From positions 1-50,839 of the forward strand of contig JARLJS010000220.1 in assembly GCA_031291075.1 (NCBI GenBank): a DNA stretch of 50,839 nt, in the 5' to 3' direction. Source of the stretch: Nevskia sp. GTDB lineage: Bacteria > Pseudomonadota > Gammaproteobacteria > Nevskiales > Nevskiaceae. Shown one piece after another: positions 1 through 50,839 of the stretch. The position numbers and the translations under genes were made by a program. The stretch's first letter is position 1; the number at the start of each line of letters is the position of its first letter. The notes beneath the pieces were generated by a model, which saw only the letters and a program-made list of their open reading frames with translations, had not been told where the DNA came from and did not search any database.

Positions 1-64
1 CCAGTAGTTGATCGCTTTCCGTCGCCGTCAGTTTCAACTCCGGCATCGGCCGCCCCAGTCCCAT
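1..64 (-). mobile_element. IS630-like transposase, N-terminal fragment cut by the window edge
   Basis: Reading leftward from ATG at 64-62 gives MGLGRPMPELKLTATESDQL and runs off the window. The RPMPxLxLTxxExxxL pattern is the start of the helix-turn-helix region of IS630-family transposases. Only about 21 codons are visible, so the family call rests on this short motif alone. No inverted repeat end could be defined between here and the repeat element at 143. Confidence 0.5.
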
Positions 65-142
65 ATGCCCCCCTGCGTGCTGGTGAGAGAGCATAAGACA
101 ACGGAGAGTCAAATTAATTCAACGAATTTCTAACTCAGGATA

Positions 143-318
143 CTAGAGCATGTTTAGTTTAGATGCATACATGTTGTTTCCCTCTCCCGCTTGCGGGAGA
201 GGGGTAGGGGAGAGGGGCTTTTGGCCGGACGAAAAGCCCCTCTCCCGGCCCTGCGGGCCACCCTCTCCCGCACGCGGGAGAGGGGAAGATGTGTGCATGT
301 AAAGAGAAAATGCTCTAG
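143..318. repeat. MITE-like palindromic element, copy 1
   Basis: A 176-bp non-coding element begins CTAGAGCAT and ends ATGCTCTAG, perfect 9-bp inverted ends. The inner flanks are also related: TTTAGTTTAGATGCATACAT on the left, and TTTCTCTTTACATGCACACA when the right end is read inward. The core is a set of CTCTCCCGC / GCGGGAGAG stem-loops around a pyrimidine-rich centre. A second, inverted copy lies at 16918-17197 and a degenerate single end near 48732. It has no coding capacity, so any movement would depend on a transposase elsewhere. The short ORFs that cross it are not genes. Confidence 0.8.
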
Positions 319-412
319 CGGCCATCAAGCGACTTTGAATACCCGCAAATGCCTGCCAGTAAGCTGCCGCTCGTTGTGGATGGGAATCCATTGCTACGCG
401 TGGCGAATGGCG

Positions 413-793
413 TCAGCGTTTCGGTGTCTTCATGCCTTCCACATAGTCTTGCAGCTGATCGAGGCGCTGGTTCCAAATCGCGCGCTGCGCCACCATCCAG
501 TCTTCAGCTGTTGCGAACGGCTTTGGTGCAAGATGATAGTGGCGAACGCGTCCTTCCTTGCGCGATCGCACCATGCCGCATTTCTCGAGCATCGCAAGAT
601 GTTGCGCAAAGGACGGCAGGGCCATGTTAAATGGACCTGCCAGCTCCGTGGTCGAGGCAGGTCCCCGAGCCAGCCGCTCGACCACAGCGCGCCGGGTCGG
701 GTCCGCGAGTGCCTGAAAAACGCGGCTGATCTCGTGACTTCGCGCCGCAGTTCCTCGATCCACAGATGCCCGAGCGCCGATGTCAGTGCCCAC
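413..793 (-). CDS. ArsR-family winged-helix regulator
   Basis: A small DNA-binding repressor of about 126 aa. The sequence after the start contains ISRVFQALADPTRRAVVERL, then STTELAGPFNMALPSFAQHL as the recognition helix region, then the wing (RKEGRVRHYHLAP). This is the ArsR subgroup usually found beside AHSA1/SRPBCC proteins. No CxC metal-binding pair is present, so metal sensing is not indicated. The open frame continues upstream, but that stretch overlaps the preceding gene. A GTG at 793 overlaps the 3' end of the SRPBCC gene by 11 nt, has GGTGAG just upstream, and gives the usual family length. The two genes are therefore translationally coupled, and the protein probably represses its own operon through the dyad at 1303-1327. 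Confidence 0.8.
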   Translation of the reverse strand: MGTDIGARASVDRGTAARSHEISRVFQALADPTRRAVVERLARGPASTTELAGPFNMALPSFAQHLAMLEKCGMVRSRKEGRVRHYHLAPKPFATAEDWMVAQRAIWNQRLDQLQDYVEGMKTPKR

Positions 794-1265
794 GTAGGTA
801 CTCACCCAATTTATCGAGTGTTTGATATCCGAGTTCGACGGCTCCGAAGCCGATAGTGCCGTCGCGTTGTGCTTTGCTCGGGTGTAGCTGCCGGAGCGTA
901 AGCACTGTCTTGCCATCGCTCTGCTCATCGAATGTGATGGTCATCCTGAATCGATTGGGGTCGTCGTCCTTGTCCGCCCCGTGATCGAGAACCAGTCGTT
1001 CGTTGGGTATCACCTCCAGAAATACCATCCTGCTGTCGAATCGATGCCCATCCGGCGCAATCATGTCGAATCGCCACACCGCGCCACCCTTGGCTTCGCT
1101 CGCTTGGTGAACCTCGCAGCGGAACCCGCGTGGGCCAAACCATTGAAACATGCGTTTGGGCTCGACCCAGGCGCGGAAGACGTGATCCCGAGAAGCATCA
1201 ATGACGCGTGATAGCACTATCTCCCGATCAAGCTCTCCGTCGGCGTATGCGGCTTTGGCAACCAT
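783..1265 (-). CDS. SRPBCC / AHSA1-type ligand-binding protein
   Basis: About 160 aa with the START/Bet v1-like fold of the AHSA1 (Aha1 C-terminal) subgroup. Visible family signatures are the opening strand REIVLSRVIDASRDHVFRAW, the PKRMFQWFGPRGF segment, the central GGAVWRFDMIAPDG strand and a long C-terminal helix ending in LDKLGEYLRGH. Such proteins bind hydrophobic ligands in a deep cavity and are commonly cotranscribed with an ArsR regulator; no catalytic role can be assigned. The ATG at 1265 is chosen over an in-frame ATG 51 nt upstream because AGGAG stands eight bases before it and the upstream residues are not family-like. It is the first gene of a two-gene operon with the ArsR gene. 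Confidence 0.8.
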   Translation of the reverse strand: MVAKAAYADGELDREIVLSRVIDASRDHVFRAWVEPKRMFQWFGPRGFRCEVHQASEAKGGAVWRFDMIAPDGHRFDSRMVFLEVIPNERLVLDHGADKDDDPNRFRMTITFDEQSDGKTVLTLRQLHPSKAQRDGTIGFGAVELGYQTLDKLGEYLRGH

Positions 1266-1302
1266 GCTGGAGGCTCCTGTATTGATTAATAAGGTAACCA
1301 TC

Positions 1303-1327
1303 TTAGTATCCAGCATATCGATACTTA
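1303..1327. promoter_or_regulatory. Candidate operator dyad upstream of the SRPBCC-arsR pair
   Basis: TTAGTATC (1303-1310) and GATACTTA (1320-1327) form a near-perfect dyad (7 of 8 positions pair) separated by 9 bp. It lies 38-62 bp upstream of the ATG at 1265, where the promoter of the operon should be. The size and AT-rich composition suit an ArsR-family site. The role is inferred from symmetry and position only. Confidence 0.45.
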
Positions 1328-1479
1328 GGTCAATACCTTTTTAATCCAATCGCTTGACGCTACTCGATACCCGACGTTCGCGACTGACTGCAATGGGCAG
1401 AAAAGCGACGCGCCAGTGACAAGTCATGAAATTGCGGACATGCCGAATTTGGCGGCACGACCGACTAGCCTGTCGGTGG

Positions 1480-1500
1480 CAGCGGACTCAAAATCCGCCG
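1480..1500 (+). repeat. tRNA-Leu anticodon-arm direct repeat, left copy (possible att core)
   Basis: A 21-bp sequence (CAGCGGACTCAAAATCCGCC plus one G) is identical to 18587-18607 in the same orientation. It contains the anticodon stem-loop GCGGA-CTCAAAA-TCCGC. Anticodon loops are common crossover sites of tyrosine recombinases, so the pair could be attL/attR. No integrase gene was found between or beside them. Confidence 0.6.
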
Positions 1501-1542
1501 GGACGACCTCCCGTGAGAGTTCGAGTCTCTCCCTAGGCACCA
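1481..1542 (+). tRNA. tRNA-Leu(CAA), 3' half only
   Basis: From the anticodon stem onward this reads as a normal tRNA-Leu: GCGGA-CTCAAAA-TCCGC with anticodon CAA, a long class II variable arm (CGGGACGACCTCCCG), a T arm GAGAG-TTCGAGT-CTCTC, and the acceptor strand CCTAGGC followed by A-CCA. The matching 5' acceptor strand (GCCTAGG) and a D arm are missing at the expected distance; the sequence just upstream (GCCTGTCGGTGGCAG) cannot form them. It is therefore a truncated tRNA gene, as expected at the edge of an integrated element or a recombination scar, and unlikely to be functional. Confidence 0.7.
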
Positions 1543-1704
1543 GCGAAAATTTCCCCTCGCAAATCGGGCTCTGTTTCACCCATGCGGCGCAGCACTTCCC
1601 TTGCCTGTCAAAGAGGAGTTGCGGCGACAACTGACCGAGCCCTTTGGCGACAACTCCAGTGCTTGGCTTGCCAAGGTCGCCGTCGTCATGCCGGGTCTGT
1701 GTCA

Positions 1705-2678
1705 TCAGCGCGAGGCCAGCCAGGCCTCGTAGTGGTCCTTGAGGGTTTCCGCGGCCGGCCGGTAGACGATGCCCAGCTCCTCGACGCTGCGCCGGTTGTC
1801 GACCGGAAAGCGTATGCCCAGGTGGTTGCGGATGTACTCCTGTGTCAGGCCGAAGGCGGGGCCGATCAGCCGTACCAGCCAGTCAGGCACGTTCCAGCGC
1901 GGCAGCAGGTAGGGGCGGCGATGGAAGGGGCGCAGGATTCTCGACATCTCCAGGAAGGAGATCATCTGCTTCTCCGCGAGGATGTAGCGCCCCTTGGCAT
2001 GGTCGCGCTGTGCCGCGCGCAGGTGCGCCAGCGCCACGTCGCGCACGTCGACGTAGGTGAAGCTGAAATCGGCCGCGCCGTAGAAAAAGCAGCCCTTGAG
2101 CAGCTCCTCCAGCAGGAACAAGCTGCCCGATTCGGAGGAGGCGGTCAGCGCGGGGCCGAGGACCAGGCCCGGATTGATCGCCACCATGCTCCAGCGGCTC
2201 TGGCGACCGCAGATGTCCCAGGCCTCTTTCTCGGCCGTGACCTTGGAGTAGTGGTAGGGATTGTTCTGCGGCGTGCTGGTAGTGTTGAAGTAGGCCTCAC
2301 TGAGCACGCCGCCGGCCATCTGCCGGACGTCGATGTAGTCGCCGAAGATGGCGCCGACGGTCGAGGTCAGCACCACCCGTCGCACGCTGGGCGTACGGTC
2401 GACGGCGCCCAGAACGTTTCGGGTGCCGCGCAGCGCCGGCGTCACCACCTGCTTCTGGCCATCCTTGATCTGTTCGGGCATGAGAAACGGAGAGGCAACG
2501 TGGAATACCAGGTCGCAGTCCTGCATCGGCCGGTCGAATGCGCCTTCGTGCAACAAGTCGGCCTCGTGCAGCTGCAGGTGCCCCGGGTATTGCTGGCCCA
2601 GCCGGGCCAGGCTGCGGTTCTTGTCCTGGTTCGCCAGGCTGCGCACCGTTGTCCGGACGGTGTATGCCCCGGCATCTG
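1705..2678 (-). pseudogene. NAD(P)-dependent epimerase / dihydroflavonol-reductase-like protein, 5'-truncated
   Basis: About 324 codons of an extended SDR of the dihydroflavonol-4-reductase type. Recognisable parts are YTVRTTVRS after the first beta-alpha unit, CDLVFHVASPF, RRVVLTSTVGA, the active-site YHYSK (YxxxK), INPGLVLGP, and a typical C-terminal substrate region. The N-terminal glycine-rich nucleotide-binding motif (TGxxGxxG) is absent: the frame enters at about 2678 directly from another gene's sequence, in a different reading frame. Upstream codons in this frame are non-family and Arg/His-rich. It is read as the remains of a gene whose first 15-20 codons were lost in a deletion, and is probably inactive because the cofactor loop is missing. 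Confidence 0.75.
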
Positions 2679-3218
2679 CGGAGCCAGCAGCGCAGCCGCA
2701 GCTATCGGCGCAAGGCCGCAGATGGGGATGGCGTACCGCAGAAAGTGGTTGATACCGTAGGCGAAGGTCCCGATGGCGACGACGCCGGTAGCGGCAACCA
2801 TCATTGGCAGCTGGATGCCGCGCATGCCCGGAACCAGGATGGACGCCGCCGTCATAATGCTCCAATACAGGGCATTCAAGACGATGCCGCCGAACACCAT
2901 GGCGCGGGCGGATGCAAGGTGTCTGCAGGCAAGGGTTTCCAACCTGCGGTACAGCGCCAGGCGCAACGCGGCGACGGCCGACACGATGGCCAAATTCGTG
3001 AATACAAAGATTGGAAAGTCTCGATAAATGCCGCCGGCGAGGCTGAGGACCAGCCACATGCACGGGAAGATCAGGAGCCAGCCAGCTTCCCTCTTCCGCG
3101 TTTCCAGCAGCGCCGTCCGCTGCATCTGCGCCAGTTCCCCCGGCCGCGCCGGCGCGCGATCCGAGGGTTCAACTCCTGATGACATCACTGCAGTCGACTG
3201 GCAGGTGGCATTACGCAT
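2672..3218 (-). pseudogene. Multi-pass membrane protein, 3'-truncated
   Basis: About 180 codons encode an N-terminal cytoplasmic stretch and five hydrophobic segments, including LLIFPCMWLVLSLAGGIY, FVFTNLAIVSAVAALRLAL, MVFGGIVLNALYWSIMTAAS and YAIPICGLAPIAAAALL. The layout resembles the membrane sensor region that precedes GGDEF or histidine kinase modules, but no such domain remains. Recognisable sequence ends at about 2672, after APQMPG, where the DNA becomes the epimerase gene in another frame; a translating ribosome would read nonsense after the junction. The start is uncertain: ATG at 3218 is used; ATG at 3182 or a TTG at 3233 are alternatives. Confidence 0.6.
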
Positions 3219-3335
3219 GTCCGTTCCAGTCAAATATGCTGAGCCTCCACCGCGGTCTCAAAGAAAAGGCTCCGACGAGCGGCCGCAATCTGCAGTGCGA
3301 GAGGCCGCAGTCATCCCGGCGGGAATGGCCCAGTG

Positions 3336-6300
3336 CTAGGGTCCGCCTGGAGTCGATTCATTTCGAGGAACCGGCTTGTTGAGGAACGCCTCTATCTCCG
3401 ATGCCGGCAGCGCCCGGCTGAAAAGAAAGCCCTGCATCTCGTTGCACTTGAGCAGACGCATCAGCTTGGCCTGCTCCTCGGTTTCGACGCCCTCGGCGAT
3501 GGTAAGGAGACCTAGGTCGCGGCCGAGCGCGATGATGCTCGTGACGATGCTCATGTCTCCCGGGCTGCTGGTCATATTTACGATAAACGAGCGGTCGATC
3601 TTCAACGCGTCGAGCGGGAGCTTGCTGATATAGCGCAGCGACGAATAGCCGGTGCCGAAGTCGTCGACGACGATCCGCATGCCGAGCTTCTTTGCGGCGA
3701 AGAGCTTCTCGATGTTGTCCTGGACGTCATGCATGATCACGCTTTCGGTGATCTCCAGGTCGAGCCCGCAATCTGCAGCCGGTGCCAGGCTGAGCACAGC
3801 ACGAAGACTCGCGACGAAGTCCTTGCTGCGCAGCTGGAGCGCCGACACGTTCACGGCAATGCGCGGTGCAGCGAGCCCCGCGCTGCGCCATGCCGCCTGC
3901 TGGCGGGCGGCTTCGTGCAGTGCCCATTCGCCCACGGGGAGGATCAGCCCCGTTTCCTCCAGCAAGGGGATGAAGTCCGACGGCGGCAGCAGCCCGCCCT
4001 CGGGGCGCTGCCAACGGATCAGCGCTTCGAGGGACGTCACCGCTCCGGTTCTGGTGTCGACCTTGGGCTGGTAGTGCAGCACGAACTCCCTGGCTTCGAC
4101 GGCGCGCCGCAGCCGGCTCTCCAGGCCCAGCTTCTCGGCGACCCGCGCGCTCATCTCCGGCGAGTAGAAAAGAACCTCCGTGCCTTCCTCCCTGGCCTTC
4201 CTGAGCGCGGACTCGGCATTACGGAGCAGGCCCTCGGCGTCCGCGGCATCGGTGGGGAACAAGGCGATCCCCATGCGCCCGGCCAGGCGCAGCTCGTTGC
4301 CTTCCACGACGAGCGGCCCGGCAAAGCACGCGTCGAGCGTCCGGTTCGCAACCTCCATCGCCACACTTGGGTCCACCACGTTCTTCGCGACGAATGCGAA
4401 TATGTCCGTGCCGATGCGCGCAGGGCTTGATTCCTCGCCTGCGCTTGCCGCGAGGCGCCTGGCCAGCTCCTTCAGCACCATGTCGGCGATATGGCGACCG
4501 AAGGTTGTGTTGACGTTGCGGAAACGCTGCACGTCGACAAGCATAACGGCGGAGCGTTCGCCGACTGCGGCTGCATGCCTGAGGTACTGTTGCAAGCGCT
4601 CGAGGAGCAGCGCGCGGTTGGGCAGCCCGGTCTGCACATCGTAGTAGGCGAGATAGGCGACTTTGTAGGCCTTCGACATGTAGTCGAGGGCGAACGACAC
4701 GTCGTTCGCCAGCTCGACGAGCAGGCGCATCTCCTCGTCGTCGAAGACCCCTGGTTCGGCGGCGTACAACGCCAATACGCCGAGCGCCTCGCCTTCCTGC
4801 AGGAACGGCAGCATGGCCAGCGATTTGACGCCGCGCTCGGCAAGTTCTTTCTTCATGCTCCGCTGAGGATCGTTGAGGACGTCGTTTGAGATCAAAGGGC
4901 GCCTTTCGTAGACCGCGCGCCCTGGCAGCCCGGTGTTGCCGGCCACCGTTGCCAGACTGGCAGCGGGGATTGCGTCGAGAAAGCCGCGCACATCCTCGCC
5001 GGCCCAGCCTTCCGGGCGCACCCGCTTCGCCTCGCGGTCCACGCGTCCGGCCCAGGCCATGACGAAGCCACCCGCTTCCACGGCGATGCGCGAGGCCTCG
5101 CGAAACAGCTCGACCGGATCTCGAATGCGCACGATCGCGCCATTGATGGCGCTGAGCACGGCGTATACCCGGTTCAGGCGTCGTATCCGCTCGCCCGCGC
5201 GCCTGGACTCGGTGACGTCGCGGAATGACCAGATGCGCCCGTAGTAGCGGCCGTCGGCACCCACTACCGGGGCCGAATATCGGTCGAGGACGGTGCCGTC
5301 CTTCAACCGGGTCTCCGTGCTGCTCTTTTCCTGTGGGTGTGCGTAGAGAGCACGCACGCGCTCCCCGAACGCTTCGGGATCGACGGTTGCATTCATGACG
5401 TGCGCGACTTGGCGCGTGTCGTCGGGGTCGTCTGCCACGTCGCGCGGAATCTTCCATAGTTCTTTGCAACGTTCGTTCTGAAAGATCTTCCGCCCGTTTG
5501 CATCCACGACCAGGATGCCTTCAAGGGTCGACTCCGTAAGCGCTTTCAGGAAGGCATTGTTCCACAGCAGTTCGGACTCTCTTTTCTTGCGCTCAGTAAC
5601 GTCTCGGGCATTCACGACGATCCCGTTGACAGCCGGATCGGCCAGGGCGTTCTTCGCTACGCTCGCGAGCCAGATCCAATGGCCGTTCTTGTGCCTGTAG
5701 CGCAGCTCGGCGGCATGCACGTCGTCCGGCTGCGTCACAATCTCGCCGACGTCGGCCAGCATCCTGCCGACGTCGTCGGGATGCACGATGTCGCTGAGTC
5801 TGCGACCTACGATCTCGTCGGGCGAGTAGCCGCCGATGCGTGTCAGCGAAGGACTCGCGTAGCGCACGATCCCTTCGGCATCCAGCACGACGGTGAGATC
5901 GCTGGAATTCTCGGTGAGGGCGCGGAACCGCGCCTGGCTTTCGGCGAGCGCCCGCTCGGCACGTTTGCGTTGGCTGATGTCGAGTGCTGTTCCACGCACG
6001 CCGACGATCTGTCCCTTGATATCCCTAACTGCGGCGCCGCGCGCAAGCATCCACCCGTTGCTGCCGTCGGCACGCACCGTCTCCAGGTCGAGTTCGTATG
6101 GAACGCCCTCTTTCTCTGTCCGGTGCAGAGCTGCTTGCAGACGTGCGAAACTCTCTTTGGTGAAGAGCCGATGGTGCTCGGTATACGGAGGTACGGCGGT
6201 TCGCCGCGTCATGCCGAACATGCCGAAGATCTCGTCCGTCCATGTAACCTCGTTGGTGGCGCTCTCGAGACGCCAGCTGCCGAACCGGGCTGCGCGTTGC

Positions 6301-7499
6301 GCTTCCTGCAGTTCAGTCAGCGCGTCCTGTATGGCTTGTTCAGCGTGCTTGCGTTCGGTGATGTCCTGCAGGAAACCGACAATGCGCACCAGCCTTCCTT
6401 CCGAATCGAATTCGACGTCGTCCTCGGCAAGAACATAACGCACCGTTTCGTCGGGTCGGAGGATGCGCGTCTCAATGCCAAACCGCTTGCCCTCTTGCAG
6501 CGACGCATGTATCGCGGCGGCCAGCCTGGCCCGGTCTTCTGGATGCGTCCAGGCAATGACCTTCGCCAACGTTCCGTCGAACTCCGTGCGGCTGCGGCCG
6601 TTGATCTGCAGGAACTCGTCGGAGCATTGAAGCCGTTCGCTCCGGACATCGAACTCCCAGCTCCCGATGTGGGCGCTGCGTTCTACGCGCCCCAGCATCG
6701 CCTCCCGCTCTCGGAGGTCGGACACGTCGGTGACGATGCCGACGTAGAAGCCGATCTCCCCGGATCTGCCGGTTTCGGGCACGGCGCGGCCAAGGACCCA
6801 GCACACGTGGCCGTCCGGTCGAAGAAAGCGAAACTCGGCAGCGAACTCGCGGCCGCTTTTCGCTGTCGCGTACCACTGTGCCGTGACGCGCTCGCGGTCT
6901 TCGGGGTGGACAGCCCGCTCCCATCCCCGGCCCACCGCGTCCTGCGGCGCGAGACCCGCCATCGCGCTCCAGCGTTCGTTCACATATGTGCACGTTCCCG
7001 CGGCATCGGCCTCGAAGATGCCGACCGGTGAGATGCGCGCAAGCATGCGGAACCGCGCCTCGCTCTCCTGCAGCATCGACTGTGCAAGACGGCCGCGCCG
7101 CCGCTCATCGCTTTCCCGCATCGCCCGGCGGAGCGCTGGCACCAGGCGCGACAGGTTTGACTTGGGTATGAAGTCCTGAGCGCCGGCCTTCAGCATGTCG
7201 ACCGCGACTTCCTCGCTTACCTTGCCCGAAACCAGGATGAAGGGCAGGTCGAGGCCAGATTCCCGGAGTAGCGTGAGCGCCTCCGGCCCGCCGAAGCCGG
7301 GTACGACGTAGTCGCACAGCACCGCGTCCCAAGCCTTGTCCGCGAGCGCGGCCCGCATCGCCTGCGCCGTGGCGATGCGCCGTGAAACGACCTCCATGCC
7401 ATCCCGCTGTATCGTGCGCACGAGAATCTCTGCATGCGCGGCGGAGTCCTCGACGATGAGCAGATGGATCGGACTGAAGGTGGACTGCTGCATGGTCAT
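3336..7499 (-). CDS. REC-PAS(5)-GAF-GGDEF-EAL signalling protein, predicted c-di-GMP phosphodiesterase
   Basis: About 1,387 aa from the ATG at 7499. Domain order, in approximate residues: receiver 5-130 with phospho-acceptor Asp in LCDYVVPGFGG; five PAS/PAC units 145-775, each ending in a DVT/DITERK-type linker; GAF 776-945; GGDEF 950-1115; EAL 1130-1375. The EAL domain has the residues needed for c-di-GMP hydrolysis: SLEALIRW, NVSALQL, EITES, DDFGTGYSS, LKIDRSFI and IAEGVETEEQ. The GGDEF signature is degraded to RIGTDIFAF, so cyclase activity is unlikely; such domains can still bind GTP and tune the EAL domain. There are no membrane segments, so it is cytoplasmic. No kinase gene is adjacent. 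The start is uncertain: the frame is open to 7691, and 7499 is chosen because the receiver domain begins there. Confidence 0.85.
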   Translation of the reverse strand: MTMQQSTFSPIHLLIVEDSAAHAEILVRTIQRDGMEVVSRRIATAQAMRAALADKAWDAVLCDYVVPGFGGPEALTLLRESGLDLPFILVSGKVSEEVAVDMLKAGAQDFIPKSNLSRLVPALRRAMRESDERRRGRLAQSMLQESEARFRMLARISPVGIFEADAAGTCTYVNERWSAMAGLAPQDAVGRGWERAVHPEDRERVTAQWYATAKSGREFAAEFRFLRPDGHVCWVLGRAVPETGRSGEIGFYVGIVTDVSDLREREAMLGRVERSAHIGSWEFDVRSERLQCSDEFLQINGRSRTEFDGTLAKVIAWTHPEDRARLAAAIHASLQEGKRFGIETRILRPDETVRYVLAEDDVEFDSEGRLVRIVGFLQDITERKHAEQAIQDALTELQEAQRAARFGSWRLESATNEVTWTDEIFGMFGMTRRTAVPPYTEHHRLFTKESFARLQAALHRTEKEGVPYELDLETVRADGSNGWMLARGAAVRDIKGQIVGVRGTALDISQRKRAERALAESQARFRALTENSSDLTVVLDAEGIVRYASPSLTRIGGYSPDEIVGRRLSDIVHPDDVGRMLADVGEIVTQPDDVHAAELRYRHKNGHWIWLASVAKNALADPAVNGIVVNARDVTERKKRESELLWNNAFLKALTESTLEGILVVDANGRKIFQNERCKELWKIPRDVADDPDDTRQVAHVMNATVDPEAFGERVRALYAHPQEKSSTETRLKDGTVLDRYSAPVVGADGRYYGRIWSFRDVTESRRAGERIRRLNRVYAVLSAINGAIVRIRDPVELFREASRIAVEAGGFVMAWAGRVDREAKRVRPEGWAGEDVRGFLDAIPAASLATVAGNTGLPGRAVYERRPLISNDVLNDPQRSMKKELAERGVKSLAMLPFLQEGEALGVLALYAAEPGVFDDEEMRLLVELANDVSFALDYMSKAYKVAYLAYYDVQTGLPNRALLLERLQQYLRHAAAVGERSAVMLVDVQRFRNVNTTFGRHIADMVLKELARRLAASAGEESSPARIGTDIFAFVAKNVVDPSVAMEVANRTLDACFAGPLVVEGNELRLAGRMGIALFPTDAADAEGLLRNAESALRKAREEGTEVLFYSPEMSARVAEKLGLESRLRRAVEAREFVLHYQPKVDTRTGAVTSLEALIRWQRPEGGLLPPSDFIPLLEETGLILPVGEWALHEAARQQAAWRSAGLAAPRIAVNVSALQLRSKDFVASLRAVLSLAPAADCGLDLEITESVIMHDVQDNIEKLFAAKKLGMRIVVDDFGTGYSSLRYISKLPLDALKIDRSFIVNMTSSPGDMSIVTSIIALGRDLGLLTIAEGVETEEQAKLMRLLKCNEMQGFLFSRALPASEIEAFLNKPVPRNESTPGGP

Positions 7500-7722
7500 G
7501 GCGCGCCGATGAGTTCGTGGCCTTTCGTGCCACTGGTCACCAAGTGGGTTGACGTAACGATGCCGCGCCGATCGGAGCTCTGCCATGACATGGATCAATT
7601 GCCGGCGTGGCTCCTCTTCGCCGGAGAGCCTCAGGGCGGGCCACTTGCCTATGCTGGTCGGGTGCGCGGTGTGGAGCCCGCGAATGTGCACTAGGGCCTG
7701 TTAACCAACCTTTTTTGAGGGT

Positions 7723-8487
7723 TCACTGAACGGCCATCTGGCCCTGCACTTCCACGGTTGGCAAGGGCCGATATGCGATCTTCTCGGCTTCGCCGCGGCT
7801 GACTCCCAGGGTCTGCAGCACTAGAGCCGCCGCACGCTCAGCGAGGTTGTCGCTGCTGAACCCCAACTGCTGCTTCAGGGCGGCGATTTCGGGCGTCTGC
7901 AGTTCGCCGAGCTGCAGTTCGACTGCGACGGAGGCCAGCACTGTGCCGCCTACGGCAATGAAGCTCATCAGGGGGTCGGCGATGGAGAAGCGCTTGGCGG
8001 CGATCCCCTTCCCGATATCGCGCAGCAGCCGCTGGCCTAGACCGCGGCTGATGGCACGCGGGGAAAATCCTTCGCGGATCAGGAACTGTCCCCACACTGG
8101 TTCCCGCCGCGCGCGCAGCAGTGTATGGCGCACGCTTACGGCAATCACCTCCGCCGGATCGGCAACCTTGGCCACCAGGCGGTCCAGCGCGTCGGCGAAA
8201 TCCTCGAACACCCAGTCCACCAGCGCGGCGTGAATGGCTTCCTTGGACTCGAAGTGGTTGTAGAACGAGCCGAAGCCGACGTCGGCTGCCTCGGTGATCT
8301 CGTTGATCGCCACGCCCTCCATGCCCTTCTCCGCCATTAGCCGGAGGGCCGCTTCCAGTAGCCGGCCACGGGTTTCCCGCTTGCGGCGGGCGCCGCGCGG
8401 TTCGCGCCCGGCAACGACCGCAGCGGGGGCCGGGGAGGGCTTGGGGGCCGGGCGCTTACCGGCACGGCGCGGGGAGGATTTCTGCAT
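7723..8487 (-). CDS. TetR-family repressor of the catabolic operon
   Basis: A 254-aa one-component regulator. After a basic, Pro/Ala-rich leader of about 35 residues comes the TetR helix-turn-helix: RGRLLEAALRLMAEKGMEGV, then INEITEAADVGFGSFYNHFE, with the diagnostic GSFYNHF recognition helix. The rest is a helical ligand-binding domain without obvious family specificity. It is divergent from the hydroxylase operon across 121 bp that contain a sigma70-type promoter and palindromes (8515-8520, 8548-8557), the standard arrangement for a repressor released by a pathway substrate or its CoA ester. The ATG at 8487 precedes the conserved domain with a normal-length leader. Confidence 0.85.
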   Translation of the reverse strand: MQKSSPRRAGKRPAPKPSPAPAAVVAGREPRGARRKRETRGRLLEAALRLMAEKGMEGVAINEITEAADVGFGSFYNHFESKEAIHAALVDWVFEDFADALDRLVAKVADPAEVIAVSVRHTLLRARREPVWGQFLIREGFSPRAISRGLGQRLLRDIGKGIAAKRFSIADPLMSFIAVGGTVLASVAVELQLGELQTPEIAALKQQLGFSSDNLAERAAALVLQTLGVSRGEAEKIAYRPLPTVEVQGQMAVQ

Positions 8488-8535
8488 GGCGGGCCTGATC
8501 AGGGTGACGGCATAGTATACGCCTGCGGATCATAA

Positions 8536-8564
8536 TTGACAAACTGATCATATATGAGTTTAAT
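8536..8564 (+). promoter_or_regulatory. Sigma70-type promoter with operator-like palindrome, catabolic operon
   Basis: TTGACA (8536-8541), a 17-bp spacer and TTTAAT (8559-8564) form a near-consensus promoter reading toward the hydroxylase gene, with an expected start near 8571. The spacer contains the perfect palindrome TCATATATGA (8548-8557), and GATCATA occurs twice (8529-8535 and 8546-8552). A TetR dimer bound here would block RNA polymerase. GTATAC (8515-8520) is a further palindrome closer to the repressor gene. Binding itself is inferred. Confidence 0.65.
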
Positions 8565-8608
8565 GTCGGAAATTGGGCCGGCCGAGACCGGATCGAACGG
8601 AGTTTCTG

Positions 8609-10294
8609 GTGGAGATCAATCTGCATATGGATGCCGGACGGGATGGTTGCGTCCCTGGCCCGGCGGCGCCTGTCCTGCCAGGGGTCGTCGACGTGCTGGT
8701 GGTGGGCTTCGGGCCGGTCGGCGCCACGGTGGCCAACCTGCTGGCGCGTTACGGCGTGCGGGTCCTGGTGGTGGACAAGGCCACGGCGATCTTCATGGCG
8801 CCGCGTGCCATCGCCCTGGACAACGAGGCTTTGCGCATCCTGCAGCTGGCTGGCGTCGCCGAAAGCGATCTCGAAACCGTGGCCATCCCCTACGTGCGCA
8901 TGCGCTCGCCCTACCTCGGCGAGTTCGGCCGGATCAACACGCTGGGCAGCATCGACGGCCATCCCAAGCTGGTGACGTTTTACCAGCCGGAGCTGGAGCG
9001 TTGTCTGCGGTGGCGACTCGGGCAATATGGCTGCGCGCAGTCCGCGGCCGGCGTCACACTCAAGGCCTTTGCGGAAGAACAGGACTTCGTCATCGCCTCG
9101 CTGGATCTCGGGCAGGGACGCATGCAGTCGGTCAAGACCCGTTATCTGGTCGGCGCCGATGGCGCGGGCTCGCTGGTGCGCCAGCTGGTCGGCCAGGAGT
9201 TCCAAGGCAAGACCTTCGCCGAGGACTGGCTGATCGTCGATGCCAAGGGAGTCCCGCGCCCCATCGACCATGTCGAGTTCATCTGCAACCACCGCCGGCC
9301 GACTCCGCACATGACCGCGCCCGGGGGACGCGAGCGTTGGGAGTTCATGCTGCGGCCGGGGGAAAGCCGCGAGGACATGGAGTCCGAGGCGCGCATCCGC
9401 GAGCTGCTGGCGCCATGGGGAAGCCCGGAGCAGATGGTGGTCGAGCGCAAGGCGGTCTACCGCTTCCACGCCAGGGTGGTGAACGCCTTCAGCAGGGGGC
9501 GGGTATTTCTGGCCGGCGACGCGGCACACATCACGCCGCCGTTCGTGGGGCAGGGACTGGTCGCCGGTCTGCGCGACGCCGCCAATCTCAGCTGGAAGCT
9601 TGCCTGGGTCATTCATGGCCGCGCCGCGCCGCAAATCCTGGACAGCTATGACCAGGAGCGGCGCCCGCACGCCAAGGCGATGATCGACCTGGCGAAGTTC
9701 ATGGGCAAGCTGGTCATGCCGCGCAACGCCGGGATCGCCCTGCTGACCCACGGCATGATGCGCCTGCTGCGGCTGGTGCCCGCGTTGCGCGCCTACTTCG
9801 AAGAGCTGGGGATCAAACCCAAGAATTCATTCAAACGCGGGCTATTCGTCAACGGATGTTCGCCGGTCAAGCTACGCCGCGGCGCGCAGCTTCCCCAGGG
9901 CTGGGTGCGCAGCCCCACCGGGGAAACGCGCCTCAGCGATGACGCGCTCGGCATGGGATTGACGCTGGTCGGGTTCGGCCGCGACGCACGCGAGGCGCTG
10001 GATCCCGAGACGGCTGCGGCGTGGGCCGCCGCTGGCGGCACGGTGGTCCAGATCACGCATCGCGGGCAGCGCCTGCATCTCGCCGACAATAACCGCTGGG
10101 AGGACCTCGAAGGCGTGTTCCTGCCCGGCGCCGTGCCGTTCGGCTGGGCCGCCGTAGTCCGTCCCGACCGCACCATCCTGCACGACGGACTGGCGGCCGA
10201 AGCGCCCCGCCTGGTGCGCGAAAGCCTGGCCCTGCTCGGAGTCCCCGTCGCGGCGCCCGCGCCCTCCCTGCGCGCCCCTGTACCCTCCGTCTGA
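8609..10294 (+). CDS. FAD-dependent aromatic hydroxylase (MhpA/PheA-like, class A flavoprotein monooxygenase)
   Basis: A 561-aa cytoplasmic monooxygenase expected to use NAD(P)H and O2 to add a hydroxyl ortho to an existing phenolic OH. Family signatures are the N-terminal Rossmann loop VVGFGPVGATVANLLARYG, the second FAD motif GRVFLAGDAAHITPPFVGQG, and a C-terminal thioredoxin-like region typical of the 3-(3-hydroxyphenyl)propionate hydroxylase group. The GTG at 8609 is preferred because GGAG stands six bases before it; an in-frame ATG at 8627 is the alternative. It is the first gene of a five-gene operon whose next product is a ring-cleavage-type dioxygenase, so its product is probably a catechol. 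The substrate cannot be told from sequence. Confidence 0.85.
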   Translation: MEINLHMDAGRDGCVPGPAAPVLPGVVDVLVVGFGPVGATVANLLARYGVRVLVVDKATAIFMAPRAIALDNEALRILQLAGVAESDLETVAIPYVRMRSPYLGEFGRINTLGSIDGHPKLVTFYQPELERCLRWRLGQYGCAQSAAGVTLKAFAEEQDFVIASLDLGQGRMQSVKTRYLVGADGAGSLVRQLVGQEFQGKTFAEDWLIVDAKGVPRPIDHVEFICNHRRPTPHMTAPGGRERWEFMLRPGESREDMESEARIRELLAPWGSPEQMVVERKAVYRFHARVVNAFSRGRVFLAGDAAHITPPFVGQGLVAGLRDAANLSWKLAWVIHGRAAPQILDSYDQERRPHAKAMIDLAKFMGKLVMPRNAGIALLTHGMMRLLRLVPALRAYFEELGIKPKNSFKRGLFVNGCSPVKLRRGAQLPQGWVRSPTGETRLSDDALGMGLTLVGFGRDAREALDPETAAAWAAAGGTVVQITHRGQRLHLADNNRWEDLEGVFLPGAVPFGWAAVVRPDRTILHDGLAAEAPRLVRESLALLGVPVAAPAPSLRAPVPSV

Positions 10295-10303
10295 GGAAAT
10301 CGC

Positions 10304-11380
10304 ATGCCCCTGAAACTGACCACGGCGCAGCCCGCGCGCCACCCCAACCCGACCACAAGGGCCCGCGCGCTGGCGTACCTGGTATTCGACCGCCCCGACC
10401 TGGCGCAGGCCGAGCGCTTCCTCACCGACTTCGGCCTGCGCACCGTGTCCCGCAGCAGCGAGCTGCTGTTCCTGCGCGGCACCGGCGCCGCCCCCTTCTG
10501 CTACGTGGTGCGCAAGGCGGCCAGGGCCCGTTTCGCCGGCTTCGGCCTGCAAGTGGCCGGGCTGGCCGACCTCGAAGCGCTGGCGCGGCTGCCCGGCGCC
10601 TCGCCGGTGGAGGTGATGAGCTGGCCCGGCGGCGGCAGCAAGGTGCGCCTGACCGATCCCTCCGGCTTCCGCGTCGATGCAGTGACCGGCCAGACGCCGG
10701 TGGAAGTGCTGGCGCATCGCCCGGCGGCGGCGTACAACTGCGCCGACGCCCCGGTTCGCGTTGATGACACGGTGCGTCTGCCGCCGGCCCCGGCGGAGGT
10801 GATGCGCCTCGGCCATGTCGTGCTGGAACTGGCCGACTACCAGGCCACCTGCGCCTGGTACACGCAGCATTTCGGCTTCATCCCCAGCGATGTCCAGGTG
10901 CTGCCCGACGGCTCGCCCGCTGTCGCCTTCATGCGGCTGGACCTCGGCCCCACCCCTGCCGATCACCACACCCTGGCGCTCGCCCAGGGATTCGCCGCGG
11001 CCTACAGCCACAGCGCCTACGAGGTGGTGGACGCCGACGCGGTGGGGATGGGCCAGCACCTACTGCGCCAGAAGGGCTGGAAGCACGCCTGGGGCATCGG
11101 CCGCCACATCCTCGGCAGCCAGATCTTCGACTACTGGCAGGACCCCTGGGGCGACAAGCACGAGCACTACTGCGATGGTGACCTCTTCACCGCCGACCAG
11201 CCCACCGGCATCCACGCGGCCAGCCGCCAGGGCATGTCGCAGTGGGGCCCGCTGATGCCGCGCAGCTTCACCAAACCGCATCTCACGCCCGCCAACCTGG
11301 CGGCGCTGGTCCGCAACCTCCGCCGCAGCCCGGACCTTACGGTGGCGAAGCTGCGCACCCTTGCCGCCCTGTTCGGCTGA
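10304..11380 (+). CDS. VOC-superfamily extradiol (catechol-type) ring-cleavage dioxygenase
   Basis: A 358-aa protein of two vicinal-oxygen-chelate modules, the layout of type I extradiol dioxygenases. The C-terminal module carries the candidate metal triad: His in RLGHVVLEL, His in PADHHTLAL, and Glu in DKHEHYCDGD. The N-terminal module (LAYLVFDRPDLAQAERFLTD) lacks these ligands, as is normal. It should open the ring of the catechol made by the upstream hydroxylase at a meta position, using Fe(II) and O2. The gene follows the hydroxylase after 9 nt, with GAGGAA as ribosome-binding site. The last 60 residues (SRQGMSQWGPLMP onward) are a tail seen in some but not all members. Confidence 0.8.
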   Translation: MPLKLTTAQPARHPNPTTRARALAYLVFDRPDLAQAERFLTDFGLRTVSRSSELLFLRGTGAAPFCYVVRKAARARFAGFGLQVAGLADLEALARLPGASPVEVMSWPGGGSKVRLTDPSGFRVDAVTGQTPVEVLAHRPAAAYNCADAPVRVDDTVRLPPAPAEVMRLGHVVLELADYQATCAWYTQHFGFIPSDVQVLPDGSPAVAFMRLDLGPTPADHHTLALAQGFAAAYSHSAYEVVDADAVGMGQHLLRQKGWKHAWGIGRHILGSQIFDYWQDPWGDKHEHYCDGDLFTADQPTGIHAASRQGMSQWGPLMPRSFTKPHLTPANLAALVRNLRRSPDLTVAKLRTLAALFG

Positions 11381-11412
11381 ACCCGCCGCTCACTACTCAA
11401 CCGGAAGCATCA

Positions 11413-12369
11413 ATGGCACTCAACGTCCTGCACTTCAAGCATCAAGGCCGCGCCCAGTGGGGCGTGGTGCGGCAAGGCATCGTCACCCCGATCCCCGGGG
11501 AATTCCACACTACCGCCGAGTTCCTCCGCGCCAACCGCATCGAGACCCTGGCCTCGCTGAATGATCCCACGCTGCACGAAGCCGAGGTCGAGTTGCTGTC
11601 GCCGGTCACCCGCAACCAGCAGTTCGTGTGCCAGGGGGCGAACTACCGCCAGCACATGATCGAGTCCGGCGTGAATCCGGACGCGAAGAACTTCAACATG
11701 ATCTTCACCAAGGCCACCAGCTGCATCGTGCCGGCCGATTCCGAGCTGATACGGCCGCGCGGGGTGCGCTTCCTCGACTACGAGATCGAGCTGGGCCTGG
11801 TGCTTTCGCGCGACATCACGTCCCGCCAGTCCGTCAGCGACGCCAACCTGCACGAATACGTGGCCGGCGCGGTGATCGTCAACGACTACTCCGCCCGCGA
11901 CGTCCAGATCCCGCAGATGCAGTTCTACAAGGGCAAGAGCTTCCGTACCTTCGGCCCGGTCGGCCCTTATCTGTGCCTGCTCGAAAAGCAGGATTTCCCC
12001 TTGCTGAGGAGCCTCGAACTGGTGCTCAAGGTCAACGGGGAGGTCCGCCAGAGCGACAGCACCCGCAACCTGGTGTTCGGCCCGCCCGTTACGCTGAGCG
12101 AGCTGTCCGGGATCCAGGACCTGCATAGCGGAGACCTGCTGTCGACGGGTACTCCTTCCGGCTGCGCCCTCAGCATTCCGTCTCCGGCCAAGCAGAAGAT
12201 CGGCGCGCTGCTGCCGGAAAGGAAGAAGTGGGAAATCTTCATGAAGGTACAGGCCGGCAGGAGCCAGTACCTCAAGGCCGGAGACGTCGTCGAATCGCGC
12301 ATCGCCAGCGCCGATGGCCGGATCGACCTGGGCGTACAGCGCAACCGCGTTGTGGACGAACCCGCATGA
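11413..12369 (+). CDS. Fumarylacetoacetate-hydrolase-family protein (acylpyruvase-type C-C hydrolase)
   Basis: 318 aa. The catalytic FAH fold is seen in RPRGVRFLDYEIELGLVLSR, where the ExE pair binds the divalent metal, and in IVNDYSARDVQIPQMQFYKG, which supplies the third acidic ligand and substrate-binding residues; GDLLSTGTPSG is the conserved C-terminal motif. Members cleave carbon-carbon bonds in 2-hydroxy/oxo-dienoate or acylpyruvate intermediates after meta ring cleavage. The frame is open upstream, but ATG at 11413 with GGAAG six bases before it marks the start of family homology. It lies 32 nt after the dioxygenase and overlaps the ligase gene by 4 nt (ATGA), so the three are one transcript. 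Confidence 0.85.
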   Translation: MALNVLHFKHQGRAQWGVVRQGIVTPIPGEFHTTAEFLRANRIETLASLNDPTLHEAEVELLSPVTRNQQFVCQGANYRQHMIESGVNPDAKNFNMIFTKATSCIVPADSELIRPRGVRFLDYEIELGLVLSRDITSRQSVSDANLHEYVAGAVIVNDYSARDVQIPQMQFYKGKSFRTFGPVGPYLCLLEKQDFPLLRSLELVLKVNGEVRQSDSTRNLVFGPPVTLSELSGIQDLHSGDLLSTGTPSGCALSIPSPAKQKIGALLPERKKWEIFMKVQAGRSQYLKAGDVVESRIASADGRIDLGVQRNRVVDEPA

Positions 12370-14336
12370 AAGGCATCGCCAGCCAAGCGGACGTCCACGC
12401 CGTCGAAGCCCCGGGATTGCCGCAGGATCTGCCGGCGAGCACCTACGAGATGATCCGCCGCGGCGCCGCCATCAACCCGTCGGCGCCCGCGCTTTCGTTC
12501 TTCCTGCGCACCGACGACCACCGCCGGGCGGAATGCTGGAGCTACGCCGAGCTCGTTCGCGATATCACCCGCACCGCGAACATGCTGCTGCGTCTGGGCG
12601 TGCGCAACGATTCGGTGGTGGCCTACGTGCTGCCCAACCTGCCGGAGACGCATTTCGTGATCTGGGGCGGCGAGGCGGCCGGCATCGTCTGCGCCATCAA
12701 TCCCCTGCTCGAAGGGTCGGCGATCGCCGAGCTGCTGAATGCCGCCGGCGCCAAGGTGCTGGTCACGCTGGCCCCGTTTCCCGGCACCGATCTGTGGCCC
12801 AAGGTGCAGGCGGTGCTGGGCAGGGTCCGCTCGCTGCAGCATCTGGTGCTGGTCAATCTGGCGGATCGCGTGCGCGGGGCCAGGCGGCTTGCCGCCCGGC
12901 TGGTGCAGCGCCAGGAAGTGTCGCGGCTGTACGGCCGCGGCGGCTTGCGCAGCGCCGTGCCTGCGCACATCCAGATCCACGATTTCGGCACCGCCATCGC
13001 GCGGGAGTCCGGCACAGCGCTGGACAGCGCCCGGCGGTTCGATCCGCAGGACTTCTCCTCCTACTTCTGCACTGGAGGTACCACCGGCCTGCCCAAGATC
13101 GCCATGCGCCGCCACGGCAACGAGGTGGCCAATGCCTGGAGCGCCGGCCAGTTCCTCGGCGGCGGCATCGGTTCGGGCAAGACCGTGTTCTGCGGACTGC
13201 CGCTGTTCCACGTCAATGCCGTCCTGGCGACGGGCCTGCTGCCGTTCTCCAAGGGCGCCCACGTGCTGCTGGGCACGCCGCAGGGATATCGCGGCGAGGG
13301 CGTGGTCAAGCACTTCTGGGAGATCGTCGAGCACCACCGCATCAATTTCTTCAGCGGCGTGCCGACGCTGTACTCGGCGCTGCTGGAAGTGCCTGTCGCC
13401 GGCCGCGACCTCCGTTCACTCGAATACGGCCTGTGCGGCGCGGCGCCGATGCCGGTGGAGGTATTCCGCACCTTCCAGGCGCGCACCGGGATCAAGATCC
13501 TGGAGGGCTACGGCCTGACCGAGGGCGCCTGCGTCAGCAGTGTCAACCCGCCGCTCGGCGAGCGCCGGCTGGGCTCCATCGGCCTGCGCATCCCGGGCCA
13601 GGCCATGAAGGCGGTGGTGCTCGACGAAGCGGGGCGCTACGTGCGCGGCTGCGAGACCGACGAGGCGGGGCTGCTGGTGATTTCCGGCCCGAACGTCTTC
13701 GCCGGCTATGTCCAGCCGGAGCAGAACAAGGGACTCTGGGTCGACCTCGGCGACGGCCGGCAGTGGCTCAACACCGGCGACCTCGGCCGTTGCGACGCCG
13801 ACGGCTATTTCTGGCTGACCGGCCGCAAGAAAGACCTGATCATCCGCGGCGGCCACAACATCGACCCGGCGACCATCGAGGAGCCGCTGCACCGTCATCC
13901 CGCGGTGCAGCTCGCCGCGGCCATCGGCCGCCCCGACGCCCATGCCGGCGAGCTGCCGGTGGCTTACGTCCAGCTTAAGCCTGGTGCAACTGCGACCGAG
14001 CAGGAACTGTCGGAATTCGTACGCAGCGAGATCAGCGAGCGCGCCGCGCTGCCCAAGCATATCCGGATCGTCGACGCGATCCCGCTCACCGGCGTCGGCA
14101 AGATCTTCAAGCCGGAGCTAAGGCGACTGGAAATGGCCGACGCCTTGCGCTCGGCGCTGGCCGATGCGGGCCTTGAGGACGCGCAAGTGAGTGTCGACGA
14201 GGACAAGTCGAGAGGTGTCTCTCTCCGGATCGAACTCGCCGACCCTGCGCAGGAAACGCAGGCCGCGGAGATCCTGGGCCGGTTTCCATTCGCATTTTCA
14301 ATTGCCGCGGCCGGAAATGCGCTGGCGGTGCAGTAA
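12366..14336 (+). CDS. AMP-dependent acyl-CoA synthetase (ANL superfamily)
   Basis: 656 aa, activating a carboxylic acid to its CoA thioester through an acyl-adenylate. Core motifs in order: FCTGGTTGLPKIAMRRHGNE (phosphate-binding A3), EGYGLTEGACVSS (A5), NTGDLGRCDADGYFWLTGRK (A7), KDLIIRGGHNIDP (A8 hinge) and GVGKIFKPELRR with the catalytic Lys (A10). It is about 100 residues longer than a typical FadD; the extra sequence lies mostly after A10 (DAQVSVDEDKSRG onward) and forms a small C-terminal appendage. Start and the previous stop overlap as ATGA. In this operon it may activate the starting acid or a side chain left after ring cleavage. Confidence 0.88.
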   Translation: MKGIASQADVHAVEAPGLPQDLPASTYEMIRRGAAINPSAPALSFFLRTDDHRRAECWSYAELVRDITRTANMLLRLGVRNDSVVAYVLPNLPETHFVIWGGEAAGIVCAINPLLEGSAIAELLNAAGAKVLVTLAPFPGTDLWPKVQAVLGRVRSLQHLVLVNLADRVRGARRLAARLVQRQEVSRLYGRGGLRSAVPAHIQIHDFGTAIARESGTALDSARRFDPQDFSSYFCTGGTTGLPKIAMRRHGNEVANAWSAGQFLGGGIGSGKTVFCGLPLFHVNAVLATGLLPFSKGAHVLLGTPQGYRGEGVVKHFWEIVEHHRINFFSGVPTLYSALLEVPVAGRDLRSLEYGLCGAAPMPVEVFRTFQARTGIKILEGYGLTEGACVSSVNPPLGERRLGSIGLRIPGQAMKAVVLDEAGRYVRGCETDEAGLLVISGPNVFAGYVQPEQNKGLWVDLGDGRQWLNTGDLGRCDADGYFWLTGRKKDLIIRGGHNIDPATIEEPLHRHPAVQLAAAIGRPDAHAGELPVAYVQLKPGATATEQELSEFVRSEISERAALPKHIRIVDAIPLTGVGKIFKPELRRLEMADALRSALADAGLEDAQVSVDEDKSRGVSLRIELADPAQETQAAEILGRFPFAFSIAAAGNALAVQ

Positions 14337-14361
14337 TAACAATACAGGGGGAGAACGTGAA

Positions 14362-16917
14362 ATGTGGTTTACCCAGCGGCTGCCCGCGTGGACGGCGGGA
14401 GGAATATTGACGTTGACGGTTACCGCCGCGCGGGCGGTAAGCTGGGACATGCCGCTCATGGGCGACGACGTCAAGGCGGTGCTCAACACCGCGATCACGG
14501 CCGGCGGCGCGGTGCGCATGCAGAGCCAGAACGTCGATCTCATCGGCAAGAGCAATCTCGATCCGCAGCTCTGCACCGGGCCCGACGGCGCCTATCAGTC
14601 GTGCCAGGGGCTGTTTCGCAACCAGATCTATCCGGCGCGCAGGCTGGTGGCGGCGCCCGGGGCGGCGTCCATCAGTACCGACGATGGCGATCTGAACTAC
14701 AACAAAGGCGACCTGGTGTCGGCCGTGGTGAAGGCGACGCAGGACCTTAACCTGAGCTGGCGCGGCTACGGCCTGTTCACGCGCTGGCTCTATTTTTACG
14801 ACGCGGTCAACGCCGACTTCACCGAGTACCACCCCAACCGCATCACACCGCAGAACTATCTGCAGGTCGGCCGCCAGGCGCCGGGCCTGCCGGCCAGCGC
14901 GCAGCAGTTCCTGCGGGGGGTCTTGTCCAACCCGGCGGCGTTCCTGGCCAATCCCTTCAGCGTCGGCGAAATCGTCCTCGACGCGCGGCCCTTTGGGCAG
15001 CCCGGCCCCAACGGCACCTACCTCGTCTATGGCCCGGGCGGTGTGGTCCGCCAGCAGCGCGCCGGCGGCGAGGAGCGGCGCGAGATCGGCAGCAACCTGC
15101 AGTGGCTCGACGCCTATGTTTACGGCTCGCTGCCGTTGTGGGAGGACAAGTCCCTGTCGTTCAAGCTGGGAAGACAGACCGTGAGCTGGGGCGAGAGCAC
15201 CACCCTGGTGCTCAACAGTATCAACCAGGCCAACCCGATCAACGCCAACAACTTCTACCGGATTGGCCGGCAGGTCGAGGAGGTCTTCACACCGGTCGCC
15301 ATGGCGGACTTCAGCTTCGAACCGGTCTCGAACTACAACGTCGAGGCGTTCTATCAGCTGGAATGGAAGGGCGACGAGTCGGTTGCGCCAGGCAGCTTTT
15401 TCTCCGACAACGACATCGGCACCAACAACATCGGCAATACGGTCAGCGGGAACAACGGTAATGTGGCGGAGGACCCCGGCCGCGTGGGGACTCCTCTGGA
15501 CTCGCCATTGGCGGGACTTTCGAACACCACCTCGACCCTCCGGCGGGTCCCGGACGCGGTGCCGAGCGCAGCCGGGCAATACGGACTCGCGCTCAAGCAT
15601 TATTTCGAGAAGATCGGCTCGGGGCTCGAGGTCGGTCTCTATTTCATGAACTACCACTCGCGGTTGCCGCTTGCCAGTTTCTACGCGGACAACCCCAGCT
15701 GCGCCCGCAGGGACGGCAATGCCCTCGGCAACGACGCCACCGGCCTGGTGTCCTTCCTCCAGGACTGTCCCGACATCCCTCTCATCCACTCGCTGCTGCA
15801 CCCGGGCGAGCCGGCGCAATATGCCACCAGCAGCGCCGCGCCGCTGGACTCGGCACGCTTCCAGCTGGAGTATCCCCGGGACATCAAGCTATACGGGGTT
15901 GGCTTCAACACGACCGTCGGCGACTGGTCGATCCAGGGCGAGGTGGCCTACCGTCCCAACCTGCCCCTGCAGGTGGCCTTGCCGGACCTGGCCTTCGCGG
16001 CGTTCGGTCCGTCCCTCACCTCGTGCCACGACCGCGCGGTGGGCTGCACCGGATCGGCCGCCCTCGGCAACATCGGCATCGGCTATGCCGAGGACGGCAG
16101 CACGATCAACTACGGTTCAAGCGACTTCGTCCCGGCCGCGGGGACCACGGCGTATCCCGACCTCATCAACGTCGGCGTCGGCCACATCCCGGGATCGGCC
16201 CGCGCCTTTCCCAGCTTCGTGATTCCCTACCGCGGCGGGCAGATCGGCGATAACCCGGCCTGCCCCAAGGGCATGCGGGACTCCGACTACCATCCCGGCA
16301 TCCCCTGCTACATTCGCGGCTACGAGCGTGAGCAGGTCTATCAGTTCAACTTCGGCACGACCCGCGTGCTCGGTCCCGGCGAAAATCCCTTCGGCGCCGA
16401 CCAGGTCACGCTGGTGTCGGAATGGGGGGCGACCTGGGTGCCCTACCTTCCGGCCCTGGACCGGCTCCAGTTCCAGGCGCCCGGCGCCTACTACCATGCC
16501 AGCGCCGGCGCCGACGGATCGGGCGCCGACGGATCGCGGCAAGCGTGCTCGACCAACCCCGCATGCAGCATCGGACCCGATGGCCTGCGCTTCAATCCGC
16601 ACCAACAGGATCCCAAGGGATATCCGACCTCGGTGTCCTGGGGTTACCGCATCATCAGCCTTTTGAGCTACGAAAACGTCCTGCCGCGCATCGGTCTGCG
16701 TCCAGCTATCGTGTGGGCGCAGGATGTGCAGGGCACTTCCCCGGGGCCCGGCGGAAACTTCGTCATGGGAAGCAAGGAGGCCCAGACCCTGCTCGAGCTG
16801 CGTTACCTGCAGAGTCTTTCGCTGACCGCGGGATACACCTGGTATTTCGGCGGCGGCCAGTACAACACATTGAAGGACCGCGACTATCTGCAGTTCTTTG
16901 CGCGGTACCAGTTCTAG
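14362..16917 (+). CDS. DUF1302-family outer-membrane protein
   Basis: 851 aa. An N-terminal export signal (RLPAWTAGGILTLTVTAARA) is followed by a mature protein rich in alternating aromatic and polar residues and ending in Phe (LQFFARYQF), the signature of an outer-membrane beta-barrel. DUF1302 hallmarks are LSWRGYGLFTRWLYFYD, LGRQTVSWGES and NPINANNFYR. The family, often paired with DUF1329, occurs with steroid, aromatic and hydrophobic-compound catabolic genes and is thought to help uptake or efflux; the mechanism is unknown. No DUF1329 gene is present here. ATG at 14362 has GGGGGAG nine bases upstream and sits 25 nt after the ligase. It is longer than common members (about 600 aa). The MITE copy 2 begins directly after its stop codon. 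Confidence 0.85.
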   Translation: MWFTQRLPAWTAGGILTLTVTAARAVSWDMPLMGDDVKAVLNTAITAGGAVRMQSQNVDLIGKSNLDPQLCTGPDGAYQSCQGLFRNQIYPARRLVAAPGAASISTDDGDLNYNKGDLVSAVVKATQDLNLSWRGYGLFTRWLYFYDAVNADFTEYHPNRITPQNYLQVGRQAPGLPASAQQFLRGVLSNPAAFLANPFSVGEIVLDARPFGQPGPNGTYLVYGPGGVVRQQRAGGEERREIGSNLQWLDAYVYGSLPLWEDKSLSFKLGRQTVSWGESTTLVLNSINQANPINANNFYRIGRQVEEVFTPVAMADFSFEPVSNYNVEAFYQLEWKGDESVAPGSFFSDNDIGTNNIGNTVSGNNGNVAEDPGRVGTPLDSPLAGLSNTTSTLRRVPDAVPSAAGQYGLALKHYFEKIGSGLEVGLYFMNYHSRLPLASFYADNPSCARRDGNALGNDATGLVSFLQDCPDIPLIHSLLHPGEPAQYATSSAAPLDSARFQLEYPRDIKLYGVGFNTTVGDWSIQGEVAYRPNLPLQVALPDLAFAAFGPSLTSCHDRAVGCTGSAALGNIGIGYAEDGSTINYGSSDFVPAAGTTAYPDLINVGVGHIPGSARAFPSFVIPYRGGQIGDNPACPKGMRDSDYHPGIPCYIRGYEREQVYQFNFGTTRVLGPGENPFGADQVTLVSEWGATWVPYLPALDRLQFQAPGAYYHASAGADGSGADGSRQACSTNPACSIGPDGLRFNPHQQDPKGYPTSVSWGYRIISLLSYENVLPRIGLRPAIVWAQDVQGTSPGPGGNFVMGSKEAQTLLELRYLQSLSLTAGYTWYFGGGQYNTLKDRDYLQFFARYQF

Positions 16918-17197
16918 CTAGAGCATTTTCTCTTTACGTGCACACATTCTTTCCCCTCTCCCGCTTGCGGGAGAGGGTGGCCCGCAGGGCCGGGAGAGGG
17001 GCTTTCGTCCGGCCAAAAAGCCCCTCTCCCCTACCCCTCTTTCAGCGCTGCGCTTCCTGCTCCGCTTGAAAGCTGGGCGGTGCATCCTGCACCGCCCGTC
17101 CGTTGCGCCAACGAGCTTCGCTCGCAAGCCGGCGCAACGGACCCCGCACGCGGGAGAGGGGAACAACATGTATGCATCTAAACTAAAGATGCCCTAC
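16918..17197. repeat. MITE-like palindromic element, copy 2 (inverted relative to copy 1, with insert)
   Basis: Begins CTAGAGCATTTTCTCTTTAC and ends ACTAAAGATGCCCTA. Read in reverse complement it matches the element at 143-318 end to end, including the CTCTCCCGC stems and the GTCCGGCCAAAAAGCCCCTCT centre. It is about 100 bp longer because of the hairpin-rich block at 17041-17142. The right end is decayed (ATGCCCTA in place of ATGCTCTA). It starts at the base after the TAG of the DUF1302 gene and may act as that operon's 3' structure. Confidence 0.8.
17041..17142. repeat. Hairpin-rich insert inside MITE copy 2
   Basis: This block has no counterpart in copy 1. It consists of three consecutive stem-loops: TTCAGCG with CGCTTGAA (17041-17070); GGGCGGTGCA-TCC-TGCACCGCCC (17075-17097, 10-bp perfect stem); and GTCCGTTGCGCC with GGCGCAACGGAC (17098-17109 and 17131-17142, 12-bp perfect stem) holding a nested CGAGC-TTC-GCTCG hairpin. 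Nothing in it is coding. It looks like a small palindromic element nested in the first one, or a longer form of the same family. Confidence 0.65.
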
Positions 17198-17415
17198 TGG
17201 CGCTTTTGCAGCGTTATGCTCATCGGCCACTACGAAATGCTGGCGTCGGTGCTGAACTCGATGGCACCCAGGTGGAACCGTCGCTTGAAGAGTTCGTGCT
17301 GCATACGGGCATTCCGTGCTGACGGACGCGCCCACGTGCGATAGTTGCACCGACGCGTGTCCCGATCCCGGGGATGGGATGCGGGACAGGCGGGTGGGCC
17401 TTACGGCGTTCGCCC

Positions 17416-17762
17416 CTACGATGGCATTTGCATCACCACTTTGCCGAGGCGTGGGGCCTGAGCGGCCGCGGCATGTGCCACGGCGAGCTCTTCGAAGCCA
17501 TACAGGCGCAAAGGCGGCGGCGACAGCAGGCCCTGCCGCACCGCGTCCGCCAGCTGGTCCAGCTTGGCGGCACTGGGCCTGAACAGCACCCAGCGGTATT
17601 CGATATCGCGCCGCGCGGCTTCGCGTGCGGCGCGGCGCCGGTAGAGGCCGCTGCGCACGAGCCCGGACACCAGGCCGAACTCGTCCAGCAAGTGCGGCAT
17701 CGGCGTCACCGGCGTCACGTAGCGGCCGCCGGGACGCATGGCGTCGATCAGGCGTGGGAACT
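17416..17762 (-). pseudogene. Zinc-type alcohol dehydrogenase / quinone oxidoreductase, C-terminal fragment
   Basis: About 115 codons from the 3' end of an MDR-family oxidoreductase: [14 protein letters not shown] is the end of the cofactor domain, followed by DIEYRWVLFRPSAAKLDQLA and the family's typical finish, YGFEELAVAHAAAAQAPRLG then KVVMQM. The catalytic domain and the nucleotide-binding GxGxxG are missing. At about 17758-17762 the sequence switches abruptly to another truncated gene on the opposite strand. A remnant with no apparent start. Confidence 0.7.
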
Positions 17763-18299
17763 ATGGCCGGTTGTTGCGGTTCGATCCGACCACCCACGCC
17801 GCCCACACGCTCATGCAGGGATTGCATGTCGCCAACGGAGTGGCGGTCGGTCCCGACGACGCCTACGTGCTCGTCTCCGAAACCCTGCAGTACCGGGTAA
17901 TGCGGTACTGGCTCAAAGGCGACAAGGCCGGCACGAGCGAGCCCTTCATCGAGAACCTGCCCGGCTTTCCCGACAACATCAGCTACAACGGCCGCGACGG
18001 TTTCTGGCTGGCCTTGTTCGCGCCCCCGCGACCCGGCCTTGGATATGGCGCTGTCGCATCCTTGGCTGCTCAAGCTCGTCTACCGCATCCCGGAGGCATT
18101 GCGGCCGAAGCCCAAGAAGCACGCCTGGGTACTGAAACTCGACCTGAACGGGAAAGTCGTCGCCAATCTGCAGTACAAAGGCGACGGCGTGTACGCGCCG
18201 ATCACCAGCGTGCGCGAGATCGGGAAGAACCTATACTTCGGAAGCATCGAGTATCCGGCGATCGGGCTAATGCCAATTCCCGCCACGGCTGGTCGATAG
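17757..18299 (+). pseudogene. SMP-30 / strictosidine-synthase-like lactonase, 5'-truncated and frameshifted
   Basis: The C-terminal half of a six-bladed propeller hydrolase: [60 protein letters not shown] and [20 protein letters not shown], then a one-base frameshift at about 18028-18032, after which homology continues as [20 protein letters not shown] and [20 protein letters not shown]. This matches the adipocyte plasma membrane-associated protein / strictosidine synthase group. The N-terminal half is gone; the start abuts the dehydrogenase fragment on the other strand. Two independent lesions show it is dead. Confidence 0.75.
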
Positions 18300-18821
18300 G
18301 GCCTTTTGTTTTTCGCGCAAAAAGTCCCGGTAACGGCCCGCCCATTTTATGCGGGGTCCGGAGGCACGTGCCTCGTAACGTATTGACATCGTGAAAGTTG
18401 CTGCCTACCGTTCTGGCAGCCTATTGCGCCGATTTCACCTCTAGGGACACATCGACAATCGGCACTAAAAAGTGGACATCCAGCCGACTGTGGCCAGGCG
18501 AGATGCTAAGGGACTTACACATTTTCTTTCACAGTCAGACATGTCGCATGTGTTTATTGCGTCATTTCAATAACTTATAATATATACAGCGGACTCAAAA
18601 TCCGCCGAGGCAGCCTCCAGAGGCGCGGCGGCGCAGGTAGATATTGGTAACTACCTAGACTTTGAGACTCATCACCGGCGAAGCGGCCTTTACGGCCTAT
18701 TGACAGGGTGCCCGAAGGCGCGCATGTTGCCTCATATCTTGCCTCACAATACTAGACTTGCCCCAGACCATATCGTCTATGTGTTTGTTTTTATTGCGCT
18801 CACATGAATGGCCCTTGACTC
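18300..18821. other. Gene-free, AT-richer stretch containing the right tRNA-Leu direct repeat
   Basis: No credible gene is seen. Composition drops well below the surroundings (for example AATAACTTATAATATATACA just before the repeat). A repeated TTGCCTCATA / TTGCCTCACA pair lies at about 18724-18748, the kind of short direct repeat sometimes found near recombinase arm sites. The upstream region of the Fic gene occupies the last part; no strong promoter was identified. Confidence 0.5.
18587..18607 (+). repeat. tRNA-Leu anticodon-arm direct repeat, right copy (possible att core)
   Basis: An exact 21-bp copy of 1480-1500 (CAGCGGACTCAAAATCCGCC plus G). The flanks differ from the left copy: AT-rich upstream, and downstream there is no T arm or acceptor strand, so this is not a tRNA gene. 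An isolated anticodon-arm core in AT-rich DNA is what the element-side or far-side att site of a tRNA-targeting integrative element looks like. Confidence 0.6.
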
Positions 18822-20099
18822 ATGCCCGACATTGATCGGCACATACTTAACTACTTCGCCAGACACCCTAACAAAGGTGCCGGCGACGTACCGGCCCTTG
18901 ACGGCCGGAAAATACCACGACAGACCCTATCGCGACGGCTGACTGCGCTCGCCGAAAAAGGGGAATTGATTCGGGTCGGAGAGGGCGCCGGAACTCGCTA
19001 TCTGAGGGGGGATCTGGACGCCTATCTGCGCATCCCAGCAGTCCAACGCCCGCCGGTCGCGTACATCCCGGAACGGGGTGGGCGGAACCTTCCAAGATTT
19101 ACTCGCGCGCACCTGGAAGCACTAACCCGGTCGGCCGGGCCACATGGTGCAACTGCTGAAGATACTGCCCGTGACGTGCGCGAGCGTCTGCTGACCGAAC
19201 TCTCTTATGCCTCATCCAATCTGGAGGGCAATACTTACGATCTCCTCCAGACCGAGGCGTTGATCAAGTATGGACAGGTCGCCAAGGGCAAGACGGCCCT
19301 TGAAGCGAAAATGATCCTGAACCATCGCGACGCCATCCGCTATTTGCTGGACAACATCGCTACGTTGGCAATTGACTGGATTACCCTGCGGGATCTACAG
19401 GCGCTGCTGTCCGATGGATTGCTTGATGATCCCGCGGACTCCGGACGCATCCGACGGCGAATGGTGGCAATCAGTCAGTCCAGTTACCGCCCGTTGGACA
19501 ACGAATTCCAGCTCAGGGAGGCTATTGAAACGCTCCTAGCGGCCGTCAACGATGAGCAAAACCCCTTCAATCGGTCGCTGATGCTGATGACCGGAGTGGC
19601 GTATGTACAAGCGTTCGCCGACTGCAACAAACGCACCGGTCGGGTGATTGCCAATCTTCCTCTACTTCTGGCGTCACTTCCGCCGCTATCGTTCATCAGC
19701 GTTGACAAGGAAGTGTACACGCGCGGGCTTCTTGCCTATTACGAACTTGGCAACGGCAATCCGATCGCAAAGGCCTATGCGGATGCGTATCCCGCAAGCG
19801 CCGACGCCTACCGAACGGGCGCGCATCACAGGCCGAAGTCGGCCGAACAGCTTGCGGTGGAATTGCGCTACCAGGGCTTCGTACGCGAGCGGCTAAGAGA
19901 CATCATCCTCGGCACACTAGATGCGGGAGCTGCGCTACCAGATTCCATCCCGGCGGAAGAACGGGGAGTGGTAGCAGAGATGATCCGAGTCCAGATGGAA
20001 AGCCTGCACCCTGGCCGGGCAGCGCCCTTGGGAGTGACATCGGAAAATATTGAGGCATATCTGGCGCGAAATGCACATCATGGCGCCGAGCGCGCGTGA
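18822..20099 (+). CDS. Fic-domain protein with substituted catalytic His
   Basis: 425 aa. The N-terminal 70 residues form a winged-helix-like region (RQTLSRRLTALAEKGELIRV). The Fic core follows: an inhibitory-type motif SSNLEGN (residues about 132-138, matching [S/T]xxxE[G/N]) precedes the core motif AYVQAFADCNKRTGRVIANL (about 261-280). The canonical motif is HPFx[D/E]GNGRxxR; here the His is Gln, Pro is Ala and the first Gly is Cys, while Asn, Lys-Arg and the distal Arg remain. Fic enzymes usually AMPylate Ser, Thr or Tyr; loss of the general base suggests altered chemistry or a regulatory role. Codon use and GC are lower than in the neighbouring operons. No clear ribosome-binding site precedes ATG 18822. 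Confidence 0.8.
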   Translation: MPDIDRHILNYFARHPNKGAGDVPALDGRKIPRQTLSRRLTALAEKGELIRVGEGAGTRYLRGDLDAYLRIPAVQRPPVAYIPERGGRNLPRFTRAHLEALTRSAGPHGATAEDTARDVRERLLTELSYASSNLEGNTYDLLQTEALIKYGQVAKGKTALEAKMILNHRDAIRYLLDNIATLAIDWITLRDLQALLSDGLLDDPADSGRIRRRMVAISQSSYRPLDNEFQLREAIETLLAAVNDEQNPFNRSLMLMTGVAYVQAFADCNKRTGRVIANLPLLLASLPPLSFISVDKEVYTRGLLAYYELGNGNPIAKAYADAYPASADAYRTGAHHRPKSAEQLAVELRYQGFVRERLRDIILGTLDAGAALPDSIPAEERGVVAEMIRVQMESLHPGRAAPLGVTSENIEAYLARNAHHGAERA

Positions 20100-20218
20100 C
20101 ACAACTCCAGATTTCATTTAAGACTGGTGTGCTGGAAATGCACTGTGCCTATGCGCTCGGCGCTAGCGGCATGTTCAGCGACGGCGAGATTCGGGAACTG
20201 CTGATCAAGGGCCTGTGA
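20096..20218 (+). CDS. Small overlapping ORF downstream of fic (40 aa), unknown
   Basis: GTG at 20096 overlaps the fic stop codon (GTGA) and opens 40 codons ending MFSDGEIRELLIKGL before TGA. The arrangement fits translational coupling. The peptide has a helical, charged C-terminus, but no family is recognised and no independent ribosome-binding site is visible. It could be a genuine small partner of the Fic protein or the tail of a decayed gene. Confidence 0.3.
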   Translation: MTQLQISFKTGVLEMHCAYALGASGMFSDGEIRELLIKGL

Positions 20219-20225
20219 TGTCGGG

Positions 20226-21152
20226 CTATGGCAGTGTTTCCTCCGCGAGTGGAACCACGTCGTGGAAGTGCGTCAGATCGAGGACGATTTCGCCAGTCGG
20301 CAGCTCGTCGATGACATTGACGAACTGGTGGTCGAACTTCACCGCATCCGGTGCGTAACTCTGTCGGGCGGTTACCGAGGACGAGATCGATTCGTCGTAG
20401 CCTCTGACGGAAACCATGAGCATGCTGCCTTCATCGGCCAGCGTGCGCGGGGTCATGCCCTGGATCGGGCTGCGATCGTCGATGAAGTGGATCAGGGTCC
20501 AGGACAGCCCCAGGATCGGGGCTTCGCTGCGCTCCAGCTGGAGGTCGATAAAGCGCCGCATGACATGTCCTTCCGGGGTGATCTGACGGCGGATCAGTGT
20601 CATGCGCGCCGCGGCATCCGCGATCGCCTGATGGCGCTCGTTGACCACCCGCACCATCAGGGCACGGTTTCCCTCGAACGGGCAAGTCACGACGTTGCGG
20701 CTGAACAGAAGTCGCGCGCGCGGCCGCGAGAAGCGCACGAACACCAGGCCGGTGATCACGGCCATGGTCATCATCCCCGTGATGATTTCGGTGGAGGCGA
20801 CGATGTGACCGTAGAGACTGGCCGGGCTCATCACGCCGTAGCCGACGGTCGCCAGCGTTTCGATGCTGAAGAAAAAGCGGTCCATGAACACACCGGGGCG
20901 CGCGTTGAGAATGCAGTCCGGGACGGCGTAATAGGCGAGGGCAAAGCACAGGTTTTCGAGCAGGTAGAAGGAAACCGCCACGGCGATGAACGCCGGCCAC
21001 GAGATGGTGAGAACCGCATAGTAGGGATCGCGCAGGCTGAAGCGGCTTGCCCCCAGCTTGATGCCCTCGAACTCGCCGATACGGACATGCACGCCGTTGC
21101 GCCGCAGCGATGCTGCGACGGCTGATCTGCCGTTGGTCTGCTTGCTGGTCAT
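20226..21152 (-). CDS. Inward-rectifier K+ channel (KirBac-type)
   Basis: 308 aa. A slide-helix region (GASRFSLRDPYYAVLTISWP) leads into TM1 (FIAVAVSFYLLENLCFALAY), a pore helix and the K+ selectivity filter ATVGYGVM, then TM2 (TGMMTMAVITGLVFVRFSRP). The C-terminal 170 residues form the immunoglobulin-like cytoplasmic assembly domain (ALMVRVVNERHQAIADAAAR, LTHFHDVVPLAEETLP). Two membrane segments, filter and C-terminal domain in this order define the prokaryotic Kir family. It acts as a tetramer in the inner membrane. It stands alone on the minus strand, convergent with fic and divergent from the YqcC-like gene. Confidence 0.9.
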   Translation of the reverse strand: MTSKQTNGRSAVAASLRRNGVHVRIGEFEGIKLGASRFSLRDPYYAVLTISWPAFIAVAVSFYLLENLCFALAYYAVPDCILNARPGVFMDRFFFSIETLATVGYGVMSPASLYGHIVASTEIITGMMTMAVITGLVFVRFSRPRARLLFSRNVVTCPFEGNRALMVRVVNERHQAIADAAARMTLIRRQITPEGHVMRRFIDLQLERSEAPILGLSWTLIHFIDDRSPIQGMTPRTLADEGSMLMVSVRGYDESISSSVTARQSYAPDAVKFDHQFVNVIDELPTGEIVLDLTHFHDVVPLAEETLP

Positions 21153-21317
21153 TGCTCGCCGTCGTTGCCCGTGGAATCCGTCTGCAATCCGCCCGGGATC
21201 ATACCGCCTGGGCTGCTTTGAGCGGCAGTGCGGCCCGACGGCGACCTCCCCTTTTGAATATCATTACGCCCAGAAACCCTGCACATTCTCTTGAGCGCGG
21301 CGCACCGGAACTTGACT

Positions 21318-21995
21318 ATGGCCACTGATCCCCAGGACATCAGCCAGGCGGCGCAATTGGAACAGCAGGCGGATGCCGCGTCCTCAAGGGACCTAGCCAC
21401 TGCCCTCTATCAGCAAGCGCAGAGGCTGCTGATGCCGCCCGGGGTCCTGTGGTCGGACCGTGCGGAGTATGAGGCACGCATGCTCGCCTTCAACCGCGTG
21501 CAGGAGAAATTGTATGGCGTGGCGGATCGTTTCAAGCCGGCTCCCGCCGCAGACGTGTCCAGTCCTGTCAAACGAGCCGGGTCCCCGGCACCGGCGGAGC
21601 CCATCGACGCAGCGCCTTCCGGTGCCGCCTCCCCGCCTGGCATCTCCGCTACACAGCGGAACCATTTGGCCGCAATCAGCCGCAAGCTCGACGAGGTAGA
21701 GGCAGAGATGAAGCGGATCGGATTTTGGAGCGCCGATCCGCCCGACCTGCAAAGTCAAATTGCTCATGGGCAGATAAAGTCGTACCTGGACGCGCCCAGC
21801 TTCGAGCTATGGCTGCAACAAGTCTTTCTCCCCAACGCCCGTAAGGCTGTCGCCGAAGCCGATCTGCCGAGTCAGAGCCAGGTCGGGATGATGGCGATGC
21901 GCCAATATGACTATCACTCCTGCGTCCCGGAGGCCCAGGACCTTACAACCCTGCTTGGCGAGTTTGACGATTTGGTCGTGAGTTATGCCGGATGA
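21318..21995 (+). CDS. YqcC-like (DUF446) protein with N-terminal extension
   Basis: 225 aa. The C-terminal 110 residues match the YqcC family: AAISRKLDEVEAEMKRIGFW, SFELWLQQVFLPNARKAVAE and a final helix DLTTLLGEFDDLV. Family members are small helical proteins of unknown function; in enterobacteria the gene precedes the pseudouridine synthase truC, which is not seen here. The first 110 residues are an Ala/Gln-rich helix (DISQAAQLEQQADAASSRDL) and a Pro/Ala-rich linker, unlike the 100-residue standard form. ATG at 21318 has GGAA eight bases before it; the frame is open further upstream. Confidence 0.65.
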   Translation: MATDPQDISQAAQLEQQADAASSRDLATALYQQAQRLLMPPGVLWSDRAEYEARMLAFNRVQEKLYGVADRFKPAPAADVSSPVKRAGSPAPAEPIDAAPSGAASPPGISATQRNHLAAISRKLDEVEAEMKRIGFWSADPPDLQSQIAHGQIKSYLDAPSFELWLQQVFLPNARKAVAEADLPSQSQVGMMAMRQYDYHSCVPEAQDLTTLLGEFDDLVVSYAG

Positions 21996-22078
21996 AGGCA
22001 ACGTGGGATTACGAACATGGCGAACCGGAGCGCGCCCGATCTCTGGCTTCGGAGCTCAGCAGAAAGGTCGCCCAACAA

Positions 22079-23362
22079 CTATTGCTTGTAACCCGGAGGC
22101 GCGGAGAACTCCGCCGCCGCTCCCAGCTCCTTCTCGATCTCCAGCAGCCGGTTGTACTTGGCGATTCGCTCGCTCCGGCACATCGACCCGGTCTTGATCT
22201 GCCCGCCGCCCATCGCCACCGCGAAATCGGCGATGAAGCTGTCTTCCGTCTCGCCGGACCTATGGGAAATCACGTAGCCCCAGCCGGCCTTTCGGCAGAG
22301 CTCGATGGCGGCGATGGTTTCCGTGACGGTGCCGATCTGGTTGAGCTTGATCAAGGCCGCGTTGCAGGATTTCTCCGCGACGGCGCGGGCGATGAAGCGT
22401 GTGTTCGTCACCAGGTTGTCGTCGCCGACGATCTGGATGCGGTTGCCGAGCCTGGCGGTCTGCGCCTGGAAGCCGGCCCAGTCGTTTTCGTCCAGCCCGT
22501 CCTCGATCGAAATAATCGGATACTTCGCGATCCAGCCTTCGAACAGCGCCGTCATTTCCTCGCTGGTCTTGTCGCCCTGGCCGCTGCGGCTGAGCCGGTA
22601 ACGCCCGTCCGCATGGAACGAACTGGCGGCCGCATCGAGCGCCAGCGCAATGTCCTTGCCGGGTTCGTAACCGGCGGCGCCGATGGCCTCGACGATAAGC
22701 TCGCAGGCTTCGTCGTTGCTCTTGAGCTGCGGCGCAAACCCGCCCTCGTCGCCGACACTGGTCGCGCAGCCGCGGGCATGCAGGATGCGCTTGAGCGCCT
22801 GGAAGGTCTCGGCCGCATACCGCACGGCTTCCGCGAAGGTCGGCGCGCCGCGCGGCACGATCATGAACTCCTGGAAGTCCAGGCTGCTGTCGGCGTGCTT
22901 GCCGCCGTTGACGACGTTGACCATGGGCACCGGCAGCTGCCGCGCCCCGATGCCGCCCAGGTAGGCGTAGAGCGGCAGCCCGCAAGTCTGTGCCGCGGCG
23001 CGCGCCACCGCCTGCGACACGCCCAGGATGGCGTTGGCCCCCAGCCGGGCTTTGTTCGGCGTGCCGTCGAGGTCGATCATCAAGCGGTCGATCGCGGCCT
23101 GGTCGCGGGGATCGGCGCCGCGCAGGGCCGGTGCAATGGTTTTGCCGACGTTGGCGATGGCCTTGAGCACGCCTTTGCCGCCGTAGCGTGCGGCGTCGCC
23201 GTCGCGCAATTCCACCGCCTCGTTTTCACCGGTGGACGCGCCCGACGGCACCGACGCGGAGGCGCGGACACCGCTATCGAGCGTGACGGTCACCCGTAAC
23301 GTCGGCGTACCGCGGGAGTCGAGGATCTCGATGGCGTCGAGCGAGCGGATAGCGTTGTTCAT
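22079..23362 (-). CDS. eno: Enolase (phosphopyruvate hydratase), fluoride-operon copy
   Basis: 427 aa, full length. It interconverts 2-phosphoglycerate and phosphoenolpyruvate. Conserved elements: [54 protein letters not shown] (acid/base Glu), the metal ligands in [12 protein letters not shown] and GDDNLVTN, the catalytic Lys in [13 protein letters not shown], and the [20 protein letters not shown] signature. AGGAG stands nine bases before ATG 23362. It is the second gene of an operon with DUF190 (36-nt gap), whose leader is a fluoride riboswitch. Enolase is a main target of fluoride toxicity, so induction here would replace inhibited activity. The genome probably has another, housekeeping eno; the window cannot show this. 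Confidence 0.95.
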
Positions 23363-23398
23363 GATGCGGGTCTCCTATGGTGAATAGCGGCAGGGAAC

Positions 23399-23791
23399 CT
23401 AGAACATCGGCGGCAGGCCGCGCGCCCATTCTTCCTTGGGCGCGCCTGCCACTCCGTAAAGGGTGGGGCCTAAAACGTAGAAAACGGACAGTTCGGCGCC
23501 CTCCACGGCATCGAGCAGGCGGTAGGCTTCGTCCTGCAAGCAGACGAAGCGGACCTCCACCGGCATATCGCCGGACAGCTCGAAGAAATGCTCCTCGTGC
23601 AAAATGCCGTGCCGGCCGAACCCGGCAATGCCGCGGTAGGCCGAGCCACCGTGGATTCCCAGCTTCCTGGCTTCCAGCAGCAGCCAGTCGTAAAGCGGCT
23701 TGCCCTGGTAGCGCCGGTTTTCGTGCACGACGAAACGAAGGAACACACCGTGGATGCTATGAGCCTTCCAGTCGCGCTGCGGCTGCGTCAT
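23399..23791 (-). CDS. DUF190 protein (PII-like), fluoride-operon member
   Basis: 130 aa, PII-like ferredoxin fold of the DUF190 family: LRFVVHENRRYQGKPLYDWL, LLEARKLGIHGGSAYRGIAG, FGRHGILHEEHFFELSGDMP and a C-terminal strand pair. DUF190 genes are often next to, or fused with, the fluoride channel gene crcB, but their role is unknown; a trimeric ligand-binding regulator is the usual guess. The frame is open upstream, but ATG at 23791 has GGGAG eight bases before it and begins the homology; the upstream stretch is the riboswitch leader. It is the first gene of the DUF190-eno operon. No crcB or eriC-F gene is present in the window. Confidence 0.85.
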   Translation of the reverse strand: MTQPQRDWKAHSIHGVFLRFVVHENRRYQGKPLYDWLLLEARKLGIHGGSAYRGIAGFGRHGILHEEHFFELSGDMPVEVRFVCLQDEAYRLLDAVEGAELSVFYVLGPTLYGVAGAPKEEWARGLPPMF

Positions 23792-23945
23792 GGTGATTTC
23801 TCCCGCCAGGATTGGATCGAAGCTTGATCGGATGGGGATTGCCCCCCTTCCGTCATAGTGCTCTGGGACGGCGCTGCGGGCTACAGGAAGTGATTGCATT
23901 GCCCACAACACTTGTTGCTGCGGCAAGTCGGTGCGCCACCGCCAC

Positions 23946-23992
23946 GGTAGGAGCCATCAGCCTGTGGGCGGTTCGAGGGGGACTCCATCCCC
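23946..23992 (-). ncRNA. Fluoride riboswitch (crcB motif)
   Basis: On the minus strand, from 23992, the RNA opens GGGGAUGGAGUCCCC (P1 closing stem GGGG/CCCC with loop AUGGAGU), continues UCGAACCGCC, a short hairpin GCC-CACA-GGC, and then UGAUGGCUCCUACC. This reproduces the crcB aptamer consensus, including the invariant GAUGG, the AACC joint and the UGAUGGCUCCUAC strand; GGAG in the loop can pair with CUCC to form the pseudoknot. It lies 155 nt upstream of the DUF190 start, in the transcript of the DUF190-eno operon. Aptamers of this class bind F- through Mg2+ ions and usually switch expression on. The expression platform was not resolved. Confidence 0.9.
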
Positions 23993-24221
23993 GCTATTCG
24001 TAGAGGCTAGACATACTGGCCTGGGTATGCAAGAGGCAAGCGCGGCCCTGTGCCGCTTTGGTGCCACAACGCTATGGCAACCCCGAACCGGGCGCCGATC
24101 GACGGTGGCTCCGGCTCCAGCGGCCGATGGATGGCGAGTATAGTTGCGTGACGTGGCTGGCCTCCGCGCGGCGAGGCGGCACGCAGCGCCTTGCAGTGTC
24201 CTATTTACAGAGGGGAATAAC

Positions 24222-26675
24222 ATGGCCGTGGTCCCATCGGACATTGCCCTTTCGGCGCAGGGCCTTCGCGAGTCCATCTTGCGGCACGCGCGGTACTCTC
24301 TCGCGCAGCCATGGGAAAGCCTGTCGACGCGCCAGATCTTCGAGTGTGTGAGCCTGGCCGTGCGCGACGTTCTGGTCGACCGTTTGTTCGACACCGAGCA
24401 ACGCCGGCGGCAGAGCGACGCAAAATGCCTTTACTACCTTTCAATCGAGTATCTTCCCGGGAGGTCTCTCGCCAATAACCTGATCAACCTGGGCTTATAC
24501 GATCCCTGCCGGGAGGCGCTCGCGCAGATGGGCATGGATCTGGAGGCCGTGGAGGCGAGCGAGCGCGATGCCGCGCTCGGCAACGGCGGCTTGGGACGGC
24601 TGGCGTCCTGCTTCCTGGACTCGCTGGCGACGCTCGGCATGCCGGGATATGGCTACGGCATCAACTACGAGTACGGCCTGTTCCGGCAGGAGATCGACCA
24701 TGGCGACCAGAAGGAGAAGCCGGACAACTGGCTCGCCGTACGGTCTCCCTGGCAGATCGAGCGGCCGGACGAGGCCTGCTACGTTCCGGTCTATGGCCGG
24801 ATCGAGCATGGCGTGGACCGGCCGGGCAACTACAACCCCATGTGGCTGGACTGGCGGCTCCTGGTCGGTGTTCCCTACGACGTCCTCGTCGTCGGCTACG
24901 GCGGACGGACCGTGAACCGCCTGCGGCTCTTCTCCGCACGGGCGTCGTCGGACTTCGACATGCAGATCTTCCACGAAGGCGACTACATGATGGCGGTGCA
25001 GCAGAAAATCGCCTCCGAAACGGTCTCGAAAGTACTGTACCCGTCGGACGCCGTACGGCCGGGCCAGGAACTGCGTCTCGTTCAGGAGTATTTCCTCGTC
25101 GCCTGCACCCTGCGCGACATCATTCGCCGCTACGAAGCGGAACACACAGGCTTTGACGCGTTCCCGGCGAAAGTCGCCATCCACCTGAACGATACCCACC
25201 CCACCCTGGCCGTTGCCGAGCTGATGCGGATCCTCGTCGACGAACGCGACCTGCCGTGGGACAAGGCCTGGCAGATCACCCAGGCGAGCATGGGGTACAC
25301 CAACCATACCCTGTTGCCGGAGGCCCTGGAGAAATGGCCGGTCGATCTGCTGGAGCACGTCCTGCCGCGTCACCTGCAGATCATCTACGAAATCAATCGC
25401 CGGTTCCTGGAGTACGTGGCCTCGGTGCGGCCGGGCGACCATGAGTGCCTGCGGCGCATGTCGCTCATCGAAGAAGGAGCACCGAAACAGGTGCGCATGG
25501 CCCACCTGGCCTTTGTCGGCAGCCATTCCGTCAACGGCGTCTCCGCCCTTCACAGCAAACTGGTGCAGACCACCTTGGCTCCGGACTTCCATCGGCTCTG
25601 GCCGGAGCGCTTCAACAACAAGACCAACGGCGTCACCCCGCGCCGCTGGCTGCTGCAGGCCAACCCCCTCCTGTCAGGGCTGATCCGCAGGACCATCGGC
25701 GATGGGTGGATCACAGACCTCGACCAGCTCCGCGGCCTGGAGTCCCGGGCCGGCGATCCCGCCTTCCGGGACGAGTTCCTGGCCATCAAGCGGCTCAACA
25801 AGGAGCGGCTGGCGCGCGTGATCGTGGAGACGACCGGGGTGAGCGTCGACCCGGGTTCGCTGTTCGACGTCCAGGTGAAGCGGATCCACGAGTACAAGCG
25901 GCAATTGCTCCACGTCATGCACATCGTGCACGAATACCTGTGCCTGGTGGAAGACGGTATAGCGCCGGTCGCGCCCAGGACCCACGTCTTTGCGGGGAAG
26001 GCGGCGCCCGGTTACCGGGCCGCCAAGCAGATCATCAAGACGATCTGCAGCGTCGGATCGGTCATCAACAACGACCGGCGGGTGGACGGGCAGCTCAAGG
26101 TCGTGTTCGTTCCCGACTACCGCGTGTCCCTGGCGGAGCAGATCATTCCGGGCGCGGACCTGAGCGAGCAGATCTCCGCGGCCGGCACCGAGGCGTCGGG
26201 AACGGGAAACATGAAGTTCGCCATGAACGGCGCGCTGACCATCGGCACGCCCGATGGAGCGAACATCGAACTTCTCGCCGAGGTGGGAACGGACAATATG
26301 TTCATGTTCGGCCTCGCCGCGGACGACATCCGCAGATTGCGCGCCGAGGGCAGCTACCACCCGCAGGATATCTGCGCGCACACCCCCCGGGTGAAACGGA
26401 TCTTCGACGCGTTCGACTCCAACCTGCTGTGCCCGGAAGAACCGGGGCTGCTGCGCTGGATTCACACGTCCATCCTCGATCGCAACGACGTCTATTTTCA
26501 TGTGGCTGACCTTCCGGCCTATCTCGATCTGCAGCAGAGGGTCTCGACGGAGTTCAGCCAGCGCGCATCATGGGCCGCGAAGGCGATCCTGAACGTCGCC
26601 CGGATCGGCCGGTTCTCCAGTGACCGCACGGTCGCGGAGTACGCCCGCGACATCTGGCGGATCAGCCGGGGCTAG
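24222..26675 (+). CDS. glgP: Glycogen/maltodextrin phosphorylase
   Basis: 817 aa, full length for the GT35 family. It releases glucose-1-phosphate from alpha-1,4-glucans. Signatures: the substrate-site GRLASCFLDSLATLGMPGYG, HLNDTHPTLAVAELMRILVD, TNHTLLPEALEKWP, RFNNKTNGVTPRRWLL, KRIHEYKRQLLH, and the pyridoxal-phosphate site EASGTGNMKFAMNGALTIGT with its Lys. The ATG at 24222 is chosen because GAGGGG precedes it by about seven bases and the open frame upstream is non-homologous. It begins a rightward gene series (CNNM protein, phosphatase-kinase sensor, STAS protein) with gaps of 4 nt in each case. Putting glycogen breakdown in one operon with a stress-signalling module suggests energy mobilisation under stress. 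Confidence 0.95.
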   Translation: MAVVPSDIALSAQGLRESILRHARYSLAQPWESLSTRQIFECVSLAVRDVLVDRLFDTEQRRRQSDAKCLYYLSIEYLPGRSLANNLINLGLYDPCREALAQMGMDLEAVEASERDAALGNGGLGRLASCFLDSLATLGMPGYGYGINYEYGLFRQEIDHGDQKEKPDNWLAVRSPWQIERPDEACYVPVYGRIEHGVDRPGNYNPMWLDWRLLVGVPYDVLVVGYGGRTVNRLRLFSARASSDFDMQIFHEGDYMMAVQQKIASETVSKVLYPSDAVRPGQELRLVQEYFLVACTLRDIIRRYEAEHTGFDAFPAKVAIHLNDTHPTLAVAELMRILVDERDLPWDKAWQITQASMGYTNHTLLPEALEKWPVDLLEHVLPRHLQIIYEINRRFLEYVASVRPGDHECLRRMSLIEEGAPKQVRMAHLAFVGSHSVNGVSALHSKLVQTTLAPDFHRLWPERFNNKTNGVTPRRWLLQANPLLSGLIRRTIGDGWITDLDQLRGLESRAGDPAFRDEFLAIKRLNKERLARVIVETTGVSVDPGSLFDVQVKRIHEYKRQLLHVMHIVHEYLCLVEDGIAPVAPRTHVFAGKAAPGYRAAKQIIKTICSVGSVINNDRRVDGQLKVVFVPDYRVSLAEQIIPGADLSEQISAAGTEASGTGNMKFAMNGALTIGTPDGANIELLAEVGTDNMFMFGLAADDIRRLRAEGSYHPQDICAHTPRVKRIFDAFDSNLLCPEEPGLLRWIHTSILDRNDVYFHVADLPAYLDLQQRVSTEFSQRASWAAKAILNVARIGRFSSDRTVAEYARDIWRISRG

Positions 26676-26679
26676 TACC

Positions 26680-27738
26680 GTGACCGACGTCATCCTCAAG
26701 CTGGCGCTCCCGATCACGGTCGCCCTAGTGCTGGTCGTGGTCAACGGGGTCTTCGTCGCCGCCGAGTTTGCCATCGTGCGTGTACGTCGGACGCGCCTGG
26801 AGGAACTGGCCGGTGAGGGCAAGGAATCCGCCAGGAGGGCGATCCGCGTCGTCGACGGCGTGACCGAATATCTCGCCGTGACGCAGATCGGCATCACCGC
26901 GGCCAGCCTCGGCGTCGGCTGGTTCGGCGAGTCCTCGTTCGCCCGGCTGCTCATCCTGGCCCTGCCCGAAGACCACATTCCGACCGCGACGGCTCACGTC
27001 GTGGCGGCGATACTCGCCTTCCTGCTCATCACCACCATGCACGTCGTCTGGGGCGAGCTGGTGCCGAAGCACCTGGCCATCCGCCGGGCCGAGCACCTCC
27101 TGCTCGCCCTCGCGCGGCCGCTGCAGATCCTTCACGTCGTCTTGCGGCCGCTCCACTGGTTCTTCGAGACGCTCTCCACCTGGACCCTGCACCGCCTCGG
27201 CCATGGCGAGATACGCCGCGTTCCGCTTACGGAAGAGGAGCTGAAGCTGGTCCTCGTCGATTCGCACGAGGAGGGTGTCCTCACCGAAGGCGAAGCGCGG
27301 ATCATACTGCGGGCCTTCGAGTTCGCCGACAAGACCGCGGAGGAGATCCTGATCGCCCCCGGGCACGTCGACTTTGTTTCGCTCTCCCGCTCCTTCGACG
27401 AGAACCTCGCCGTGCTGCGGCGGCACCGGCACGCGCGGATCCCGCTCTGCCGCACCGGGCTGGACTCCGTGGTCGGCGTCATCGGCATGAAGGACGCGTG
27501 GCCGCTGCTGCTGCGCGAGAAGTCCAACGCCGTCTTCGAGCAGGCCGCCCGGCCCCCGATCAAGATCCCGCTCGACCTCCCCCAGGACGGTATACTGCGT
27601 TCCCTGCAGGAGGGCCACGGCCAGATGGCCATCGTGCGCGATCGGGCCGATCAGAAGACGCTGGGCATCGTCACCCTGGAAGACATCCTGGAGTCCCTGC
27701 TGGGCGACGTGCGCGAATCCCCGAGGGGGAGTCGCTAG
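26680..27738 (+). CDS. CNNM (DUF21) / CBS-domain membrane protein, HlyC/CorC-like
   Basis: 352 aa. The N-terminal DUF21 transmembrane domain has four hydrophobic segments (ITVALVLVVVNGVFVAAEFA, YLAVTQIGITAASLGVGWFG, HVVAAILAFLLITTMHVVWG, and LARPLQILHVVLRPLHWFF) with the family motif NGVFVAAEFAIVRVRRTRLE and GELVPKHLAI. A tandem CBS pair follows from about residue 205 (EEGVLTEGEARIILRAFEFA; TLGIVTLEDILESLLGD). The small C-terminal CorC domain of full-length relatives is absent. Relatives are Mg2+/Co2+ transport or resistance factors; the ion is not predictable here. GTG at 26680 lies 5 nt after the glgP stop, with GGGG in the glgP 3' end as ribosome-binding site. Confidence 0.85.
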   Translation: MTDVILKLALPITVALVLVVVNGVFVAAEFAIVRVRRTRLEELAGEGKESARRAIRVVDGVTEYLAVTQIGITAASLGVGWFGESSFARLLILALPEDHIPTATAHVVAAILAFLLITTMHVVWGELVPKHLAIRRAEHLLLALARPLQILHVVLRPLHWFFETLSTWTLHRLGHGEIRRVPLTEEELKLVLVDSHEEGVLTEGEARIILRAFEFADKTAEEILIAPGHVDFVSLSRSFDENLAVLRRHRHARIPLCRTGLDSVVGVIGMKDAWPLLLREKSNAVFEQAARPPIKIPLDLPQDGILRSLQEGHGQMAIVRDRADQKTLGIVTLEDILESLLGDVRESPRGSR

Positions 27739-27742
27739 GATC

Positions 27743-30715
27743 ATGCCGATCGACATCCGGCAAGCAAGAGGCGCGGGATACTGGGCGGCGATCCTTGGCA
27801 TCGCCGCCGCAACCACCGCGTTGGCGCCGCTTCATGGCACGCTCAACAACACCACCGTGGCGCTGGCGTACCTGCTCGTCGTGCTCTTCGTGGCGGCCGT
27901 CTGGGGCAGCAGGCCCGCGATGGCGGCATCGGTGCTGGGCGTGCTGTGCTTCAACTTCTTCTTCCTGCCGCCGATCTATTCCTTCACGATCGAGGATTCG
28001 CAGAACTGGGTCGCGCTCACCGCCTTTCTCGTCACCGCCCTCACAGCCGGCCACCTTTCCGATCGGATCAGGCGACGCGCGGCCGTGACAGCGGAGGAGA
28101 TTCGGGATCTCTACAACCACGCGCCTTGCGGCTACCACTCGCTCGACAAGAATGGCGTCTTCGTGCGGATCAACGACACCGAACTCGAGTGGCTGGGATA
28201 TGCGCGGGAAGAGGTGATCGGCAAGCTGAAGTTCCCGGATCTCCTCGCGCCGGGAAGCCTGGGCGCGTTCGAGCATGAGTTCCCGCAACTGAAGACCGGG
28301 GGCGCGGTTCGCGACATCCAGTTCGATCTGGTCCGCAAGGACGGCGCCGTCCTGCCGGTGCTGCTCAGCGCAACGGCAATCACCGACTCCGACGGGAACT
28401 ACGTGATGAGCCGCTCGGTGGTCTACGACATGAGCGAGCGGAAGCGGGCGGAGGACCAGGTGCGCCGCCTGGCCCTGCTGCAGTCGGAGACAGCAGGGCT
28501 GGGCCAGGCAGCCCTGCGCGGCCCGCCCTTGCAGGAACTGCTGAACACCGCAGTCACCCGGGTAGCCCTGGCTCTGGGCGTGGACTACTGCAACGTGGCC
28601 GAGCTGCTCCCGGGGGGCGACGAGTTCCTGCTGCGGGCGGGCGTCGGCTGGAAAGATGGGGTCGTGGGACGCGCCACGGTGAAGAGCAGCGGCTCCCAGG
28701 CCGGATATACCGTGCTCAGCGAGCACCCGGTGATCGTCGAAGACGCGGCGACCGAAGCGCGCTTCGTTCCCATGCCACGACAACTCGGTGAAGACGTCGT
28801 GAGCGCGATAAGCGTGGTCATCTCCACCGTGGAAGGCCCCTACGGCGCCCTGGGCGCCCACAGCCGGCAGCGGCGAACCTTCACGCAGGACGAGGTCAAC
28901 TTCCTCCAGGCGGTCGCCAACGTGCTCGGCATGGCCATCGAGCGCCGGCGCGACGAGGAGCGGCTCGCGCGTGCCAATCGCGCGCATCGTGCCCTCAGCA
29001 CCTCCAACCAGGCGCTGGTTCGCGCCGCCGAGGAATCCACGCTGCTGCGGCAGATCTGCCGGATCATCGTCGACCAGGCGGGATATCGGCTCTGCTGGGT
29101 CGGCTACGCGGAACAGGATGCCGCCAGGACCGTGCGGCCCGTCGCGCAAGCGGGGTTCGACGAAGGCTACCTGGAGCTCGCGAACATCAGCTGGGCCGAT
29201 TCCGAGCGCGGCCGCGGGCCGACAGGAACCTGCATCCGGACCTGCCAGACCCAGATCACCAAGAACATCGCCGCGGATCCCAGGCTGGCGCCGTGGCGCG
29301 CGGAAGCCCTCCGACGTGGCTACGCCTCCAGCATCGCGATTCCCTTGACGGCCGAGGGCAAGCCCTTCGGCGCCCTGACCATCTACTCCGCGGAGAGCAA
29401 CGCCTTCGGCGACGAGGAAGTGGGCCTCCTGACCGAGCTGGCCGGCGACCTGGGATATGGCATCGTGTCTTTGCGCACGCAGGTCGAGCGCAAGCGGGCC
29501 GAAGCGGAAGAGGCGGCCCGCGAGCGCGAGGTCGCGATCGGGTTCAAGATCCAGCGGATGCTGCTGCTGCCCGAGCCGCCACGCGACGTTCCGGGGCTGC
29601 GCGTGGCCGCGCTGAGCATCCCCTCGCACCGGATAGCGGGAGACTTCTACGAATTCTTCACCCACCAGGACCAGAGCCTCGACGTCATTGTCGCCGACGT
29701 GATGGGCAAGGGCATTCCTGCCGCGCTCCTCGGCGCGGCAACCAAGAGCCATTTCATGGAAGCGCTCTGCCACCTGATGGCGCTGTCCCCGGCCGGTGCG
29801 CTGCCGGAGCCCCGCGAAGTCGTGACCCTGGCGCATGCCGACATGGGAGAGCATCTGATCGAGCTCGAGAGTTTCGTGACCCTGTGTTACGCCCGCGTCG
29901 ACCTGATCCGACGCCGTCTCGACCTGGTCGATTGCGGGCACACCGGCGTCGTCCACGTTCGGAATGGAACCGGCCTCTGCGAACTGGTCCACGGCGACAA
30001 TCTGCCGCTCGGGATCCGCGAAGGCGAGATCTACGATCAGATCACCATCCCGTTCGAAGCCGGGGACGTCTTCCTCTTCTTCTCGGACGGGATCACGGAA
30101 GCTTCCAATGACACGGGCGAGTTGTTCGGCGCCGATCGCCTGCTGGGCTGTGTCCGGACCAACGCGAAGCTGGCGCCAGAGGCGCTGATCGGCGCCATCC
30201 GTGCGGCCGTCGTGGGATTTACCGGCTCCGACCAGCCGGATGACGACCTCACCTGCGTGGCCATCGAAGTCGGAGAGCGGCAGCGTCCGCTCATGCGGCA
30301 GGAGATGGAGATCCGCAGCGATCTCCAGGACCTGGGCCTGGCGCGCGAATTCGTGCGGAGTTTCTGCTGCGCGATTCCTGGGTCACCGCTCGACCAGGAC
30401 CGCGCGGCCGAGCTGGAGCTGGCGGTGAACGAGGCGGCCAGCAATGTCATGAAACACGCTTATCACGGGCGCACCGATCAGCGGATTCACCTCGAGGCGG
30501 AAGCTTTTCCAGACCAGGTTACGGTCCGGCTCCATCATCTCGGAGACAGCTTCGATCCTGCGGCGGCGGCCCCGCCCGCCATCGAGGCCCTCCCCGAGTC
30601 CGGATTCGGCCTCTATCTGATAACACGGAGCGTCGACGAAGTCCGGTACTATCGCGACGAGCGCGGCGGAAACTGTATCGCCCTCATCAAGAGACGTAGT
30701 TCCCAAGGTGCATGA
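27743..30715 (+). CDS. Membrane sensor fusing PP2C (RsbU-type) phosphatase and RsbW-type kinase
   Basis: 990 aa. Domain order in approximate residues: DUF4118/KdpD-like membrane region 10-110 (hydrophobic segments including YLLVVLFVAAVWG and ASVLGVLCFNFFFLPPIYSF); PAS 118-232; GAF 240-410; GAF 420-590; SpoIIE/PP2C 610-845; GHKL ATPase 860-985. Phosphatase metal sites are present: RIAGDFYEF, VADVMGKGIPAALL, FFSDGITEA and QPDDDLTCVAI. The kinase has the N-box ELAVNEAASNVMKHAY and a G-box SGFGLYLITRS. The two enzymes should act oppositely on a STAS protein, and one is encoded directly downstream (30720). Such fusions let one sensor set the phosphorylation state of its antagonist. ATG at 27743 is 4 nt after the CNNM stop. 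Confidence 0.88.
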   Translation: MPIDIRQARGAGYWAAILGIAAATTALAPLHGTLNNTTVALAYLLVVLFVAAVWGSRPAMAASVLGVLCFNFFFLPPIYSFTIEDSQNWVALTAFLVTALTAGHLSDRIRRRAAVTAEEIRDLYNHAPCGYHSLDKNGVFVRINDTELEWLGYAREEVIGKLKFPDLLAPGSLGAFEHEFPQLKTGGAVRDIQFDLVRKDGAVLPVLLSATAITDSDGNYVMSRSVVYDMSERKRAEDQVRRLALLQSETAGLGQAALRGPPLQELLNTAVTRVALALGVDYCNVAELLPGGDEFLLRAGVGWKDGVVGRATVKSSGSQAGYTVLSEHPVIVEDAATEARFVPMPRQLGEDVVSAISVVISTVEGPYGALGAHSRQRRTFTQDEVNFLQAVANVLGMAIERRRDEERLARANRAHRALSTSNQALVRAAEESTLLRQICRIIVDQAGYRLCWVGYAEQDAARTVRPVAQAGFDEGYLELANISWADSERGRGPTGTCIRTCQTQITKNIAADPRLAPWRAEALRRGYASSIAIPLTAEGKPFGALTIYSAESNAFGDEEVGLLTELAGDLGYGIVSLRTQVERKRAEAEEAAREREVAIGFKIQRMLLLPEPPRDVPGLRVAALSIPSHRIAGDFYEFFTHQDQSLDVIVADVMGKGIPAALLGAATKSHFMEALCHLMALSPAGALPEPREVVTLAHADMGEHLIELESFVTLCYARVDLIRRRLDLVDCGHTGVVHVRNGTGLCELVHGDNLPLGIREGEIYDQITIPFEAGDVFLFFSDGITEASNDTGELFGADRLLGCVRTNAKLAPEALIGAIRAAVVGFTGSDQPDDDLTCVAIEVGERQRPLMRQEMEIRSDLQDLGLAREFVRSFCCAIPGSPLDQDRAAELELAVNEAASNVMKHAYHGRTDQRIHLEAEAFPDQVTVRLHHLGDSFDPAAAAPPAIEALPESGFGLYLITRSVDEVRYYRDERGGNCIALIKRRSSQGA

Positions 30716-30719
30716 CGAC

Positions 30720-31061
30720 ATGATGCCAATCACTTTCGACAGGCTGGGCGACGTCACCGTCGCCCTGGTGCCGGCGGAGGAACTCGACGCCGGCAACTCG
30801 GCGGAGTTCAAGCGCGAGGCCGCGCCGCTGATGGAGGCCACGACGAAGCTGGTGTTCGACCTTAGCCGGCTGCGCTTCGTGGACAGCTCCGGACTGGGCG
30901 CCTTCATCTCGTGCCTGCGCAAGCTGAATGCCAAGGGCGGCGACGTGAAGCTCTGCGGCATGTCGAAGCAGGTGCGCGCGGTGTTCGAGCTGGTGCGCAT
31001 GCACCGGATCTTCGAGATCTACGCCACGAGGGAGGAGGCCGTGCGCGCCTTTGCGTCGTGA
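30720..31061 (+). CDS. STAS-domain anti-sigma-factor antagonist (RsbV/SpoIIAA-like)
   Basis: 113 aa, one STAS domain. The phosphorylation site is intact: LRFVDSSGLGAFISCLRKL, in which a Ser of the DSSG motif is modified by RsbW-type kinases. It is the natural substrate of both enzyme domains of the preceding gene. In the unphosphorylated form such proteins bind and silence an anti-sigma or similar partner. The ATG at 30720 follows the upstream stop by 4 nt, with AAGGTG as ribosome-binding site; ATG at 30723 or GTG at 30708 are alternatives. No sigma factor gene is near, so the output partner is unknown. Confidence 0.88.
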   Translation: MMPITFDRLGDVTVALVPAEELDAGNSAEFKREAAPLMEATTKLVFDLSRLRFVDSSGLGAFISCLRKLNAKGGDVKLCGMSKQVRAVFELVRMHRIFEIYATREEAVRAFAS

Positions 31062-31150
31062 CCGAGGAGTACGTTTGAGGGGTATCGGCGCGGGGTTGAG
31101 CCCTGCGGTTGCAGCCTGTCCAACGGCCTGGCCGCCGTGCAGGGCTTCCG

Positions 31151-31507
31151 CTAACGCTTCAGATTCCTCACGGCATGCTCGGCGTTTTCCCGCGCGTGCC
31201 TGGCCTTGGCGTGGAGATGTCCGTGGGCCTCGTTGTAATCGTCGACGTGGGCCTTGCAGTGTTTGTTCACCAGATCGATGATCGCCTTGATCTCGTCGTA
31301 GGCTTCCTGCAGATCGGACGGGATGCAGTCGATCAGGATGCCATCCCTGTTGACGTGCAGGTCGTGGCGGTGCGGCACATGGTGCAGCCAGAGCTGGCTG
31401 GCCGGCGCGTGGAACTTGATGAAGTACTTGGCCTTGCCGCCCGCGATGGTGCCCTTGACCTGGACGCCGTGTTCCGAGGGATCGATTTCAATGACGTTGG
31501 CTTCCAT
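31151..31507 (-). CDS. Conserved-looking hypothetical protein, His-rich C-terminus
   Basis: 118 aa, no family recognised. The first half looks like a small beta domain (VIEIDPSEHGVQVKGTIAGG, KAKYFIKFHAPASQLWLHHV); the second half is helical and unusually rich in His (HCKAHVDDYNEAHGHLHAKA, then RHARENAEHAV), which suggests metal binding but proves nothing. ATG at 31507 has GGAG eight bases upstream; the longer frame above it is not supported. It is convergent with the partner-switch genes, and an Anr/FNR-like box lies 129-142 bp upstream, so expression at low oxygen is plausible. Confidence 0.6.
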   Translation of the reverse strand: MEANVIEIDPSEHGVQVKGTIAGGKAKYFIKFHAPASQLWLHHVPHRHDLHVNRDGILIDCIPSDLQEAYDEIKAIIDLVNKHCKAHVDDYNEAHGHLHAKARHARENAEHAVRNLKR

Positions 31508-31635
31508 TCTATATCTCCGGCTGATCGGGTTGGATGGACCGCGAAGAGCGGTGGCGACCGGTTGCTTCGCCTCGCGGAACACCGTTCGCACTCCTTCCTG
31601 CTGCGAGAGTCTGACAGCCGACCGCATCGGATGAT

Positions 31636-31649
31636 TTGACCTGGATCAA
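31636..31649. promoter_or_regulatory. Anr/FNR-type binding site
   Basis: TTGACCTGGATCAA matches the FNR/Anr consensus TTGAT-N4-ATCAA at nine of ten defined positions. It lies in the intergenic region between the His-rich small gene (start 31507, minus strand) and the CocE-type hydrolase (start 31869, plus strand). The distance to either start is long but workable with a leader. Assignment is by motif only. Confidence 0.5.
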
Positions 31650-31868
31650 CGCCAGGCGAACTCTGTGCCAACGGCAGAATCGGGCCCGGTCGGGCGGGAG
31701 TAATACCCCTTACGCCGCTTCACCTGTTCAGACGAAGAGCGAAGCCGGGCCTTCCAGTACGGTGATTCCTCATAAAAGCGGGATTTGCGGACCTGCCGTG
31801 CCGTGCGCCGTGCGCGCCGGCGGGCCAACCGTACCCGGGATCAAAAAATAGGACTGGAGGAGTCGATC

Positions 31869-33920
31869 ATGAAGGCATTCGCGCCGTTGCTTGCCGTTTC
31901 CGCCCTATCATTCTGTGCCGGCGTCCAGGCCGGCGGCACCAGTTCGGTGCTGCCGCTGGCCACCTCCCATACCGGCCTGCCGCCGGGCTGGACCGCGCCA
32001 CCCTCGCTGTACGGCGTGGGCACCACCCGCAACGTGCAGCTCGTCATGGACGACGGCGTGGTCCTGAGCGCCAACGTATCGTTCCCCACCCTGCTGGACT
32101 CGAACGGCAAGCCGGTGCTGGGCCAGGACGGCAATCCGGCGCCCGCGCCGGGGCCGTTCCCGACGATCGTCACCGCCACGCCATACGGGCACGCGGTCGG
32201 CTCCATCCTCGATGGCTTCGGCGGCGGCGACACGCTGCCGGCCGGGCTGCCGGGGCAGGACCTGGGCGAGCTCGACACCATGGTCAAGCGCGGCTATATC
32301 GACGTGATCTTCGACATCCGCGGCACCGGCGAATCCGGCGGCTACCACGACCTGCTGTCGCCGCGGCAGACGCAGGACACCATCGCGGTGATCAACTGGG
32401 CGTCCAAGCTGCCGCGCTCCACCGGCAAGGTCGGCATGTTCGGCGAGTCCTACCTCGGCCTCACGCAGTGGCTGGCGGCCGGCAACATTGGCCCCAACAG
32501 TCCGCTCAAGGCGATCTTCCCCATCTTCGCCGGCAACGACATGTACCGCGAGGTGGTGGCGCCGGGCGGCCTCTACAACACCGAGGTGGGCGTGGTGATC
32601 ATGACCGGCATCTTCGTGGCCGAGCCGGACCTCGACACCATCCTCGGCCTGCTGCTCACCAACCCGGCGCTGTGCGTGAAGCTGCTGCTGGAGCACACGG
32701 CGGGCGACTTCAAGGGCGGCGTGCTGCAGGCCACCCTGAACGTGCTGAGCGGCAAGCCTGACTATGCCTACGAGAACGCCGGCAGCTACTGGGAGCAGCG
32801 TTCGCCGCGCTCGGTGATGAGCCAGGTGGTGGCCAACGGCATTCCCGCCTACATGATCGGCGGCCAGTACGACATCTTCCAGCACGGCGAATTCTCCAAC
32901 TTCACCGCGCTGCAGAACGCCTGGGCCTCGCAGCCGGTGAACGGCCCGATGTCGGCCGGCCAGCCGGTGTCGGGCAACTACCAGATCCTGTGGGGGCCGT
33001 GGTTCCACGTGCTGCCGGGCGAGTCGCAGACGCCCAAGCTGGACATCGACATGGAAGACCTCGCCACCGCCTGGTACGACCACTGGCTCAAAGGCGTGGA
33101 CAACGGCATCGACCGCGTCACCACCCCGGTCCACGCCATCGACGTGGGCGGCCACGCCATCGAGGCCACCCGCTTCCCGCTCACACAGACCACGGCGCAG
33201 AACCTCTACCTCGACGCCAAGGGCGTCCTGGCGGAGCAGGCGCCCACCGAAACGCTGGGCGGCAGCGGCGCCAGCGACAAGCTACCGTTCGTGCGCGTCA
33301 CCGACGCCTGCAACACCGAGGTGCTGGAGACCTGGACCTTCGGCCTGCCCAACGCGATCTACAACAGCTTCGGCCACACCGACCCGTGCAGCAACGGCGT
33401 GCAGATGCCCAACCTGTTCGCCAGGGACTACCTCACCGCGCCGTTCACGCAGGAGACGGTGCTGGCCGGCCCGGTCACGCTCACTCTGTACGCCAGCTCG
33501 ACCACGCAGAACGCCTCCTTCGTGGTCTACCTCGACGACGTGGCGCCGGACGGCAGCGCGCGCAACATCAGCTACGGCGCCCTGCTCGGCGAGCAGCGCG
33601 CGGTGGACGACGCCAGTTCCTGGAAGACCGCCGGCGGCGATTACCTGCTGCCCTACCACCCGCTCAGCGGGCAGTCGGTCACGCCGCTGGTGCCGGACGC
33701 GGTGACCCGCTTCGACATCGACGCCGGCCCGGTGGTGCAGAGCTTCCAGGCCGGACACCGCCTGCGCCTGCGCGTGGCCGGCAACGCCTTCCCCTACCTG
33801 ATCGCACCGCCGTGGAAGGACGACCACCTCACCGGCAGCGTGTTCTCGCTGCAGCACAACCAGTCGTATCCCTCGCACCTGGTGCTGCCGCTGGCGCCGG
33901 CGACGGCGTTCGTGGATTGA
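31869..33920 (+). CDS. Secreted CocE/NonD-family alpha/beta hydrolase
   Basis: 683 aa with a Sec signal peptide (KAFAPLLAVSALSFCAGVQA), so periplasmic or exported. The peptidase S15 / cocaine-esterase fold is shown by DVIFDIRGTGESGGYHDLLS, the nucleophile elbow GMFGESYLGLTQW (GxSYxG), the acid region MIGGQYDIFQHGEF and the His-bearing LWGPWFHVLPGE, followed by a C-terminal jelly-roll (TLYASSTTQNASFVVYLDDV, FQAGHRLRLRVAGNAFPYL). Relatives hydrolyse esters, amides or acyl-peptides; the substrate is unknown. GGAGGAG lies six bases before ATG 31869. It appears to be a single-gene unit. Confidence 0.85.
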   Translation: MKAFAPLLAVSALSFCAGVQAGGTSSVLPLATSHTGLPPGWTAPPSLYGVGTTRNVQLVMDDGVVLSANVSFPTLLDSNGKPVLGQDGNPAPAPGPFPTIVTATPYGHAVGSILDGFGGGDTLPAGLPGQDLGELDTMVKRGYIDVIFDIRGTGESGGYHDLLSPRQTQDTIAVINWASKLPRSTGKVGMFGESYLGLTQWLAAGNIGPNSPLKAIFPIFAGNDMYREVVAPGGLYNTEVGVVIMTGIFVAEPDLDTILGLLLTNPALCVKLLLEHTAGDFKGGVLQATLNVLSGKPDYAYENAGSYWEQRSPRSVMSQVVANGIPAYMIGGQYDIFQHGEFSNFTALQNAWASQPVNGPMSAGQPVSGNYQILWGPWFHVLPGESQTPKLDIDMEDLATAWYDHWLKGVDNGIDRVTTPVHAIDVGGHAIEATRFPLTQTTAQNLYLDAKGVLAEQAPTETLGGSGASDKLPFVRVTDACNTEVLETWTFGLPNAIYNSFGHTDPCSNGVQMPNLFARDYLTAPFTQETVLAGPVTLTLYASSTTQNASFVVYLDDVAPDGSARNISYGALLGEQRAVDDASSWKTAGGDYLLPYHPLSGQSVTPLVPDAVTRFDIDAGPVVQSFQAGHRLRLRVAGNAFPYLIAPPWKDDHLTGSVFSLQHNQSYPSHLVLPLAPATAFVD

Positions 33921-34110
33921 GCGTACAGCGACCTTCGAGTAAATTCCATGCGCTCCCGCGGCCTGCCATGTTGTGTCGGGCAGGACGCGGAGAGCGTGTT
34001 GTGCCGGGTGTACATGAGAGTGCCGGGCGATCCCCGTGGCCGGGATTCAAAGTGCTAAGCTGACTTCAATACCGTCGTCATGGGGTCTAGGGCATGGCAA
34101 ACCTCCAGAC

Positions 34111-35004
34111 ATGACCGCTGCAGATCGCCCTAACGAATACGACCGGCGCATGCACCGGGTGCTGGAGCACATCGACCGCCACCTTGACGAGCCCTTGGAC
34201 CTCGAGTCCCTGGCGGCAATCGCTCACTTTTCGCCGTTTCATTTTCACCGCCTGTGTTCGGCATGGCTGGGCGAAACACTGGGTGACTACCTGCGCCGAA
34301 GACGACTGGAGCAGGCTGCAATGCGCATGCGGGCCCAGCCTCGACTGGGCATACTGCAGGTCGCGCTGTCCGTCGGCTTTGGTTCGGGGGAAGCGTTCAC
34401 CCATGCCTTCAAGTCACGCTTTGGCGTCGCTCCCAGCGCCTGGCGACGACAGCAGATGCGCAAGCCTGATCAGGTTTTTCCCACCGGGACTGAGGACACT
34501 GGCCGCCTGCCCCGACCCGTGCCGCTCGCCATGAACATTCATCTGGTGGACCTCCCGCCGCAAGCCGTCGCGTACCTGCGTCACCAAGGACCCTATGGCC
34601 TTTCCATTCAACGCTTCTGGATAGAGCACGTGGCGCCTTGGATGGCAGCCAACCGGCTGGTCGGACATTCGCGATATGGCATCAGCCATGACGATCCGGG
34701 CATCACCGCAGCGGACTCCTTGCGATACGACGCGGCAGTCGCGCTCAGTGATGAGCGCACTCCCCTGAGCGGCGGCGGCTTTCGAAGCACTTTACCCGGC
34801 GGGCGCTACGCGGTGATGGCTTTCTCCGGAACAACCGCCCAGATTCTGCCGGCCTGGGCGGCCCTGCTGGGGGACTGGCTTCCTGCCAGCGGCTTTCAGC
34901 TCGATAACCGGCCTTGTTTTGAACACTACCCGCCGAACGCGAGCTTCAATCCGCAAACCGGCGCCTTCGATTGCGAGATCTGTATTCCTATCGCGCCCCT
35001 GTAA
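34111..35004 (+). CDS. AraC-family regulator with GyrI-like effector domain
   Basis: 297 aa. The two AraC helix-turn-helices come first (LDLESLAAIAHFSPFHFHRL; GILQVALSVGFGSGEAFTHA, KSRFGVAPSAWRR), then a GyrI-like small-molecule binding domain from about residue 140 (IHLVDLPPQAVAYLRHQGPY; LPGGRYAVMAFSGTTAQI; CFEHYPPNASFNP, then CEICIPIAPL). This N-terminal HTH plus C-terminal GyrI order is the Rob/SoxS-like multidrug-response architecture. The ATG at 34111 gives the normal start of the family; no good ribosome-binding site is visible. The SDR gene begins 12 nt downstream, so the pair is cotranscribed. Confidence 0.88.
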   Translation: MTAADRPNEYDRRMHRVLEHIDRHLDEPLDLESLAAIAHFSPFHFHRLCSAWLGETLGDYLRRRRLEQAAMRMRAQPRLGILQVALSVGFGSGEAFTHAFKSRFGVAPSAWRRQQMRKPDQVFPTGTEDTGRLPRPVPLAMNIHLVDLPPQAVAYLRHQGPYGLSIQRFWIEHVAPWMAANRLVGHSRYGISHDDPGITAADSLRYDAAVALSDERTPLSGGGFRSTLPGGRYAVMAFSGTTAQILPAWAALLGDWLPASGFQLDNRPCFEHYPPNASFNPQTGAFDCEICIPIAPL

Positions 35005-35016
35005 AGGGGTACGCCC

Positions 35017-35871
35017 ATGCTGATTCGAAAGGGGGACGTGGGGCTGGTTACCGGCGCTTCGCGAGGGCTGGGCGTGGTCATCGCCGAGGCGCTCGCGGCT
35101 CGCGGCATGAACCTGGTGCTGGCGGCCCGGTCACACGATGATCTGGAAGCGGTGCGTCTTCGGCTGGAGACGCGGTACCGGATCGAAGCGATCGCTGTCG
35201 CCGTGGACCTCGACGACGAAGCGGCATTGGCCGCGCTGGTTGATGCCGCTTTGCAGCGCTTCGGACATCTGGACCTGTTGGTCAATAACGCGGGCGTCGA
35301 TCATCCTCTGCGCTTCGACGCGGTGAACCCTGCGGACATCCGCCGCGTACTGTCGATCAATCTCACCGCTCCGATGCTGCTCGCGCGACTGTGCCTGCCG
35401 CATATGCAGCGTGCCGGACGCGGGCACATCGTAAATATCGCCTCGGTCGCCGGGTTGATGTCGTCGGCCTACGAAGAGCTGTACGTCGCCGCCAAGCACG
35501 GGCTCGTAGGCTTTACCCGGGCACTGAGGCTATCCGCGCAGGAACTCCGCTGGCAAGTGAGCGCGTCGGTGATCTGCCCCGGCTTCATGGACGGCGCCGG
35601 GGTGTATGAGCGGATGAAGCTTGAGCATCGCGTGAAGGCGCCTGCGGCGATGGGGAGCATGAGTGCGCAACGGTTGGGGCGGTGTGTGATCGAGTGCGTC
35701 GAGCGTGACCGGGCTGACGCTGTGCTGATGCGCGGCGCGCCACGGCTGGTGGCAGCGCTGCAGGTTCTGCTGCCGGGGCTTTACGAATTGATCTGCAAGT
35801 GGCTGGACACCTCGGCTCCATTTCGAACCGTGGCGTCAGCGAATATGACCAATCAGAGTCGATCGCAATAA
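35017..35871 (+). CDS. Short-chain dehydrogenase/reductase
   Basis: 284 aa, classical SDR. Cofactor motif GLVTGASRGLGVVIAEALAA (TGxxxGxG), LLVNNAGVDH, catalytic Ser in HIVNIASVAGLMSS and YVAAKHG (YxxxK). The Arg after the Gly-rich loop (AARSHDDLEAVRLRL) suggests NADP(H), by general SDR rules. Substrate unknown. A ribosome-binding site (AAAGGGG) precedes ATG 35017; it follows the AraC/GyrI gene in one operon. Confidence 0.88.
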   Translation: MLIRKGDVGLVTGASRGLGVVIAEALAARGMNLVLAARSHDDLEAVRLRLETRYRIEAIAVAVDLDDEAALAALVDAALQRFGHLDLLVNNAGVDHPLRFDAVNPADIRRVLSINLTAPMLLARLCLPHMQRAGRGHIVNIASVAGLMSSAYEELYVAAKHGLVGFTRALRLSAQELRWQVSASVICPGFMDGAGVYERMKLEHRVKAPAAMGSMSAQRLGRCVIECVERDRADAVLMRGAPRLVAALQVLLPGLYELICKWLDTSAPFRTVASANMTNQSRSQ

Positions 35872-35899
35872 TCTGCATGAAGCCAAATCGCGGTCGGTA

Positions 35900-35958
35900 G
35901 CCTGGCCGCCGTAGATCACCGCGCCGGTGGCGTCCTGGTAGCCTGGTAGGTCTGCCAG
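35900..35958 (-). pseudogene. Duplicated scrap of the DUF6351 gene 3' end
   Basis: 35900-35929 is identical over 30 bp to 41988-42017 in the DUF6351 coding region, and after one mismatch and an 8-bp tandem duplication (CCTGGTAG) the match resumes to 35958. In protein terms it is the stretch around YQDGTGAVIYGGQA. It lies in the same orientation as the intact gene, with the giant polyvalent gene between them. It is either the last remnant of a second DUF6351 gene or a target duplication from an insertion. Confidence 0.7.
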
Positions 35959-36025
35959 AGCCCGTAGGGGTCGCGACCCGCCGTCTACCGAGCACCCCAT
36001 TTCGCAAATCCCGTTCGCTCCCCCT

Positions 36026-39000
36026 TCACTTTAGCGGAGCATCGCCTCCCGAAACCCCAGAAACAGTGGACCCCGCTCTAGGCGGGGTCCTGTTCCTGCT
36101 GTAACCGATGCCGTGCAGCTCAGGGTCTAGCCGTCCGACAGAACCTGCCCGCCGTGAAATCTCCTCCAGAAGGCCATGCCATCCTGCCGATCCCGCTCCG
36201 CGTAGTAGGGTATTGATAACAGCCGCTCTCTCAAGCGTGCGACGGCCCGCTCCCGCCGCGCGAGCTCCTCGGGAGGAATTGGGGGCAAGCTCGAAATCAG
36301 CTGGTCCCACGGGCTCACCGGTGCTGATTTTTTCGTATCGTCCATGCTTGAAATTATACTCCAGATCGGCCGCTTCCGGAAACGCGTTCAACAGATTCTG
36401 ATGCGCCCGCTGCATCAAATGCGCCACATTCGCCGCGTCCGCCAGCGGTCCGCCCGAAAGGTCCCACTCCAGCGGTCCAACCCCCAGGCTGGGATCGCCT
36501 TCCAGTTGTCGTTCGTGCGGCTCCAGATGCCGGGTCGTGCCGAACTTCAACGCCGAGTTGAGCATGTTTTCCGTACGGCGGCGCAGCGCGGTGTCGGAAA
36601 GGCCCGCGGGATCCCCGATGAACGTCTTGCCGTTGTTATGCGCGTAGTTGGCAACAGCGTGATAAAGCGCGGAGCCGCCGCTCGATCCCTCGTGAAGACC
36701 GGAAGCATCGATAAACACCCTGCCATTGTGGGTTTCGTAGATTTTTGCCTCCTTACCGTCCGGCATGGTGACGTTCCATTGCTTGCTCACGTCGTAGTAC
36801 GACTTGCGCTGCGGATCGACGTGATCGGCCGTGGCCACGGACATTCGCGGATCCGTGTGCAGGACGATCTCACCCATATACCTGGCATGCGAGATTGGAT
36901 ATTGAAAGAACGCCGAATCCCGCGTCAGCATCTGCAGAGCCGCCGCGGCGCGCTTGTACGCCGATTGGCCGCCGCCGGCGATCCGCGAAAACGCCAGCGT
37001 CAGACGGTCCGCCAGCCCCTGCGGCTGCGCGCCGCGCTCGCGGCCCTCGTACATCCGCTGCCACGACTGGTGCAGCAGATCGCGTACCCGGGCATCGGAG
37101 AACGCTTCCGCGGAATCCGGGCTGCGGCCCAGGATCCGCGTCAGCACGCCGTTCATTGCGGCCGCAAGCTGCCGCGTGTAGCGGCCTACCACGTCCAGCA
37201 ACCTGGGCTTCAGACCCTCCGGTATCTGCACTCTGAGTTGCGACCAATCGCCGGTGCGCTGCGCCGCGTTGAGCTCCGCCAGGGCCTCGCCCGTAGCCTG
37301 CAGGTCATCGAGCTTTTGACCCAGCCCTGCCCGCTCCGCCTGGATCGCATCCGCCAGCTGCCTCACGCCCGGATTGCCCCTGGCGCCTACCAGCGTATCT
37401 CTCAACGCTGCGTCCGAATCCGCCAGGTTGTGCAAACCCCAATGCCCGCCCTCGTGGGCGATGACCCAGGCGGCGCGCTGCAGCGAGGGTATCCGGTTGG
37501 CCAGGAGGTAGACCTGATTGGTCTTGGGATTGAAAAACCCCTCGGCCGGCGCATCCTCCGCTCCGTCGATTGCCACCACTTCCTTCCGGACATCCGCGGG
37601 CAACTCGTCTTCGGAAGCCACAACGGACACTCGATCCTGCGCGCCGCGGTTCGGCAGCGCCCGCCTGACCGCCTGGGCCAGCACGTCGACGGGGATGCCC
37701 GGACGGTCAGCCGTGGCGTTCTTGTCGGCCACAGTTCGCGAAGCCCCGAAAACACCGCGCCCCTCACCAGCAGGGGCGCTGTTCGCATCTTCGCTGGCTC
37801 GCGACGATGATCGAGGCGGATCGTCGGCCGCTCCGATCCGCGCCTCCGGATACCGTCCCTGATACCTCTCCCGCAACTGCTGCTGCGACAGCGGCACCTC
37901 CGCATCCAGCCGCGCCTGCAACCGGCGCCGTCCCAGCTTCGCCGCCAGCCGCACACTGCGCACCTGCGCCTGCTCCAGGCTGTTGCCGTCGGTGATGAGG
38001 CTGCCGCTGTGCGGGTCGATCACTGCGTAACCTGATCCGTCGGCCTTCTTCGCCGTCACCGTCTCGATGCTGTCCAGCAGCTTGCCGTGGAGGGGGTCGG
38101 TGTATTGGTTGCCCTCGCGGTCCAGCACGAAGCGCGGATCGGGCTGGCCACCGTCGGCGCGCATGGCGTTCTCGCCGCTGTCCCGGTACGGCTCGCCGGT
38201 GACGTCGGGCGTGGTATTGCCCAGCGCGCGGGCGCGGTGCGCCGCCGCGTCGTAGTAAGGCCTGGCCTGGTCTTCGATCCGGTTGGGATCGAAGCCGAGC
38301 TGGCGCATGCGGGCATGCTCGGCTTCGGTCGCCGCGCGGTGCGCTTCGTTGTAGCTGTGCCCGGCGTCGAGCAGGGCCTTTTCCACCCGCTCGTGGTAGT
38401 CGTGCGATTCCTGCAGGTCGAACGGCCGCGTCTCGCCGGAGCTGTGTATTGCATCGATGGAGCGCGGCTTGCCCACGTCGTGGACGGAGGTCACCCCGTC
38501 CTGCGACATTCCCGCCACCAGGCCCACGTGGTCGTGGCGGATCGGCAGGCCGTCCCTGTTCGATTCGCGCGGAGCACCGCCATCTTCGGACCCCGGCCCA
38601 CCGGCCCTGGAGAACCGTGGCTTCGGCTCACTCCCGTCGACAACCTCGCTGCCTTCGTCACCCCTCCCCTGCCCGGGATCGGGCCCGGATCGATCAGATG
38701 TCTCCGCGCCGGAGCGGTTGACGGCTTCGGCCGGCCGCGCCAAGCTGTCTTCGAAGCCGGCGGGCGGTGTGGAAAGTCGGGCCTGGGGTTCCAGGCTGTC
38801 AGAGGTCCCCCTTAAAGACGCCGGCTTCCCTGTTTCCGCCGAGGAAATAGAGACGGCAGCCGGCCGCTCCATATCGGCACCGGACGAATCGACACCGGAC
38901 CGCTTGACAGCCTCCACCAGCCGCGCGAAGCTGTCGTCGAAGCCGGCGGGCGGTGTGGAAAGTCGGGTCTGGGATTCCGGGCCGTCAGCGTTCCCCCTTA

Positions 39001-41617
39001 AAGACGCCGGCTTCCCTATTTCCACGGCGGAAACGGTGTACAGCCGAGCACCCTGAGATCTGATCCGCATCTCCTTCGCCAGAATCTTGACCCGCAGGAT
39101 GTCCTGGCCGAACGGCATTGGCACTTCGAAGTGGTGAATGGCGCCGATATTTGTGTTGCCGCCTCTGTCCTCCCGCGTCAGCTTCCGTAGCGCGATCGGG
39201 AACAGCCGGTCGAGATTCGCCACCGCCATCATGTGCGCCTGCGGCGAAATCGATTGCCTTACCGCGCTCGTACTCAACATCTTTCCCAGCGAACCGCTCG
39301 ACACCGTGGCAACGACCCCGGTTTCCAGGTTGCGCGACGGCTGGTTCAAATAGCTCGCCGCGGCGCGCTTGGCCAGATCCGACCCGGTGACATCGCGCAG
39401 CACGCTGCTAAGCTGTTGCGCCTGCTGCTCCGCCGTCTCAAGCGCATCGCGCGAATAAGCCTCGATGCCGCGATATCTCCCTGGCCCCGTGGTGCTTCGG
39501 CGCCCCTCATCCCATAGCGCCTGCCGCACCGCCCTGCGCACCGTCTCCACATCGTTCACGAACCGTACAGCCTGCCGCCCCATCTGCCCAGGCGTGCCGT
39601 CCAGCCTGCCGCGCAGCCGGTCGAAGAAATCCAGCGCATGCACCGCAACGCGGCGGAACAGGCTCGGCTCCAGCCTCTTCTGCAAATCACGGACGAAGCC
39701 TGGATCGGCGAAGTGATCCCCCACCACGTCGGCGATCAGCTCCTCGTGCCGGCGCTCCGGACTGAGATCGCCGATGCCGTGCTCGCTATAAAGCTCCGAC
39801 AACCCGCTCTTGTGGGCCTCCCCCTGCGCCTCATCGATCGCCGGCCGCAGCGCATCCACCAGGCGCCCGTACACATCAGGAGACTCCTGCCGCAATGAAT
39901 GAAGCAGCTCGTGGCCGATCACCTGTGCATGCGGCCGGTCGCTGTCGGCGTTGATGAACAAGGTGTCACCGCCCAGATAAGCCCCGCGCATCGCCGGATC
40001 GCCGCTACGCACGAACACCACCTTGCGACCGAACAGACGGCGCACAGTGCTGCCTAGCGCGGCCGCAGCCATGTCGGGCGGTGCCACCTGCTCAACCGCG
40101 ATGCTGCGGCCATGCAAACGCGTCAGTGCTTCGGCCAAAGCGGAAGCCGTCGCCGGCCGCTCCGCCTCAGCGGGCGATGGTCGCAGCACCCCGTCCTGCG
40201 ACATTCCCGCCACCAGCCCCACGTGGTCGCGGCGGATGGGCAGGCCATCGCGGTTGGTGCTTACCGGCGCCAGCCGTTCTGCGCCGCCCCCCACTTCTCC
40301 TGCAGCGCCGCCAGGCTGGACGCGCTGGCCGGCGCCGTCATCCTGCGCCGGTGTTCCACCACCTTGTGCGCCATCCGCAGCAGCGCCGCGGGACTGTGTT
40401 TTGGTTTCAGCGTTTGCACGATTTCTCTCCTTCACCGCCGCCAGGTAGGCGCCGGTGTCTTCAGGGTGTTCCGCATGGATGCGCGAAGCCGCTTCCGGAT
40501 CGGTCGCCACCAGGTGCGCCACGTCCGCCACTGCGTCGGGCACTTGGTGCGGCGCGATGCCCTCGCCTTCCGCCCCGGCGCTCCGCTCGTGGTCGTTCAG
40601 CGGTTGCACCGGGCCCGCTGGCCTGCGTACCGGTTCTTCGGCCTGCAAGCCCACCGTCGGTGTCTGCGCCAGCGGAGCCGGCTCAGGCTGCCGCTCGTCG
40701 AGACCCACCTTCGCCGCCGTTGGCTTGCCATTCCTATTTGCCGGATCATTGCCGGCACGACTCGCTGCCGGCATTTCACCGACCATGCCGCCAATCAAGC
40801 CGCCGGTCGCAACTGCCGGCGCATCCTCCCAGCCCAGCAGCGGCGCATTTCTCACATCCGCGGGCGCATCGGACCCCAAGGCCACCTTCTCCACTTTGTG
40901 GCCCGCGGCGGTGAGCCCCGCGGCAATGGCGGAACCGCTGCCCACCCGCCGGATGACTCCGCCCTGCACATGCCCGGGCACCGCCGCGGTCAGCGCGGTG
41001 AATGCCGTGTTGGCCAGGGTGGCACGCTGCGCCGCATCGGCCGGCACGCCTTCCTCCACCAGTTCCTGCGCCCGCTCCGCCGGCCCCAGCGGAAATGTGG
41101 CCACCCCCAGCGGCAGCGCACCCACCACGACGCCGGTCCGATTGAAATGTTCCCCCGGCTTCTCACCGAACTTCTCGATCCCGGCCTGCTTCACGTCGTG
41201 CGCCAGTGCCATGAGCTGCCCGGCCCTATTCGTTGCCCAGTGGTAACCCTGGTCCAGCGCTTCGGACAATCCGGCGATCGGATTGATGCCGGGATAAGGA
41301 ACGCGCTGCAACTGGTCGGCACGTCCGTGGGCGCTATCCGCCGCCTCGCCCAAGCCAATCAAAGCTCCGGCGCCGGTGAACGGCAGCGCCGCGGCCGCCG
41401 TCGTCGCGGACTGTCCGAATGAACGCACCGCGCTTTCCCCGAACGGCACCTGCCGCACAGCGCCGCCTCTCTCCGGCGGCACCAGCCCCACGCTCACCGG
41501 CGCGGGCTTCGCCCCGACCTGTAACGCCGAACCCCAGTCGAACGTACTTTCATCCGGTGCCATCGCATGCCGCACCAACGCGCCCCCGACATCCAAGCCC
41601 TGCTCATCCCCAGCCAT
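36026..41617 (-). CDS. Giant polyvalent-type protein with two zincin (HExxH) domains
   Basis: About 1,863 aa, Pro/Ala/Arg-rich linkers between globular modules. Residues, approximate: 60-330 Gly/Ala-rich hydrophobic helices (TTAAAALPFTGAGALIGLGE, LPLGVATFPLG); 568-572 HELLH zincin helix followed by a downstream HEELIADVVGDHF acid; 770-870 a module SAVRQSISPQAHMMAVANLD with VEIGKPASLRG; 1070-1135 SHDYHERVEKALLDAGHSYN and ARMRQLGFDPNRIEDQARPY; about 1387 a second zincin, VIAHEGGHWGLHN; 1568-1755 a C-terminal module (HARYMGEIVLHTDPRM, NYAHNNGKTFIGDPAGLSD). This mosaic matches the polyvalent proteins described from phages and conjugative elements, which are co-delivered with DNA. ATG 41617 has GGGGAGGGG upstream. 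The last ~105 codons look out of frame (see 36127-36345). Confidence 0.75.
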   Translation of the reverse strand: MAGDEQGLDVGGALVRHAMAPDESTFDWGSALQVGAKPAPVSVGLVPPERGGAVRQVPFGESAVRSFGQSATTAAAALPFTGAGALIGLGEAADSAHGRADQLQRVPYPGINPIAGLSEALDQGYHWATNRAGQLMALAHDVKQAGIEKFGEKPGEHFNRTGVVVGALPLGVATFPLGPAERAQELVEEGVPADAAQRATLANTAFTALTAAVPGHVQGGVIRRVGSGSAIAAGLTAAGHKVEKVALGSDAPADVRNAPLLGWEDAPAVATGGLIGGMVGEMPAASRAGNDPANRNGKPTAAKVGLDERQPEPAPLAQTPTVGLQAEEPVRRPAGPVQPLNDHERSAGAEGEGIAPHQVPDAVADVAHLVATDPEAASRIHAEHPEDTGAYLAAVKERNRANAETKTQSRGAAADGAQGGGTPAQDDGAGQRVQPGGAAGEVGGGAERLAPVSTNRDGLPIRRDHVGLVAGMSQDGVLRPSPAEAERPATASALAEALTRLHGRSIAVEQVAPPDMAAAALGSTVRRLFGRKVVFVRSGDPAMRGAYLGGDTLFINADSDRPHAQVIGHELLHSLRQESPDVYGRLVDALRPAIDEAQGEAHKSGLSELYSEHGIGDLSPERRHEELIADVVGDHFADPGFVRDLQKRLEPSLFRRVAVHALDFFDRLRGRLDGTPGQMGRQAVRFVNDVETVRRAVRQALWDEGRRSTTGPGRYRGIEAYSRDALETAEQQAQQLSSVLRDVTGSDLAKRAAASYLNQPSRNLETGVVATVSSGSLGKMLSTSAVRQSISPQAHMMAVANLDRLFPIALRKLTREDRGGNTNIGAIHHFEVPMPFGQDILRVKILAKEMRIRSQGARLYTVSAVEIGKPASLRGNADGPESQTRLSTPPAGFDDSFARLVEAVKRSGVDSSGADMERPAAVSISSAETGKPASLRGTSDSLEPQARLSTPPAGFEDSLARPAEAVNRSGAETSDRSGPDPGQGRGDEGSEVVDGSEPKPRFSRAGGPGSEDGGAPRESNRDGLPIRHDHVGLVAGMSQDGVTSVHDVGKPRSIDAIHSSGETRPFDLQESHDYHERVEKALLDAGHSYNEAHRAATEAEHARMRQLGFDPNRIEDQARPYYDAAAHRARALGNTTPDVTGEPYRDSGENAMRADGGQPDPRFVLDREGNQYTDPLHGKLLDSIETVTAKKADGSGYAVIDPHSGSLITDGNSLEQAQVRSVRLAAKLGRRRLQARLDAEVPLSQQQLRERYQGRYPEARIGAADDPPRSSSRASEDANSAPAGEGRGVFGASRTVADKNATADRPGIPVDVLAQAVRRALPNRGAQDRVSVVASEDELPADVRKEVVAIDGAEDAPAEGFFNPKTNQVYLLANRIPSLQRAAWVIAHEGGHWGLHNLADSDAALRDTLVGARGNPGVRQLADAIQAERAGLGQKLDDLQATGEALAELNAAQRTGDWSQLRVQIPEGLKPRLLDVVGRYTRQLAAAMNGVLTRILGRSPDSAEAFSDARVRDLLHQSWQRMYEGRERGAQPQGLADRLTLAFSRIAGGGQSAYKRAAAALQMLTRDSAFFQYPISHARYMGEIVLHTDPRMSVATADHVDPQRKSYYDVSKQWNVTMPDGKEAKIYETHNGRVFIDASGLHEGSSGGSALYHAVANYAHNNGKTFIGDPAGLSDTALRRRTENMLNSALKFGTTRHLEPHERQLEGDPSLGVGPLEWDLSGGPLADAANVAHLMQRAHQNLLNAFPEAADLEYNFKHGRYEKISTGEPVGPADFELAPNSSRGARAAGAGRRTLERAAVINTLLRGAGSAGWHGLLEEISRRAGSVGRLDPELHGIGYSRNRTPPRAGSTVSGVSGGDAPLK
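36068..36090. repeat. Palindrome at the 3' end of the giant gene
   Basis: GGACCCCGC-TCTAG-GCGGGGTCC, a 9-bp perfect stem, lies inside the last codons of the long reading frame. It is closely related to GTCCCCGC-GTAG-GCGGGGAC at 41635-41654 just upstream of the same gene. There is no convincing T-run after it on either strand, so it may be a REP-like unit, not a terminator. Confidence 0.6.
36127..36345 (-). CDS. Small protein overlapping the 3' end of the giant gene
   Basis: 72 aa beginning MDDTKKSAPVSPWDQLISSL and ending FWRRFHGGQVLSDG, in a different frame from the giant reading frame. Its third codon positions are clearly more GC-rich (roughly 70% by eye) than those of the giant frame over the same bases (about 55%), and its composition is that of a folded, charged helical protein (ELARRERAVARLRERLL). 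The giant frame here turns Gly/Arg/Ala-rich without structure. So this is probably the real gene, and the giant protein's meaningful sequence ends near NFKHGRY. No family is recognised; GGAG upstream is rather far from the ATG. Confidence 0.5.
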   Translation of the reverse strand: MDDTKKSAPVSPWDQLISSLPPIPPEELARRERAVARLRERLLSIPYYAERDRQDGMAFWRRFHGGQVLSDG

Positions 41618-41634
41618 CGAATCCCCTCCCCGTC

Positions 41635-41769
41635 GTCCCCGCGTAGGCGGGGACCCAGTTTTCGTACCGCAAGCGCTCCTCATCCACCAATAAAAAGCCC
41701 CGCACCAGGCGGGGCTTTAGAACTCCAATCAATCTCCAATCAATCCGTCACCCCGGCGCAAGCCGGGGT
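41635..41769. repeat. Cluster of GC-rich palindromes upstream of the giant gene
   Basis: Three stem-loops: GTCCCCGC-GTAG-GCGGGGAC (41635-41654), the terminator-like hairpin at 41692-41718, and ACCCCGGC-GCAA-GCCGGGGT (41750-41769), the last preceded by a tandem CTCCAATCAAT CTCCAATCAAT. The outer two belong to the common extragenic CCCGC-nnn-GCGGG palindrome type. The first resembles the palindrome at the 3' end of the giant gene (36068-36090). Confidence 0.6.
41692..41718. terminator. Bidirectional rho-independent terminator
   Basis: AAAAAGCCCCGC-ACCA-GGCGGGGCTTT: an 8-9-bp GC stem with A and T runs on the two sides. It lies between the DUF6351 stop (41918) and the giant gene (41617), both on the minus strand, so it should separate their transcripts; a promoter for the giant gene would have to lie in the 75 bp that remain. 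Confidence 0.75.
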
Positions 41770-41917
41770 CCAGGGGCCCACAGCGCCGCACTGAATCCCC
41801 TGGATTCCGCCCGCGACACGGTGCCGCGCCAGCGTGGGTGCGGGAGCGGGCGGATGACTCCGCAATGACCCTGGTGAGCGCGGGCGCGCCGGAATGACGA
41901 TCGCGATTGCGCGTCCC

Positions 41918-44191
41918 TCACTGCGCAAACACCCCGAACGCCGGACTGGCCCAGCCACCGCCGGAGTTGGCGGGCGCGGCCGGCATGGCCTGGCCGCCGT
42001 AGATCACCGCGCCGGTGCCGTCCTGGTAGGTCTGCCAGGCGATGGTGGCCTGCTGCTGCACGCCGGGCTGAGTGAAGTCGCACACGCCGTCGGGAAAGAT
42101 ACCCTGCAGCTGCGTCCACTGCGCGTCGGTGAAGGCGGCCGGGCCGTAGTTGTCGCTACGGTCCAGTGGCTTGAGCGTGCACTTGCTGATGTCGGTGGCG
42201 ACGTCCTCGCCGGCCACCATGCGCGGCGTGCCGTACACCGGCACCACCGCTGGCCCGCAGAGCTGGCTGGAAAGCTTGTTGCCATTGCCGTCCCAGCAGG
42301 CGTCGCTGAGATCGGCCGGCTTGTCGTTGACGACCTTCTGCGCCAGCGTGGCGGTGCCGGTGTCGGCTTCGATGGCGGCCAGCCAGCGGTCCATCGCCGC
42401 CAGGCTGTTCAGGTTGCAGTCGGCGTCGCCGACGATCACGCTGGGGCCCTCCCAGATCAGCTGGTTGGCGTGGCTGCCGTGCTCACGGTCCAGCCGGGCG
42501 CGCACCGCGAAGGCGCGGTAGGAATCGTGGGCGAGGCACGGGTTGGGGCCGCGGCAGTCGATGATGGCGGTGCGGTCGAGATTGTTGGTCTCGTTGATGC
42601 TGCCGCTGCGGTAGGCGTTGGCCAGCGCCGGCTCGTCGGCGACCAGGCGCTGCGTGATGTGATTCATGTCCACGTCGAGCCCGCCGATGTTGGCGTTGAG
42701 ATCCACGAACTCGGCCGGCGTGATCTGCTGCTTCTGCAGCGCTTGCAGGCCGTACTGCACGCCCACGTTGTCGGCGGCCAGCCCGCCGAAGCCGTGGCCG
42801 ATCTGCTTCTCCGGCGCGGTCCACACGCCGGGCGGGCGCGGCCCGAAGATGTTGATGTCGTAGTCGACCACGCTGCAGCGCACGCCGCCGGGATTGGTGG
42901 TGGGGTTGTAGAGCTGCTGGCTGCTGACGCCACCGCAGAGACTGGTCGGCACCAGGGCGTAGAAGAAACCCTTGTCGCTGACGACGGCGTTGATGGTCGA
43001 GGCGGCGCCTTCCACCGCGGACCTCTTCTCCTCCGTCCATAACAACTGCTGCGCGGCGGACAACCGGCCGAAGTAGCCGATCAGCATGTGGTACTCCGCC
43101 ACCTGCACCGCGCTGCTCACCGCGTCCGGGAAGGAGCAGGTGGGCAGGATGCCCTGGTAGACGCCCGGGTAGGCGTTGGCGATCCACTGCTGCGCCAGCG
43201 AGCCGCCGGAACAGCCCTGGCCGATGGTGTAGCGCAGGGTGCCGTAGCTCTCGATCAGGTGCTCCTTGGCCATGATGAGCGACTCGGCCTGCACCGCCAG
43301 GTTGCAGTCGTGGCCGCTGTTGTCGAGCGCGGTGGACATCACCGCGAAGCCGGCGCCGAGGGCGTACACCGCGCTGTCCGCGCCGATCGCAAGACCGCCC
43401 AATCCCAGCGGCTGGTAGCTGGTGGTGCTGGGCGCGGTGCCGGTCTCGTACTGCGCACCGCAGCTCGCGCCGTGGTCGATCACCAGCTTGTGGTTGAACT
43501 GCTGCTGCGGCTTGAGCGCGGTCCACGCCTGCTTGGGCTGGAACAGCACCGCAATCTGGTACTGGTCGCGGTCCTGGTAGCCGGTTTCCACGCGCACGAT
43601 GAACGGCACGGCGACGCCCTGGTCGGTGGTGGTCCTGGCCACGTCGATGGCGGGCTTGGCGGGATCATAGGGCTGCAGGCCGCGCTTGAGCGGATCGCTG
43701 GACTTGTACATCCAGGTGTACACCGGCGCCTGGTTGCACTGCGCGTCCACCGCGCCCTGCTGGCAGGTCCAGGGCTGGATCTGCGGCCCGGCGAACACCG
43801 GCCCGCCCTGCGGATGGTTGACGATGGTGACGCTGCTGACCGCGAGGCCCGGCGCCTGCGCGCTCAGCGTGTTGCTGCCGACGGTGAGGCCGCTGACCAG
43901 CGCCATGTACTGGCCGCCGCCGGAAGCGGCGAACTGCGCGCTGATATCCTGGCCATTGAGGCTGACCCGCAGCGCCGACGCGGCGGTGCCGGACGGCGGA
44001 TCCACCTCCACCAGGGCGTCGCCGCCGTTGATGAGGTCGGCGCGGTTGGAGAGCACCTTGATGGTGGGACTGTTCGAGCCGCTTGCGTTCGAATTGCCGC
44101 CGGGACCGCCGCCGCCGGATGAGCCGCCGCCGCAGGCCGCAACCAGGAGCGCAAAGGCCAGGACGGAGACCCGCCGCATTTTCGTCTGCAT
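41918..44191 (-). CDS. DUF6351-family lipoprotein, predicted serine hydrolase
   Basis: 757 aa. The signal peptide ends in a lipobox, LAFALLVAACGGG, followed by a Gly/Ser-rich tether, so the mature protein is a membrane-anchored or exported lipoprotein. An N-terminal immunoglobulin-like domain (IKVLSNRADLINGGDALVEV) precedes an alpha/beta-hydrolase-like region; TIGQGCSGGSLAQQWIANAY has the form of a nucleophile elbow around Ser, and ILPTCSFPDAVS follows. The family is uncharacterised but resembles secreted esterases in layout. GGAGGGG stands about five bases before the first ATG. It appears monocistronic, ended by the terminator at 41692. A scrap of its 3' end is repeated at 35900. Confidence 0.8.
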   Translation of the reverse strand: MQTKMRRVSVLAFALLVAACGGGSSGGGGPGGNSNASGSNSPTIKVLSNRADLINGGDALVEVDPPSGTAASALRVSLNGQDISAQFAASGGGQYMALVSGLTVGSNTLSAQAPGLAVSSVTIVNHPQGGPVFAGPQIQPWTCQQGAVDAQCNQAPVYTWMYKSSDPLKRGLQPYDPAKPAIDVARTTTDQGVAVPFIVRVETGYQDRDQYQIAVLFQPKQAWTALKPQQQFNHKLVIDHGASCGAQYETGTAPSTTSYQPLGLGGLAIGADSAVYALGAGFAVMSTALDNSGHDCNLAVQAESLIMAKEHLIESYGTLRYTIGQGCSGGSLAQQWIANAYPGVYQGILPTCSFPDAVSSAVQVAEYHMLIGYFGRLSAAQQLLWTEEKRSAVEGAASTINAVVSDKGFFYALVPTSLCGGVSSQQLYNPTTNPGGVRCSVVDYDINIFGPRPPGVWTAPEKQIGHGFGGLAADNVGVQYGLQALQKQQITPAEFVDLNANIGGLDVDMNHITQRLVADEPALANAYRSGSINETNNLDRTAIIDCRGPNPCLAHDSYRAFAVRARLDREHGSHANQLIWEGPSVIVGDADCNLNSLAAMDRWLAAIEADTGTATLAQKVVNDKPADLSDACWDGNGNKLSSQLCGPAVVPVYGTPRMVAGEDVATDISKCTLKPLDRSDNYGPAAFTDAQWTQLQGIFPDGVCDFTQPGVQQQATIAWQTYQDGTGAVIYGGQAMPAAPANSGGGWASPAFGVFAQ

Positions 44192-44375
44192 GACATCCCC
44201 TCCGCGAACAAACGGCCGTTATTGTTATTGGCCCGCGCGCCGCAAAGCGGCGCGGCAGACCATTACTGTAAGCCGAAGGCGGAGAAGCTGTATTGATATT
44301 TGCTGCCACGCGGAGCCTGCCGCGGCGGCCGGCTGGCGTGATGTCCCGCAATATGGCCCAGCACCAAATCAGCAT

Positions 44376-44494
44376 CCCTCTCCCTTAAGGGAGAGGGGCA
44401 GGGGTGAGGGCGGCACGGCCGGAAGGTTTTGCAACGGGTGATGCGGAGCGCCCTCACCCGCGCCTCACGGCGCGGCCTCTCCCAGAGGGAGAGG
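44376..44494. repeat. Extragenic palindromic repeat with nested stems
   Basis: CCCTCTCCC-TTAA-GGGAGAGGG opens the element and CCTCTCCCAGAGGGAGAGG closes it; in between, GGGTGAGGGCG pairs with CGCCCTCACCC across about 40 bp. It lies between the DUF6351 and BI-1 genes and could act as a transcription barrier. It shares the CTCTCCC theme with the elements at 143 and 16918 but not their ends, so it is a different family. Confidence 0.65.
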
Positions 44495-44528
44495 CGAATG
44501 AATGCCGTGAGGGCGGCTGCTCTGCCGC

Positions 44529-45245
44529 CTAGCTGCGGCGACCGCCGAACAGGCGCAGCAGCATCAGGAACAGGTTGATGAAGTCCAGGTACAGGCGCAG
44601 CGCGCCCATCACAATCTTCTTGCCTTGCGTGTCGCCGGGTTCGGCGTAGACGTACATTTCCTTGATCTTCTGCGTGTCGTAGGCGGTGAGGCCGACGAAC
44701 ACCAGCACGCCCATCACCGATACGGCGAACTGCAGGGCGCTGGACTTGAGGAAGATGTTGACCACGCTGGCGATGATGACGCCGATCAGGCCCATGAACA
44801 GGAACGAGCCCCAGCGGGTGAGGTCGCTCTTGGTGGTATAGCCATACAGGCTCATGGCGCCAAAGGTGGCCGAGGAAATGAAGAAGACGCGCGCGATGCT
44901 TTGCCCGGTGTACATCATGAAGATGCCGGCCAGCGACAGGCCCATGGTGGTCGCGTAGACCCAGTAGGTGGTCTGCGCCGTCGCCAGGCTCATCTTGTTG
45001 ATGCGGAAGCTGAGGAACATCACCATGCCCAGCGGCGCCAGCACCACCAGCAAGAACAGTGGCGTCCTGGCGATGGCGGCGTAAAGCCCGTAGGCATAGG
45101 CGCAATACGCGACTGCGCCGGTAAGGGCCAAGCCGCCGGCCATGTAGGTGTAGATGGCGCGGATGTAATCGCGGAGGCCGGTGTCGGCGCCGGTCTGCGC
45201 CATTACGGGGCGGCTGCTACGCACCGAATTCAGGTCGATGGGCAT
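44529..45245 (-). CDS. Bax inhibitor-1 (BI-1/YccA) family membrane protein
   Basis: 238 aa with seven hydrophobic segments, for example YTYMAGGLALTGAVAYCAYA, PLFLLVVLAPLGMVMFLSF, WVYATTMGLSLAGIFMMYTG, SFLFMGLIGVIIASVVNIFL and FAVSVMGVLVFVGLTAYDTQ. The family's paired acidic residues are present in GLTAYDTQKIKEMY and LYLDFINLFLMLLRLFG. Bacterial members are inner-membrane proteins linked to Ca2+ leak or to FtsH-dependent proteolysis (YccA). Monocistronic, flanked by the palindromic repeat downstream. Confidence 0.92.
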   Translation of the reverse strand: MPIDLNSVRSSRPVMAQTGADTGLRDYIRAIYTYMAGGLALTGAVAYCAYAYGLYAAIARTPLFLLVVLAPLGMVMFLSFRINKMSLATAQTTYWVYATTMGLSLAGIFMMYTGQSIARVFFISSATFGAMSLYGYTTKSDLTRWGSFLFMGLIGVIIASVVNIFLKSSALQFAVSVMGVLVFVGLTAYDTQKIKEMYVYAEPGDTQGKKIVMGALRLYLDFINLFLMLLRLFGGRRS

Positions 45246-45423
45246 AGAGGTCTCTCTGGTGGTCGATACGACTGCGTGGGCTGGATACCCTGATAGTACA
45301 TGGGGCCGCGGTTTGGCGTTTTAAAGGTCCGCCTCGGACGCCGGTGTCTGCGCGCCGGAAGCCGGCGCAACCAGCCAAGGACAACCCCAACAGCGCCGAA
45401 CCCGCCAGCGCCCCCCCGGCCGC

Positions 45424-46368
45424 TCAGGCCAGCGCCGCCCGCACCGTCTCCTCCGACGTCCGCAACGCCGTATCGAACACCCGCAGCCGCCGCGTCGGAT
45501 CCATCATGTTGTAGCCGAAGCTGTCCAGGTCCTCGGCGCCGGGTGCGAGCAGGATGGTGCGGATGCCCGCCTCCTCCAGCATCGCCACCTCGCGCTTGAC
45601 GATGGCGGTCATATGGCGGCGCAGGACGCGCTCGGCGCGCAGCAGCGCCGACGCCGGCCGGTCCGGTTCCTGCGCGGCCATCGGCGCCAGCACCACGGCC
45701 TCGGTCACGCCGCTGCCGACGAGGAAGTCGGCGGAGGTGGGCGAGGCCATGCCGCCGTCGAGGTAAGTACGCCTGCCGATCCGCACCGGCGGGCACCAGC
45801 CGGGCACGCCATAGGAGGCGCACACGGCGAGGTTGAGCCGCGCCGGCGGCGCGCTGTCGTGGCCGAAGGCGACACGGGCACCGGTCCTGGTGTCCACCGC
45901 CATGATCCAGCAGGCCGGATGCGGCACCCACTCGCCGGGCGTGACCACGCTGTCGATCAGGCGCATGAAGGGCCGCATGTCGCAACGGCCGGCCGGCAGC
46001 AGCGCGGCGACGGCGGTGAGCGGGTCGAGCTGGCCGCGCAGTCCCTTCCAGGCCAGCCGCGCCGCGGGGAAGCGCAGCGCCGGCCACGGCGGCAGCGCGC
46101 CGCCGCTGTCGTGCTCGTGGTCCCACACGCATTCGACATCGCCCTGCTGGCAGGCCATCAACCGGTCGACGCTGACGCCGGCGCCGAGCAGCGCCGCCAG
46201 TACCGCGCCGGCGGAGGTGCCGATCAGCACCGCGGCCTCGCGCGCGTCCCAGTCCAGCTCGCGCTGCACGGCGTCGAGCATGGCGATGCTCCAGGCCGCG
46301 CCGGCCACGCCGCCGCAGCCCAGCACCAGGGCGCGCTTGGCGCCCGTTTTCCTACGCGGCATCGGCAT
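45424..46368 (-). CDS. Patatin-like phospholipase
   Basis: 314 aa. Catalytic Ser-Asp dyad of the patatin fold: oxyanion loop LVLGCGGVAGAAWSIAML, nucleophile VLIGTSAGAVLAAL (GxSxG) and RTYLDGGMASPTSADF (DGG). It should hydrolyse acyl esters of lipids; no signal peptide, so cytoplasmic. ATG at 46368 overlaps the upstream monooxygenase gene by 17 nt (alternative ATG at 46362), so it is the third gene of the SDR-monooxygenase-patatin operon. The C-terminal 60 residues are helical (TAIVKREVAMLEEAGIRTIL). Confidence 0.88.
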   Translation of the reverse strand: MPMPRRKTGAKRALVLGCGGVAGAAWSIAMLDAVQRELDWDAREAAVLIGTSAGAVLAALLGAGVSVDRLMACQQGDVECVWDHEHDSGGALPPWPALRFPAARLAWKGLRGQLDPLTAVAALLPAGRCDMRPFMRLIDSVVTPGEWVPHPACWIMAVDTRTGARVAFGHDSAPPARLNLAVCASYGVPGWCPPVRIGRRTYLDGGMASPTSADFLVGSGVTEAVVLAPMAAQEPDRPASALLRAERVLRRHMTAIVKREVAMLEEAGIRTILLAPGAEDLDSFGYNMMDPTRRLRVFDTALRTSEETVRAALA

Positions 46369-47854
46369 GCTCCACGGATTCGCTCATGGTCTGTGTGTGG
46401 TAGTTGTCGGCGTCGAAACGCGCCAGCAGGCGGCGCATCTCCAGCGTGCTCCAGGGAAAGCCGGTGCTGTTGCGGCCGTTGGCATCCAGATAGTAGCTGG
46501 AGCAGCCACCGGTGTTCCACACCGTGCCTTGCAGGTCGCGCTGGATCCTGCGGTTGTAGTCCGCCTGCGCCTCGCGCCGCACCTCCACCCGCGCCAGCCG
46601 GCGCTCGCGCATGATGCGCAGGGCGCTGGCGATGTAGGCCAGCTGCGCCTCGATCACGATGAAGGCGGAATTGTGGCCGATGCCGATGTTGGGCCCCAGC
46701 ACGATGAACAGGTTGGGAAAGCCGGCGACGGTGGTGCCGCGATAGCCTTCCGGGCTGCCGGCGAACACCTGCGCCAGCGAGCGCCCGTCGGCGCCGTGGA
46801 CGTGTTCCATGCTGGGCTGGTCGGTGACGTGGAAGCCGGTGCCGAGGATGATACTGTCCACCTCGCGCGCGCTGCCGTCGGCGCCGATCACCGTGCGGCC
46901 GCGCACCGCCTGCACGCCGGTGGCGAGCACTTCCACGTTGGGCTGCGTCAACGCCGGGTAGTACTGGCTGGAGAGGAGCACGCGCTTGCAGCCCAGCATG
47001 TAGTTGGGCGTGAGCTTGGCGCGCAGCGCCGGGTCCTTCACCTGGCTACGGATATGGGCGCGCGCGATGCGTTCGGCCTGCTTCAGCAGCGCCGGGTGGC
47101 GGAAGCCGATGCCGAAGGTCTCGAAGCCCGCGTAAAGCGCGCCGCGCCAGGCCTTGGCCGCATACGGCAGGCGCAGCAGGCCGCGGCCCAGGCCGTCGAT
47201 GGGACCGTCCGCCTTCGGCAGCACCCAGTGCGCGGTGCGCTGGAACAGGTGCAGCGAGGCCACTTTCGGCTGGATCTCCGGCACGAACTGGATCGCCGAG
47301 GCGCCGCTGCCGATCACCGCCACGCGCTCGCCGCTGAGATCGTGCGCATGGTTCCAGCGCGAGGAGTGGAACAGCGTGCCGGGAAACTCCTGCAGCCCCG
47401 GCAGATCCGGCAGCTGCGGCTCGTGCAGGTAGCCGGTGCAGGACACCAGCACGCGCGCCAGGTACACACCCTTGGCCGTGCGCACCCGCCAACGCAGCGC
47501 GGACTCGTCCCACGCAGCCTGTTCAACCGGCTCGCCGTAGCGGATGTGGGGCTCCACCCGGTACTTGCGCGCGGTATCGTGCACGTAGTCGAGGATTTCC
47601 GCCTGCCCCGCGAACAGCCGCGTCCAGTCCGCCTTCTGCTCGAAGGAATAGGAATACAGGTGCGAGGGCACGTCGCAGGCACAGCCCGGGTAGGTGTTGT
47701 CGCGCCAGGTGCCGCCGAGGCTGTCCGCCTTCTCCAGCACCACGAAATCGCGCATGTCGTTGTCGAGCAGCTTGATCGCCGCGCCGATGCCGCTGACGCC
47801 GGCGCCGACGATCGCCACCTCCACCGTGTGCTCCACGGGTTCGCGCCGGGTCAT
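46352..47854 (-). CDS. Flavin-containing Baeyer-Villiger-type monooxygenase
   Basis: 500 aa. FAD-binding VAIVGAGVSGIGAAIKLLDN, the Baeyer-Villiger fingerprint FPGTLFHSSRW (FxGxxxHxxxW) and the NADPH-binding RVAVIGSGASAIQFVPEIQP are all intact, as is DSIILGTGFHVTD near the end of the cofactor region. Such enzymes insert oxygen next to a carbonyl to give an ester or lactone, or oxidise heteroatoms. The order SDR (alcohol to ketone), this enzyme (ketone to ester) and patatin (ester hydrolysis) makes a chemically sensible cascade, though the substrate is unknown. Its ATG overlaps the SDR stop by 4 nt. Confidence 0.9.
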   Translation of the reverse strand: MTRREPVEHTVEVAIVGAGVSGIGAAIKLLDNDMRDFVVLEKADSLGGTWRDNTYPGCACDVPSHLYSYSFEQKADWTRLFAGQAEILDYVHDTARKYRVEPHIRYGEPVEQAAWDESALRWRVRTAKGVYLARVLVSCTGYLHEPQLPDLPGLQEFPGTLFHSSRWNHAHDLSGERVAVIGSGASAIQFVPEIQPKVASLHLFQRTAHWVLPKADGPIDGLGRGLLRLPYAAKAWRGALYAGFETFGIGFRHPALLKQAERIARAHIRSQVKDPALRAKLTPNYMLGCKRVLLSSQYYPALTQPNVEVLATGVQAVRGRTVIGADGSAREVDSIILGTGFHVTDQPSMEHVHGADGRSLAQVFAGSPEGYRGTTVAGFPNLFIVLGPNIGIGHNSAFIVIEAQLAYIASALRIMRERRLARVEVRREAQADYNRRIQRDLQGTVWNTGGCSSYYLDANGRNSTGFPWSTLEMRRLLARFDADNYHTQTMSESVEHADAA

Positions 47855-48702
47855 GAGATCTCCCTCTCCTCCGCCAGCGATTCGATGCGCCGTGTATAGG
47901 CGGCCCGCTGCGCCAGGTCCATCTTCTCCAGCACGCGGCGGTCGCCGAAGCCGCGGCGGAAGCCGCGCTGCAACCAGCCCGGCGTGACCTCCAGCAGCGC
48001 GGGGGCGAAGCCGAGGTAGCGCGGCACGGTCACCTCGCCGCGCCGGTGCAGCACCGCCTCCACCACCGCCCGCGCCACCTCCTGCGGCGACACCGTGGGC
48101 ACGCCGCCGGCAGCCTGGTCGGAACCGGCGGCCAGCTCGGTCGTCACCTTGGACGGCAGGATGGTGGTGAAATGCACGCCGCTGTCGCGGTATTCCTCGC
48201 GCAAAGTCCGGGTCAACCCCAGCACCGCGAACTTGGTGGCGCAGTACACCGCCAGCCCCGGCACCGGCAGCACGCCGGCCATCGAGGCGACGTTGACGAT
48301 GTGGCCGCCGCCGCGCGCCGCCATCTCCGGCAGCGCCTCCTTGCAGCCGTGGATCACGCCGCGCAGGTTGACGTCGATCTGCGTATCCGACATGGCGTCG
48401 GTCTCGTCGGCGAAGGCGCCGATTGGCATGATGCCCGCGTTGTTGACCAGCACGTCCACCGGGCCGAGCGCATCGCGCACGGCGTGGAGGAAGGCCGCGA
48501 ACGAGGCGCGCTCGCGCACGTCGAGCCGGCCGCCGTAGCCGGTGAGGCCCTCGGCCGCCTCCACCGCCAGCGTCTCGTCGATGTCGCCGATGCCGACCTT
48601 GGCACCCTGCGCCGCCATCGCCCGCGCGATGGCCAGGCCGATACCGCGGCCGCCACCGCTGACGGCGACCACCGCGCCGTGCAAGCGCATGCCCTTTGCC
48701 AT
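47851..48702 (-). CDS. Short-chain dehydrogenase/reductase, first gene of the monooxygenase operon
   Basis: 283 aa classical SDR: VVAVSGGGRGIGLAIARAMA (Gly-rich loop), Asp in GIGDIDETLA favouring NAD(H), LVNNAGIMPIG, catalytic Ser in HIVNVASMAG and YCATKFAVLGLT (YxxxK). The C-terminal extension (APALLEVTPGWLQRGFRRGF) is longer than in the minimal SDR and occurs in members coupled to flavin monooxygenases. A strong ribosome-binding site, AAAGGAGG, precedes ATG 48702. Transcribed divergently from the AraC gene at 48887, its probable regulator. Confidence 0.9.
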   Translation of the reverse strand: MAKGMRLHGAVVAVSGGGRGIGLAIARAMAAQGAKVGIGDIDETLAVEAAEGLTGYGGRLDVRERASFAAFLHAVRDALGPVDVLVNNAGIMPIGAFADETDAMSDTQIDVNLRGVIHGCKEALPEMAARGGGHIVNVASMAGVLPVPGLAVYCATKFAVLGLTRTLREEYRDSGVHFTTILPSKVTTELAAGSDQAAGGVPTVSPQEVARAVVEAVLHRRGEVTVPRYLGFAPALLEVTPGWLQRGFRRGFGDRRVLEKMDLAQRAAYTRRIESLAEEREIS

Positions 48703-48731
48703 GACTCCTCCTTTAATCGATCGTCACCTTT

Positions 48732-48790
48732 TAGGAGCACTTTCTCTTTATTCACGATGCCCTGACTCCCTCCCGCTTGCCGGGGAGTGA
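48732..48790. repeat. Degenerate single end of the MITE-like element
   Basis: GAGCACTTTCTCTTTATTCA followed by CTCCCTCCCGCTTGCCGGGG resembles the GAGCATTTTCTCTTTACGTG ... CTCTCCCGCTTGCGGG end of the copy at 16918. No opposite end is found, so this is a decayed or solo remnant. It lies in the divergent promoter region between the SDR operon and the AraC gene, where it could affect expression. Confidence 0.5.
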
Positions 48791-48886
48791 GGACTGGCGT
48801 GCTGCATCGCAGCGCAGAGCCATTGTGCGGACGCCGACCCGCCCCCGTGATACGCGGCGCCGACATTTTGCTTATCATTTCCCGCC

Positions 48887-49930
48887 ATGAAACCCGCGCA
48901 CGACCTCCAGGCCCCCACCGTCCCGGTGTCCTACCTGCAGCTGTTGCTGGAGGTGGTGACCGAGCGCGGCGCCAATGCGCAGCAGCTGTTCGCCGGCATG
49001 CCCTTCGGTCCGGACCTGCTGCAGCGGCCCACCGCGCGCATGTCGGCGCTGCAATGGGGCCGGCTGGTGAGCCAGGCCATGCGCCTCACCGGCGATCCCG
49101 GCCTGGGTTACGAGTGTGGCCTGCGCATGCGCCCTTCCGCGCACGGCTTCCTCGGCTACGCCACCCTCAGCTGCGCCTCCATGCGCGAGGCGATGGAGCT
49201 CACCATCCGCTACGCTGAGGCGCGCCAGCGCGGCTTCGCCATGCGCCTGGTCACAGAGGACGGCCACGCCGCCGTCGAGGTGCGCGAGAAGCAGCCGGTG
49301 ACCATGCTGCGCTCGTTCTTCTACGAGCACATCCTCATCGGCCTGGCGCGCGGCGGCGCCGCCATCCTCGGCCGCGAGGCGAATCCCTTCGACGACGTCG
49401 AGATCTGGTTCGACTGGCCCGAGCCCGCCTACCACGCGGCTTACCGCAAGCGCCTGCCGCGCATCCGCTTCTCCCGCCGCGCCAACCTCATGCGCTTCCC
49501 GCAAGGCATGCTCGAACTGCGCCCGGTGCTGGCCGACCCGCAGGCCTCAACACAACTGATCGAACAATGCGAGCGCGAACTGGTTCAGGCCGGCGGCACC
49601 GGCGACAGCATCGGCCTGCGCGTCTGCGCCGTGCTGGTGCAGTTGCCGCACGGCGGCTATCCCGATCTCGAAGCCATCGCCGGGCGCCTCCACATGTCCA
49701 GCCGCACCCTCTCGCGCCGCCTGCGCGACGATGGCGGCTCCTTCCAGCAACTCCTCGACGACACCCGCCGCCGCGACGCCTGCGAGCTGATCGAAACCAC
49801 CCAGCTCGACCTGCAGGACATCGCCGCCCGCCTGGGCTACCGCAACCCCGCCAACTTCACCCGCGCGTTCCGCAAGTGGACGGGGGAGGCGCCGAGCCGG
49901 TACCGGCAGCGGCGCGGGGGCTGGCAATGA
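48887..49930 (+). CDS. AraC-family regulator with arabinose-binding-2 (OruR/GadX-type) N-terminus
   Basis: 347 aa. The N-terminal 200 residues form the ligand domain of the Arabinose_bd family (VSYLQLLLEVVTERGANAQQ, GLRMRPSAHGFLGYATLSCA, FDDVEIWFDWPEPAYHAAYR). The C-terminal AraC DNA-binding region has both helix-turn-helices: DLEAIAGRLHMSSRTLSRRL and LDLQDIAARLGYRNPANFTR with AFRKWTGEAPSRYR. Regulators of this type often control adjacent alcohol, ketone or fatty-acid oxidation genes, which fits the divergent SDR-monooxygenase-patatin operon. The 184-bp divergent region should hold both promoters. Confidence 0.9.
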   Translation: MKPAHDLQAPTVPVSYLQLLLEVVTERGANAQQLFAGMPFGPDLLQRPTARMSALQWGRLVSQAMRLTGDPGLGYECGLRMRPSAHGFLGYATLSCASMREAMELTIRYAEARQRGFAMRLVTEDGHAAVEVREKQPVTMLRSFFYEHILIGLARGGAAILGREANPFDDVEIWFDWPEPAYHAAYRKRLPRIRFSRRANLMRFPQGMLELRPVLADPQASTQLIEQCERELVQAGGTGDSIGLRVCAVLVQLPHGGYPDLEAIAGRLHMSSRTLSRRLRDDGGSFQQLLDDTRRRDACELIETTQLDLQDIAARLGYRNPANFTRAFRKWTGEAPSRYRQRRGGWQ

Positions 49931-49962
49931 GCTCAGGCAACCCAGAGCACCAGGAGGCATAT

Positions 49963-50583
49963 ATGAAACGCAGTTGGGAGGTCCTCGAAAGGCAGCGAGA
50001 GCGCCGCTTCGCTGCTCAACAGCAGCATGGTTTGGCGAAAAAGGTGCTTGGATGTGTGGTGTTAGCGATTCCTCTTATTGGCTTTTTCCCGGGACTTTTC
50101 TTTAGCAATATTATCCCGAGCGAGCTGACCGTTCATGTTGGTCTTGGGCTGGCAACGTTCAACGGAGTGGCATTGGCCTCGATTTGTGAATATTCCGCAC
50201 GAACTTACGGGATACAAACCAAATATGAGTTTCTGAATAATCTAATGGAGCGCTCGTGGTTCCGGATCGTCTTGATGGGCTGGGTTGGCTTCATGTTCTG
50301 GTATGGGGCCGCAGCGTGGGGCTATCCATGGCTGATAAATCTGACAACGGGATCGAAAGGTGAGGAAACCTTTACGATCACTGGCTGGATGGGCGGTGGC
50401 AGAGTGTGTTTCAGACCTGGGATTGGTCATGGGCTGTTTCGGGACGGCCCGAGAGCGCTATGCATGTCCCAATATGAGCAGACGCGCGTGGCGGTAGGAT
50501 CGACTTTAGAGGTCAAAGGACGCTCGACGTTGCTCGGGATCAATGCGGATGAAGTGCATGTCCGACATACGAATACCCACTGA
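49963..50583 (+). CDS. Unknown membrane protein on lower-GC DNA
   Basis: 206 aa. A basic, Gln/Arg-rich N-terminus (EVLERQRERRFAAQQQHG) precedes hydrophobic segments VLGCVVLAIPLIGFFPGLFF, VGLGLATFNGVALASICE and VLMGWVGFMFWYGAAAWGYP; the C-terminal 70 residues are soluble (ETFTITGWMGGGRVCFRPGI, RTNTH-like end). AGGAGG stands seven bases before ATG 49963. Its AT-rich codons (TTT, ATT, AAT are frequent) contrast sharply with the adjacent AraC gene, so it is probably acquired DNA, and an IS110 element begins directly after it. No family recognised. Confidence 0.6.
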   Translation: MKRSWEVLERQRERRFAAQQQHGLAKKVLGCVVLAIPLIGFFPGLFFSNIIPSELTVHVGLGLATFNGVALASICEYSARTYGIQTKYEFLNNLMERSWFRIVLMGWVGFMFWYGAAAWGYPWLINLTTGSKGEETFTITGWMGGGRVCFRPGIGHGLFRDGPRALCMSQYEQTRVAVGSTLEVKGRSTLLGINADEVHVRHTNTH

Positions 50584-50704
50584 GCCAATATAGGATTCAG
50601 CTCGTATGGGCTGGGTTGAGGCGCAGAACCTGTAGATGCTATGAACCCGGGTCGTTCCATCCGACTCCATTGGGGTGCTGAAGTCCCAACACGGAGGAAT
50701 CTGA
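50584..50704 (+). mobile_element. Non-coding left end of the IS110 element (possible bridge-RNA region)
   Basis: These 121 bp between the membrane protein gene and the IS110 recombinase contain no ORF. They include GAACCCGGGTCGTTC and CGACTCC / GGGGTGCTGAAGTCCC segments able to form short stems, and end in CGGAGG, the recombinase ribosome-binding site. In IS110-group elements the non-coding end upstream of the recombinase encodes the bridge RNA. The exact element boundary cannot be fixed without the other end. Confidence 0.4.
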
Positions 50705-50839
50705 GATGGAAACGACCCGAGTTCAGGAAGCGTACTGCGGAGCCAAGGTACTGTACATGGCGCTGGAATTGAGCGCGAAGAAGTGGGTGGTTCTATTCGG
50801 CGACGGTGGTTTGCGTCGGCGGCGGGTGACGGTTACGGC
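50705..50839 (+). mobile_element. IS110-family recombinase, N-terminal fragment cut by the window edge
   Basis: From ATG 50705, 44 full codons are visible: METTRVQEAYCGAKVLYMAL followed by ELSAKKWVVLFGDGGLRRRR. The MALELSxKKWxxxFGDG pattern is the first strand pair of the RuvC-like DEDD domain of IS110/IS1111-type recombinases, in the variant where the motif reads LELS. GGAGG lies eight bases before the ATG. The rest of the gene lies beyond the window. Confidence 0.8.

Follow-up and report, generated by a model that had tools for sequence, protein, structure and literature searches.

Polyvalent proteins, as described by Iyer et al. (2017; PMC5512222), unite in a single chain at least two unrelated domains, among them domains of the LPD ('large polyvalent protein associated domain') type; their injection together with the DNA and their disarming of host defence are proposals of the same literature (PMC5512222). 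About 8% of the MPTase-bearing proteins treated there have more than one such domain. Polyvalent proteins located outside selfish elements make up a sizeable fraction, for which capture from prophages and a possible use against incoming elements have been put forward (PMC5512222). The virion RNA polymerase of coliphage N4 is likewise giant and ejected with the phage DNA (PMC12633501), and it also has a zincin-type domain (PMC5512222); its comparison with the protein studied here is an analogy only, and Pfam finds no polymerase domain in the latter. A literature search under the name LPD37, the domain at the centre of this work, returned no paper.

The protein in question, P0001, is encoded in a window of 50,839 nucleotides (the whole stretch of DNA that was analysed) belonging to a draft genome of 302 contigs. 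Its closest described counterparts are the following: (i) the 'DarB-like antirestriction' giant of the Erwinia phages PEp14 and Pavtok (Pavtokvirus), whose LPD37 region is 44-45% identical to that of P0001, and which in PEp14 follows virion structural genes but differs in its length of 4,914 aa and in belonging to a complete phage genome, with lysis genes and an integrase downstream; (ii) two giant genes lying last before an end repeat, one in a genome of the same genus (G010; LPD3 41% identical) and one in a genome of the same family (G018; zincin-type domain 1, 37% identical), which differ in encoding 3,580 and about 4,740 aa and in residing in prophages of about 55 and 60 kb; and (iii) a protein from another genome of the genus (G001, contig C279), 47% identical to P0001 over the N terminus and 67% over the module at residues 1041-1237, which differs in following abutting ORFs (one with a weak virion-protein match) and in having neither the block formed by zincin-type domain 1 and LPD3 nor a second linker copy.

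P0001 resembles the polyvalent proteins of Iyer et al. (PMC5512222) in being a multi-domain LPD mosaic with two zincin-type domains, and differs from them in standing without a surrounding element and without the long tail found in 65 of 66 distinct large LPD37 proteins. In our reading, which we hold at a probability of about 0.75, P0001 is the one gene left from a temperate, podovirus-like prophage; it is truncated at its C terminus and probably silent. As a case it is ordinary, chromosomal polyvalent proteins having been on record since 2017; its interest is that it would illustrate the survival of a giant phage protein after the loss of its prophage. The features within the gene are the following, with residues counted from the first ATG:

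36026-41683, minus strand: ORF P0001, orphan polyvalent-type protein (ORF list of the window), with the Shine-Dalgarno-like sequence GGGAGGGG before the ATG at 41617.
40748-41437, minus strand: N-terminal Ala/Gly-rich region, residues 83-312, with hydrophobic stretches recognised by eye; 47% identity to the G001 protein.
40187-40255, minus strand: copy 1 of a 69-bp in-frame linker repeat (NRDGLPIR..HVGLVAGMSQDGV), before zincin-type domain 1; 91% identity to 38492-38560.
39479-40171, minus strand: zincin-type domain 1, residues 505-735, with HELLH at 39899-39913 and Glu648 at 39740-39742 (alignment and model).
39038-39370, minus strand: LPD3, residues 772-882 (Pfam); 57% identity to viral contig locus L002.
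38709-39033, minus strand: two in-frame 139-bp copies after LPD3 (38709-38847 and 38895-39033), 86% identical at a spacing of 186 bp.
38492-38560, minus strand: copy 2 of the 69-bp linker repeat (pair comparison), at the start of the following module.
37973-38563, minus strand: module without a Pfam match, residues 1041-1237; 67-68% identity to G001, also present in viral contig L148.
37184-37696, minus strand: zincin-type domain 2, residues 1330-1500, with HEGGH at 37442-37456 (28 relatives, motif counts, model and the weak phrog_87 match).
36197-36940, minus strand: LPD37, residues 1582-1829 (Pfam E 1e-74; 257 bits in the genome search).
36029-36079, minus strand: tail of 17 residues beyond the part that aligns to PEp14, overlapping a palindrome at 36068-36090 (tail count and palindrome scan).

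The first ATG of the minus-strand ORF gives a protein of 1885 aa, and the plus strand has no open frame at 36026-41683. The ATG at 41617 (residue 23) appears to be the better start, because GGGAGGGG stands 5 nt before it and the first 22 codons overlap the host repeat at 41632-41660; 1,863 codons are left from there. This agrees with the preliminary description of the locus, which gave no strand, ended the gene at 41617 and reported a single frame of more than 1,800 codons. The two HExxH sites that it placed near residues 568 and 1387 start at residues 569 and 1388 when counted from ATG 41617, HELLH being residues 591-595 and HEGGH residues 1410-1414 from the first ATG.

Pfam recognises two families of 'large polyvalent protein associated domains' in P0001, LPD37 (PF18853; residues 1582-1829) with an E value of 1e-74 and LPD3 (PF18798; residues 772-882) with one of 2e-8, in agreement with the preliminary description, which called the frame a polyvalent-type mosaic. 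NCBIfam gave no match to the protein. Among PHROGs profiles, phrog_18222, a family of large phage proteins, covers the LPD3 region (E 8e-13), and the metalloprotease family phrog_87 matches weakly at the second HExxH (E 0.0035). The second zincin-type domain is also weakly matched by capP of PADLOC (E 8e-4). The hydrophobic character ascribed earlier to the N-terminal part can be seen in residues 83-312, the Ala/Gly-rich region shared with the G001 protein of the same genus.

As judged from the alignments, both HExxH motifs are non-chance and lie inside conserved domains, which upholds the claim of two different zincin motifs. At the first site, the His, Glu and His of the motif and the later Glu648 (HHEELIAD), the downstream acid proposed previously, are invariant in 22 of 22 sequences, namely the window and 21 relatives. 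For the second site, the window was aligned with 28 relatives spanning both the second-zincin stretch and LPD37; His-Glu is kept in at least 90% of the 29 sequences and the downstream Glu1466 is invariant. The motif itself reads HExxxH in 23 of them, HELMH in four, HETLH in one (L094, which has a zincin-1-type domain there) and HEGGH in the window.

The model of zincin-type domain 1, built from 21 sequences with a mean pLDDT of 84.2, runs from a helix through three strands to the HExxH helix and on to a helix that carries the Glu; the order of helices and strands is less certain in the model of zincin-type domain 2. Alignments and models together point, at both sites, to a motif helix (HExxH or HExxxH) and, after it, a helix supplying a Glu ligand. 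The layout modelled for zincin-type domain 1 matches the description of such peptidases in Iyer et al. (2017; PMC5512222). Searches of PDB with Foldseek gave nothing at E <=0.001 for either zincin model, and sequence profiles gave no significant match of either site to peptidases. Since no match reached that threshold, the assignment of the fold relies on sequence conservation and predicted secondary structure. The LPD37 part of the model is confident, yet it too has no PDB match at E 0.001. On its domain composition, P0001 belongs among the polyvalent proteins of Iyer et al. (2017; PMC5512222): unrelated domains (two or more, LPD-type ones included) share one chain, and phage giants are found among its relatives. 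Neighbouring late or conjugation genes are absent at the locus among the ORFs scanned and present in relatives.

The mosaic character of P0001 is also evident from comparison with its relatives, which have single blocks in common with it, in varying order. The G001 protein matches residues 83-312 and 1041-1237, the G010 giant shares LPD3, the G018 giant zincin-type domain 1 and the Erwinia phages LPD37; in viral contig L148 the blocks 1042-1302 and 474-727 fall in two ORFs, in reversed order with respect to the window. Among the loci compared there was no closer whole-protein relative, the best match covering about a third of P0001. In P0001 the two 69-bp linker copies stand on either side of the block made of zincin-type domain 1 and LPD3, whereas the G001 homologue has one linker copy and no such block. 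We read this as a gain of the block by an ancestor of the window protein, in which case the second linker copy here, set against the single copy of the nearest relative, which lacks the block, would record one step of domain gain. The dN/dS ratio of P0001 is 0.43 and 0.39 against G001 and 0.14 against L002, where synonymous sites are saturated; for the most part these values measure the history of the gene in phages and are uninformative about the period after its stranding.

The distribution of LPD37 is sporadic. Counting the window's own genome in both cases, the domain was detected in one of 18 genomes of the genus and in two of 369 of the class, and P0001 is the single LPD37 match of its genome. 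When the whole protein was used as query, some part of it was matched in seven of 85 genomes of the order; a first whole-protein scan of the genome collection had yielded no relative. Rare in genomes, the domain is common in phages: one scan of viral contigs gave 88 stretches with it, of which 80 were kept, and LPD37 loci in the genome collection number 24. Such a pattern rules out a chromosomal core gene, and the homologues are not encoded as one. A conjugative element was ruled out as well, no transfer gene being found among the scanned ORFs. Plasmid matches of P0001 are seven and partial; the best one is on a Massilia plasmid typed as non-mobilizable, and two are on plasmids typed as mobilizable.

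LPD37 also occurs in small genes. Four solo ORFs of 273-299 aa (L047:9761-10636, L063:9710-10558, L064:3996-4892 and L065:9779-10597) occur in contigs of Pseudomonas (three) and Serratia marcescens, and the neighbours listed for them include no giant protein; Pfam confirms the domain in L047, L063 and L065, the three ORFs scanned. These ORFs offer a small, clonable route to the function of LPD37. Two further fragments were observed: a 515-aa LPD37 ORF in a Nevskiales MAG (G060, L033:9674-11218), whose ends and flanking ORFs resemble, by eye, translated short CRISPR-like repeats, and a second chromosomal polyvalent fragment (G059, L032:8274-14931) in which a PBECR1 ORF is followed by an overlapping ORF with an HExxxH stretch and LPD37, placed between tRNA-Lys/tRNA-Pro genes and another tRNA-Pro.

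The surroundings of P0001 in the window are as follows:

41918-44191, minus strand: host gene upstream of P0001, DUF6351 (tannase-like), which contains repeat copy 2 (Pfam E 1.2e-226).
41988-42038, no strand assigned: direct repeat copy 2 (51 bp), in the 3'-terminal part of the DUF6351 gene; it matches copy 1 at 50 of 51 bases once an 8-bp insert is set aside.
41694-41718, minus strand: terminator-like hairpin between the DUF6351 and polyvalent genes, with a 10-bp stem and a T-rich tail (hairpin scan).
41632-41660, no strand assigned: 29-bp interspersed host-genome repeat, just upstream of the ribosome-binding sequence (genome repeat search).
35900-35958, no strand assigned: direct repeat copy 1, 59 bp including the extra 8 bp, 67 bp beyond the P0001 stop; probable attachment-site repeat (repeat comparison).
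35017-35871, plus strand: host gene for a short-chain dehydrogenase (SDR), downstream neighbour (Pfam).

Direct repeats, which the preliminary description does not mention, thus stand at both ends of a segment of 6,029 bp with one gene and abrupt edges. The pair reaches a local score of 91, against a maximum of 37 in 553 control window segments and of 31 in 300 shuffles; its genome-wide E value is 1.2e-14, the next best being 0.005 among the 40 of 189 candidates that were scored. We infer that this 51/59-bp repeat is an attachment repeat. Between its copies, only one gene has profile matches and there is neither an integrase nor a structural gene, for which reason the segment is regarded as a prophage remnant and not as a prophage. 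Beyond it, the larger, non-overlapping ORFs of the window (seven neighbours and ten further ones by Pfam, eight and seven by PHROGs) contain no integrase, structural or transfer gene. Their PHROGs matches are to enzymes and regulators of host type (SDR/FabG-like, flavin oxidoreductase, AraC-type, Fic and cyclic-nucleotide-binding-like), and phrog_511 has no match in the window's genome. For these ORFs, the earlier statement that no phage or conjugation gene lies nearby is true, and the word 'stranded' fits a gene that is the only LPD37 match of its genome. As to composition, GC at third positions is 0.77 in P0001, 0.92-0.94 in three of the six neighbours measured and 0.76-0.84 in the other three; the contrast with the former favours a remnant, the similarity to the latter counts against it.

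In Cupriavidus basilensis a DUF6351 gene stands beside an SDR gene, as in the window minus the insert. The genus offered only remote DUF6351 matches in the search for an empty site, and two plasmid DUF6351 proteins compared at their ends stop before the repeat; the DUF6351 tail beyond the repeat may be original or element-supplied, so that either of the two gene ends may be the original one. An exact 24-base piece of the repeat had no match in the viral contigs, and our searches for this locus yielded no integrase, attP-bearing phage or empty site. A single gene between direct repeats with abrupt edges would also be expected of a small mobile unit, that is, a cassette of the gene and its flanking repeats moved by an integrase acting in trans and not what is left of a longer prophage. 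We regard this as very improbable: among the 40 of 189 repeat candidates scored there was no second copy of the repeat elsewhere in the genome and no second LPD37 gene was seen, no other such unit appeared in the loci examined, and two relatives sit at the ends of full prophages.

The layout of these two prophages, the ones examined in detail, supports a prophage remnant, and it answers the suggestion that relatives be sought inside prophages. In G010, an integrase adjoins one of two 41-bp repeats about 55 kb apart, and the giant gene is the last one, 80 bp before the other repeat, a position like that of the window repeat 67 bp after the P0001 stop. In G018, the integrase lies at one end and the giant gene at the tRNA-Leu end, with about 60 kb, a P22-like portal gene included, separating the two ends; the giant gene is about 380 bp from the repeat, whose match is weak (28 bp, 89%). 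In these two related prophages the giant gene thus stands at the very end, beside the attachment repeat, a position in which it could be lost after all the others. In line with a terminal position, the contig ends exactly at the stop of the large LPD37 protein in 6 of the 67 viral loci that include such a protein up to its stop. The G001 homologue follows three abutting or overlapping ORFs and is cut off by the contig end; the first of these ORFs weakly matches the structural families phrog_596 and phrog_8003, as does the gene just before the G010 giant, and G001 carries a phage internal virion protein gene on another contig. With respect to the G010 repeats (L043:17760-17800 and L038:2719-2758), one appears to lie in dusA, as recognised by eye, and dusA is a known integration target (PMC4482086).

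Against the prophage remnant, the terminal position of the giant gene is not general, as in PEp14 genes follow it; of the 67 viral loci just mentioned, 22 have their contig end within 3 kb of the stop, and in 45 the contig runs on for more than 3 kb. The G018 repeat, being weak and about 380 bp off, counts on the same side. So does the 370-bp stretch that separates repeat copy 2 from the gene and holds the end of DUF6351, the terminator-like hairpin and the host interspersed repeat; to be reconciled with it, a simple integration would require either insertions at a later time or a gene end brought in by the phage. A stop-free frame of 1,863 codons is, moreover, unusual for an old relic.

The host interspersed repeat also bears on the assembly. 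Among the 39 other matches listed (40 of 45 candidates were scored), 38 overlap 41632-41660 at 88-100% identity and 14 are found no more than 100 bp from a contig start, so that a longer repeat family probably breaks the assembly. With dozens of copies of the repeat in a genome of 302 contigs, an intact prophage or an unrelated contig could have been misjoined at the copy just upstream of P0001. Such an artefact is scarcely probable, about as little as the mobile unit, given that the local copy has just 29 to 39 bp in common with the others, which is short for an assembly overlap, and that a random join would not account for a DUF6351-specific repeat beyond the opposite end of the gene.

The most conspicuous difference between P0001 and its large relatives is at the C terminus. 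Two pattern scans for LPD37, whose returns are not a census, gave 104 loci (91 distinct) in which the match was extended; in 65 of the 66 distinct large proteins (1,800 aa or longer, their stop falling within the locus) the LPD37 match is followed by 600 residues or more, with a median of 1,174, compared with 17 in P0001. These tails fall in one similarity group in 62 of 66 cases. The best reading of this comparison is that P0001 is C-terminally truncated. Pieces similar to zincin-type domain 1 or 2 of the window occur in 7 of the 66 tails, from which it follows that domain order varies and that P0001 may end naturally at LPD37. Nine distinct ORFs of less than 600 aa end within 239 residues of LPD37, several of them being solo LPD37 genes. 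A search of the window's genome for the missing tail, made with the tail of one relative, had no matches and, having no positive control, is uninformative.

Regarding expression, the region 35850-42100 gave no sigma-70-like promoter match (0.8 expected in shuffles), a consensus scan being weak evidence in such a host, and the terminator-like hairpin of the upstream gene is 76 bp before the P0001 start. With a ribosome-binding sequence present and no evident promoter, P0001 is probably silent or weakly read.

These observations weigh on the second half of the preliminary description, which had left open whether the gene is stranded or domesticated. Retention by the host, the product harming or blocking incoming phages, is an idea in print (Iyer et al.; PMC5512222), to which P0001 lends an open frame of 1,863 codons with its ribosome-binding sequence, intact catalytic residues in zincin-type domain 1 and a second zincin-type domain weakly similar to capP, the solo LPD37 ORFs of Pseudomonas and Serratia pointing the same way. 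Domestication is nevertheless unlikely in our view: LPD37 is not conserved across related genomes (its own included, one of 18 in the genus and two of 369 in the class), the long tail is missing, the gene has no promoter-like match but a terminator-like hairpin upstream, and the second zincin-type domain reads HEGGH at a site that is HExxxH in 23 of the 29 sequences aligned, a change that may or may not matter. Its more specific form, a working single-gene relic kept against related phages, in which a shortened protein ending at LPD37 would act on superinfecting phages through its zincins and LPD37, is less probable still. Were the protein a host weapon, the Pseudomonas and Serratia solo LPD37 proteins, some 280 residues long, would represent later stages of the same process, and they make host retention for defence testable.

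Returning to the prophage remnant, the preferred reading, the following model is proposed. In the parent phage, as pictured from the relatives, the giant protein would have been the product of a late gene at the prophage end, packed into the head and entering the cell with the DNA; following Iyer et al. (PMC5512222), virion travel and DNA-coupled entry are the most likely route of the parent protein. Its Ala/Gly-rich N terminus would help passage into the cell and its two zincin-type domains, most likely acting on the chain itself or on host targets, would cut the polyprotein and/or host proteins, LPD3 and LPD37 having no assigned function. Integration of the prophage would have taken place in the 3' end of the DUF6351 gene and given rise to the direct repeat; later deletion would have removed the integrase and structural genes together with the C-terminal tail of the giant. 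What is present today would be a decaying, probably silent leftover that still keeps its frame open.

Elsewhere in the window, two features unrelated to P0001 were recorded: a fluoride riboswitch (Rfam RF01734, 55 bits) at 23941-24001 on the minus strand, upstream of a DUF190 ORF, and a Fic/DOC-family protein of 425 aa at 18822-20099 on the plus strand (Pfam E 7e-9).
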